Shown here piece by piece: positions 1 through 49,343 of a stretch of DNA of 49,343 bases. Position 1 is the first letter of the stretch; each line of letters starts with the position of its first letter. Origin of the DNA: SAR202 cluster bacterium (lineage in GTDB: Bacteria > Chloroflexota > Dehalococcoidia > Lucifugimonadales > Lucifugimonadaceae); NCBI GenBank assembly GCA_016872495.1, contig VGZT01000015.1, positions 1 to 49,343 on the forward strand, read 5' to 3'. The notes below the pieces were generated by a model. That model saw nothing but the letters and a program-made list of their open reading frames with translations, searched no databases and was not told where the DNA came from. The translations under genes and the position numbers were made by a program.

Positions 1-1354
1 TCCACGAGAAGTTGTCGCTGGAATCGCCGTCCGAGTCTGAGAAGCCCTGGTTACCGGCCAGGTCGCTAAGCGTGACCAGCCAGTCAACCTTGTGGCTAGC
101 CTGAGCGCCACCCGTAGTCGGTATGTCGACGGGATGCGTAAAGGTCCACGTCACCGTCGTGTCACCGTCGGCCGAGCCTGAACCCAACGTCGGCGCGCTC
201 GAAGAGCTGGTTGTAGCGTTGACGACGACGGCGTTGGCCGCGTCATCGGCGTTGTCGTGGACCAGGAGAACCGAACTCTTCTTGACGCCGGACGCGGTGT
301 CCGAAACCGTGCCAGAGAAGATCGGTCGCCGGTCCTGCGTTTGCTTGTTGTGGGTCGGACCAGTCACCGACACCGTCGGCGCGACCGAGTCAGCGGTGAC
401 AGTCGCGGAGACTTCAACCGCCGTGACCGCCGCGGTCTTGTCAGAGGTCCGGGTGTCGTCCAGGTACTTGACGGTCAAAACACCGCCGTTCTGGATCTTG
501 ATTGCGCCGGTCGTGGAATTACTAATTCCTGTCGACGTCGAAATGTTCGACGTGTACTCAACGTCCACTAGTTGAACGTTTGCAATGAACCGCCCGGTGC
601 TCTTGCCCGTTTCGATAGCCGAAAGCATGATACCGACGGAGTCCTGCGTTGAGGTGATCTTAAGAACGCCCGGTAGCGTATCAATCACGCTGGTGGACCA
701 GAGCAAGGTCGTGGTCCCGTTAGGGCCCTTGGTACTGCCGCCAGAAGCCACCAGAATTGTAACGGCTCCACCGTGAACGTTGGAAAGCGCCGCTGCTACG
801 CCGGTGACCTGCATCGTGGTCGTGGAATTGCCGTTAACCAAATCGATTGTCACGTCATCGGGGTCGAGCGCTCCATCCCCGTCGCGGTCGATTATTTCCG
901 CCGAGGACGGCAAGAAAACAGTGAACGACAAACCGGCGGTCGTGGTAGCGGCGCCGGTAGACAAGCCAGCGGCTAGGTTGGCTGTCGTACCGGTTGCCAC
1001 TTTCGAGTTCTTGTCGGCATCCACGACATCGATCAAGACTATGTTGGATCCGAGCGCAATGAAGTTGGTCGACGATCCGTTCGCGAGCTGATCAATGAAC
1101 GTCGCGTACAGCGTCTTGCCGGCACCAACGTAAGCTTTAGTAGCACCTAACGCCGTCGTACCCGACGGAGATGCCTCAGTGGTCAAGCCCGACCACAGGT
1201 TTGTCAGGTAAACGGCACCGTCTGTGTGTGTGTTACCCGCGCCGCCCGGGTGAGTCGCATGAGCGGTTCTGAATCCGCCTTGCAATCCCACAATGGCCGC
1301 CAGCAGCAGCGCGACGGCTGCAAGAGCGGTAACCAATCTCGCCGAATACTTCAC
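1..1354 (-). CDS. secreted Ig-like repeat protein (C-terminus beyond window)
   Basis: The minus frame is open from a GTG at 1354 to the window edge, about 451 codons, so the protein is truncated by the window and not by mutation. The start is supported by an AAGGGGGA ribosome-binding site 8 nt upstream. Residues 1-33 form a signal peptide (KYSAR, then a hydrophobic Ala/Leu/Val core, ending at AHA). The mature part is rich in Thr, Ser, Gly and Asp, typical of extracellular beta-sandwich proteins. It has an acidic DRDGDGALDPDD stretch that resembles a calcium-binding loop. A segment near residues 330-370 (APTVSVTGP, RRPIFSGTVSDTASGV) is typical of bacterial Ig-like domains. A surface-layer, adhesin or secreted structural protein is likely. 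No enzyme motif is seen and the exact function is unknown. It has its own promoter and long leader. Confidence 0.8.
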   Translation of the reverse strand, partial: MKYSARLVTALAAVALLLAAIVGLQGGFRTAHATHPGGAGNTHTDGAVYLTNLWSGLTTEASPSGTTALGATKAYVGAGKTLYATFIDQLANGSSTNFIALGSNIVLIDVVDADKNSKVATGTTANLAAGLSTGAATTTAGLSFTVFLPSSAEIIDRDGDGALDPDDVTIDLVNGNSTTTMQVTGVAAALSNVHGGAVTILVASGGSTKGPNGTTTLLWSTSVIDTLPGVLKITSTQDSVGIMLSAIETGKSTGRFIANVQLVDVEYTSNISTSTGISNSTTGAIKIQNGGVLTVKYLDDTRTSDKTAAVTAVEVSATVTADSVAPTVSVTGPTHNKQTQDRRPIFSGTVSDTASGVKKSSVLLVHDNADDAANAVVVNATTSSSSAPTLGSGSADGDTTVTWTFTHPVDIPTTGGAQASHKVDWLVTLSDLAGNQGFSDSDGDSSDNFSW

Positions 1355-1402
1355 AGCGTCTGTCCCCCTTGCTCGTAACTTTCCGGTTCCCCGACCACCC
1401 CG

Positions 1403-1497
1403 TGGCAGAGAGCACTGCCAGATCGCTGTGGTCCCATCGGCGCATTGTCCGATGGTCTCCGTTACGCCCTCATTACCGCTTTGAGGCGGATCTGAGG
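1403..1497 (-). promoter_or_regulatory. structured 5' leader of the secreted protein gene
   Basis: Between the promoter and the GTG start there are three perfect hairpins: 1403-1420 (TGGCAG stem, 6-nt loop), 1434-1455 (CCATCGG stem, 8-nt loop), and a nested one at 1468-1497 (CCTCA/TGAGG enclosing CCGC/GCGG). They could protect the mRNA or form a cis-regulatory RNA. I could not match them to a known riboswitch class. The rest of the 491-bp gap (1498-1845) holds the promoter and no credible gene. Confidence 0.45.
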
Positions 1498-1580
1498 ACC
1501 TAATCGGCCCTGGGTTGATCACACCGCTCCGCGAACGCGCGAAGCCACACAGAACCCGATTCCGGGCGAAAACCATAGCG

Positions 1581-1610
1581 ATTCTTGCACCTGCCATCGC
1601 GCACTGTCAA
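1581..1610 (-). promoter_or_regulatory. promoter of the secreted protein gene
   Basis: On the minus strand there is a perfect TTGACA (1605-1610), an 18-bp spacer and AAGAAT (1581-1586). The predicted transcript has a leader of about 220 nt that contains the hairpins at 1403-1497. Confidence 0.5.
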
Positions 1611-1845
1611 GGCATTCAGAAGCCTTGGAAATCGACTTCCGGACTAGTCTTGACGTGTGCGTTGCCATTACGGTGCGAGTCCACCCGGTCCGCCCGAAGT
1701 ACAACCGGGGGCACTATATCCACGCCCCGGAGCGCGTGTCAACGCGGCCCCGGTGCAAGAGTATCCATTTTTCGAGATTTGGACGCGTTACCTGTCGCGC
1801 CGCTTTCCCTGAGTCAATTACTGCCAGGTGGGAAGCTGGTGACAG

Positions 1846-3171
1846 CTAAGGCCCGCCGGGCTTGTTGATTGAAGCGAGGAATTCCGCGTTGTCCTGGGTC
1901 TTGACCAGGCGCTCGAGCACACGCTCGGTCGCCTCGGTGGACGCAGAGTCCTGCGAAATGATCGACACCATCCGCCGGAGCAGCCACACCTGCTTCAGCA
2001 TGGCGTCATCGAAGAGCAGTTCCTCCCTTCGAGTGCCGCTTCGGAGCACATCGATCGAAGGGAATACCCGTCGCTCGGCCAGTTTCCGATCCAGGTGGAC
2101 TTCCATATTGCCCGTGCCCTTGAACTCCTCGTAGATGAGGTCGTCCAGGCGGCTCCCGGTATCCACCAGACAGGTTGCGACGATCGTCAGGCTGCCACCT
2201 TCTTCGCAGTTTCTGGCTGCGCCGAAGAAGTTCTTGGGCGGATAAAGCGCGATCGGGTCCATACCACCGGAGAGCGTTCGGCCCGAACTGGGCACCGCCA
2301 GGTTGTAAGCCCGCGCGAGCCGGGTGAGGCTATCCATGAGAATGACCACGTCTTCGCCGCTCTCGACCAGGCGCTTCGCACGCTCGAGCGCGCGTTCCGC
2401 CTCGCGACAGTGCTCTTCGACCGGCTCATCGAACGTCGAGCTGTAGACCTCGCCGTCCACCGACCTGCGCATGTCGGTAACTTCCTCTGGTCGCTCTCCG
2501 ATCAGCGCCACAATCAGGTAGATCTCGGGGTGGTTTGCCGTGATCCCCGCGGCGATCTGTTTGAGGATGATGGTCTTTCCGGCCTTCGGCGGCGAGACGA
2601 TCAATGCACGTTGCCCCTTGCCGACCGGAGCAACCATGTCGATCAGCCGTGTCGACGTTACCTTCGGGGTCGTGGAGAGCTTTATCTGCTTCTCCGGGAA
2701 TAGCGGCGTCAGCTTCTCGAACTGGGGGCGTTTGCGTGAGGTCTCGGGGTCGTAGCCGTTAACGATCTCTACGCGCACGAGCCCGTAGAAGCGCTCGCCA
2801 TCCTTGGGGGCGCGAATCTGGCCGGCGACCATATCGCCGCTTCGGAGGCCAAACCTGCGCACCTGCGACTGGGAGACGTAGATTTCAGGGCCGTTCTTGG
2901 AGTTCGGGGAACGAAGAAATCCGTACCCCTCGTTGGTCAATTCGAGTACGCCGGCGCCAAGCAGCAGGTTGTTTTCCTCTGCATGATGCTGGAGCAGCGC
3001 CATTACAAGCTCGGACCTGCGGGCCGGAATTCCGATCTTGAGCCCGAGCTGCGGAATCATCTCCCGCAGCTCTGCGGTCGATTTGGACCCGAGGTCCCCG
3101 AGAGCCGAATAGGTCTCTTCCTCGGGGATATCGGCGACCGCCATGGGCCCGTTGACCCGCTCCTGATTCAC
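1846..3171 (-). CDS. rho: transcription termination factor Rho
   Basis: 441 aa, the normal Rho length. Rho is a hexameric RNA-dependent ATPase that releases RNA polymerase from untranslated transcripts. The N-terminal Rho-N region carries the [16 protein letters not shown] helix signature. It is followed by a cold-shock/OB RNA-binding domain ([27 protein letters not shown]). The ATPase domain has a PPKAGKT Walker A, a [16 protein letters not shown] Walker B region, and the downstream [20 protein letters not shown] and [17 protein letters not shown] signatures. The listed start is GTG at 3171. The ATG at 3144 (MAVADIPEE) is an alternative, since neither has an ideal ribosome-binding site. It sits downstream of pyrG on the same strand but has its own promoter. 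Confidence 0.97.
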
Positions 3172-3548
3172 CGGTTGCTGCCGGTTCCGGTAGGCCGCGG
3201 GGCGACGGCGGCGGCCAGCGCCTCGGGAGTGACGCGGTGGTACGTTCAGGGGGATCCCTCCATGCTCAGACGGTGTTGCGCGGCGGCAAAGGAACGCGCG
3301 CCGTGCCTGGCGCCGGATCAGTCGTCCGGCTGTTGCGGATATATGTGAAGAGGATTCTGGGGATACTCAGCTACGAACCTGGAGGCTTCCAGATAGCGAC
3401 TCGTCACGAGTCCAAGAGTACCGGCTTACGGGAGAGCGATCGCCGTGCTGGCGGCGAATCGGGCGGGACGCCCCTGGCGGGGCGGGTCGCCTCGGCTGTG
3501 TGAAGCCCTCTACTACCCAAGTTAGCACAGGTGGCGTCAGGTTGTCAC
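3172..3548 (-). promoter_or_regulatory. rho promoter and long leader
   Basis: On the minus strand GTGACA (3543-3548), an 18-bp spacer and TAACTT (3519-3524) form a plausible promoter just downstream of the pyrG stop. The resulting leader is about 340 nt and has no convincing ORF. It contains two adjacent inverted repeats, 3379-3392 (CTGGA stem) and 3398-3412 (GACTCGT/ACGAGTC). Long untranslated rho leaders are used for autogenous Rho-dependent attenuation in some bacteria. That this happens here is inference. Confidence 0.4.
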
Positions 3549-3574
3549 TAAGCGCGCCGCCGCAGCCTCCCGTC

Positions 3575-5236
3575 TCACTGGTGGCCGGGAGTGCCGTTCT
3601 GGCTGTCCCCAAACGGGAGCGGGGGCTGGCCACCCTCGCGAATTATTCGCTTCGCTGCGCCCACGAACTCGCGGAACAGCGGGTGCGGCCGATCGGGCCG
3701 CGAGGCGAACTCGGGGTGAAATTGCGATCCGACCATGAACGGGTGACCCATGACTTCCGAGATTTCGACCAGCGACTCGTCCGGTGAGACGCCACTTGCA
3801 ATGAGGCCGGCCTCCTCGAACTGCAGCCGATAGTCGTTGTTTACCTCATAGCGGTGCCGGTGTCGCTCGGTCACGGCGCCCGTTCCATAGGCGCGTTCAG
3901 CCACGGTGTGCGTGCGGAGATTGCACGGGTACGAGCCAAGCCGCATCGTCCCGCCGGTCTCAGCCAACTCTTCCTGCCCCGGCAAATATGCGATCACCTG
4001 GTCCGGCGAGCGGGGGTCGAACTCCGAGGAGTTGGCCCGCTCGAGCCCGAGCGCGTGGCGAGCCATCTCGATGACCATCACCTGCATGCCGAGGCACAGG
4101 CCAAGGTAAGGAACGGCGCGCGTACGCGCGTAGGCAGCGGTTTCTATCATGCCCTCGATCCCACGCGGGCCGAAACCGCCTGGAACGACGATACCGGAAA
4201 CGGCGCCCAGCAGCCGGTCCGCGCCCACCCGCTCGACCTCTTCGGAGGGTATCCAGCTGATGTCAACCTGTCGGTCATGGAACAGGCCGGCGTGGCGGAG
4301 CGCTTCGTGTACGGACAGGTAGGAGTCGGTCAAATCCACGTACTTGCCGACGACGGCGATCTTGACCACGGGCTTGGGCTTGCGGATCAGGGCCACCATC
4401 TCGGCCCATGAGCGCAGATCCGCTTCCTTGCTCGTGAATCCAAAGCTGGAAGCGAGAAACCGTCCGAGGCCCTCTTGCTCAAGGTGCAGCGGGACCGCGT
4501 AAACGGTATCCAGCGTCGGGAGGCCGATCACGGCTTCGCCGGCTACGTCGCAATACAGGGAGATCTTCTCGCGCACTGAGGCGGGCACCGGGTGATCGGC
4601 ACGGCAGATGATCGCGTCGGGCTGTATGCCGAGCCCGCGTAATGCGGTCACCGAGTGCTGCGTGGGTTTTGTCTTCAGTTCCTGCGTCGAACTGAGGTAG
4701 GGCAGGAGGGTTAGATGTATGTATAGCGTGTTGCTGCGGCCGACGTCCTTGCGCATCTGGCGGATGGCTTCCAGGAAAGGCTGCCCCTCGATGTCGCCGA
4801 CGGTACCGCCGACTTCGACGACCACGACGTCGGGCCGTGTGGCGTCGGCGAGCTTCTTGATTCTCGCCTTGATGGCGTTAGTCACGTGGGGCACGGTCTG
4901 GATGGTCCCGCCCAGGTAGTCGCCACGCCTCTCGCGGCGTATCACCTCGCTGTAGATCTGGCCCGCGGTGACGTTGGAGAGCGAGGTCAGTTCGACGTCG
5001 ATAAAACGTTCGTAGTGGCCGAGGTCGAGGTCGGTCTCCGAGCCGTCAACGGTCACGAATACTTCGCCGTGCTGGTACGGAGACATCGTGCCGGGGTCCA
5101 CGTTCAGATACGGGTCGAGTTTCATGATCGAAACGGTCAGCCCGCGCGCCTTGAGCATGCGCCCGATCGAAGCGACTGTGATGCCCTTCCCGAGGGAGCT
5201 GACCACGCCACCGGTAACGAAAACGTACCTGGTCAT
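3575..5236 (-). CDS. pyrG: CTP synthase
   Basis: 553 aa, full length for the family. It makes CTP from UTP, ATP and glutamine in the cytoplasm. The N-terminal synthetase domain opens with YVFVTGGVVSSLGKGI (the P-loop-like ATP site) and contains LDPYLNVDPGTMSPYQHGEV and the VVEVGGTVGDIEGQPF block. The C-terminal class I glutamine amidotransferase domain has the oxyanion strand GIVVPGGFGPRG, the nucleophile motif YLGLCLGMQ and the terminal HPEF with the catalytic His and Glu. ATG start at 5236. The upstream 345 bp (5237-5581) contains a good promoter and a leader of about 230 nt but no gene. Confidence 0.97.
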   Translation of the reverse strand: MTRYVFVTGGVVSSLGKGITVASIGRMLKARGLTVSIMKLDPYLNVDPGTMSPYQHGEVFVTVDGSETDLDLGHYERFIDVELTSLSNVTAGQIYSEVIRRERRGDYLGGTIQTVPHVTNAIKARIKKLADATRPDVVVVEVGGTVGDIEGQPFLEAIRQMRKDVGRSNTLYIHLTLLPYLSSTQELKTKPTQHSVTALRGLGIQPDAIICRADHPVPASVREKISLYCDVAGEAVIGLPTLDTVYAVPLHLEQEGLGRFLASSFGFTSKEADLRSWAEMVALIRKPKPVVKIAVVGKYVDLTDSYLSVHEALRHAGLFHDRQVDISWIPSEEVERVGADRLLGAVSGIVVPGGFGPRGIEGMIETAAYARTRAVPYLGLCLGMQVMVIEMARHALGLERANSSEFDPRSPDQVIAYLPGQEELAETGGTMRLGSYPCNLRTHTVAERAYGTGAVTERHRHRYEVNNDYRLQFEEAGLIASGVSPDESLVEISEVMGHPFMVGSQFHPEFASRPDRPHPLFREFVGAAKRIIREGGQPPLPFGDSQNGTPGHQ

Positions 5237-5474
5237 GCAGGAAGCGCCTCAGGACACCGCCACCGGCCAGCAATTCCGGCCGGAAAACCGGCGGCGGTTG
5301 GCAGATTCGGAGGGGCAGGAAATAACCGGCGGTGCGATCGCCTGACGTCAAACAGGGTCGCGTTGCATACGTGAGGGCCGGCTATTGGAGGTGTCCTCGC
5401 AACTCCCGGTTACGCGCGCAGCCGCGTCGCATGGCGGGGCAGAGATCTGGATGGCCGCGAGGCCGTACTTGCCG

Positions 5475-5504
5475 ATTCTAGTTACGGGTGTGACGCGGTG
5501 TCAA
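5475..5504 (-). promoter_or_regulatory. pyrG promoter
   Basis: Minus strand: perfect TTGACA (5499-5504), 18-bp spacer, TAGAAT (5475-5480). This is one of the best sigma-A-type promoters in the window. It lies between surE and pyrG, so pyrG is transcribed separately from the panB-surE operon. The predicted leader is about 230 nt. Confidence 0.6.
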
Positions 5505-5581
5505 ACGCTGAAGTACGAGGACAGTCTGGCGTTCTATGAAGTACGCCGGGAAGCGGGGCGGCAGGGGCATATCGTTGTGGG

Positions 5582-6358
5582 CTACCCCCCTCCCTCCAGG
5601 GCCCCTTCGGCTGCCCTTACCAGGGCGTCCAGCCGGGAGGTTACGTCGCCCTCCGTGAACTCGGGATACAGGGCGGAAATCGAAAGATAACCGCGGCGAA
5701 CAGCTGCGACGTCAGTATCTGGCGCAGCCGAGTCGGCGGACCTGCCGCCTCGTCTCAGCAGCCAGTAATAGGTGCGATGACCCCGTTGCACCGTGTCGAT
5801 CGTGTCCTCGAGGAGGCGGGTTGCCACGCGGGTACGGCGTGCACCCCTTGGCCGTTCCCCGGGGAAGTTCACGTTTACGAACCATGGGAAGCCCCTGGCC
5901 CTGGCAACCTCAGCGACGATCGCCCTGGTGACCGACTGCACGGCAGGGTGCGATGGGTCGCTATCCCCGTCGACCGAGATGGCGACTGTTGAAACCCCGT
6001 TCAGAAAGGCGTGCAGGCCGGCGCCGACCGTACCGGAGATGACCACGTCCTCGCCCACGTTGGTCCCGGGGTTTATGCCGCTGACCACCAGGTCCACCGG
6101 CTCGCCAACCAGCTTGCGGAGGCCCAGGACCGCGGCGTCTCCCGGGGTCCCTTCGACTGCGAAGGTTCTTACGCCTTCAATTTCTGGCGTTACTTCCTTG
6201 GCCCGGATCATGTCATTGACGCTGAGCGCCGGGCCCACGCCGCTGCGATCGCGATCCGGGGCTGATACGACAATCTCGCCCAGCGGACGGACCGCGCGGA
6301 CGAGCGCCCACAGCCCGGGTGCATGGGCGCCGTCGTCGTTGGTCACCAGTATGCGCAC
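5582..6358 (-). CDS. surE: 5'/3'-nucleotidase SurE
   Basis: 258 aa, normal for SurE, a metal-dependent nucleoside-monophosphate and exopolyphosphate phosphatase. The metal-binding NDDG is at residues 7-10, after RILV. Further family blocks are APDRDRSGVG and VVSGINPGTNVGEDVVISGTV, where the usual GxNxG is preserved. The start is GTG at 6358 with an AGGA site 8 nt upstream. It follows panC by only 13 nt and is the last gene of the operon peptidase-panB-panC-surE. The link to pantothenate synthesis is positional only. Confidence 0.92.
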   Translation of the reverse strand: MRILVTNDDGAHAPGLWALVRAVRPLGEIVVSAPDRDRSGVGPALSVNDMIRAKEVTPEIEGVRTFAVEGTPGDAAVLGLRKLVGEPVDLVVSGINPGTNVGEDVVISGTVGAGLHAFLNGVSTVAISVDGDSDPSHPAVQSVTRAIVAEVARARGFPWFVNVNFPGERPRGARRTRVATRLLEDTIDTVQRGHRTYYWLLRRGGRSADSAAPDTDVAAVRRGYLSISALYPEFTEGDVTSRLDALVRAAEGALEGGG

Positions 6359-6371
6359 CGTTTCGTCCTGT

Positions 6372-7238
6372 TTAATCTCTGCCCGTGCCGGCAGGCGACA
6401 ACCCTTGCGGAAGCGTCATGTTATCGATGAGCCGCGTTCGACCGAGCCGGGCGGCGAGAGAAACGAGAGCTTCACGGTCGATCGTACTGAGCTCGGCAAG
6501 AGTCGAGCTGTCGGCCACGCTCACGTATTCGAGAGACACGAGCCGGCTCTTCCCGACGGTAGCGGTGATCGCGCTGCGCAGCACGTCCCCATTCCGCTCG
6601 CCCGCCTGAAAGAGGTCCTGCGCGTGCCTGAGCGCCCTGAACAGCACCGGAGCCTGATTCCGCTCATCCTTCGACAGGTAGATGTTCCGACTGCTCAGTG
6701 CCAGCCCATCGGCCGCGCGGACGGTAGCGACGCCGACGATCTCCACGCCAAAGCGGAGGTCGGAGGCCAGGCGTCGGATTATTCGCAATTGCTGGGCGTC
6801 CTTCTCCCCGAAGAAGGCCTGGTCCGGTCGAACGATGGCGAACAGCTTCGTCACGACCGTCGCCACGCCTTTAAAGTGGCCTGGCCGGCGTTCTCCTTCC
6901 AGCACTTGGCCGATTGGCCCGGGGTCAACCGTGGTCAGCGCGTCGCTCGGGTAGATTTCGTCGACTGCCGGTACGAACACCACGTCAGCGCCCGAACTGG
7001 CGAAGATCTCGAGATCCCGCTCCCGGTTCCTCGGGTAGCCGTCATAGTCTTCGCCCGGACCGAACTGGGTCGGGTTTACGAACAACGAAGTGACTACGGA
7101 CCGGGTCTGTGCGCGTGCCCGCTTGACGAGGGTCGCATGCCCATCGTGGAGTGCCCCCATCGTTGGTACGAATCCGACCGGGCCGGGCAGTCCCGCTCGC
7201 AGGGCCCTTAGCTCGGCAGCCGTTTCAACTACTTTCAT
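6372..7238 (-). CDS. panC: pantothenate synthetase
   Basis: 288 aa. It condenses pantoate with beta-alanine using ATP, the last step of vitamin B5 synthesis. The HIGH-like nucleotide motif is PTMGALHDGH, followed by SLFVNPTQFGPGEDYDGYPR (pantoate and ATP site), GHFKGVATVVTKLF and FFGEKDAQQL. The KMSKS-equivalent is ALSSRN. The frame extends further upstream to 7358, but the chosen ATG at 7238 (MKVVETAAEL) has an AGGAAG site directly upstream and matches the family's N-terminus. It lies 43 nt after panB, its pathway partner. Confidence 0.95.
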   Translation of the reverse strand: MKVVETAAELRALRAGLPGPVGFVPTMGALHDGHATLVKRARAQTRSVVTSLFVNPTQFGPGEDYDGYPRNRERDLEIFASSGADVVFVPAVDEIYPSDALTTVDPGPIGQVLEGERRPGHFKGVATVVTKLFAIVRPDQAFFGEKDAQQLRIIRRLASDLRFGVEIVGVATVRAADGLALSSRNIYLSKDERNQAPVLFRALRHAQDLFQAGERNGDVLRSAITATVGKSRLVSLEYVSVADSSTLAELSTIDREALVSLAARLGRTRLIDNMTLPQGLSPAGTGRD

Positions 7239-7281
7239 GTGCTTCCTGCGTAATTGGCGTGGTAGTAATCCGGCGCCTGAA

Positions 7282-8352
7282 TCACGGGGCCCGGCCTCTG
7301 GAGCGAGCCAGGCTGTCGAGCGTGCTCTGGTGACGGAGACTCGGACGGTTCTTCCCACGCTCCCACGCGCTGAGATTGTTCTTTGCGACGCCGACCTTTT
7401 CGCTCATCGCAGCCTGTGTCAGGCGCAGGTCTTCGCGAAGCGTCCTGATGCGCTCGGGGGTCCAGGCGAAGGAGGCCCGAACCGCCGCCACTTCCTCACG
7501 CGCGGGCGGCTTGCCGACCTCGAAGTTCATTGACGTTCCCGCTGGAATGTGGAAGGTCTCGTCATCCGAGGGGAACCGGCGCTCTTTCACGTCGTTGATG
7601 TAGCTGACGATGGCCGACTGAATCGTGCCTGACAGCTCTGCGTAACGGCGGGCATGCTTCGGTTGGAAGTCGGGGATCAACCCGAGCAGATCGTGCCAGA
7701 CCTGCACTTGTCCGTCGCACGCTGGCCCGGCACCGATTCCGATGGTTGGAATTCCAAGCCGGCCTGTGACCGCCGCGGCGACCTCTGCAGGCACGAGTTC
7801 CAGCACCACAGCAAACGCACCCGCCGCTTGAAGAAGCTCTGCGTCGCTCATGAGTTTCGCCGCCGAGCCCTCGTCCTTGCCCTGTACCCGGTAGCCGCCG
7901 ATCTGATTCAGGGATTGGGGGGTCAGCCCCAGGTGGCCCATGACGGCAACGCCGGCATCGCAGAGCCGGCGGACCGTATCCGCGACGGAACTGCCCCCTT
8001 CCAGCTTCACGGCGTGGGCTCCGCCTTCTTGCATGACCCGGGCGGCCGACTGCATGGCCTGTGCAGGACTTTCCTGGTATGTCATGAACGGCAGGTCGGC
8101 CACAACCAGAGCCCGTGGGGCGCCCCGAACCACCGAGGCTGTCGCCCTGACGATGTCGTCGAGTGTCACCGGGATCGTGGACTCATAACCGAGCATCACC
8201 TGACCCAGGCTGTCCCCGACCAGAATCATCGGGATGCCCGCCCGGTCGGCGAGCACGGCCGAGGTGTGGTCGTAGGCGGTGATCATTGGAATCAGTTCGC
8301 CGCGACGCTTCATCGAGCGAATTGCGTGGGTCGTCGTTCGTTTCACGTTCAA
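7282..8352 (-). CDS. panB: ketopantoate hydroxymethyltransferase fused to an XRE-type helix-turn-helix domain
   Basis: About 356 aa, some 80 longer than usual PanB. Residues 1-280 are a complete PanB, which transfers a hydroxymethyl group from methylene-THF to 2-ketoisovalerate. They include the Mg-binding ILVGDSLGQVMLGY, VADLPFMTYQ, AVKLEGG, and the catalytic Glu in VLELVPAE. After the normal end (SYINDVKERRFPSDDETFHIP) the frame continues without a stop into a linker. From about residue 298 to 346 there is a helix-turn-helix of the XRE/Cro kind (TPERIRTLREDLRLTQ, then NNLSAWERGKNRPS). The start is TTG at 8352, overlapping the TGA of the upstream peptidase gene. GTG at 8346 is possible. The fused domain suggests DNA binding, and so autoregulation of the pan operon is plausible but unproven. 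Confidence 0.93.
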   Translation of the reverse strand: MNVKRTTTHAIRSMKRRGELIPMITAYDHTSAVLADRAGIPMILVGDSLGQVMLGYESTIPVTLDDIVRATASVVRGAPRALVVADLPFMTYQESPAQAMQSAARVMQEGGAHAVKLEGGSSVADTVRRLCDAGVAVMGHLGLTPQSLNQIGGYRVQGKDEGSAAKLMSDAELLQAAGAFAVVLELVPAEVAAAVTGRLGIPTIGIGAGPACDGQVQVWHDLLGLIPDFQPKHARRYAELSGTIQSAIVSYINDVKERRFPSDDETFHIPAGTSMNFEVGKPPAREEVAAVRASFAWTPERIRTLREDLRLTQAAMSEKVGVAKNNLSAWERGKNRPSLRHQSTLDSLARSRGRAP

Positions 8353-9359
8353 CGTACCGCCGCTCCTGTGCTCTCGCCTTGCTTGCTGAGCTCGGAAACC
8401 GCCGGGATCCCGCCCAGGCCCGTGGCGCTCAAGATCGCGTTCAGGATTGCGCCAACCGTCGCCCGGGAGGCGGCGGCCCTCAGCCGGTCTTCGTGGACCT
8501 CGCCCAGTTCGCCGGTCGATAGCCCGAATATCGTGTCGCCGTCCTGGGACAGGTGGGCCGGACGGACCGCCATCGCTATGGCGTCCTGCGCCGCGCCGGC
8601 CAGTCGCGTTGCTGCCCGCCGGTCGAGTGAGGCATTGGTCGCCACCACCCCGATCACTGTGTTGAACTCCCAGTCGCGGAGCTTTGGAGGGTCGGAAATC
8701 AGGATCTCTTCCGAGTCCTCGAATCCGCCTCCGAGACGGCGTGGGCCCGCAACGAGTGAACCAGTAGCAGGGTCGACAATGCCGCCGACGGCGTTTACGA
8801 CGACCAGGGCGGCGGCCAGACAGCCATCGCCCAGGGAGACTGCCGCGGTGCCGATGCCGCCCTTGATGGCGGCACCCTTGCCCCGCAGCTTTGCGACGGT
8901 GCACCCGGTCCCCGCGCCGTAGCTGCCCTGTTGGACGTCTCGGGTGGCCGCCTGGCACGCCCTGTAACCGTCGTCCGAGCCTGGACGGATTTGATGCGTG
9001 ATCATCCCGAGGTCGAAGACGATGGCGGAAGGGACGATCGGGATACGGGCGCGACCGACCTTGAGTCCGACCCCCTTCTCTTCAAGGAACCGCACGGCAC
9101 CGGTTGCGGCTTCGAGTCCGAACGCGCTGCCGCCGGACAGCATGATCGCGTTGACCTGTTGGATGGCAGCAAGGGGATCGAGCATGGCGGTTTCGCGGCT
9201 GCCCGGCGCGGCGCCTCTGATGTCGATCCCGGCAGTGCAGGGACGTTCCAGGAGCACGACGGTACAGCCAGTTCCCGCCTCGGCGAGGGTGCGGTGCCCG
9301 ACTGTGATGCCGGCGATGTCTGTGATCTGGCCGGGTGCTGTCCGGAAAGATGCGCGCAT
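8349..9359 (-). CDS. P1/DmpA-family N-terminal-nucleophile peptidase
   Basis: 336 aa. The family (P1 peptidases, including L-aminopeptidase DmpA, beta-peptidyl aminopeptidases and nylon oligomer hydrolase NylC) is made as one chain that cleaves itself to free a nucleophile. The self-cleavage site is visible as Asn233-Thr234 in EFNTVIGVVATNA. Other family blocks are GITVGHRT, NAIMLSGGSAFGLEAATG, GAGTGCTVAK and DGDTIFGLSTG. The ATG at 9359 is preferred because the family starts near ITDIAGITVGH, and the upstream extension to 9596 is low-quality sequence. It is the first gene of the panB-panC-surE operon. A beta-peptidase could in principle supply beta-alanine for PanC, but that is speculation. 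The substrate is unknown. Confidence 0.88.
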   Translation of the reverse strand: MRASFRTAPGQITDIAGITVGHRTLAEAGTGCTVVLLERPCTAGIDIRGAAPGSRETAMLDPLAAIQQVNAIMLSGGSAFGLEAATGAVRFLEEKGVGLKVGRARIPIVPSAIVFDLGMITHQIRPGSDDGYRACQAATRDVQQGSYGAGTGCTVAKLRGKGAAIKGGIGTAAVSLGDGCLAAALVVVNAVGGIVDPATGSLVAGPRRLGGGFEDSEEILISDPPKLRDWEFNTVIGVVATNASLDRRAATRLAGAAQDAIAMAVRPAHLSQDGDTIFGLSTGELGEVHEDRLRAAASRATVGAILNAILSATGLGGIPAVSELSKQGESTGAAVR

Positions 9360-9363
9360 CGTA

Positions 9364-9383
9364 CCTGTATGTATATATGCAGG
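9364..9383. promoter_or_regulatory. AT-rich imperfect palindrome, candidate operator
   Basis: A 20-bp inverted repeat with CCTG/CAGG ends and a TATGTATATATG core matches its own reverse complement at 16 of 20 positions. It lies 5 nt upstream of the ATG of the peptidase-panB-panC-surE operon, in otherwise very GC-rich DNA. It overlaps the only -10-like sequence (TATATA) near this start, so a bound protein would block transcription. The rest of the gap 9384-9740 holds the divergent plus-strand promoter and no gene. Confidence 0.45.
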
Positions 9384-9603
9384 CGACGCGGCCAGCGGGA
9401 GTGGACCCCGTCGAGCGCCTCTTGTTTCAGGCAACGGTCGGGCTCGCAACATGCACGATGCCCGCGCGCTCAGGAAGTGGCGCTCCCAGAGTTCCGACTC
9501 GCCTCTCCGCGTGCCGCCTGCCCGTATCGACAGACCGCGAATGGGAGTAAGCGGTAACCGCACCACACATGGCGTGCGGTCGCTCAGAGGGTACACTATG
9601 TGT

Positions 9604-9633
9604 TTGACACTTGAATCTGGCGGGCGCGAGAAT
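9604..9633 (+). promoter_or_regulatory. promoter of the DUF177-rpmF-fabD operon
   Basis: Plus strand: perfect TTGACA (9604-9609), an 18-bp spacer and GAGAAT (9628-9633), about 100 bp upstream of the first gene. No other promoter is obvious before the long plus-strand operon. Confidence 0.45.
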
Positions 9634-9740
9634 TTTCTGGTTTGTGACCTTGCGCACGAATCGTTCGGTCACCCCGTAGTCGCAGTGCGGCGTCGTCCGT
9701 CACGGCAGGTCCGATTCGTCCGGCAAGCGAGGTCGGTCAA

Positions 9741-10283
9741 ATGCGGTTCAACGTTGCCGGGTTACTGCGCGCCACTGTCGGCGCGACTCGTCAGTACGAG
9801 ATCGAACCCGAATTGGTGCGCGACGACGGAGAGGTGTTCGAGGAGGTCCAGGGCGCCGTTCGCATGATGCGTACGGATCGTGGTGTCCTGGTTGAGGCAC
9901 AGTTACGGGCGATTGGATCCGATTCATGCAGCCGTTGTCTGGCTCCCATCAGAACGCGGCTTGAGGCGAGCGTTGAGGAGGAGTTCTACCCGATAAATCC
10001 ATTCCCGGGCGTCGGTCTTGACCTCGAAGAGCGCGACGAAGACAGGGGGCTGGATGACACGGTGTTCCTTATAGACGACCGCAACGAGATCGACTTGCGG
10101 GAGGTTGCTCGGCAGGCTCTTATTGCAACGAGGCCAATGGCCCCGGTATGCAGGCCAGAATGTGCCGGGCTGTGTCCCGTGTGCCACTCGGACCGTAACG
10201 TCAGCGCATGTGCATGCGAGAGCTCGATGTCCAGACCAGCGTCATTGCATCGACTCGCCGAGCAGTGGCGATTAAAAAGGTAG
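9741..10283 (+). CDS. DUF177 (YceD-family) protein
   Basis: 180 aa. The DUF177/YceD family is almost always encoded next to rpmF and is implicated in 23S rRNA maturation in plants and bacteria. This copy shows the usual pattern: a beta-rich N-terminal half and a first Cys pair (SCSRCLAP). After it come an acidic middle (EEFYPINP, LEERDEDRG) and an IDLREVARQALIATRPMAP block. A second Cys cluster (CRPECAGLCPVC) probably binds zinc. ATG start with a GAGG site. It is the first gene of the fatty-acid and ribosome operon, 27 nt before rpmF. Confidence 0.9.
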   Translation: MRFNVAGLLRATVGATRQYEIEPELVRDDGEVFEEVQGAVRMMRTDRGVLVEAQLRAIGSDSCSRCLAPIRTRLEASVEEEFYPINPFPGVGLDLEERDEDRGLDDTVFLIDDRNEIDLREVARQALIATRPMAPVCRPECAGLCPVCHSDRNVSACACESSMSRPASLHRLAEQWRLKR

Positions 10284-10310
10284 CGGCCGTCAGGCCGACA
10301 GGAGTCCAAA

Positions 10311-10523
10311 GTGCCCCCACACCCTAAGAAGAAACACACAAGGGCCCGTCAAGGCGGGCGGGCGGCCCATCACTTTCGGACCGCACCCGGGTTGAGCAAA
10401 TGCCCGCGGTGCGGGGCCGCCTCGATGCCGCACCGGATCTGCAAGGAATGCGGCTACTACAACGGGCGCCCGATTTTCGAGGCACCGGCAGACCCGTCCG
10501 AGCCGGCCGCGGAAACCCGGTAG
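10311..10523 (+). CDS. rpmF: 50S ribosomal protein L32
   Basis: 70 aa. The basic N-terminus (PPHPKKKHTRARQGGRAAHH) and the four-Cys zinc ribbon (CPRCG ... CKECGYYNGR) are those of L32. GTG start at 10311 preceded by AGGAG. The C-terminal tail (about 14 residues, Ala/Pro/Glu) is a little longer than usual. It is in the standard place between DUF177 and fatty-acid genes, although plsX and fabH, often found here, are absent. Confidence 0.95.
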   Translation: MPPHPKKKHTRARQGGRAAHHFRTAPGLSKCPRCGAASMPHRICKECGYYNGRPIFEAPADPSEPAAETR

Positions 10524-10534
10524 GCCAGATCCAG

Positions 10535-11509
10535 ATGGCTGACAGCAATCAGTCACCGGTGGCGGGCAGCCCCGCGGGGCGCGTGATCGGGAACGACATC
10601 GCGTTCATATTTCCGGGGCAGGGCAGCCAGGCCGTAGGGATGGGGCGTGACCTTGCGGCGGAGTCACGGGCCGCCCGGCAGGTATTTGACGAGGTCGATG
10701 AAGCGCTGAAGCGGCCCCTCAGCAAGATCATGTTTGAAGGGCCCGAGGCAGACCTGGTCCAGACCGAGAATGCTCAGCCCGCAATCATGGCTGTTTCGCT
10801 CGCGGCACACGCCGCGATGGCAGAGGTCCTGGGTAGGAAGCCCGTACCAGGCATGGTCGCCGGGCACAGCCTTGGCGAATACTCCGCTCTGGCGATCGCC
10901 GGAGTGCTGAGTGTCACCGACACTGCGCGCCTGGTGGTGGCAAGGGGCAGGCTGATGCAGGAAGCCTGCCACCTCCGACCCGGTGGCATGGCTGCGCTGA
11001 TCGGGATCGAAGAAGCGGCCGCCGAGGACATCTGCCTTCAGACCGGCACCTATATCTCGAACATCAACAGTGCCGACCAGATCATCATCGCCGGAGACCA
11101 CGACAGCCTTGCCCGTGCCGTCCAGCTGGCGGCCGCGCGCGGCGCCCGGAAGGCGATCCCCCTTTCGGTGGGTGGGGCGTTCCATTCCGGTCTCATGGAA
11201 CCTGCCCAGGACGGCCTCAACGAGATGATCGAGTCGACGCCGTTCGATGATCCGTCGATCCCGATCGTAGGGAACTGCGATGCGCTACCGCTGCGAACGG
11301 CCGGCGAAGTCAGGGCCGAGTTGCGCAAACAGCTGATGACCTGCGTTCAGTGGAAGCGCTCGATCAACTACATGGTCGGGAGTGGCGTCAAGCGTTTCGT
11401 GGAGATTGGCCCCGGTCGCGTTCTGACCGGCCTCGTCAAGCGGATAGACGCCACGGCCGAGCTACTCAATGTCAACTCGATGGCCGCTGCACGCGGACTG
11501 ACCGCCTGA
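10535..11509 (+). CDS. fabD: malonyl-CoA:ACP transacylase
   Basis: 324 aa. It loads malonyl groups from CoA onto the acyl carrier protein encoded two genes downstream. The family signatures are IAFIFPGQGSQAVGMG near the start, the nucleophile elbow GHSLGEYSALAIAG, GGMAALIG, NINSADQIIIAG and the catalytic His region VGGAFHSGLME. The frame is open from 10400, but ATG 10535 lies just after the rpmF stop and gives a normal N-terminus, with about 18 extra residues before the conserved fold. Confidence 0.95.
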   Translation: MADSNQSPVAGSPAGRVIGNDIAFIFPGQGSQAVGMGRDLAAESRAARQVFDEVDEALKRPLSKIMFEGPEADLVQTENAQPAIMAVSLAAHAAMAEVLGRKPVPGMVAGHSLGEYSALAIAGVLSVTDTARLVVARGRLMQEACHLRPGGMAALIGIEEAAAEDICLQTGTYISNINSADQIIIAGDHDSLARAVQLAAARGARKAIPLSVGGAFHSGLMEPAQDGLNEMIESTPFDDPSIPIVGNCDALPLRTAGEVRAELRKQLMTCVQWKRSINYMVGSGVKRFVEIGPGRVLTGLVKRIDATAELLNVNSMAAARGLTA

Positions 11510-11528
11510 GCGCGGCGGAAACCTGCAA

Positions 11529-12020
11529 TTGACTGGCGACAGGCCGCGCGTGGTCGAGTCGGCCGCCAACGCAACTTCCGGTGATTCGCACCATCGCCCC
11601 GAAGAGCGTTGGACGCTGGAGGCCGAGCACAGCCGGCGGCTCGCCCGCGTGGTGGCAGTCCAGGCACTTTACGAAGCCGACGTGGCCGGGCACCCTGCTG
11701 CCCTCGCGGTCCGTCGGCGAGCGGCAGAGGCGGGACTGAAGTCGAAGTGGACGGCCTTCGCGATCCGCCTGGTCGAACAGGTCGAGAAGGACCGGATGGC
11801 GCTTGATCGGCGGATCGCCGGCGCGGCCAGGGCCTGGCCCGTTGACCAGCTCCCGGCGATCGACCGGGCGATACTGCGCCTGGCGCTGACGGAAAGTGCC
11901 GTCGATCCCGCCACGCCCGTGAGCGTGGTCATCGACGAGGCCGTCGAGCTCGCGAAACTCCTGGCGTCGGATGGCTCCCCGCGCTTCGTGAACGGGGTGC
12001 TTGGAACGGTGCTAGGATAG
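11529..12020 (+). CDS. nusB: transcription antitermination factor NusB
   Basis: 163 aa. It is an all-helical protein that, with NusE (S10), binds boxA RNA in rRNA operons. Visible are RRLARVVAVQALYEADV (helix 1) and the conserved AIDRAILRLALTE ... PVSVVIDEAVELAKLLASDGSPRFVNGVLGTVL C-terminal region. TTG start at 11529 or a later internal start. The first 30 residues are not conserved. A 90-bp gap separates it from acpP. Confidence 0.93.
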   Translation: MTGDRPRVVESAANATSGDSHHRPEERWTLEAEHSRRLARVVAVQALYEADVAGHPAALAVRRRAAEAGLKSKWTAFAIRLVEQVEKDRMALDRRIAGAARAWPVDQLPAIDRAILRLALTESAVDPATPVSVVIDEAVELAKLLASDGSPRFVNGVLGTVLG

Positions 12021-12110
12021 TTTGCCTTGCAACGATTTCGATCGGCATGGTTTTTCTTGATTTTTCTTCCCGAGACTACGGGATGACGTCGGCCTTGTGG
12101 AGGTTTGGTC

Positions 12111-12371
12111 ATGGCGACGGTGTTCGAACGCATCCGGGACATCACTGCTGAGAAGCTGAGCGTGGATCCGGCGACAATCAAGCCCGAGAGCTCCTTCACC
12201 GACGACCTCAATGCCGATTCGCTCGACGTAGTTGAGTTGATCATGGCCCTCGAGGAAGAGTTCAGCACCGACGAGAAGCAGCTGGAGATCTCCGACGAAG
12301 AGGCCGAGGGCCTGCGGACGGTCTCTGATGTTGCGGTTTTCCTGAAGGGGAAAGGCGTGTCCGACGCCTGA
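12111..12371 (+). CDS. acpP: acyl carrier protein
   Basis: 86 aa. The carrier of growing acyl chains in fatty-acid synthesis. The phosphopantetheine attachment serine is in [13 protein letters not shown], and the protein is acidic and helical as expected. ATG 12111 is chosen over TTG 12105 because GGAGG at 12099-12103 is correctly spaced for it. The C-terminal LKGKGVSDA is slightly extended. Its TGA overlaps the next reading frame. Confidence 0.96.
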
Positions 12372-13105
12372 ACCCGAGCGGGACAACGGAGTACAGAACG
12401 GCGGCAGCCTCCAAAGACTGGGATAGCATTCTGGCGATCGATGCCGCAGTCCGCGGGTGCCAGCGGTGCGGACTCGCCGGCAGCCGCACCAACGCCGTAC
12501 CTGGCGAGGGACCGGCCGCTCCGGCAGTCCTGTTCATCGGCGAGGGACCCGGGTTCAACGAGGACCAGCAGGGTCGTCCGTTCGTCGGCCGGGCGGGCCA
12601 GTTACTGGATGAGCTTCTCGCATCCCTCCAGATACCGCGCGGGGACGTCTACATAACCAACGTAGTCAAATGCCGGCCGCCGGACAACAGGGAGCCGGCC
12701 CCCGACGAAGTTGCGGCCTGCGCACCGTATCTCGAGTCCCAGATCCGCCTGCTTAATCCGAGGGTGATCGTAACCCTGGGCCGCTACTCACTCGCCACGT
12801 TCTTTCCCCAGGCACGGATCTCATCCGAGCACGGGCGCATCCTCCGGTGGCGGGGCCGGGTCGTGTTGCCGCTGTATCACCCGGCGGCGGCCCTGCGCTC
12901 GACATCGATCAAGGCCACGCTGCAGGCTGATTTCAAGCGTATTCCAGAAGCGGTGCTTGAGGCGCTGCAGGGAACACCGGTCGCTTCCCCGGCCCCATCC
13001 AGAGCAGCCGTCGCGCCACCCGCTGCCCCAGTGCAACCGGGGGCCATCGAGTCCGAAGATCTCTCGGACGGTAACAACACACGCGGGCAACTCCCGCTCT
13101 TTTAG
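12368..13105 (+). CDS. type-4 uracil-DNA glycosylase with C-terminal sliding-clamp motif
   Basis: About 245 aa. It removes uracil from DNA. The 4Fe-4S cysteines are CQRC (residues 31-34 from the proposed start) and the later pair in [12 protein letters not shown] and VAACAPYL. Catalytic blocks are [20 protein letters not shown] and YHPAAALRS. There is no ATG, GTG or TTG in this frame between the preceding in-frame stop and the first conserved residues. The best candidate start is CTG at 12368, forming CTGA with the acpP stop and implying translational coupling. After the catalytic domain comes a roughly 50-residue Pro/Ala linker. The last residues are GQLPLF, which fits the bacterial beta-clamp-binding consensus QL(S/D)LF. 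Confidence 0.9.
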
Positions 13106-13114
13106 AGGCTTCAA

Positions 13115-14794
13115 TTGACCCCACGCAACCAGGCAGACCGGACTACCAGGCTTCGCATCGTGCCGCTCGGCGGCCTGGGTGAAATCGGGCGGAACATGCT
13201 CGTCCTCGAATACGGAGAGGACCTCGTTGTGATTGACGCGGGCGTCGAGTTCCCATCCTCGGACATGCTGGGGATCGACATGGTGATCCCCAACATCTCC
13301 TACCTCGTGCATCGCGCCGACCACATCCGGGGAATCCTGATCACGCACGGGCACGAGGACCATATCGGGGCGCTGCCGTGGGTGCTCAGGGACATCTCCG
13401 CTCCGGTGTTCGCGCCGCGGATGGCGATCGAGATCATTCGCGACAAGTTGAAGGAGCACGGGCGCCTGGGCGGAAGCGACCTCCGGGTCGCAGTCGCCGG
13501 CACGCCGGTCAAGCTTGGCGCTTTCGAAGCCGAGTGGTTCAGCGTGTGTCACAGCATCCCGGACGCGATGGGAATCGCTTTGCGGACGCCGCTCGGCACG
13601 GTAATTCACACCGGGGACTTCAAGATCGACAACGACCCGATCATCGGCGAACCGTTCGACTATGGCCGGCTGGCCAGGCTTTGTGGAAACGGCACGCTTC
13701 TGCTGATGTCGGACTCGACCTACGCCGACGAGGAGGGCTCTTCGGCTTCGGACCGGCTTGTCGCAGAAAGCCTCTTCCGCCTGATCACCGAGGCCACCGG
13801 GCGCATCTTCGTGGCCAGCTTTGCATCCCAGATCGCACGCATCCAGATCGTGCTCGACAGCGCAGCCGCGTCCGACCGGAAGGTCGCGCTCATGGGCAGG
13901 AGCATGCAGAACCTGGTCAGGATCGCGCGTGAACTGGGGCACCTCGACGTCCCGGAGGGCGTCCTGGTGGCGGCCAATGAGGCCAACAGCCTGCCCGATC
14001 GGCGCGTGGTCTTCATGACCACCGGAAGCCAGGGGGAGCCCCAGTCCGCGCTTGTCCGTCTGGCGAACGGAGAGCATCAGGATGTCAAGTTGCACCCCGG
14101 TGACACGGTGATCATTTCTGCCACGCCGATTCCCGGAAACGAGACCGCGGTATTCGACACCATAAACGAGCTTGCGCGTCGCAATATCAGGGTGATAACC
14201 AGCCGTGGGAATACGGTCCACGTCCACGGCCACGCGCAGCGGGAAGAGTTGCGGGCGATCCTGAACCTGACCCGCCCCAGGTATTTCATCCCGGTTCACG
14301 GTGAGTTCCGCATGCTGCGCGCTCACGCCGAGCTCGCCATGGATCAGGGGGTGCTGGAGAATAACGTCTTCCTCATTACCGACGGCCAGATCCTCGAAAT
14401 CGGCGAGAACGGCGGCGAGGTGGTCGGCGAGGCGCCGGCCGGGCAGATATATGTACACGGGCTCGGTGAATGGGACGAGGCCGGCAACGTGCTCACCGAG
14501 CGCCAGGTTCTGTCACGCGACGGGATCGTCAACGTTGCGGTCGCGGTCAACCGGCGCGCGGGGCGGGTGATCGGCACGCCCAGCATGAGCTCGATCGGAT
14601 TCGTTCACGCAAAAGATGCGGAGCAACTCGCTGAAGACACCATAAAGCAGTTGTCCGCTGAGCTTGAACGGTCGAACGACGACCGTCTAGAGTTGAGCCG
14701 TCTGGAAGGGCTCATCAAGTCGTCGGTAGGCCGTTTCCTGTACCAGAGGACACGCCGCCGTCCGTTAATAGTGCCGGTGATCATTGAAACCTAA
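13115..14794 (+). CDS. rnj: ribonuclease J
   Basis: 559 aa. A metallo-beta-lactamase and beta-CASP exo/endonuclease that matures and degrades RNA. Metal site HGHEDHIGALPW, further motifs IHTGDFKID and LMSDSTYADEEG. The beta-CASP part has MTTGSQGEPQSALVRLANG and IPGNETAVFDTINEL, then HVHGHAQREELR and FIPVHGEFRML, and a C-terminal domain follows. TTG start at 13115 with weak Shine-Dalgarno, 9 nt after the glycosylase gene. Confidence 0.96.
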   Translation: MTPRNQADRTTRLRIVPLGGLGEIGRNMLVLEYGEDLVVIDAGVEFPSSDMLGIDMVIPNISYLVHRADHIRGILITHGHEDHIGALPWVLRDISAPVFAPRMAIEIIRDKLKEHGRLGGSDLRVAVAGTPVKLGAFEAEWFSVCHSIPDAMGIALRTPLGTVIHTGDFKIDNDPIIGEPFDYGRLARLCGNGTLLLMSDSTYADEEGSSASDRLVAESLFRLITEATGRIFVASFASQIARIQIVLDSAAASDRKVALMGRSMQNLVRIARELGHLDVPEGVLVAANEANSLPDRRVVFMTTGSQGEPQSALVRLANGEHQDVKLHPGDTVIISATPIPGNETAVFDTINELARRNIRVITSRGNTVHVHGHAQREELRAILNLTRPRYFIPVHGEFRMLRAHAELAMDQGVLENNVFLITDGQILEIGENGGEVVGEAPAGQIYVHGLGEWDEAGNVLTERQVLSRDGIVNVAVAVNRRAGRVIGTPSMSSIGFVHAKDAEQLAEDTIKQLSAELERSNDDRLELSRLEGLIKSSVGRFLYQRTRRRPLIVPVIIET

Positions 14795-17114
14795 ACCTCG
14801 TGTCCAAGCGAAGGGCGTACGGGCCCTGGCCGGCGGCCGCGCCGGTAGATTCCTGGTTGTTGCGCTTCCGGCTGCCGTAATTTCCGGCCTCTTGTGGCGT
14901 GATCAATTTGTCACGTTCTTCGGACTGGGCCTTGTTCCGCTGGGGGCCTGGGTCGGATTTGCCATCTTCATGGCGACTTCGATGCCGCTCCGGCTGCTGA
15001 AGGCCTGGCGATCGATGCTGGCCGGGCTGGTGCTTGCGGTCGCCCTGACCGGCGTGCTGGGGATCTTCAACTACCCGATCTGGACGGTCCTCGGCGAGGT
15101 CTCTTCGGGTGGCAATCTCGGTCGACTCATTGCCCGTGCACCCTTCGAATGGCCGATCCTCGGACCCGGGCCCTTTGACCTGGCGCTCGCGTCGATGCGC
15201 GTTGCGGCCGTCCTCGCCCTGGCGGGCGCGATCCTCTCGCCGGGGATCGCCCGCAAGGTTGCCGGGGTAGTCCTCCACGCCGGCATCTACCAGGCTTCGG
15301 CAATCGCGGCCGGGTTGTCGGCGCTGCGATCCCGCTGGGCGGCGCGGTCGGCGAGACTCCGGGCCGCGCGTGAAGCAGAACGACTGACCCGGATGGCCTC
15401 GGTCGAAACGGAGGCCAGCATGCTCGAGGAGCCTGCCACGGCGGTAACCCGCCCTAAGCCGGTTCGAATCCTGCCGTCCGACAAGCCTGACGATGACGAT
15501 GCACCCGTTACGGCGGCGGTGCCTGTGGTTGCACCTGCGAGGAGCAATCCGTCGCTCGGAGCCGCTCCAACGCCCGGCGGTACGGCTGCCAGCCCCGCTA
15601 CGCCTGCGGCGGTCGCCGCCACCGCTGCGCCGCCCACGAGGCTGCCGATCCCGAACTACAACTGGAAACTACCGCCACTGGACCTGCTCAAGACCGGCAA
15701 GACGGCGTCGATCCCGCAGTCGGAGATCGAGGCGACCAGCGACCTGATCGTCGATACGCTCGCGGAGCACGGCGTCGAGGTCAAGATCTCGCAGGTCACC
15801 GCCGGTCCGACCGTAACGATGTATGGAATAGCGCCCGGTTGGGAGCGTTCCAAGCAGCGGTCCGGAAGGTCTGATCGTTTCGAGGACGAGGATCAGTATC
15901 GAAAGCGGGTCAGGGTCGACACGATCCTCGCGCGTGAGAAGGACCTGTCCCTGGCGCTGGCCTCGCCCAACATCAGGTTTGAGGCGCCGATTCCCGGCGA
16001 GTCCCTTGTCGGTATCGAAGTCCCAAACGCCAACCCCAATACGGTGACCATGCGCTCGGTCATGCAGTCAGACGCGTATCGGGAATTCGAGAAGAAGGCG
16101 GCCTTGCCGGTGGCCCTGGGTATCGCCAGCAGCAGTGGCGAAGTGTTCGCGGATCTCGCCAAGATGCCCCACCTGCTGGTTGCGGGTGCGACCGGATCGG
16201 GCAAGAGCGTGTGCATGAACACGGTGATCACCGGTTTCCTGCTGACCAGGACGCCCGCGCAGTTGCAGATGGTGTTGATCGATCCGAAGCGTGTCGAGCT
16301 GACGCCGTACGCCGGCGTCCCGCACCTGGCCTGTCCGCCGGTGGTCGAAGCCGATCGCGCTGTCCGCGTGCTCAAGGCCGTCGTCAAAGAGATGATGGCC
16401 CGTTACGCGATCTTCGAATCCAGCGGGGCGAAGAACATCGCCTCGTACAACGAGAAGTCGGCCGCAAAGCTGCCCTATCTGGTGGTCGCGATCGACGAGC
16501 TTGCAGACCTGATGCTGACTTCGGCCAACGAAGTCGAGCGCCTGATCGTCAGGCTGGCCCAACTTGGCCGGGCCACGGGTATCCATCTGATCGTCGCCAC
16601 GCAGCGGCCCTCGGTCGACGTCGTGACGGGGCTAATCAAGGCTAACTTCCCTTCGCGCCTGGCCTTTGCCGTGAGCTCGCAGGTCGACTCGCGCACCATC
16701 CTCGATTCCAACGGGGCCGAGCGCCTCCTTGGCCGGGGCGACATGCTGTTCCTCCCGATCGACCGCCCAAAGCCGATGCGAGTGCAGGGCGCGTTCCTGA
16801 CCGACAACGAAGTCGAGTCGGTGGTGAGGACCTGGCGCAACAGCGGCGGCCCGCGCTTGCCGGAGCTGGAAGTCGAAGAGGCGATCGCGATCGGTGAAGG
16901 CGGAGAGGCCCAGGGCGGGAGCGACGACGAGTCGCTGTTCGACAAGGCGCAAGAGCTTGCGCGGGCCCAGCAGAGGCTTTCGACCTCCCTGCTCCAGCGG
17001 CGTCTCCGGATCGGCTACCCGAGGGCGGCCCGTCTCATGGACGAGCTAGAGGACGCGGGCGTGGTCGGAGCGGGCGAGCCTGGCAAGCCACGGCAGGTCC
17101 TGATCCACCAGTGA
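14784..17114 (+). CDS. ftsK: DNA translocase FtsK/SpoIIIE
   Basis: 776 aa. A septum-associated motor that pumps chromosomal DNA and activates dif recombination. The N-terminus has a hydrophobic membrane region (about residues 20-170, roughly four segments). A charged and Ala/Pro-rich linker (to about 290) follows. The motor has an alpha region (ATSDLIVDTLAEHGVEVKISQVTAGPTVTMYGI), the Walker A GATGSGKSVCMNT, Walker B YLVVAIDELADLM and the ATQRPSVDVVTG and SRLAFAVSSQVDSRTILD blocks. The C-terminal winged-helix gamma domain (STSLLQRRLRIGYPRAARLMDELEDAGVVG) reads KOPS-type sequences. TTG start at 14784, overlapping RNase J by 11 nt. Confidence 0.95.
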   Translation: MKPKPRVQAKGVRALAGGRAGRFLVVALPAAVISGLLWRDQFVTFFGLGLVPLGAWVGFAIFMATSMPLRLLKAWRSMLAGLVLAVALTGVLGIFNYPIWTVLGEVSSGGNLGRLIARAPFEWPILGPGPFDLALASMRVAAVLALAGAILSPGIARKVAGVVLHAGIYQASAIAAGLSALRSRWAARSARLRAAREAERLTRMASVETEASMLEEPATAVTRPKPVRILPSDKPDDDDAPVTAAVPVVAPARSNPSLGAAPTPGGTAASPATPAAVAATAAPPTRLPIPNYNWKLPPLDLLKTGKTASIPQSEIEATSDLIVDTLAEHGVEVKISQVTAGPTVTMYGIAPGWERSKQRSGRSDRFEDEDQYRKRVRVDTILAREKDLSLALASPNIRFEAPIPGESLVGIEVPNANPNTVTMRSVMQSDAYREFEKKAALPVALGIASSSGEVFADLAKMPHLLVAGATGSGKSVCMNTVITGFLLTRTPAQLQMVLIDPKRVELTPYAGVPHLACPPVVEADRAVRVLKAVVKEMMARYAIFESSGAKNIASYNEKSAAKLPYLVVAIDELADLMLTSANEVERLIVRLAQLGRATGIHLIVATQRPSVDVVTGLIKANFPSRLAFAVSSQVDSRTILDSNGAERLLGRGDMLFLPIDRPKPMRVQGAFLTDNEVESVVRTWRNSGGPRLPELEVEEAIAIGEGGEAQGGSDDESLFDKAQELARAQQRLSTSLLQRRLRIGYPRAARLMDELEDAGVVGAGEPGKPRQVLIHQ

Positions 17115-17275
17115 CCGGATTCTGGGTCGCCGGCCGATTGACCGTGGCTTCCTTATCATAGGTAAGATGCGGTGGCCTGCACCGGTCCGGCGGCAGTCCG
17201 GTACCGTGTGCGGTCAGCGTGTATCCTTCCGGAGTTCGGGCCCGCGCGGGCGGGCAGAGGATCGAAGGAGCGGAA

Positions 17276-17893
17276 ATGGGTTTACGGGTTCTCTTGCCCC
17301 TGGCGATTCTTGGGTCGTTTGTGATAGCTCTCGCGATCGCAGCCTGTGGACCGACCGATTACCAGATCGTGCAGACCGAGACGGTCGGTGTTATCAGGAC
17401 ATCGGAAGCCAGTACCGCAATTGCCGCCCAGACGATCCAGGCGGGTGGTGGTTTCGACCTGAAGTCGCTGGCGGGTCAGGCGAGGGCCACCGCCGCAGCC
17501 AACGAAACCGCTACAGCAGTTGCCAAACAATCCGGCGTGGTCGCCGAGGCGACACCCACCCCTGCGGCGCTTGCCGACACGGTACCCGACGGCGAACCGC
17601 TCAGCGGTGAAGTCCTGGTAAAGATCCTCGGCCAGGGCGAAATGAGCCCCCCTGTGATCAAGATCCTGGTTGGTACCACCGTGAAATGGCGGAACGACCA
17701 CGGCGGCGCTCACAGCTCTACGGCCGATGCTGAATCTGAGGAACAATGGGACTCCGGGAACATGGCGAAACGCCTCGGCCAGACCGCCCCGCAGGAATTC
17801 ACTTACACCTTCGAGAAGCCAGGGCGGTTCCCCTATGGCTCCAAGGTGGCCGGGGACACTTCAAAGGCTGTGGTCTGGGTAGTCAAGAAGTAG
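17276..17893 (+). CDS. cupredoxin-like lipoprotein with a degenerate copper site
   Basis: 205 aa. ATG 17276 follows a GGAGCGGAA site. A lipoprotein signal ends at ALAIAAC (Cys24), so the protein is anchored outside the cytoplasmic membrane. A Thr/Ala-rich linker (residues 25-110) leads to a cupredoxin-like beta-sandwich (VLVKILGQGEMSPPVIKILVGTTVKWRND and on to VVWVVKK). The first ligand region (NDHGGAHSST) keeps a His. At the C-terminal site, where blue-copper proteins have Y-C-x-x-H-x-x-M, this protein reads YGSKVAGDTSK, so Cys, His and Met are all missing. It may bind copper weakly through other residues or not at all. A weak TTGACC element at about 17144 may belong to its promoter. Confidence 0.78.
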   Translation: MGLRVLLPLAILGSFVIALAIAACGPTDYQIVQTETVGVIRTSEASTAIAAQTIQAGGGFDLKSLAGQARATAAANETATAVAKQSGVVAEATPTPAALADTVPDGEPLSGEVLVKILGQGEMSPPVIKILVGTTVKWRNDHGGAHSSTADAESEEQWDSGNMAKRLGQTAPQEFTYTFEKPGRFPYGSKVAGDTSKAVVWVVKK

Positions 17894-17901
17894 GCCGCTC
17901 G

Positions 17902-17937
17902 CCCTTGTTGAGGGTCGCGCGCGACCGTTAGCAAGGG
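17902..17937 (+). terminator. stem-loop between convergent units
   Basis: CCCTTG (17902-17907) pairs with CAAGGG (17932-17937) and encloses GGTCGC/GCGACC. It lies 9 nt after the lipoprotein stop and before the convergent permease gene. There is no U-run, so it could be a weak or factor-assisted terminator for either side. The gap 17894-18136 holds nothing else. Confidence 0.4.
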
Positions 17938-18136
17938 TCGTGCAGGGCCCGCAGCGCAGAGTTCCGCGCCGGTCGCTGTCCGGTCTGGGAAAGGTCGCCG
18001 GCTCGCAAATTCCCGCGTACCTCGACGTCCGATCCCGGGCGCGTGCCGCGCTTGCGCAGCCGGCTAGTGTGTCTGTTGCTGGCTAAACAGCACGACCTCG
18101 ACGATGCGCGGTGGCCGGTCCGACAGTGGGCCGCGG

Positions 18137-19054
18137 TTAGTCGATCTGCCGAAGGGTCGGATCCAGCCGGTCCCTTAGCCAGTCGCCAAGGAAGTTCAGG
18201 GAGATCACGACCATGAAGATCGAAAGCCCTGGCATCGCAACCAGCCACCATGCAGTCTGCAGGTAGTCGCGGCCGTTGCTGACCATGACGCCCCAGGCCG
18301 GGGTCGGAGGCTGAATCCCGGCTCCAACGAAGCTCAGGGTGGCTTCTGCCAGGATCAGGCCGCCGACGTTGATCGATGCAATTACCGTGGCCGTGTTGAC
18401 GATTCCCGGGACGATGTGCTTCAACAGGATGCGGCGGTCCCCGGCGCCGGCGATCCGCGCCGCGTCCACGTAGTCCATTTCGCGCAGGACAAGGACCTGC
18501 GCGCGGATGATCCTGACGAAACCTGACCACGAGATCAGCGCCAGGACGATCAAGAGCACTGCCAGGCTCTTGCCGAAGATGAAGGTCATGATCAGTGCGA
18601 TCAACAGGAAAGGAAGCGCGTACCAGATGTCGACCATCCGGGTGATGACCTCATCCGTCATGCCACCGAAGTAGCCCGAGACCACGCCTAGCGTGGTACC
18701 CACCATGATCCCCACACACAGTGAAAGGCCGGCGATTGAGAGTGTGATCCGGGACCCGGTCAGGAGCCGGCTCAACACGTCACGCCCTGCATGGTCGGTG
18801 CCGAGCACGTAGTAGTTGCCGGTCACACCACGCGAGAAGGGCGCCAACAGCCGGTCGTTCAAATCCCCGATCGCGACCGGATACGGCGCAAAGATCGGGC
18901 CGATCGCAGCCGCTATGACCAGAACAGTGAGGAAGAACGCCGGAATGAGCGGGTAGCGCCGCAAGAACTTCCACGCTCGACGTGGCCCTGACATACCGCT
19001 GGTCGCTCGTCCACCTTCAATCGGAGTGAGCGACTCCCTTGTTGAACTCGTCAT
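18137..19054 (-). CDS. ABC transporter permease, DppC/OppC type
   Basis: 305 aa. The second integral membrane subunit of a peptide/nickel-type importer. After a cytoplasmic N-terminus there is a first membrane helix (LIPAFFLTVLVIAAAIGPIFA), the conserved LGTDHAGRDVLSRLLTGSRITL block and several further helices. The cytoplasmic EAA loop that contacts the ATPase is YVDAARIAGAGDRRILLKHIVPG. The C-terminus has SFVGAGIQPPTPAWGVMV. ATG at 19054, 27 nt after the first permease. No ATPase genes adjoin the cluster. Confidence 0.93.
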   Translation of the reverse strand: MTSSTRESLTPIEGGRATSGMSGPRRAWKFLRRYPLIPAFFLTVLVIAAAIGPIFAPYPVAIGDLNDRLLAPFSRGVTGNYYVLGTDHAGRDVLSRLLTGSRITLSIAGLSLCVGIMVGTTLGVVSGYFGGMTDEVITRMVDIWYALPFLLIALIMTFIFGKSLAVLLIVLALISWSGFVRIIRAQVLVLREMDYVDAARIAGAGDRRILLKHIVPGIVNTATVIASINVGGLILAEATLSFVGAGIQPPTPAWGVMVSNGRDYLQTAWWLVAMPGLSIFMVVISLNFLGDWLRDRLDPTLRQID

Positions 19055-19081
19055 TCAGCCTGCTCCGTGGTAAGACCTGGT

Positions 19082-20032
19082 TTATCCCGCCTCTGCACCC
19101 AGTCGAACGCGTGGATCAATGACCGCGTAGAGGATGTCGGCCAGGAAGGAGAACACCAGGAAGATCATGATGAAGACGAACACGGTTCCCAGCAGAACCG
19201 GGAAGTCGTTGTCGTTCACCGCGGTGAAGAGGGCGGTGAAACCAAGTCCCGGCCAGCCAAAGATCACTTCGACGACCAGCGCCCCGTTAAGCCAGTTCGC
19301 GAAGAGCAGCAACATCGAAGTCAGGGGCGCAATCAGCGAGTTACGCAGGGCGTGCTTGACGATCACCGTGCGGTAACCAACGCCCTTCGCGCGGGCCAGC
19401 TTGATGTACTCGGCATCGAGCACGTCGAGCATCGATGTGCGCACCAGGCGCATCAGTCCTGCGGCGGCAGGCCACCCAAGCGCCACGCACGGCATTATGA
19501 AGTACCTGATGTCAAAGTCTTTGGGACGGGTACCCGCGGGCAACCACTGCAGCTGCACGGAAAAGATCAGGATCAGGAAGATCCCGGTTACGAATGCCGG
19601 GAGTCCGATACCTACAATGGCGAGACTACGTGCGAAATAGTCCCAGACCGTGCCGCGCTTCACGGCCGCGACTATTCCCATGCTCACCCCGAGCATGATG
19701 GCGAAGATCCAGCCGCCTATCGCTAGCTGGAGTGTGGCGCCGATCTTGCCCTTGATGATGTCGATGACCGGTCGGGTCTGGGCAAGGGAGACGCCGAGGT
19801 CGCCACGGAAGGTTTTTGCGACCCAGTTTAGATACTGAACTATGAACGGCTTGTCGAATCCCAGGCGTTTGCCGAGCCGCTCCCACTGCTCCTGGTTCAT
19901 CGAGTACCCGCTGTCGGGCACGAACAACTGACGCGGGTCGGGACCCAGGTGAACAAGGGAAAAGACAACAATCGTCGCGCCAAAGATGGAGACCACGGAG
20001 GTTACCAAACGGCGCATCAGGAAGCGTGTCAT
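19082..20032 (-). CDS. ABC transporter permease, DppB/OppB type
   Basis: 316 aa. The partner permease. The N-terminus MTRFLMRRLVTSVVSIFGATIVVFSLVHLGPDP is the canonical first helix of this class. LGVSLAQTRPVIDII and the EAA loop EYIKLARAKGVGYRTVIVKHALRN follow, and it ends FLADILYAVIDPRVRLG. The frame extends to 20059, but ATG 20032 has an AAAGG site and begins exactly at the family's usual N-terminus. It lies downstream of the binding-protein gene, beyond a strong terminator. Confidence 0.94.
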   Translation of the reverse strand: MTRFLMRRLVTSVVSIFGATIVVFSLVHLGPDPRQLFVPDSGYSMNQEQWERLGKRLGFDKPFIVQYLNWVAKTFRGDLGVSLAQTRPVIDIIKGKIGATLQLAIGGWIFAIMLGVSMGIVAAVKRGTVWDYFARSLAIVGIGLPAFVTGIFLILIFSVQLQWLPAGTRPKDFDIRYFIMPCVALGWPAAAGLMRLVRTSMLDVLDAEYIKLARAKGVGYRTVIVKHALRNSLIAPLTSMLLLFANWLNGALVVEVIFGWPGLGFTALFTAVNDNDFPVLLGTVFVFIMIFLVFSFLADILYAVIDPRVRLGAEAG

Positions 20033-20150
20033 CTTCTGCCTTTCAGTACCACGCGCCACAACCGGCCACGGACGCCGCGCGCCATCCTAAACAAAGTGGA
20101 CGATGAGGTCTATCCCTTCACCCGAAGGGTTGGGCCTTTGGGTGGTCCTC

Positions 20151-20194
20151 CGAAATTAAAGGGAGATCCCGGGCTGGGTCGCCCGGGATCTCCC
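20151..20194 (-). terminator. intrinsic terminator after the binding-protein gene
   Basis: A perfect 14-bp stem (GGGAGATCCCGGGC, 20161-20174, with 20181-20194) has a 6-nt loop. On the minus strand it is followed by TTTAATTT. It sits between the substrate-binding protein and the permeases it must work with, so most transcripts should stop here and some read through. Confidence 0.85.
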
Positions 20195-20229
20195 AGTTCG
20201 TACTACGCGAAGCCTGTACCGGTCACCAG

Positions 20230-22299
20230 CTACTTCAGAACTATGAACTCTGGCTGGTCAGCGCCGCGCTGGTCGCCGTAGTGGAGGAAGAAGGGCGTCC
20301 ACTCCTTGATGCGCTCGTTCACGAGCACACCACGCGGGACCTGGAAGAGACCCGTGTACTGCTGCCAGTACATGTAGTAGTCAACCACGTCATTGTGGAA
20401 CCCTGCGGCCTTCTTGGCGTCCTTCTCTCCGAGAATCGCCTTGTTCATCTTCACGATGAACGGACTCTCGAATCCCGCACCCCAGCCGGGCCGGCTCAGC
20501 GAAGTGTCCACTGATGGCGGTGGCCAGGTAATCGGGAAGATGTTCGAGTTGACGTCGCCGTTCTTCAGCACCGGCCAGAGCTGCTCACGCTGGCGCATGC
20601 GCTGGCTTACGACCGAACCGTACGCTTCGAGTCGCTGCTCGACCTTGAGTCCAAGCTGGGTAAACGTCGACACGATGTTGTCGGCGGCCGTGAAGGCCAC
20701 GTCACCGGCCTCTGCGGAGTAGACGTTGATGAACAGGTCGGTGATCGGCCTCACCCCGCCCGCTGGCCTCGGGAAGCCCGCGGCGTCCAGCAATCGGTTC
20801 GCTTCGGCAGGGTCGCAGTCCTTCATCTTCCAGGCGACCGGTTGCTGCGTCCCTGAAGGCGACAGCCTGTTGCCTTGGACATCGAATACCCCGGACTTGC
20901 GGTTCGGGTCCCAGTTCGGGTAGCCGGGGCCGGTGTACTCGGAGTACAGCACCTCGCCCATACCGCCGAGGATCTTGGTGTTGATGTCACCACGGCACAC
21001 GGCCACGCCGATCGCGAGTCGTACCAGGCGGGCCTGTTCCATGTCGGTCATGCCCGGCGGGTTGTCGGTGTCCTTGTACTTGACCTTGTCCGGCCGCAGC
21101 TGCTGCCACGGGTCTCCGATCCACGCGTAGTCCTTGGCGAGGGCCGGTGAGTTCCATGGGTTCAAGTCGTCGCCCGTGCGAGCGTGCTTCTCTTCCCACA
21201 GGTTTCCGGACCACATCAGAGACTGGCCGATGAGGTTCCCGGGCATCGTCTCAAGGAATCGCACCTTGGACTTGCCTGCGGCGTAGTCGGCCACGATCTG
21301 CGGGACCATCTTGAAGTCCGCCGCCGCCATGTCGGCCTGACCAGTCTGAACCATCGCGAGCCGGGTCTGGGCTTCAGGAACCTGGATCATGGTGAACTTG
21401 CTCACCTGACCGGCCCTGAACCAGTGGCTCGGGAGGGCGTGCGACACGCAACGGTTGCCTTCGATGCATTCGCCGCTGGTGTAGGGGCCCGAACCGATCC
21501 GGTATGCCGAGGCCACCGGCTTGCCCAGTACCGAGATCGCCTTCAGTGTAAGGCTCGGCGCCTGCGCCGCGTTCAGGCAGCCAAACATCGTGTAGGGCGT
21601 GCAGTAGTAGGTCGGCACGTTCAACGGCTGCTTGATGGTCGTCGCGTCCACCGCCACGGCTTTGCCGCCGTATGCTGCGAAGTCTCCTGCGTCACCGCAG
21701 GTGCTCTCGGGGGTCACAGTGGCGTTACAGGTGTTCAACCAGTCAACGATGTCCTGGGCGGTAACGTTCCCGAGTTGCGCCTGGAACGACTCAAGTCCCT
21801 TAGGAGCGTTCCACGGCACACCCTGGCGAACGGTCATGGTCAATTCAAGCCCGTTTTCGCTCACCTTCCAGCCGGTGCCAAGGTGCGCACCCATCGGGTC
21901 GCTGGTCTTGGCGTCGTACCTGAAGAGTGGCTCGGTCACGCCCATCGGGGACGTGTTCGCGTACGCTGCCTGCCAGACCTGTCCGGCGACCGGGAAGATC
22001 TGCGCAACCGCGAAGACGATCTCCGTGTTCTTCACCGGGGCTGGGGTCGCGGTGGCCGCCGGCCGCGCGGTTGCGGTGGCCGTCGGCGCAGCGGTTGCGG
22101 TGGCCGCCGGCGCAGCAGTTGCGGTGGCCGCCGGCCGCGCGGTTGCGGTCGGCTGAACGACTGGGGCAGTCGTGGCCGTCGCGGGTATGGGTGTGGCGGT
22201 TGCGGCTTCGCTTCCGCAGGCTATCGCCACTATGCTGATAAGCCCGCCAACCAGCAGCGCGAACGCCGCCAGGCGGGACGAGTTCGAACTAATACGCAT
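20230..22299 (-). CDS. ABC transporter substrate-binding lipoprotein (SBP_bac_5 type)
   Basis: 689 aa. Captures a peptide or peptide-like solute outside the cell for the two permeases downstream. ATG 22299 has GGAGGG 5 nt upstream; the frame extends to 22314 but without better support. The lipoprotein signal ends at SIVAIAC. A roughly 70-residue low-complexity linker of Thr/Ala/Pro follows, encoded in part by 24-bp tandem repeats. The binding domain begins near TEIVFAVAQIFPVAG. It contains GLELTMTVRQGVPWNAPKG, a weak DppA-like pattern, and AYGSVVSQRMRQREQ toward the C-terminus. It is longer than ordinary DppA. The ligand cannot be told from the sequence. Confidence 0.9.
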   Translation of the reverse strand: MRISSNSSRLAAFALLVGGLISIVAIACGSEAATATPIPATATTAPVVQPTATARPAATATAAPAATATAAPTATATARPAATATPAPVKNTEIVFAVAQIFPVAGQVWQAAYANTSPMGVTEPLFRYDAKTSDPMGAHLGTGWKVSENGLELTMTVRQGVPWNAPKGLESFQAQLGNVTAQDIVDWLNTCNATVTPESTCGDAGDFAAYGGKAVAVDATTIKQPLNVPTYYCTPYTMFGCLNAAQAPSLTLKAISVLGKPVASAYRIGSGPYTSGECIEGNRCVSHALPSHWFRAGQVSKFTMIQVPEAQTRLAMVQTGQADMAAADFKMVPQIVADYAAGKSKVRFLETMPGNLIGQSLMWSGNLWEEKHARTGDDLNPWNSPALAKDYAWIGDPWQQLRPDKVKYKDTDNPPGMTDMEQARLVRLAIGVAVCRGDINTKILGGMGEVLYSEYTGPGYPNWDPNRKSGVFDVQGNRLSPSGTQQPVAWKMKDCDPAEANRLLDAAGFPRPAGGVRPITDLFINVYSAEAGDVAFTAADNIVSTFTQLGLKVEQRLEAYGSVVSQRMRQREQLWPVLKNGDVNSNIFPITWPPPSVDTSLSRPGWGAGFESPFIVKMNKAILGEKDAKKAAGFHNDVVDYYMYWQQYTGLFQVPRGVLVNERIKEWTPFFLHYGDQRGADQPEFIVLK
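22046..22141. repeat. 24-bp tandem repeats (four copies)
   Basis: Four consecutive 24-bp units start at 22046, 22070, 22094 and 22118, with a partial fifth at 22142. They differ by a few bases. They are in frame within the binding-protein gene and encode an eight-residue Thr/Ala/Pro/Arg unit of the surface linker. Copy number could vary by slippage without breaking the frame. Confidence 0.85.
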
Positions 22300-22492
22300 A
22301 CGACCCTCCGTCACTATGTGGAACCCCGCTTGCTACCCGAAGGGGTTACGCTCCATGCCCTTCGGCCATGTTGAAACCGGAGCGATCCCGGCGAACTTCC
22401 CCATGCCGACTGGTTGCCGGACCGGGGCTTCCTCGCGGGTGCGAGAGCCCGAAACGCTAACGAGCGCGCGGACCTCTCTGGCCGTGCGCTGG
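22300..22492 (-). promoter_or_regulatory. long structured leader of the transporter operon, SAM-IV-like core
   Basis: About 190 nt of untranslated leader between the promoter and the binding-protein start. At 22381-22452 the minus strand has a CTCGC/GCGAG hairpin followed by AAGCCCCGG, CCGGCAACC, GGGGAAG and GCCGGG. That order is reminiscent of the SAM-I/SAM-IV riboswitch core. A second hairpin (AACCCC/GGGGTT) lies at about 22321-22346, just before the ribosome-binding site. The resemblance is partial, so this is a candidate only. Confidence 0.3.
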
Positions 22493-22498
22493 ATTGGC

Positions 22499-22528
22499 AC
22501 GTTAGCACGGGTTTTCAGACGGTGTCAA
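22499..22528 (-). promoter_or_regulatory. promoter of the ABC transporter operon
   Basis: Minus strand: perfect TTGACA (22523-22528), 18-bp spacer, TAACGT (22499-22504). Together with the thi promoter at 22700 it makes a divergent regulatory region of 561 bp without genes. Confidence 0.5.
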
Positions 22529-22699
22529 TCTGCGACGCCTCTGCTGCGACGCCTCCGCGACGAAATCCGGCGCCATCACACGCAGGCGAGACGAGATCTG
22601 CGAACCGATGCCCGATCGCGACCACCAACGACCGGACTGAGCCACGACACGAAGGCTGCAGGCCAGCGCGCCAACCACCTTTGAGCCACAGAAAACGGT

Positions 22700-22729
22700 T
22701 TGACGGTCGCCAGGCGCGGCCCGTAACCT
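22700..22729 (+). promoter_or_regulatory. promoter of the thiamine operon
   Basis: Plus strand: TTGACG (22700-22705), 18-bp spacer, TAACCT (22724-22729). The predicted start of transcription, at about 22736, lies just upstream of the TPP riboswitch. Confidence 0.45.
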
Positions 22730-22765
22730 GAGCAGGTATCGATCCACCGGGCCCATGTGGCCCAC

Positions 22766-22855
22766 GATGGGGAGCTTGGTACGAGCCAGGCTGAGAGGTT
22801 CCGACTCAACGGGACGACCCACCGAACCTGCACTGGGTAATGCCAGCGAAGGGAA
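22766..22855 (+). promoter_or_regulatory. TPP riboswitch (THI element)
   Basis: The plus strand carries the TPP aptamer landmarks in order: GGGGAGC (22769-22775), GGCTGAGAGG, then CGAACCTG, and CTGGGTAATGCCAGCGAAGGGA at the 3' end. The closing GAAGGGA is also the ribosome-binding site of thiG, 6 nt before its ATG. TPP binding would therefore hide the site, so control is probably translational. The ATG at 22840 is part of the aptamer. Confidence 0.93.
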
Positions 22856-22860
22856 ACGAC

Positions 22861-23667
22861 ATGACAACGACCCTCGAACGTGACGACCCGCTGATCATCG
22901 CGGGCAAGACCTTCCGGTCACGCCTGATGACAGGCACCGGCAAGCACCGGACCATGGACGACCTGGTCTCTTCGGTTCAGTCATCGGGTACGCAGATCAT
23001 TACCGTGGCGATCCGCCGCTTGAATTTGGACAACCCGAACGAGAAGACGGTGCTCGACTACATCGACTGGGACCGGTTCCAGATCCTTCCGAACACCGCC
23101 GGCTGCAAGACCGCCGATGAAGCCGTATTCACGGCGAAGCTGGCGCGCGAGGTGACCAGGTCAAACTGGATCAAGGTGGAAGTCATCCCCGATCCCAAAT
23201 ACCTTCTCCCGGACCCGATCGGAACTTTCGACGCCTGCAAACGGCTCGTCAATGAGGGCTTTGTGGTGCTTCCTTATATAGGTGCAGACGCGGTCCTGGC
23301 CCGGCGGCTCGAAGACATCGGCTGTGCGACCGTCATGCCGCTCGGCTCTCCCATCGGCTCGGGACAGGGCGTGCTGACCGCAGAGGAGATCTCCATCATC
23401 ATCGAACGGGCGAGCGTCCCGGTGGTGGTTGACGCGGGCCTTGGCGTCCCTTCCGACGCCTCACAGGTGATGGAACTCGGTGCGGACGCGGTCCTCGTGA
23501 ATACGGCAATTGCGCAAGCGCAGAACCCCGCATTGATGGGTGAGGCCTTCAAGCTCGGCGTGCAGGCAGGACGCAAGGCCTATCTTGCGGGCCGAATGAA
23601 GAAGAAGGTGTACGCCTCCCCATCGAGCCCGACCGAAGGGGTTGTGACCGCCACCTCCCCGGCCTGA
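22861..23667 (+). CDS. thiG: thiazole synthase
   Basis: 268 aa. It builds the thiazole phosphate of thiamine from DXP, dehydroglycine and sulfur carried by ThiS. The TIM-barrel signatures are [12 protein letters not shown], the Schiff-base lysine in [44 protein letters not shown] and [12 protein letters not shown]. The start is ATG 22861, just after the riboswitch. The ORF could be extended to ATG 22840, but that would place the aptamer inside the gene. It overlaps the next gene by TGATG. Confidence 0.97.
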
Positions 23668-24287
23668 TGGCCGAGCTGCCCAGGCCGGTCCTTTGCCTGG
23701 TCGCCAGTAGCCGGTCAGACTCGGATGCAGACCTGCTCGGCCGGGTCGATGCGGCAATCACGGGCGGCGTTAACGTGGTTCAACTCCGCGAGCCAGCGAT
23801 GTCCGCAGGCCGAATTCTCGAACTGGCCGTTTCCTTGCGCAGCCTCTGCGGATCGCGTGCCCTGCTCTTCATCAACGATCGGGTGGACGTAGCGATCGCA
23901 TGCGGGGCAGATGGCGTCCAGCTTGGCGAGGCAGGGCTTCCGGTGGACGCCGCGCGACGGGTGACCGGCCCGCGCCTGATGATTGGACGATCCGTTCACA
24001 CGGTCGAAGGGGTTCGCCAGGCCTCGGGGGCTGACATGCTGGTCCTGGGGACGATTTTCGATTCCGCCTCCCACCCTGGTGTCAGGAGCGCCGGGCCCGG
24101 ACTGGTTCGGAGCGCGGCCAGCGCTACGGACCTGCCGATAATCGGGATCGGCGGCATCACGGCGCTCAATGCCGGCGCGGTCATGCAGGCGGGAGCCGTG
24201 GGAGTCGCAGTGGTCGGAGCTATACTCGGGTCGAGTGACCCTCGCAAAGCTGCCTTGGAATTACGACGCGCGCTCGAAATCAATTGA
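23667..24287 (+). CDS. TenI/ThiE-family protein, probably thiazole tautomerase
   Basis: 206 aa TIM barrel. ThiE couples the two halves of thiamine; its relative TenI isomerises the thiazole product of ThiG. The sequence has VVQLREP, FINDRVDVAIACGADGVQLGEAG and IGRSVHTVEG. ThiE landmarks are missing: the REK lysine is Pro, the Asp of the GQxD Mg-binding site is absent, and the TxTK phosphate loop reads DSASHPG. The GRSVH motif, with its histidine, matches Bacillus TenI closely. It sits between thiG and thiS, where a tautomerase would act. TenI is therefore preferred, though ThiE activity is not excluded. The start ATG overlaps the thiG stop, and its own stop overlaps thiS by TTGA. Confidence 0.85.
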   Translation: MAELPRPVLCLVASSRSDSDADLLGRVDAAITGGVNVVQLREPAMSAGRILELAVSLRSLCGSRALLFINDRVDVAIACGADGVQLGEAGLPVDAARRVTGPRLMIGRSVHTVEGVRQASGADMLVLGTIFDSASHPGVRSAGPGLVRSAASATDLPIIGIGGITALNAGAVMQAGAVGVAVVGAILGSSDPRKAALELRRALEIN

Positions 24288-24490
24288 TCACATTAACGAT
24301 AAACGGACGCAAGCTAGAATTCACCGGCCCTACGCGGCTGACCGACTACCTCGAGTCGAAGGGCCTGACCAATCGGCCGATCGCGGTCGCCGTCAACGGC
24401 AGCGTCCTCCGCAAAGATGAGTTTGCGTCGACGACCCTCGTCGATGGCGATACGCTCGAGATCGTGCGCCCGGTCGGTGGCGGAACCTGA
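24284..24490 (+). CDS. thiS: sulfur carrier protein ThiS
   Basis: 68 aa, ubiquitin-like. ThiS normally ends in Gly-Gly, which is adenylated by ThiF and then thiocarboxylated to give sulfur to ThiG. The fold residues are clear (LTINGRKLEF, LTDYLESKGL, IAVAVNGSVLRKDEF, DGDTLEIVRPVGGG). This protein ends GGGT, with one Thr after the glycines, so the last residue may have to be removed before activation. TTG start overlapping the tenI/thiE stop. Confidence 0.92.
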   Translation: MITLTINGRKLEFTGPTRLTDYLESKGLTNRPIAVAVNGSVLRKDEFASTTLVDGDTLEIVRPVGGGT

Positions 24491-24692
24491 GGCGAGAGGG
24501 CTCGATCAGCGGGTAGCACCGACGACCAGGGCGATGATCATGACGAGCATCACGCGGCACAGAACGACCACGGGAAGCACGTGGGTGGCGGTGTCTTGTT
24601 CACGGTGCGGGGCGTTCATTGGACCCTGAATTCTCGGACCCGGCGCCGGCCTCGTGATTGCCATTGTTTCGATGGTCGCGGACGACCTGCCG

Positions 24693-24718
24693 AGATCGGG
24701 GAGGGGGATCCCCGATCT
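24693..24718. terminator. 10-bp inverted repeat downstream of the thi operon
   Basis: AGATCGGGGA (24693-24702) pairs perfectly with TCCCCGATCT (24709-24718) across a 6-nt loop. It lies 200 bp after thiS in a 408-bp gap (24491-24898). There is no U-run, so it is a weak candidate terminator or a protein-binding site. No credible gene is seen in the gap. Confidence 0.4.
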
Positions 24719-24810
24719 TGCGTTGGGCATGGACTCAGGCTATGGACGACCGTCCGGGGCCGCACCGATCTGCGCCGCAAACGGGATGCGTGCCCGCCCG
24801 CATTGGTAAG

Positions 24811-24839
24811 GTGACATGCCCAGACGGGCGCGCTAACCT
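24811..24839 (+). promoter_or_regulatory. promoter of the sugar-acid/peroxiredoxin gene group
   Basis: Plus strand: GTGACA (24811-24816), 17-bp spacer, TAACCT (24834-24839), 60 bp before the aldolase start. The -10 is identical to that of the thi promoter. Confidence 0.45.
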
Positions 24840-24898
24840 GTGCCAGCCAGGAGAGTGCGCTACGTTTGCGCCGGTGTTTGCCGGGGTTTGGAGACGGA

Positions 24899-25576
24899 AT
24901 GGCCAGGTACAGCCGCCTGGAAGTGCTCAACCAGATCAAGCAGGTCGGGATCGTCCCGGTGTTTTACAGCGGCGACATCGAGACTGCGAGCGCGATCGCG
25001 CGTTCCTGCGTCGAGGGCGGGGCGCGCGTCCTCGAGTTCACCAACCGCGGCGACGGCGCCTGGGAGGTATTCGCCAGCCTCGAGCGTTACTGCATCGCCG
25101 AATGTCGCAGCGCCGTGCTGGGCGCCGGCTCGGTGGTCGATGCCCCTACCGCCGCGCTCTATGTGAATAACGGCGCCAGCTTCGTGGTCGGCCCCGCGAC
25201 CAACCCCGAGGTGGCGGCGCTGTGCAACCGCCGAAAGATCGCCTACGTGCCAGGTTGCGCCACTCCCACGGAGATATCGTCGGCGGAAGCGCTTGGCTGC
25301 GAGCTCGTCAAGGTGTTCCCGGGTGACTCCGCCGGTGGGCCTGAGTTCGTCAAGGCAGTCCTGGCGCCGATGCCATGGACGTCGATAATCCCGACCGGCG
25401 GCGTGGACATCACGCGCGAATCCTTGAGTAAGTGGTTCGCGGCCGGTGTCTTCGCGGTCGGGATAGGCTCTCGACTCGTGTCCGCGGACATGGTTAAGGC
25501 ACGCGACTGGGCGGGCCTGACGGAGCGGGTCCGGGCCACGGTTGAGCTGGTTCAAGAGATCCGGAGAAAGCTTTGA
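24899..25576 (+). CDS. 2-keto-3-deoxy-6-phosphogluconate / 4-hydroxy-2-oxoglutarate aldolase
   Basis: 225 aa class I aldolase. It splits KDPG into pyruvate and glyceraldehyde-3-phosphate in an Entner-Doudoroff-type route. Visible are VLEFTNRGDGAWEVF (catalytic Glu region), VLGAGSVVDAPTA, FVVGPATNPEV, the Schiff-base lysine in LVKVFPGD and the phosphate loop IIPTGGVDITRESL. ATG 24899 with GGAG upstream; the frame opens at 24866. It is followed by a kinase that would make its substrate, 18 nt downstream. Confidence 0.93.
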   Translation: MARYSRLEVLNQIKQVGIVPVFYSGDIETASAIARSCVEGGARVLEFTNRGDGAWEVFASLERYCIAECRSAVLGAGSVVDAPTAALYVNNGASFVVGPATNPEVAALCNRRKIAYVPGCATPTEISSAEALGCELVKVFPGDSAGGPEFVKAVLAPMPWTSIIPTGGVDITRESLSKWFAAGVFAVGIGSRLVSADMVKARDWAGLTERVRATVELVQEIRRKL

Positions 25577-25594
25577 GCTTGAGGCACAAGATCT

Positions 25595-26611
25595 ATGGGT
25601 AGGGTCGTCACCTTCGGCGAGATACTGCTCCGCTTGAGCACGCCGCGCCACGAGCGGATCTCGCAGGCCCGTCAGTTCGACATCATCTACGGCGGCACGG
25701 AATGCAACGTCGCCGTCTCGCTGGCGCAGTTCGGCCACGATGCCACATACGTTTCGGCGGTCCCCGCCAACGACCTCGGGCAGGCGGCCATCAACTACGT
25801 GCGCCAGTTCGGGGTCGACACTGGCTCAATCCTTCGCCAGGGGCGGCGGCTCGGCGCTTACTTCCTCGAAATCGGCGCCGGGGGCCGCGCCTCCAAAGTC
25901 GTTTACGACCGTGCGGACAGCTCGGCGAGTGAGATCAAGCCCGGAATGATCGACTGGGTTCGCATCTTTCAGGGCAAGGACTGGTTCCACTTCTCCGGTA
26001 TCACCTGTGCTATTTCGGCCTCGGCCGCTTCGGTCGTGGAGGAGGCGGCCGTCGCGGCGAAGAAGGCCGGACTGACGGTCAGTTGCGACTTCAACTACCG
26101 GGCCACGCTCTGGAGCGCTGAAAAGGGGCGCCAGGTCATGGGGCCGATCGTCCGGAACGTGGACGTTGCGATCGGGAGCGGAAGGGACCCGGTATTGCAG
26201 GGCCTGATCGGGATGGACGGCAACATCCCGGCCCCGAAGCGGTCCGCGGAAGCCTACCGGCCTTTCATTGAGGCGGCCGTCCAGAAGCTCGGATTCAAGA
26301 AAGTAGCGCTGACGGTTCGTGACATCTACTCGTCGAGCAGAAACACCTATGCCGGCGTGTACTACGACGGCCAGGGCGTCGCGATGAGCCGCACACACGA
26401 CATCGACATCGTCGACCGCGTTGGTGGCGGTGATGGGTTCACGGCCGGAATCGTGCACGGGATCCTCGCAGGTTTCGATCGACAGCACACCGTCGACTTC
26501 GCGGCCGCAGCGGCGGCGCTCGCCCACACGATCCATGGCGACTTCAACCTTGTCTCGGTGGACGAGGTCGAAGCCGCCGCCGGCTCCGCTGGCGCAGACG
26601 TGCGGCGCTGA
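25595..26611 (+). CDS. PfkB-family sugar kinase, probably 2-keto-3-deoxygluconate kinase
   Basis: 338 aa. The ribokinase-fold signatures are VVTFGEILLRLS, the GGTECNVAVSLAQFG glycine-rich block, LTVSCDFNYRATLWS and DRVGGGDGFTAGIVHG. The latter carries the catalytic Asp (GGDGF in place of the commoner GAGDAF). Placement between a KDPG aldolase and a COG3618-like amidohydrolase makes 2-keto-3-deoxygluconate the likeliest substrate. The sequence alone fixes only the family. Confidence 0.9.
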   Translation: MGRVVTFGEILLRLSTPRHERISQARQFDIIYGGTECNVAVSLAQFGHDATYVSAVPANDLGQAAINYVRQFGVDTGSILRQGRRLGAYFLEIGAGGRASKVVYDRADSSASEIKPGMIDWVRIFQGKDWFHFSGITCAISASAASVVEEAAVAAKKAGLTVSCDFNYRATLWSAEKGRQVMGPIVRNVDVAIGSGRDPVLQGLIGMDGNIPAPKRSAEAYRPFIEAAVQKLGFKKVALTVRDIYSSSRNTYAGVYYDGQGVAMSRTHDIDIVDRVGGGDGFTAGIVHGILAGFDRQHTVDFAAAAAALAHTIHGDFNLVSVDEVEAAAGSAGADVRR

Positions 26612-26612
26612 A

Positions 26613-27470
26613 TTGATCTTCGACACGCACGTGCATATCTGGGAGATGCCCCCGATCGCGCCGATCGGGCCGACCGCCCCTGGCTGGAAGTCGAAGCCGG
26701 ACGAGCCAGCCACGGCCGAGACGCTGATCGAGGACATGGACGCCAATGGGGTAGACCGCTCGGTACTCGTCCAGACCAGCTGGTCGACCTGGGACAACGG
26801 CTACGTCGCCGACGCCGCCAGGCGATTCCCGGACCGGTTCGTAGCCATGGGACTGATCGATCCTCTCGATCCAGGTAACGCGGAGAAGGCGAAGTACTGG
26901 GCGCGCGCACGCGGCATGGCCGGGTTCCGGCTTCATCCCGTCTACTACGAGGAGGCGGTGCTGACTGCCGGCAGGAACCGGGCGCTCTGGCAAGCCATTG
27001 CGGACCTGCGTTTGGTCGTCCAGGTCCACATGAGGCCGCAGCACGCAGCACAGATCGGCAAGATCGCCGCCGAATACTCAGTGACCCCGATCTTGATCGA
27101 CCATCTCGCCTATCCGGAGATCGGCAAGTCGGGCTGGCTTGACGCCTACCGGCCCGTACTTGACCTGGCGCGCTACCCGAACCTCTACGTCAAGGTCTCA
27201 GACGTGAAAGGCCGGTCGCAGCAGCCGTTCCCGTTTGAGGATGTGCAGGTGGCGATTCGGGCCGTTTACGAAGCCTTTGGACCCCAGCGTCTCCTGTGGG
27301 GCACCGGCTATCCGGGGCATCACCGGACGAAGCATGGTTGGCTGTCGCTCGCCGATGAGCTTCGCCTTGTCAGGAACGGTTTCGATTTCCTCAGCGATAA
27401 GGAGAAGCTGATGCTGCTGGGGACGAATGCCGACCGCATCTGGCCGCGTACGCCCGTTCGTTCGGCGTAA
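26613..27470 (+). CDS. amidohydrolase family 2 protein, possible sugar lactonase
   Basis: 285 aa, TIM-barrel amidohydrolase (COG3618-like). It starts TTG 26613, directly after the kinase stop. The metal-binding DTHVHIWE comes first, then [10 protein letters not shown] and [14 protein letters not shown]. The barrel ends [12 protein letters not shown] and [16 protein letters not shown]. At this last position most members have GSD or GTD with a conserved Asp; here the Asp is Gly. Relatives hydrolyse sugar lactones, which would feed the neighbouring sugar-acid enzymes. Without the Asp, catalysis may differ. Confidence 0.82.
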
Positions 27471-27505
27471 AATCGGGGCACTTCGAGTCCCAGGAGGAGA
27501 AACAC

Positions 27506-27967
27506 GTGGCGCTGGCCCCCGGTACCCCCGCACCTGACTTCACGCTCCCTCAGCACAACGGCGAACCGGTCACGCTGAGCAAGCTGCGCGGGCGGCCGGT
27601 CGTGCTGGCATTCCATCCCGCCTGTTTCACTGGTGGTTGAACAAAACAAGTCTCCGCATTTCGCGAGAGCCACCACGACTATGAAGCCGCAGGCGCCCAG
27701 TTCCTGGAAGTGAGCGTTGACAGCCCGGCAACCCACACGGCCTGGGCCAACAGCCTGGGGGGCATCCCGTTTCCGTTGCTCGCCGACTTTCATCCCAAGG
27801 GCCGCACAGGCATGGCCTACGGGATCTACAACGAGGACCGCGGCACTGCGCGCAGATCAGTGTTCGTGATCGACGCCGCGGGGATCATTCGGCATGTGCA
27901 TGAATACGTGCCCGGGACCCTGCCCGACCCGGTCCAGATTCTCGAAGAGGTCAAGGCGCTCGCCTGA
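27506..27967 (+). CDS. selenocysteine peroxiredoxin (AhpC/TSA family)
   Basis: 153 aa counting the TGA as one residue. It reduces peroxides through an active-site Sec or Cys. GTG start at 27506 after AGGAGGAG. The frame reads [20 protein letters not shown] and then [13 protein letters not shown], where the next codon is TGA (27638-27640). It continues without a break as [20 protein letters not shown] and on through [15 protein letters not shown] and [11 protein letters not shown] to the end. In relatives the motif is FTGxCT, with the peroxidatic Cys exactly at the TGA, residue 45. No Cys is found at the usual nearby resolving position (QVS). A stem-loop follows the TGA. Ends 8 nt before the convergent MidA-like gene. 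Confidence 0.92.
27651..27668 (+). promoter_or_regulatory. candidate bacterial SECIS stem-loop
   Basis: TCTC (27651-27654) pairs with GAGA (27665-27668). Two more inner pairs form around a bulged C, and the loop is about 5 nt. The loop begins about 17 nt after the TGA, within the spacing known for bacterial SECIS elements. It lacks the usual G at the start of the loop, so this is a plausible but weak match. Confidence 0.45.
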
Positions 27968-27975
27968 AAACCGAG

Positions 27976-29187
27976 TCATTCCCGGTTAGGCGGTTCAAGC
28001 AGGTCTTCCCAGGTCGCGGTCATTTCAGTGGCCGCGTGGGGATAGCGACCCTCACCGACCGGAATCCGCTGACCGTCAGGTCCGTACTCGGGGAACGGAA
28101 CCGGACGGGCGGTGTGGTCACGACTCCCGGAGAACCCGGCCAGCGTCTGTTCCGGATCGACTCCGCGGCCATGTGCGACGACGCGAAAGCCGCCAAGCCC
28201 GGTCGGCCTGATCAGTTCCAGGATGCCCGACCGGTGCCTCTCCCGTTCGCTGCGTGACCCCTTCGACTCGTACACCCGACGCACCAGGTCGCGGGCGCCC
28301 AGCCTCGTCAGGAATTCGGATTGAGAAGTTCTACCCACCCGGGCAAACCCTGCGGCCGAGAGCGCCTCGTCGACCGCCGTGAAATCGACGTGTGCGGCAA
28401 TGTCCTGCGCCCCGATCCTATCGAACGGATCCCCGGCCTCCTGGTGTCGCCAGTAGCAGCGCAGCGTGCCGCTCGACCTTGGCGGGGCGTACAGGTCGGC
28501 GCGGTCGTGGCCGAAATCGATCGTCAGCACGTAGCCCCTGGTCAGCGAGAGGGCCACACTGTTCGCCCAGCCAGCCAGGTCGGTACAGACCTCACCCACG
28601 AATCCATCGGGGAGCTGGTTCGGCAACCCGTCGAACCGCCGCGTGATCACCTCGGACGAGGGGTCGCCGCGCGCGAGTCCGAGTTCGCCATTACGTTCGA
28701 CGCATACATATAGCTCGCGCACGCGGCCGGCCTCAATGACGAAGCGGTGCACCGGGAAGGCGTCGAGGAGCTCGTTCGACAGCACCACTCCGGAGGTCGC
28801 CGTCTCGTGAGTGGCCCGTTGCTGGCCTGGCGCGGCGCGGTCGACAGTTACGTAGTGGAGGGCGTCGGCGAAATCCGGGTCCATGAGGGGGGCGTAGCCG
28901 GTGATATCCCGCATCAGGCGGCCCCGGCCCGCGCCCATTTCAATGCACGTGAATGGCGCCGGCCTGTCCAGGCGCCACCACATTTCGCGGAGCTGGACGC
29001 AGATCAGGGCTCCGAAGGCAGGATGAACCTCGGGGCTGGTGTAGAAGTCGCCCCGGGCCGAGATCCGATCGGGGCTGGTGTAGTAGCCGGAATCGGGGTC
29101 GTAGAGCGCGACCTCCATGAATTCCGCAAATGTGATCTGGCCGGCGGCCTTGATTCGAGCCCTGAGCTTTTCCTCCAGGGTGGTCAT
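27976..29187 (-). CDS. MidA/NDUFAF7-like SAM-dependent methyltransferase
   Basis: 403 aa, DUF185 family. NDUFAF7 methylates an arginine of a respiratory complex I subunit; bacterial targets are unknown. Seen are ITFAEFMEVALYDPDSGYYTS, GDFYTSPEVHPAFGALI, the SAM glycine motif FTCIEMGAGRGRLMRDI, VVLSNELLDAFPVHR and YVLTIDFGHD. ATG 29187; the ribosome-binding site is poor. It follows the citrate synthase gene by 42 nt and is probably in the same transcript. Confidence 0.9.
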   Translation of the reverse strand: MTTLEEKLRARIKAAGQITFAEFMEVALYDPDSGYYTSPDRISARGDFYTSPEVHPAFGALICVQLREMWWRLDRPAPFTCIEMGAGRGRLMRDITGYAPLMDPDFADALHYVTVDRAAPGQQRATHETATSGVVLSNELLDAFPVHRFVIEAGRVRELYVCVERNGELGLARGDPSSEVITRRFDGLPNQLPDGFVGEVCTDLAGWANSVALSLTRGYVLTIDFGHDRADLYAPPRSSGTLRCYWRHQEAGDPFDRIGAQDIAAHVDFTAVDEALSAAGFARVGRTSQSEFLTRLGARDLVRRVYESKGSRSERERHRSGILELIRPTGLGGFRVVAHGRGVDPEQTLAGFSGSRDHTARPVPFPEYGPDGQRIPVGEGRYPHAATEMTATWEDLLEPPNRE

Positions 29188-29229
29188 GGGCCAATGGTAC
29201 CGGCGCGGTTCAATGACCGGGACGGGGTG

Positions 29230-30375
29230 TCAGGCCTGGCGCTGGTCGATCGGGACGTAGGGGACGTCCATTGGCCCGGTGTAGAGCATGCGGGGCCTGA
29301 TGAGGATGTTGTTCCTCTGCTGCTCCACGACCTGCAAGGTCCAACCCGGGACCCGGCCAATCGCGAAGATCGGCACGAACAGGTCCTCCGGGATACCGAG
29401 CAGGTAGTAAATGGCTCCGGCGTAGAAGTCGACGTTCACGTGGATTCCGCGTCGAGCGTAGGGCTTCATCGCGTCGACCACGGCTTCCAGGATCTGGTAC
29501 CAACGCGGCTCGCCCATCTCTTCGCTGAGCGCTTTTACATCGTCGCGGAGATGCCTTGCCCGTGGGTCTTCGGCGCGGTACACCCGGTGACCGAATCCCA
29601 TCACCCTGCCGCCGCCCGCGAGCAGGTTCTTCACATAGTCGTGTGCCTTGTCGGCTGCGCCGATCTCGAGCGCCATCTTCATGACGCCTTCGGCGGCGCC
29701 ACCGTGTGACGGGCCCGCGAGAGCCGCGATCGCGGCGGTGATCGAGCCGTGGAAGTCGGCATCGGTGCCGACCACCACCCGGGCGGTGAACGAAGAAGCG
29801 TTTGAACCGTGCTCCGCGTGCAGAACGAAGTCTTTGTCCATGAGGCGGGCGGCGCGCTGAGTCGGCTCAGTGCCCTTGAACATGTACAGGAAGTTCGCGG
29901 CGTGACCGAGGGTCGTGCTTGGTGGAACGGGGCGCTTGCCATGCCTGATCGCGTGGTGCGCAGCGACGATCGTCGGAACCTGCGAGCTCAGCCGGATACC
30001 CTTCCGCAGGACGGCTTCCTCGCTCTTGTCACGCGCATCCGGATCGAAGGCGCTGAGTGCCGAGACGGCGGTCCGAAGCACGTCCATCGGGTGAGCAGAT
30101 TTGGTGATCTCGATCACCCGGAGCACTTCCGGGGGCAGTTTCCGGTCCTGTTTGAGCTGCTCCTCGAAGCGCGCGAGCTCGACCTTCGTCGGCAGCTTGC
30201 CATGGAGCAGGAGGAATGTGGTTTCCTCAAATGTCGAGCTTTCGGCAAGCTCGTGGATGTTGTAACCGCGATAGAGGAGCTTGCCTTCCCGGCCGTCGAT
30301 GAACGACGACTGGGTCCGCTCGAAGTAGACGTCGCGCAACCCGCGGTTGATCTGTACCTCGGGCTGGTTCGTCAT
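29230..30375 (-). CDS. citrate synthase (or 2-methylcitrate synthase)
   Basis: 381 aa from ATG 30375, with a GGGGG site about 10 nt upstream. A TTG at 30384 is the alternative. It condenses oxaloacetate with acetyl-CoA (or propionyl-CoA). The catalytic His and Asp are in HAEHGSNASSFTARVV, GPSHGGAAEGVM, FGHRVYRAEDPRARHLRD and HVNVDFYAGAIYYLLGI, all typical of the short bacterial type II-like form. It has a strong promoter and a leader of about 190 nt. The distinction from methylcitrate synthase needs biochemical or phylogenetic evidence. Confidence 0.93.
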   Translation of the reverse strand: MTNQPEVQINRGLRDVYFERTQSSFIDGREGKLLYRGYNIHELAESSTFEETTFLLLHGKLPTKVELARFEEQLKQDRKLPPEVLRVIEITKSAHPMDVLRTAVSALSAFDPDARDKSEEAVLRKGIRLSSQVPTIVAAHHAIRHGKRPVPPSTTLGHAANFLYMFKGTEPTQRAARLMDKDFVLHAEHGSNASSFTARVVVGTDADFHGSITAAIAALAGPSHGGAAEGVMKMALEIGAADKAHDYVKNLLAGGGRVMGFGHRVYRAEDPRARHLRDDVKALSEEMGEPRWYQILEAVVDAMKPYARRGIHVNVDFYAGAIYYLLGIPEDLFVPIFAIGRVPGWTLQVVEQQRNNILIRPRMLYTGPMDVPYVPIDQRQA

Positions 30376-30388
30376 GGTCTGCAACCCC

Positions 30389-30408
30389 CGTGACGCCCTG
30401 GCGTCACG
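30389..30408. repeat. perfect 9-bp inverted repeat before citrate synthase
   Basis: CGTGACGCC (30389-30397) and GGCGTCACG (30400-30408) are separated by CT. It ends beside the GGGGG ribosome-binding site of the citrate synthase gene. It can fold in RNA as an 8-bp stem with a CAGG tetraloop or serve as a dyad operator in DNA. Confidence 0.5.
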
Positions 30409-30572
30409 AGGTGGCGCAGAGCTTGAATTACCACTTCAACCGCTACGGTATTAGCCGAACTTCCGCGTGAAGCGGTCGCGTTCAACATTGTTGTGCAGAT
30501 TCTTGCGGCGGTACGGTGAGCGCCGAAGCGCCTTTGGTGAAGGTCGCTGAAAAACCTTCGGAAAGGCTGTGA

Positions 30573-30601
30573 ATCCTATCATCGGCGCCTAGGGGTGTCA
30601 A
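30573..30601 (-). promoter_or_regulatory. citrate synthase promoter
   Basis: Minus strand: perfect TTGACA (30596-30601), 17-bp spacer, TAGGAT (30573-30578). This is identical in both boxes and spacing to the rpoB promoter, so the two genes probably share the main sigma factor. The 320-bp gap 30376-30703 otherwise holds only the leader. Confidence 0.65.
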
Positions 30602-30703
30602 ACGTCGTCAAAGCTGTGCCAGGTCGGTCGGGCAGGGCTCCGCGCCTGGCAGGTTCTGGCGGGCGCGCGCCCCATCTGGCGCCCTTGTGCATCCTGGTTC
30701 ACC

Positions 30704-32443
30704 TTAAGAGCGCTCGGCCGCTTCCGCGGCCAGCATCACCGCGACGTCGTTAAGGCCCATGGCGCCGAGGTCTTCGCCCGATCGCTTCCTGACCGCCACC
30801 TGGCCGGCCGCCTGCTCACGGTCGCCAATGACCAGCATGTACGGGACTTTCTGGAGCTGGGCGGCCCGGATCTTGGCGTTCATGCGGTCATTAGAGTCGT
30901 AAAGGTCGGCGCGCAGGCCGTCATGCATGAGCCTGGATCTGACTTCGTGGCCATAGGCGGTGTTGCGATCCGTGATCGGAATCACGGCCACCTGGACCGG
31001 GGACAGCCAGAGGGGCAGTGCCCCTGCGGTGTGCTCGATCAGTACTCCGATGAATCGTTCGAGAGATCCCAGGGTCGCGCGATGGATCACCACGGGCCGT
31101 TGGCGGCTCCCGTCTTCGGCCACGTATTCGAGGTCGAACCGTTGCGGGAGCGAGAAATCCAGCTGCACGGTTCCGAGCTGCCACTCGCGCCCAATGGCAT
31201 CGGGTACGAAAAAGTCGATCTTCGGGCCATAGAAGGCGCCTTCGCCTGGCATCCTCTCGTACTCGAGGCCGCTGCCATCGAGCACCTCGCCAAGTGCGGC
31301 TTCTGCCCTGTCCCAGATCTCGTCGCTGCCGACTCGCTTTTCCGGCCGCAGTGAAAGCGCCACGCGAATATCAGTGAATTTGAAGACGGAATACGCCTCA
31401 CGCAAGAAAGCAATGAAGCCGTTGATCTCCGCCGCTATCTGGTCAGGAGCGCAGAAGATATGGGCGTCGTCCTGGACGAACGTGCGGACGCGCGTCAGTC
31501 CATGAGTGACGCCGGAACGCTCGTAGCGGTGCAGGCGGCCGAAATCGGCGAAACGCACGGGTAGATCGCGGTACGAGTGCAGGCTGGCCCCGAATAGCAA
31601 TGCGTGGCCCGGGCAGTTCATCGGCTTGACCCCGAACTCGCGGTCGTCGACCTCTACGAAGTACATGTTCTCCTTGTAGTTGTCGTAGTGTCCGGAGCGC
31701 TTCCAGAGGTCCGCCAGGAAGATCTGGGGCGTGATGACTTCGCTGTACCCGTATTTCCGGTACAGGCGTTTCAGCAGGGCTACCAGCTCGTTGTAGACGA
31801 TTGCTCCCTTTGGCAGGAAGAACGGGCTGGCGGGCGCGCTGGGGTCGAAAAGGTAGAGCCCGAGTTCGGAACCGAGCTTGCGATGATCCCGCTTCTCGGC
31901 CTCCTCGATCTGGTGCAGGTACTTCTCCAGCCCGTCTTTGGACTCCCAGGCCGTGCCATACACCCGCTGTAGCATCCGGTTGCGCTCATCGCCCCGCCAG
32001 TACGCGCCGGCGGTTGAAAGCAGCTTGAACGCCCTGATCTCACGCGTCGAATGGACGTGCCCTCCGCGGCAGAGGTCCTCGAACTCGGCGTGGCCCGCGA
32101 ATGTGATCTTCTCCCCTTCAGGGATTCCTTCGATGATCTCCTGTTTGTACGGGTTGCCGGCAACCAGCTTGAGCGCCACGTCCCGGTCGACTTCTCGTTC
32201 GTGGAACTGGTGATTCGCCTTGATCGACTCCTGCATCAGGGCGGAGATCTTTTCCAGGTCTTCGGTTGTGAACGGGCGGTCGACGTCGAAGTCGTAGTAG
32301 AAGCCGTCATCGGTTGGGGGGCCGATCGTCACCTTCGCTTTCGGGAATAGCTTCAGTACCGACTCGGCCAGCACGTGGGCGGCGGAGTGCCGTATCCGCT
32401 TCCTGAGGTCAATCAGTTCCGGATCTGCGCTCTTCCTTGGCAT
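30704..32443 (-). CDS. thrS: threonyl-tRNA synthetase lacking the TGS domain
   Basis: 579 aa, about 60 shorter than usual. It begins directly with the editing domain (RHSAAHVLAESVLKLF, DGFYYDFD, later CRGGHVHS with the editing Cys and His), so the N-terminal TGS domain is absent. The catalytic domain has the zinc ligands in VKPMNCPGH and the later Asp/His sites. Class II motifs 2 and 3 (RFADFGRLHRYERSGV, IHRATLGSLERFIGVLIEH) are present. The anticodon-binding domain (VQVAVIPITDRN, VPYMLVIGDREQ) ends the protein. ATG 32443 with GGAGA. The hairpin 32507-32531 lies in its leader. Confidence 0.95.
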   Translation of the reverse strand: MPRKSADPELIDLRKRIRHSAAHVLAESVLKLFPKAKVTIGPPTDDGFYYDFDVDRPFTTEDLEKISALMQESIKANHQFHEREVDRDVALKLVAGNPYKQEIIEGIPEGEKITFAGHAEFEDLCRGGHVHSTREIRAFKLLSTAGAYWRGDERNRMLQRVYGTAWESKDGLEKYLHQIEEAEKRDHRKLGSELGLYLFDPSAPASPFFLPKGAIVYNELVALLKRLYRKYGYSEVITPQIFLADLWKRSGHYDNYKENMYFVEVDDREFGVKPMNCPGHALLFGASLHSYRDLPVRFADFGRLHRYERSGVTHGLTRVRTFVQDDAHIFCAPDQIAAEINGFIAFLREAYSVFKFTDIRVALSLRPEKRVGSDEIWDRAEAALGEVLDGSGLEYERMPGEGAFYGPKIDFFVPDAIGREWQLGTVQLDFSLPQRFDLEYVAEDGSRQRPVVIHRATLGSLERFIGVLIEHTAGALPLWLSPVQVAVIPITDRNTAYGHEVRSRLMHDGLRADLYDSNDRMNAKIRAAQLQKVPYMLVIGDREQAAGQVAVRKRSGEDLGAMGLNDVAVMLAAEAAERS

Positions 32444-32506
32444 TCAGTCTGGTCTCCTACGCCGGGCCCGCTCCGGGGCCGCCTCAAGTTCGCTTGCTTT
32501 CGCGAA

Positions 32507-32531
32507 GACGCCCCGACGACATCGGGGCGTC
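32507..32531 (-). promoter_or_regulatory. hairpin in the thrS leader
   Basis: A perfect 10-bp stem (GACGCCCCGA with TCGGGGCGTC) with a 5-nt loop lies 64 nt before the thrS start. There is no U-run and no T-box consensus beside it. It may end transcription from tRNA-Val or act as a leader attenuator. Confidence 0.4.
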
Positions 32532-32628
32532 CAGAGGCGCAACCGCATCCGCTCACCGCGGAGTCGGTCGCGCCCTGGTAGTCAGCGTAGTTATCCGAAA
32601 TAACATTTCTGGTTCCTCGTACCCGAAA

Positions 32629-32705
32629 TGGTGGGCGGTGAAGGACTCGAACCTACGACCTCAGCGATGTCAACGCTGCGCTCTAACCAGCTGAGCTAAC
32701 CGCCC
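32629..32705 (-). tRNA. tRNA-Val (GAC)
   Basis: A 77-nt cloverleaf including the encoded CCA. Acceptor GGGCGGT pairs with ACCGCCC. The anticodon arm CAGCG-TTGACAT-CGCTG gives anticodon GAC (Val). D arm and TTCGAGT T loop are normal, and the T stem has one U-U mismatch. A TACAAT -10 (32716-32721) lies 11 nt upstream on the minus strand. It sits between rpoC and thrS. Confidence 0.95.
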
Positions 32706-32756
32706 CGAAGACTCGATTGTAGCGCGTTCGGAGGACCAGACCTGGAGGCTGCTCCG

Positions 32757-32780
32757 GCCCCTCCCGTCGGGTGAAGGGGC
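32757..32780 (-). terminator. possible rpoC terminator hairpin
   Basis: GCCCCT (32757-32762) pairs with AGGGGC (32775-32780), with additional CCCG/CGGG pairing inside. It lies 23 nt after the rpoC stop on the minus strand. There is no U-run. Confidence 0.35.
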
Positions 32781-32802
32781 TGGCTGCTGCCAGCGCCGGG
32801 CC

Positions 32803-35800
32803 TTACTCCTCGTCGTCGGCCGTGTCCTCGTCATCGTTATCGTCACCGAAGTTCAACATCCCGGCATCCCCGGATGTTGACTTGATGAGCGACTCCGCGG
32901 CCAGGCTCGCTTCCTCATCACCATCGTCGCGACGATTGCCCCTCAAGGCAGCGGCGGCGGCGGCCAGGCCGTCGTCCCCCCGTCCACCTTCGCCCGCGAG
33001 GGCGGCGGCGCCGGCGGCGGCACGCATGCCGAGATCGGCCTCGGTCGCGCCGAGCACCTTGAGGGCCTCCTCAAACGTGGGCGGCGCCTCGGTGGTGCCC
33101 GTAAGCACGCCGGAGACGCGTGGGCCGAGCTGATCGATCCCCAGCTTCTTCTTGCCTTCTTCGGAGCGATCGATACGGGCCGGGATCAAGCGGCCGATGA
33201 TCACGTTTTCCTTGAGGCCAAGCAGCCGGTCGACTGCGCCGTTGACCGCCGCCTCCGTCAGAACTCGCGCGGTCTCCTGGAAGGATGCCGCAGCGAGGAA
33301 GCTGTCGGTGTTAAGCGACGCACGGGTTACGCCGAGTAGCACCGGGCTAGCGGTTGCCGGGTTGCCGCCTTCGGCAAGGATCGCGGCGTTGCGCTGCTCG
33401 TATTCCACGCGTTCGATGAGCTCGCCTGGTAGCAGGTCGGTGTCGCCCGGGTTGTCGACCCTGACCTTCCGAAGCATTTGCCGGATGATCACCTCGATGT
33501 GCTTGTCGTGGATCCGCACGCCCTGCGATCGGTAAACGGCCTGCACTTCACCGATCAGGTAACCCTGTACCGCCTCGTGCCCCTCGATCCTCAGGATGTC
33601 CTGGGGCGATTTCGGGCCGGATGTCAGGGCCGTGCCTGCCGTGACGCGATCGCCGCTTCGCACCGCAATGTGGGCCGCCGCTGAGATCGGGTAGACCCGC
33701 TCTTCGCGCTCTTCATACGTCACCTGGATCGACGTCTTCGTGAGCTTCACGGTGCCGGCAACCGGTGCGGCTATCTCGTCGGGAATTGCCGGCGACATCG
33801 CCGCCTTCCTGGCAGCCGATACCTTCTTGGCGGCAAGGATCGGGGTCCCGACGTCAACCCAATCGTCGGTCTTGACGAGCGGTTTGTGGGTTTTCGGGAT
33901 CTCGATCGTCTCACTGAACTCTTCGACGTCGGAGACCTTGACTTCACGCCCTTCGGGTGTATCGACAACTTCGATCTCGCCGTCGATTTCGGTCAGCACG
34001 GCCATGCCACGCGGGTTTCGAGCTTCGAAGAGCTCCTCAACACGGGGCAGACCGCTGGTGATGTCCTGTCCGGCGACACCGCCGGTGTGGAACGTACGCA
34101 TCGTCAGCTGCGTTCCAGGCTCTCCGATCGACTGTGCCGCGATGATCCCGGCCGCTTCGCCCTGCAGGGCGAGCTCGCCGGTGGCCAGCGACGTCCCGTA
34201 ACACTTCTGGCACAGGCCGCGCGCGGCCTCGCAGGTCAGCGGGGACCGCACGTAAAGCTCGGTCACGCCCGCCTCGACGATCGCCTTGGCGATGACTCGG
34301 GTGATCTGCGTATCGGTGTCGCACAGGACCTCGCCGGTCTTGGGGTCGACGACCGGCTGCGCCACGTAACGGCTGAAGATCCGGTCTTCCAGCGAGGATT
34401 CGACTGTGGTGTCCTGGGGCTCGCGTGCCCACACGCCATTGCTCGTCCCACAGTCGTGGAACAGGACGATGACGTCCTGTGCAACGTCAGCCAGGCGGCG
34501 CGTCAGGTAGCCCGAGTCGGCCGTCCTGAGCGCGGTGTCCGCCAGACCCTTGCGGCCGCCGTGCGTCGAGATGAAGTACTCGAGGACGGACAAGCCTTCG
34601 CGGAAGCTCGAACGAATCGGCAGCTCGATGATCCGGCCCTTGGGATCGGACATGAGTCCGCGCATCCCTGCCATCTGCTTGATCTGGGCGAGGTTACCCT
34701 TGGCTCCGGAGTCGTGCATCCAGTAGATGCCGCCGTAGTTCGGCAGCATGTCGCGCACGGCCTGCGTCATGCGGTCGTTTACCGACGTCCACGCATCCAC
34801 GGCGGCCCGGTAGCGCTCGTCGTCTGTGATCATGCCTTCCAGGTACTGATCTTCCAGTTTCTTGACCGTGGAATCGGCTTCCTTCAGGAGCTGCTGTTTC
34901 TGGGCGGGCACGACGATGTCATTGATTGCGATCGTGGTGCCTGAGCGTGTCGCGTACTTGAAGCCCAGGTCCTTGATCTGGTCCAGGAACAAAGCCGTGC
35001 GCTCGCTGCCCAGGCGGTTGTAGCACTCGCCGACCAGCGCCTCGAGGCTGTCCCTTGGAACCACAGTGTTCACGAGTCCAAGCTCGTCCGGCACGGCCTC
35101 GTTGAAGATTATCCGGCCAACCGAAGTCGTGATCCACGCACCGCCGCGCGCCGTGTCGCGCACCTTGATCTCGCTGCGGAGACCGACGTGGCCGTATTCG
35201 AACGCCAGGCGAGCGTCGTCGAAGTCCGAGTACTTCTTCTGTGACTTCGCTTCAACCGGCTCGACGGTCGTGAGGTAGTACACGCCCAGGACCATGTCGA
35301 GGGTAGGAGACACGATCGGGTCTCCCGACGCGGGCGAAAGCATGTTGTAGGTGCTGAGCATCAATCGCTGGGCTTCCAGCACCGCCTCGCGTGACAGCGG
35401 TACGTGGACGGCCATCTGGTCGCCGTCGAAGTCCGCGTTGAAAGCCGTGCAGACGAGCGGGTGGATCTGGATCGCGTTGCCTTCGACCAGCACGGGCTGG
35501 AATGCCTGGATTCCGAGCCGGTGAAGCGTCGGTGCGCGGTTCAGGAGGACCGGCCGGTTCTTGATCACCTCTTCCAGGATGTCCCAGACCTCGGGCCGCG
35601 CGCGCTCGGCCATCCGCTTGGCGCTCTTGATGTTGTGGGCATAGCCCTTCACGACGAGCGCGTTCATTACGAATGGCTTGAAAAGTTCCAGGGCCATTTT
35701 CTTCGGCAGGCCGCACTCGTGGAGCCGAAGCTGCGGTCCGACGATGATCACCGAACGCCCGGAGTAGTCGACGCGCTTACCGAGCAGGTTCTGGCGGAAG

Positions 35801-37053
35801 CGTCCCTGCTTGCCTCGAAGGAGATCCGTCAGCGACTTCAGCTTGTGGTTGTGGCTGCCGGATATGGCGCGGCCACGGCGCCCGTTGTCGATCAGGGCGT
35901 CCACTGCTTCCTGCAGCATGCGCTTCTCGTTCCGAATGATGATGTCCGGCGCCTGCAGGTCGATCAGCCTCTTGAGGCGGTTGTTGCGATTGACGACGCG
36001 GCGGTACAGGTCATTCAGGTCGCTGGTCGCGAATCGGCCGCCGTCGAGCTGGACCATCGGCCTCAGCTCTGGCGGCAGCACCGGGAGGACGGTCAGGACC
36101 ATCCACTCCGGCTTGTTGCCGCCCTTAACGAACGCCTCGATCACCCGCAGCCGCTTGATGGCCTTCTTGCGGCGCTGGCCAGAGGTCGTCCGTACTTCGA
36201 CCTGGAGATCGGCGCGCAACTTGGAGAGATCGGTCTTCTTCAGGATCTCGAGCACGGCTTCGGCGCCCATGCCCGCGCGGAATACTTCGCCGAAGCGGTC
36301 CCGCAGTTCCCGGTAGCGCGACTCGGTGAGCAGGTCCAGGGGGCGGATGCCCTCCAACTCCTCGATCTTCGAAGTGATGTCCGACTCGACCTGCTGCTTC
36401 TCGGTTTCGTAACGTGACCTGATCGCGCCCAGCTCGTCGGCGATAGGCGCATCGGCGGCGGCGGCGGAACCGTCCCCGTCTTCGGTCGGCGCCGGCTCGA
36501 CAGGCTCCGGGATGCCCTTCGCCTTGCGCAGCTCGGAAACTTCGTTCTTCTGGCCTTCTTCCAGGCGCACTACTTCGCTGTCGAGAAACTCCTGGAGGCT
36601 GCTCAGCGCGCGCTGTCGCGCGTCGTCGTCGACCGACATGACCACGTACTGAGCGAAGTACAGGACCCGCTCGAGGTTGCGTGGCGAGAGGTCCAGGAGC
36701 AGGCCGAGGCGCGACGGCGTGCCTTTGGAGAACCAGATATGGGCGACCGGCGCGGCCAGCCGGATGTGCCCCATGCGCTCTCGACGTACCTTGGCGCGGG
36801 CGATCTCTACCCCGCAGCGGTCGCAGACCACGCCCTTGTAACGGATCTTCTTGTACTTCCCGCAGTAGCACTCCCAGTCCTTGGTGGGACCGAAGATGCG
36901 CTCGCAGAAGAGCCCGTCCTTCTCTGGCCTGAGGGTCCGGTAGTTGATGGTCTCCGGCTTGGTGACCTCTCCGTACGACCATGCCCGAATCTGCTCGGGC
37001 GATGCCAGCGAAATCCGGATGGCGTTGAATTCGGTCCCTGGCTCAGTCGTCAT
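32803..37053 (-). CDS. rpoC: RNA polymerase beta' subunit
   Basis: 1416 aa. The catalytic partner of RpoB. The N-terminal zinc site is [20 protein letters not shown]. The active-site Mg loop is [16 protein letters not shown], and [23 protein letters not shown] lies just upstream of it. The trigger-loop region ([28 protein letters not shown]) follows. The second zinc site includes [13 protein letters not shown]. No split or intein is seen. The C-terminal tail ([13 protein letters not shown]) is acidic. It follows rpoB by 133 bp and begins ATG 37053 with GAGGAAG. Confidence 0.97.
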
Positions 37054-37186
37054 TTGAACTTCCTCTTTGGGGGGAGGGGTCCCTCCCGAATCCGGCTCTC
37101 GTTCCGCTGCTTGGAGAAGATTGCCGGCCCTGACCGTCGTTACCTACGAAGCTGACGAGCGCACTGCGCGCGCCCGCCAGTGACGT

Positions 37187-41137
<3,951 letters not shown>

Positions 41138-41303
41138 GCAAACAACTCCAAATCCTGGAACGGGATGGTTGGTTGTGCGGCTTACGCGCGAAAGCCGCGA
41201 CGGCGCTTACGCTTGACTAAAAGGCGCGCGACGACGCAACAAGTTTCAAGGGGCGTGGCGAAGCTGCTTCCCAGCGGTGGAAGTCATAAGGTGACAAACG
41301 GTG

Positions 41304-41332
41304 ATCCTACTGAAGCAGGCCTGTTCTGTCAA
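41304..41332 (-). promoter_or_regulatory. rpoB promoter
   Basis: Minus strand: perfect TTGACA (41327-41332), 17-bp spacer, TAGGAT (41304-41309). The leader is about 160 nt. The gap 41138-41509 otherwise contains only the divergent gatC start region, where CATAAT (41498-41503) ends 6 nt before the gatC ATG. Confidence 0.65.
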
Positions 41333-41509
41333 TCCCCCTGTGAATATTCCCCATGCGGCAAATGTCCCGGCATGGTGTCGGACCGGAGTCCACGCGGGTA
41401 TCCAGATTTGCGCGCCCGCCGCGGCGTCCCGGGGTGTTTCCCATGAACCGGCGTAATCGGACTTGCAGGCCCGGAATCCAATGGGTGCCCGATTCGCCAT
41501 AATAGGGTC

Positions 41510-41797
41510 ATGCTTACCTCTGATGATGTGCGCCGGGTTGCCCGCCTCACCCGGATAGCGCTTTCCGATACCGAGCTGACCGTACTCCAGGACCAGTTGT
41601 CCAAAGTGCTTGGTCACTTCCAGTCGCTGCAAATGATCGACACGGAGGGAACCGAGCCGACCGGGCACGCGTCCGAAGGCAGGACCGTCATGAGAGACGA
41701 CCTTTCCGCACCATCGCTTGCACGGTCCGACGTGTTGAAGAACGCCCCGGAATCGGATGAGCCCATGGTGCGCGTGCGCCCGGTGCTCGGGAGTTGA
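41510..41797 (+). CDS. gatC: Asp-tRNA(Asn)/Glu-tRNA(Gln) amidotransferase subunit C
   Basis: 95 aa. The small subunit that stabilises GatA in the GatCAB complex, which converts misacylated Glu-tRNA(Gln) or Asp-tRNA(Asn). MLTSDDVRRVARLTRIALSDTEL and the LSKVLGHFQSLQMIDT block are typical, with the VMRDDLSAPSLARSDVLKNAPESD tail. The ATG is only 6 nt from a CATAAT -10, so the mRNA may have almost no leader. Coupled to gatA by a TTGA overlap. Confidence 0.95.
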   Translation: MLTSDDVRRVARLTRIALSDTELTVLQDQLSKVLGHFQSLQMIDTEGTEPTGHASEGRTVMRDDLSAPSLARSDVLKNAPESDEPMVRVRPVLGS

Positions 41798-43281
41798 GGG
41801 CAGACTCCACCTTGCCTGGCGCCGGCGATATCTTCATCACCGCGCACGCTGCCCGCGTCCTCATGGATCGCGGTGAGCTGTCGTCGACCGACCTTACAAA
41901 GCACTGCCTGTCCCGCATTTCGGCTCTGGAAGATCGTCTCCACAGTTTCCTGACGGTCCTCGAATCATCCGCATTGCAGGACGCTGCGGCCTCGGATGCC
42001 CGGCGACGCTCCGGGACTGCCCTGGGGCCGCTCGACGGTATTCCGATCGCGATCAAGGACAACATCTCGACCGCCGGGGTGCGGACGACGGCGGGATCGA
42101 AAATCCTGGACAGCTACGTTCCCCCGTTCGATGCGCACGTGGTGGAACGGCTCCGCGCATCTGGCGCGGTCATCGTTGGCAAGGCGAACCTCGACGAGTT
42201 CGCGATGGGGTCCTCCAACGAGAACTCCGCATTCGGGCCGGTCCGAAACCCGTGGGATGTCAATCGTGTACCGGGGGGTAGCAGCGGCGGCCCGGCAGCG
42301 GCGGTGTCGGCCGGAGAAGCGGTCGTCTCCCTGGGGTCGGACACGGGCGGGAGTATTCGTCAACCCGCAGCGCTCTGCGGAATCGTCGGCATGAAGCCGA
42401 CATACGGGCTGGTCAGTCGATACGGGCTGATCGCGTTTGCGAGCTCGCTGGACCAGATCGGGCCGTTCGCCCGCGACGTCACCGACTGCGCGATTTTGCT
42501 CGAGGCGATCAGCGGGCATGACCCGCGGGATTCGACCTCGCTGCAGCGCCCCCGCGAGACCTTCGTCGGATCCCTCCGAGGCGGCATCAAGGGCGTGCGC
42601 GTGGGCGTTCCGCGCGAGTACCTCGTCGATGGCATCGAGCCCGGCGTTCGGCGCGCGTTCGAGTCAGCCCTCCAGACGCTCACGAGCCTCGGCGCGGCGG
42701 TCGAAGAGTGCTCGCTCCCCCTGACCGACCAGGCACTTGCCGTGTACTACATCCTCGCCCCTTCGGAGGCTTCGGCGAACCTGGCCAGGTTCGACGGATT
42801 CAAATACGGGCACTCATCGCCAGGGGCACGTACTGCATGGGACACGATGGACCTGTCGCGCGCCGAGGGATTCGGCAGCGAGGTAAAGCGCAGGATCCTG
42901 CTGGGAGGGTATGCGCTTTCGGCCGGTTATTACGACGCCTACTACAAGAAGGCGCAGCAGGTCCGCACCTTGATCCGGCGAGAGTTCGCAGACGCGTTCG
43001 AGAGGTTCGATGCACTGGTCACGCCGACATCCCCAACCGTCGCCTTCAAGCTGGGCTCACGGACCCAGGACCCACTTTCCATGTACTTGAGCGACGTCTG
43101 CACGATCCCGGTTAACATCGCTGGATTGCCCGGGATCTCGCTTCCCGGCGGAATGTCGGATGGGCTCCCGGTGGGGCTGCAGGTGATCGGGCCGCAGTTC
43201 GGGGACGCACGTATCCTGAGAATCGCGTATTCGTATGAGCAGGCGACTGAATGGCATCTGAAGCGGCCGGAAATCAATTGA
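41794..43281 (+). CDS. gatA: Asp-tRNA(Asn)/Glu-tRNA(Gln) amidotransferase subunit A
   Basis: 495 aa. The amidase that releases ammonia from glutamine for GatB. The Ser-cis-Ser-Lys triad is visible: Lys in PIAIKDNIS, Ser in GGSSGGPAAAVSAGE and Ser in GSDTGGSIRQPA. FKPTYG-like MKPTYGLVSRYG and the C-terminal GLPVGLQVIGPQFGD are present. TTG start overlapping the gatC TGA. gatB is not in the window and must be elsewhere. Confidence 0.95.
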   Translation: MRADSTLPGAGDIFITAHAARVLMDRGELSSTDLTKHCLSRISALEDRLHSFLTVLESSALQDAAASDARRRSGTALGPLDGIPIAIKDNISTAGVRTTAGSKILDSYVPPFDAHVVERLRASGAVIVGKANLDEFAMGSSNENSAFGPVRNPWDVNRVPGGSSGGPAAAVSAGEAVVSLGSDTGGSIRQPAALCGIVGMKPTYGLVSRYGLIAFASSLDQIGPFARDVTDCAILLEAISGHDPRDSTSLQRPRETFVGSLRGGIKGVRVGVPREYLVDGIEPGVRRAFESALQTLTSLGAAVEECSLPLTDQALAVYYILAPSEASANLARFDGFKYGHSSPGARTAWDTMDLSRAEGFGSEVKRRILLGGYALSAGYYDAYYKKAQQVRTLIRREFADAFERFDALVTPTSPTVAFKLGSRTQDPLSMYLSDVCTIPVNIAGLPGISLPGGMSDGLPVGLQVIGPQFGDARILRIAYSYEQATEWHLKRPEIN

Positions 43282-43742
43282 AACTCAAACCCGTTAATCT
43301 GCTGATCAACACCTGCCTGAGATGCGCCCCGGTGCGCGCGTTCCTGCTCATCGCGACGGCCCTGGTGTTGTCGCTGGGGCTTGTGGCCTGCAGCGGCGCC
43401 GGGCCCACGCCTGCGCCGGCGACTACATTCCCGGACCTGCCGCCCGCCTGGCCCTTCGTATTCAACGGTAACGTCACGGTCGATGGCCAGCAGGTCCCGG
43501 ACGGATACAAGGTGACTGGACGCATCGGGACCTATCGGTCTGCATCCGTCACTACGTCTGGGGGGCGCTACCTGGCTCTGCCCGTGGGGCCGCTCGACGC
43601 CAAGTTCTTTGATCGCGACATCGTGTTTGAGCTCGCGTCACCAGACGGCCGGACCGTCGACGCAAAGCAGAGAATGGTCTTCCGAGCACTGCCGCAGCCC
43701 AGCGTTTACGAGCTGAATCTGACATTCCCGAAATTCAGGTAG
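43278..43742 (+). CDS. small predicted lipoprotein
   Basis: 154 aa. The TTG start at 43278 overlaps the gatA stop (TTGA). A signal (RAFLLIATALVLSLGLVAC) ends in a lipobox, so the protein is exported and lipid-anchored. The mature part has VFNGNVTVDGQQVPDGYKVTGRIGTYRSASVTTSGGRYLALPVGP. That looks like a carboxypeptidase-regulatory-like or similar beta-sandwich repeat. It has no catalytic motif and no recognised family. The close coupling to gatA looks incidental. Confidence 0.8.
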   Translation: MKLKPVNLLINTCLRCAPVRAFLLIATALVLSLGLVACSGAGPTPAPATTFPDLPPAWPFVFNGNVTVDGQQVPDGYKVTGRIGTYRSASVTTSGGRYLALPVGPLDAKFFDRDIVFELASPDGRTVDAKQRMVFRALPQPSVYELNLTFPKFR

Positions 43743-43748
43743 GCGAGC

Positions 43749-44594
43749 CTACCTCCGCGTGTTCCCAAAGCGGGGATCGCGGAAGATCAGGTCGGAAGAA
43801 AGCTCCAGGAACTCGGAAAGCACTCGCTTCTCGGCCACGATGTAGCCGCCGGAGTCAATCGTGGCCTCGCCGCCAAGCCGGTCGACGACCTCGGCCCCGC
43901 CCTCGCGTGCGATGACAAGTCCGGCAGCCACATCCCAGGCGCCGCCCCAGCTGACGTACATGTGAAGACGCCCTGCGCCAGCGTACGCAAGGCCCAGCGC
44001 GGTCGACCCCAGCCCGCGCACGCTCTGCACGGTTGGCTCGAGCCGCTGGATGACCTCGAGCATCGCCAGCGCTTTGGCGGTATCCCTGGAGAGGTCGTAT
44101 CCGACCACGGTTTCCTGGAGGGAGCCAGGGCGCTCGAGTTCGAGAGGCACGCCGTTGACAGTGACCCCGCGGCCAGCCTCGGCCGCAAAGGACTCATCGT
44201 GCAGGACATCGAAGATCACACCGGCGACCGGTCGCCGGTTCCTGGTCAACGCGATGCTGACGCAGAACATGGGGATGCGGAGTATGAAATTCCGGGTGCC
44301 GTCGAGCGGATCCACCACCCAGTCGAAGCCGGTGGTGCCTGGGGCATGACCGGTTTCCTCCCCCAGAAACCCGAAACCCGGGAACTCTAGCTTGAGCCGC
44401 TCGGCAATGGTCTTTTCGGACCGGGTGTCGATTTCGGTCACGAGATCACGCGGGCCCTTGAATCGCTGCCGTCCGTGATTGCCGTACCCGTTCTTTATGA
44501 TCAGGCCCGCTTCACGCGCCGCGGCGTCCATGACGGCAAGCAGCGACCTGCCGCTGCGCGATGCAGGCACCTTGTCCGGATGTAAAGTTGTCAA
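43749..44594 (-). CDS. inositol monophosphatase-family phosphatase
   Basis: About 281 aa. Metal-dependent sugar-phosphate phosphatase fold. Motif sequence: GEETGHAPG (Glu metal ligand), WVVDPLDGTRNFILRIP and GGAWDVAAGLVIAREGGAEV. The family also includes fructose-1,6-bisphosphatase and PAP phosphatase, so the substrate is open. The TTG at 44594 lies directly beside AAGGA, and GTG 44573 or ATG 44531 are alternatives. Convergent with the lipoprotein gene, 6 nt apart. Confidence 0.9.
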   Translation of the reverse strand: MTTLHPDKVPASRSGRSLLAVMDAAAREAGLIIKNGYGNHGRQRFKGPRDLVTEIDTRSEKTIAERLKLEFPGFGFLGEETGHAPGTTGFDWVVDPLDGTRNFILRIPMFCVSIALTRNRRPVAGVIFDVLHDESFAAEAGRGVTVNGVPLELERPGSLQETVVGYDLSRDTAKALAMLEVIQRLEPTVQSVRGLGSTALGLAYAGAGRLHMYVSWGGAWDVAAGLVIAREGGAEVVDRLGGEATIDSGGYIVAEKRVLSEFLELSSDLIFRDPRFGNTRR

Positions 44595-44649
44595 TCCTTA
44601 AGCATGTACCTCGCGTTGCGTCCACGATAATCGAGGAGACCCCCACCGG

Positions 44650-45162
44650 ATGATTCGTTCCCTTGGCGGCAAGACCCCCCAGATCCACCCTACGGCATTC
44701 GTTAGCGAGGCCGCCTACATCATCGGCGACGTCGTAATCGGAGAAGGCTGCAGCATCTGGCCGGGCGCCGTCATCCGTGGGGACTCCGCCCGCATTTCGA
44801 TCGGAGCATTTTCGAACATCCAGGACAATTCCGTCCTGCACTCGGACCACGGGGCGATCATCGGCGACTATGTGACGATCGGGCACCGCGTGATGTGCCA
44901 TGCGTCCAGGATCGGGGATCGCTCGCTCCTCGGGAACGGTTGCGTGCTCAACGAAGGCGCCGAGCTTGGCGAATATTGCCTGGTCGCAGCCGGAGCGGTA
45001 GTCATCGAGGGAATGAAGGTAGGCCCGCGGAAGATCCTCGCCGGAGTGCCCGCTCGGGAGCGCGGCGAGGTCCTGGATCGTCACCTGCAGCTGATGAAGG
45101 CCGCCAATGACTCCTACATCGCCCGCACGGGCCGCTACAAGGCGCAGGGAGACCTTGAGTAA
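44650..45162 (+). CDS. gamma-carbonic-anhydrase-like hexapeptide-repeat protein
   Basis: 170 aa. A left-handed beta-helix with repeats such as VVIGEGCSIWPGAVIRGD and IGAFSNIQDNSVLHSDHG. The three zinc His are where the family has them: one in NSVLHSDHG and two in TIGHRVMCHAS. Members include Cam and YrdA/PaaY types; some are carbonic anhydrases, others have no known activity. ATG 44650 with GAGGAG 13 nt upstream. A GATAAT (about 44628) may be its -10. Confidence 0.88.
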   Translation: MIRSLGGKTPQIHPTAFVSEAAYIIGDVVIGEGCSIWPGAVIRGDSARISIGAFSNIQDNSVLHSDHGAIIGDYVTIGHRVMCHASRIGDRSLLGNGCVLNEGAELGEYCLVAAGAVVIEGMKVGPRKILAGVPARERGEVLDRHLQLMKAANDSYIARTGRYKAQGDLE

Positions 45163-45168
45163 GCCTCC

Positions 45169-46851
45169 CTACATCTTCTCCGGCTTGCTCATTCCCATCA
45201 GGGTCAGGCATTTCGCCAGCGCGATCTGAGCGGCGTTCACCAGCTTCAGCCTCGCCTTGCTGATCGAGAGGTCTGCGGGGTCGCTGGAAAGGATCCGGCA
45301 CTCATCGCGTGCGTCGTAGAAATGGGTGAACGCCCGGGCCAGTTCCTCCGCAAACTTCGGGATGTGGTGAGGCTCCAGCCGATCTGCCGCCAGCCTGACC
45401 ACATCCGGTAGTACCAGTATCTGTCGCACGAGCCCGAGCTCGATCGGATGCTTCAGGAGCGCCGTGTCGCCATCCGACCAGTCGACCCCACGCTCCCTGG
45501 CCATGCGGAGGACAGACGCGATCCGAGCGTGTGCGTACTGAACGTAGTACACCGGGTTGTCCAACGACTGGCGCGTGGCGAGCTCCAGGTCGAACTCCAT
45601 CTGGCTGTCCGGGGACCGGCTCAGGAAGATGTAGCGGCAGGCGTCAGCGCCTACCGTTTCGACCAGCTCCCGAACGGTGATGATCTGCCCCTTCCGCTTG
45701 CTGAAGCGGACCGCCAGATTTCCTTGCTTGAAACTCACGATCTGGTTCAGGATGATCGTCAGTCGCCCAGGGTCCGCGCCGAGCGCTTCAACGACGGCCT
45801 TCATCCTGGCCACGTGACCGTGGTGATCGGCGCCCCACACGTTGATCACGCGGTCGAACTTCCGCCGCATCAGCTTGTCGTAGTGGTACGCGATGTCCGT
45901 GCCGAAATAGGTCGGCCCGCCGCCGCCACTCCTGACTACGACGTTGTCCTTGTCTTCACCCAGCTTCGTCGAGGTGAACCAGCGGGCGCCCTCGCGATCG
46001 GCAAGGAACCCGCGCTGCTCGAGCAGGGCCAGCGCCTGCTCAAACGTACCGTCCTTAAGGAGGCTCATTTCGCTGAACCAGTTGTCGTAGGTGACGCCGA
46101 GCGCTTCGAGGTCAGCCTTGATCGAGGCGAGGACCTTCTTGAGAACGACCGGAGACAGCTGCTGGGCCGCCACGTCGGGCGCCACGGCCGTCAGTCTTTC
46201 GCCAAGTTCTTCGAGAATCTCTGCGGCGAGTGAGACCGGACCTTCGCCCTGGTACGCACCTTCTGGCAGTTGAGCGTCCTTCCCTGCCGCCTGGAGGTAG
46301 CGCGCGAACACGGTGTCGATGAAGGTGCGCATCTGATTGCCGCCGTCGTTGACGTAGTACTCGCGCTGCACGTCATACCCGGCTGCACTCAGTAATGTCG
46401 CCAGCCCGCTCCCGATCACCGCGCCCCTGGCGTGGCCGACATGCAGGTCGCCGGTCGGATTCACGCTGACGAATTCGACCTGGACCTTCCTGCCCGCACC
46501 GACTGCGACATCGCCGTATCGGTCGGCCATTTCGCGTATCTCTTCGACCTGTTGAGCAAGCCATCGATTCGAGAGAACGAAGTTTATGAAGCCGGGTGGC
46601 GCCGTCGACACCGAGGCGATCGCCTCGTGGGAAGGGATCCGGGCAGCGATCCGGTCGGCGATCGCCATCGGAGGCATACGCAAGGTGCGGGCCAGTCGCA
46701 GGGCGACGCTCGAGCTGTAGTCTCCGTGTCCGGGATTCTGGGGCCGTTCGATGGTCGGACTGATGCCGCCCGCGGCCGGAAGCTGGCCAGCTGATTCAGC
46801 GCTGGCCAGGCCATTTGCGACAAGTTCGACGAGCTGGTCCGTGATTCGCAT
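45169..46851 (-). CDS. argS: arginyl-tRNA synthetase
   Basis: 560 aa. Class I synthetase. The N-terminal Arg-S domain has HGDYSSSVALRLA. The HIGH motif is HVGHARGAVIGSGLA, followed by YYVNDGGNQM and FKQGNLAVRFSKRKG (the KMSKS-like region). The anticodon domain ends with LSISKARLKLVNAAQIALAKCLTLMGMSKPEKM. ATG 46851. A TAACAT -10 (46861-46866) is 9 nt upstream, so the leader is near zero. Convergent with the carbonic-anhydrase-like gene. Confidence 0.96.
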   Translation of the reverse strand: MRITDQLVELVANGLASAESAGQLPAAGGISPTIERPQNPGHGDYSSSVALRLARTLRMPPMAIADRIAARIPSHEAIASVSTAPPGFINFVLSNRWLAQQVEEIREMADRYGDVAVGAGRKVQVEFVSVNPTGDLHVGHARGAVIGSGLATLLSAAGYDVQREYYVNDGGNQMRTFIDTVFARYLQAAGKDAQLPEGAYQGEGPVSLAAEILEELGERLTAVAPDVAAQQLSPVVLKKVLASIKADLEALGVTYDNWFSEMSLLKDGTFEQALALLEQRGFLADREGARWFTSTKLGEDKDNVVVRSGGGGPTYFGTDIAYHYDKLMRRKFDRVINVWGADHHGHVARMKAVVEALGADPGRLTIILNQIVSFKQGNLAVRFSKRKGQIITVRELVETVGADACRYIFLSRSPDSQMEFDLELATRQSLDNPVYYVQYAHARIASVLRMARERGVDWSDGDTALLKHPIELGLVRQILVLPDVVRLAADRLEPHHIPKFAEELARAFTHFYDARDECRILSSDPADLSISKARLKLVNAAQIALAKCLTLMGMSKPEKM

Positions 46852-47006
46852 GAAGGAATGATGTTAGCAGCGGCCCCACTCCTCCCGCCCACGCGAATTC
46901 GGCCGCTGTTCGGTCTTTCCATGCCGTGCGTCGGCCAGCGAGACCCGTGGACTCGTGGGTGGCATGGCATCCGCCAAACCTTTTAGAATCCCGCCGAGGT
47001 GAACGA

Positions 47007-47219
47007 TTGGCGACAAGAGCGCGCGACTTTGACGAGTTGTCCCGAATCGCCCTGGCACTGGGCTTCCGAACGAGCTCAGAGGACTATCGAATGATCGAGA
47101 ATCGCCTGGAGGCGCTCGAAGCAATCCTTGCCCAGCTCCGCGCGATCGACGTTTCCGCCTTTGAGCCGGCCTCGACATTCTCGGCGCAGCCTGGTCACGC
47201 CAGGACCCACGGTCGATGA
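47007..47219 (+). CDS. small GatC/AtzG-like protein coupled to an amidase
   Basis: 70 aa. TTG 47007 has GAGGTG at correct spacing, and TAGAAT (46984-46989) may be the -10. The sequence ARDFDELSRIALALGF, YRMIENRLEALEAILAQLRAID and FEPASTF aligns with GatC (helices and a C-terminal extended strap) and more closely with the AtzG/DUF4089 pattern. AtzG is a 68-residue GatC relative that supports the amidase AtzE. It overlaps the amidase gene by ATGA. A companion role is likely; the substrate is unknown. Confidence 0.75.
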   Translation: MATRARDFDELSRIALALGFRTSSEDYRMIENRLEALEAILAQLRAIDVSAFEPASTFSAQPGHARTHGR

Positions 47220-48622
47220 CCGAGCTTCACTACCAGTCGATCGCGGAGATCGCCCCTCAGATCAAGTCAGGCAAGCTTTCGCCGGTTCGCCTGACTGAGC
47301 TTGCCCTGGAACGCGTGGCCAGGCTCGACAAGTCGCTCAACGCCGTGCTTACGTTGCTCGGCGACCAGGCCCTGGCGTCCGCCCACCGGCACGCAAAGGA
47401 GATCCAGGCCGGAAGGTATCGCGGGGGGCTTCACGGCATTCCCATCGGGCTGAAGGACCTGTTTGATGTGGAGGGCGTGGCGACCACCGCAGGTTCCACG
47501 ATCCTGCGCCACAACATTGCGTCGGCCGATGCTTTCGTCACACGCAGGCTCAAGGACGCCGGCGCCATCATCATCGGCAAGCTCAACATGGTCGAGTTCG
47601 CGATGGGCGCAACGGGCCTGAATCCGCACTACGGCCCCGCGCGCAACCCGTGGGACACATCTCGCATCACGTGCGGTTCCTCCGGAGGTTCGGCCGCCGC
47701 AGTTGCGGCCGGTCTCTGTTTTGGGGCGCTTGGCAGCGACACCGGTGGCTCGATACGCATGCCCGCCGCCGTGTGCGGCCTTGCGGGATTCAAACCGACC
47801 TACGGGGTTGTGAGCCGCACGGGCGTCCTGGACCTCAGCTGGACCTGCGACCACGTGGGTCCAATGGCCAGGACCACCGCGGATTGCGCGCTGATGATGA
47901 ACGCCATTGCCGGTCACGACCCTGCCGATCCCGGCTCGGCGACCGCGCGCCCTGGCGCCTTCGATGCCCAGTTGGACCGCGGGCTGAGGGGCGTCCGGGT
48001 CGGCGTTCCCGCCCACTACTTCTTCGAAGGAGTCGATGCCGAGATCGAAGCGGCGGTCCGGTCTTCGATCGAGACTATGCGCTCGGCGGGCGCACTCGTC
48101 CGCGAGGTGGCGATGCCCTGGGCGAAACTGGGACGCACGATAAACGTCGGCGTGCTGGTGCCCGAGGCCGTCGCGGTACATGAGCAGTGGCTTAAGGCCA
48201 GCAGGACGAAATACAGCGCCGAGGTGCGCGCCCGGCTGGAGGCCGCACAGACGACGAGCGCGCTCGACTACATCCGGGCGCTGCGGGCCAGGCGGTGGTT
48301 CAACGAGCAGATGGAAGCTGCGCTGGCGGACGTCGACGTCCTGGTCACGCCCACGGTGCCCGTTCAGACGCCAACGATCGAGGAGTGCACTCCGCCACCG
48401 GGCGCCAATGAGGGCAAGGCAGGGGGCACGCTCGGCAACTTCACTGGCGTGTTCAACACGACCGGCGGGCCGTCGCTCAGCGTCACGTGTGGTTACACCC
48501 GGGCAGGTATGCCGATTGGAATGATGATCTCGGGACGCGCCTTCGAGGACGCCACGGTGCTGCGGGTGGGCGACGCCTATGAAAGAGCGGCGAAGCATAA
48601 CCTCCGCCACCCGGACATGTAA
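47216..48622 (+). CDS. amidase signature family enzyme (AtzE/GatA-like)
   Basis: 468 aa. The Ser-cis-Ser-Lys triad: Lys in PIGLKDLFDVEGV, Ser in TCGSSGGSAAAVAAG and Ser in GSDTGGSIRMPA. FKPTYGVVSRTGV and the hydrophobic MPIGMMISGRAFEDATVLRVGDAYE end are family features. It is about 25% shorter in the C-terminal domain than the large amidases and similar in size to GatA. With the small protein before it, it resembles AtzE-AtzG. A true second GatA is unlikely because gatC-gatA are at 41510. Confidence 0.9.
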   Translation: MTELHYQSIAEIAPQIKSGKLSPVRLTELALERVARLDKSLNAVLTLLGDQALASAHRHAKEIQAGRYRGGLHGIPIGLKDLFDVEGVATTAGSTILRHNIASADAFVTRRLKDAGAIIIGKLNMVEFAMGATGLNPHYGPARNPWDTSRITCGSSGGSAAAVAAGLCFGALGSDTGGSIRMPAAVCGLAGFKPTYGVVSRTGVLDLSWTCDHVGPMARTTADCALMMNAIAGHDPADPGSATARPGAFDAQLDRGLRGVRVGVPAHYFFEGVDAEIEAAVRSSIETMRSAGALVREVAMPWAKLGRTINVGVLVPEAVAVHEQWLKASRTKYSAEVRARLEAAQTTSALDYIRALRARRWFNEQMEAALADVDVLVTPTVPVQTPTIEECTPPPGANEGKAGGTLGNFTGVFNTTGGPSLSVTCGYTRAGMPIGMMISGRAFEDATVLRVGDAYERAAKHNLRHPDM

Positions 48623-48680
48623 GGACCGGTCGAAGAACAAGAAGCGGCGAAGTTTCCACCGCCGATTCCTGGTTTGCGTA

Positions 48681-48726
48681 TGGTCGGGGTGACAGGATTC
48701 GAACCTGTGGCCCCCAGTACTTCAGA
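48681..48726 (-). mobile_element. tRNA 3'-end fragment (probably tRNA-Pro), putative integration site
   Basis: The minus strand here reads as the last 46 nt of a tRNA. Anticodon loop-like CTGAAGT comes first, then ACTGG, GGGCC, the T arm ACAGG-TTCGAAT-CCTGT, CACCCCG, discriminator A and CCA. The 3' acceptor strand demands a 5' strand CGGGGTG (C1-G72), which is typical of tRNA-Pro. The 5' half is not present, so this is not a working gene. Such 3' copies mark the far end of elements that integrate into tRNA genes. Confidence 0.7.
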
Positions 48727-48927
48727 CGGTCCTATCGGCGCTGACAGGTAACAATCAAGGCTGAACGCGCCCCGAGTCCCCGCGACGGCCTTGGTTTTGG
48801 TCGCGGCCGCGTCAATACGTGCGCGTTTCTATTGAGACGGGTGCCCGGCCGTGCGCCGCGCCTGCGAGCGCACGAACCGGCAGTAAATTCCTCCTGCAAC
48901 CCCACCCCATTGTGAAGGAGGACGCCC

Positions 48928-49123
48928 ATGCATCGCCTGCTGTCAACGACCAAAGCCTGACGCGCTTTACATCGACTTTGAGGGCGCTGCTACCGAACCG
49001 CCATCGCTCCTCGGCCTCCTCTTGTGCCGGGGCCGAGGGGCAGGGCAGACACGCTCCCCAACTACGCGGCCCTCACCGGATACCACATTCACCCAGATAA
49101 AAGCGGACGACGGAGATGAAGCA
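48928..49123 (+). pseudogene. frameshifted gene remnant (STTK-PDALYIDFEG)
   Basis: A strong AAGGAGG site precedes ATG 48928, but its frame ends after MHRLLSTTKA. Skipping one base after the AAA codon joins it to PDALYIDFEGAATEPPSLLGLLL, which reads like a real protein start. The later part is not coherent. It may be a decayed gene or need a +1 frameshift. I cannot name the family. The gap 48727-48927 has nothing I can support. Confidence 0.4.
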
Positions 49124-49343
49124 ATGCACGACCAGAGCGACAGTGCCCAGCAGACCCACACCGATCCCCTGACCACTTGGCTCACCAGCCTGCGCCTCGG
49201 CGACCCGATCACTCAAGGGCCCCTGGCCCTGGTGCCTGTCTTCGCCGACGGGGCGCCGAACAGCCTCAAGTACCGCACGCTCGCCGATGCGATCGCACGT
49301 GGTGAGGTAACCGTCACCGAGTTGCCGACGGCGCAGGTGCCCA
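49124..49343 (+). CDS. ARPP-1/DUF6569-like protein (C-terminus beyond window)
   Basis: 73 residues before the window ends. ATG 49124 with GGAG upstream. The part seen, LTTWLTSLRLGDPITQGPL, then ALVPVFADGAP, then YRTLADAIARGEVTVTELP, matches the start of ARPP-1 domains. These are named for association with ARG and rhodanese-phosphatase proteins in prokaryotic conflict-related gene neighbourhoods. The frame is open upstream to 48887, continuous with the YIDFEG remnant. This is the first intact gene on the island side of the tRNA fragment. Confidence 0.7.
   Translation, partial: MHDQSDSAQQTHTDPLTTWLTSLRLGDPITQGPLALVPVFADGAPNSLKYRTLADAIARGEVTVTELPTAQVP

What the first reader, a model, noticed from the sequence alone, without database searches (positions are those of the whole stretch)
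48681..48726. tRNA-Pro 3' fragment predicts an integrated element beyond the window
The fragment runs from the anticodon loop to CCA, with no 5' half. Its CCA end faces the core genes (left). In tRNA-targeted integration, the duplicated 3' copy lies at the element end that is distant from the intact tRNA, with chromosome beyond the CCA. So the element should extend to the right from about 48727. An intact tRNA-Pro with the same 3' 46 nt should stand at its far end.
Basis: partly seen in the sequence, partly recalled or inferred. Interest (0 to 1): 0.7.

Follow-up and report, generated by a model that had tools for sequence, protein, structure and literature searches.

The report
Inserted DNA element marks split tRNA-Pro

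Summary
The window is a whole contig (C15) of a Chloroflexota draft genome and ends 623 bp past the fragment. Window 48681-48720 is an exact 40-nt copy of the 3' end (position 37 to CCA) of tRNA-Pro(GGG). The intact gene, with acceptor CGGGGTG and in the same orientation, lies on contig C41 at 2951-3026, followed by prfB.

In a species of the same genus, one contig (G001:C90) carries argS, amidase, chrA, tRNA-Pro(GGG), prfB and ABC transporter genes. C15 matches its left part and C41 its right part. The C15 fragment joined to the 5' part of the C41 tRNA equals the relative's tRNA, 76/76. So C15 and C41 flank an insertion at tRNA-Pro(GGG).

Visible element DNA is 623 bp on C15 (start of an ARPP-1 gene) and 2950 bp on C41 (a VWA-like gene essentially unique to this genome among 76 family and 393 class genomes). 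The interior and the integrase are missing from the readable bin. This is a classic tRNA-targeted genomic island. The notable extra: tRNA-Pro(TGG) and tRNA-Pro(CGG) of the same genome also show signs of such integrations.

The parts
48681..48720 (-). Displaced 3' fragment of tRNA-Pro(GGG), position 37 to CCA; far-end attachment site of the element
   Evidence: 40/40 identical to C41:2951-2990 and to G001:C90:5213-5252
48721..49343 (.). Visible part of the element on this contig (623 bp, to the contig end)
   Evidence: No counterpart in the same-genus site G001:C90 and no second copy in the genome; inferred to be element DNA from the geometry
49124..49343 (+). Start of an ARPP-1-domain gene (ATG at about 49124), cut by the contig end
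   Evidence: Pfam PF20208, E 3e-7, profile positions 2-50 of 297; the rest of the domain is nowhere in the readable genome
48623..48680 (.). Chromosomal spacer between the amidase stop and the displaced fragment; carries a hairpin followed by a T-rich stretch in tRNA sense, perhaps the former terminator of the tRNA
   Evidence: Fold of -16.7 kcal/mol; terminator role inferred
47216..48622 (+). Amidase, core gene at the left side of the insertion
   Evidence: PF01425, E 6.5e-118; 73% identical ortholog at G001:C90:2502-3887 beside the uninterrupted tRNA-Pro site

Best explanation
A mobile element (genomic island or prophage) integrated by site-specific recombination into the tRNA-Pro(GGG) gene that stood between the amidase and prfB. 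The element carried its own copy of the tRNA's 3' 40 nt. On integration that copy joined the chromosomal 5' part, so the tRNA stayed intact (now C41:2951-3026), and the original 3' part was pushed to the far end of the element (window 48681-48720). Going right from the window, the order is: amidase, displaced fragment, element (623 bp seen, a gap, 2950 bp seen on C41), intact tRNA-Pro(GGG), prfB. Shown: the duplication, its orientation, the uninterrupted site in a relative, and foreign DNA at both inner sides. Inferred: that the two inner sides belong to one element, and that a tyrosine recombinase did it.
For: Exact 40-nt duplication ending at CCA. Intact tRNA-Pro(GGG) at C41:2951-3026, minus strand, same orientation. 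C15:44998-48582 matches G001:C90:1-3853 and C41:2950-8372 matches G001:C90:5212-10278, in pieces at 73-78% nucleotide identity and 100% over the tRNA, so one relative contig bridges both. The joined fragment plus 5' part equals the relative's tRNA, 76/76. A prfB beside tRNA-Pro(GGG) recurs in other genera (G008, G009, G010), and the amidase near tRNA-Pro(GGG) in G011. The VWA-like gene C41:344-2104 has no counterpart elsewhere in the family or class apart from one marginal 59-residue hit. The duplication starts just 3' of the anticodon, in the anticodon-centred class of attachment sites that Islander counts as the larger of its two classes (PMC4383910).
Against: No integrase gene lies within the 2950 bp or 623 bp visible, and the interior is not in the readable bin. 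C15 and C41 are linked by synteny, not by sequence across the element. The draft genome could in principle hold a mis-join at the 40-nt repeat, though contig ends overlap by 127 bp, which suggests an assembly k-mer far longer than 40.
Confidence: 0.93

Rival explanations
1. Assembly or binning artefact: the 40-nt tRNA repeat caused a false join, and the C15 tail comes from elsewhere.
For: Metagenome-type draft in 102 contigs; both contigs end close to the site; visible tails are short.
Against: Contig ends overlap by exactly 127 bp, implying k of about 127, much longer than the 40-nt repeat. A random false join would not give both half sites in the exact geometry of integration with the core genes split as in the relative.
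Confidence: 0.04
2. Two or more elements in tandem, or a decayed array, at tRNA-Pro(GGG), so that the C15 tail and the C41 left end belong to different elements. (A variant of the main explanation, not exclusive of it.)
For: Tandem islands are known (PMC4383910). No integrase is seen at either end. GC differs slightly between parts (C15 tail 0.647, C41:1-2105 0.601).
Against: No further copy of the 40-nt core is found in the readable genome, as a tandem would need, although contigs under 3 kb are masked.
Confidence: 0.15
3. Partial tRNA gene duplication or decayed tRNA pseudogene, without any mobile element.
For: Only the 3' part is present.
Against: The neighbours of the relative's single tRNA are split between the fragment and the intact copy, and unrelated lineage-specific DNA fills both inner sides.
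Confidence: 0.02

Closest known systems
tRNA-targeted genomic islands as catalogued in Islander (PMC4383910), anticodon-centred class
   Same: Intact tRNA plus displaced 3' fragment, same orientation, 3' fragment on the downstream side, fragment reaching the tRNA end, foreign DNA between.
   Different: Integrase and interior not seen; tRNA and fragment are on two contigs, joined by synteny only.

Membership tests
tRNA-targeted genomic island (Islander criteria) | Intact tDNA and cognate 3'-end fragment in the same genome | tested here: met
   40/40 identity, fragment ends at CCA
tRNA-targeted genomic island (Islander criteria) | Same orientation, and 3' fragment on the downstream side of the tRNA | tested here: met
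   Order and orientation set by the bridging contig G001:C90
tRNA-targeted genomic island (Islander criteria) | Fragment does not overlap a conserved protein domain | tested here: met
   The fragment lies past the amidase stop codon (48622); the ARPP-1 match starts at 49190
tRNA-targeted genomic island (Islander criteria) | Integrase gene inside the interval | not testable with these tools
   The interior is not in the readable bin. No integrase in the visible 3573 bp; the genome's integrase hits lie on C4, C9, C17, C25, C67 and C68, none linked to this site
tRNA-targeted genomic island (Islander criteria) | Length of 2-200 kb | tested here: inconclusive
   At least 3573 bp visible; total unknown
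tRNA-targeted genomic island (general) | Uninterrupted site in a relative | tested here: met
   G001:C90 (JACPRT010000139.1) has amidase, chrA, tRNA-Pro(GGG), prfB on one contig

The most novel reading that the evidence does not exclude
A family of related elements in this Chloroflexota lineage specialises in tRNA-Pro genes and has entered all three isoacceptors (GGG, TGG, CGG) of one genome, supplying a conserved flank of about 190 bp (at GGG and TGG) that includes a new terminator for the tRNA.
Probability: 0.3. Interest if true: 0.4.

Novelty: new member of a known kind. Interest (0 to 1): 0.22.

Why it matters
It shows that a 40-nt tRNA tail at a contig edge correctly predicted an insertion, and it locates both ends of an accessory element in a draft genome whose interior was lost. 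Elements of this groundwater-type Chloroflexota lineage appear poorly sampled: the VWA-like protein had no match in the phage, plasmid and viral-contig collections or the named genomes scanned. The biology itself is textbook.

Tried and rejected
Searches for the element's DNA or its VWA-like protein in viral contigs, phages, plasmids and named genomes found nothing (the contig scans reach close relatives only); the ARPP-1 start had no phage match. Joining C15 or C41 to other contigs by end overlap: no match for the C15 tail or the C41 left end in the readable genome; contigs C87-C102 (under 3 kb) read N and could not be tested. Assigning an integrase: C9's lies near tRNA-Lys and C25's fragment near tRNA-Asn, C68's sits on a contig with dnaN, and C67's is a remnant with a stop; none is linked to tRNA-Pro. 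Low-GC contigs C75, C78 and C81 were scanned as candidate interior: C78 and C81 carry sugar-nucleotide, glycosyltransferase and methyltransferase genes; C75 carries a DUF3991/Toprim protein typical of plasmids or integrative elements but has no link to this site.

Full report
Observation. The window is the whole contig C15 (49343 bp) of genome G000, which has 102 contigs, 2.34 Mb and 98% completeness. On the minus strand at 48681-48720 lie the last 40 nt of a tRNA-Pro(GGG), from position 37 to CCA, with no 5' half. About 4e-16 chance copies of such a 40-mer are expected in the genome.

The predicted intact gene. The same 40 nt occur once more, at C41:2951-2990, as the 3' end of an intact tRNA-Pro(GGG) at C41:2951-3026, minus strand. 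On its 5' side lie prfB and a family-5 solute-binding protein, both core-type genes. On its CCA side lie 2950 bp up to the contig end.

The uninterrupted site. In a species of the same genus (G001; JACPRT010000139.1, Chloroflexi MAG from groundwater) one 10.3-kb contig holds argS, amidase, a chromate-transporter-like gene on the other strand (named from its sequence by the investigator), tRNA-Pro(GGG), prfB and ABC transporter genes. C15:44998-48582 aligns to its first 3853 bp, and C41:2950-8372 aligns to 5212-10278, in pieces at 73-78% identity; the tRNA itself is 100% identical. C15's fragment plus the 5' part of the C41 tRNA equals the relative's tRNA, 76/76. A prfB lies beside tRNA-Pro(GGG) also in G008, G009 and G010, and the amidase near it in G011, so the linkage looks ancestral. 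The chrA gene was not detected at the G011 site and is probably specific to G001 or its close kin.

The inner sides. C15:48721-49343 contains the first 50 positions of an ARPP-1 domain (PF20208), cut by the contig end; the rest of the domain is nowhere in the readable genome. C41:344-2104 encodes a 586-aa protein with a weak VWA match, below the Pfam cut-off. It has no counterpart in the other family genomes (76 searched) or class genomes (393 searched), except a marginal 59-residue hit in G003, and none in the phage, plasmid and viral-contig collections. The tRNA's new downstream flank on C41 brings its own terminator-like hairpin, unlike the terminator in the relative.

Mechanism. All this fits the standard scheme in which an island's attachment site carries a tRNA 3' fragment that restores the gene on integration, leaving the intact tRNA and the displaced fragment at the two ends (PMC4383910). 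The block starts next to the anticodon, in the anticodon-centred class (2083 islands against 1836 for the T-stem class in that paper). That a tyrosine integrase did it follows from what is known of tRNA sites (same paper); the gene was not seen here. Neither C15's tail nor C41's left end overlaps any readable contig, so the interior was not binned or lies in the masked small contigs.

A broader pattern. The roughly 190 bp after the CCA of tRNA-Pro(GGG) on C41 are homologous (77% over the tRNA and near flank, then 95% over 38 bp) to those after tRNA-Pro(TGG) on C73, up to a shared CCCGTTCGTCCC motif. Since the relative's tRNA-Pro(GGG) has a different flank, the C41 flank probably arrived with the element, and C73 probably carries a related one. 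The last 26 nt of tRNA-Pro(CGG) (C12:51123-51198) recur at C29:505-530, with a further shared 23-mer about 60-75 bp beyond the CCA, which suggests a third event. This is suggestive only; no uninterrupted counterparts were found for those two sites.

Verdict. It is a new member of a well-known kind, of low to moderate interest.

Noticed in passing
G000:C73 (L005):2857-3110: The flank after the CCA of tRNA-Pro(TGG) is homologous to the element-side flank of tRNA-Pro(GGG) on C41, followed by an HTH regulator gene: probably a related element in a second tRNA-Pro gene.
   Followed up: partly
G000:C29 (L136):505-530 and G000:C12 (L135):5124-5294: The last 26 nt of tRNA-Pro(CGG) recur on C29, plus a second shared 23-mer beyond the CCA: possibly a third integration, or tandem copies.
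   Followed up: partly
G000:C41 (L004):2776-2823: Long inverted repeat with CCGTTCGTCCCTCATC arms near the element end; folds at -40 kcal/mol. Terminator or recombinase-binding site.
   Followed up: no
G000:C75 (L102):1959-4922: Lower-GC contig with a DUF3991/Toprim_2 protein and an HTH protein, typical of plasmids or integrative elements; not linked to this site.
   Followed up: no
window 41794-43281 and 47216-48622: Two amidase-family genes (PF01425) within 7 kb, about 40% identical.
   Followed up: no
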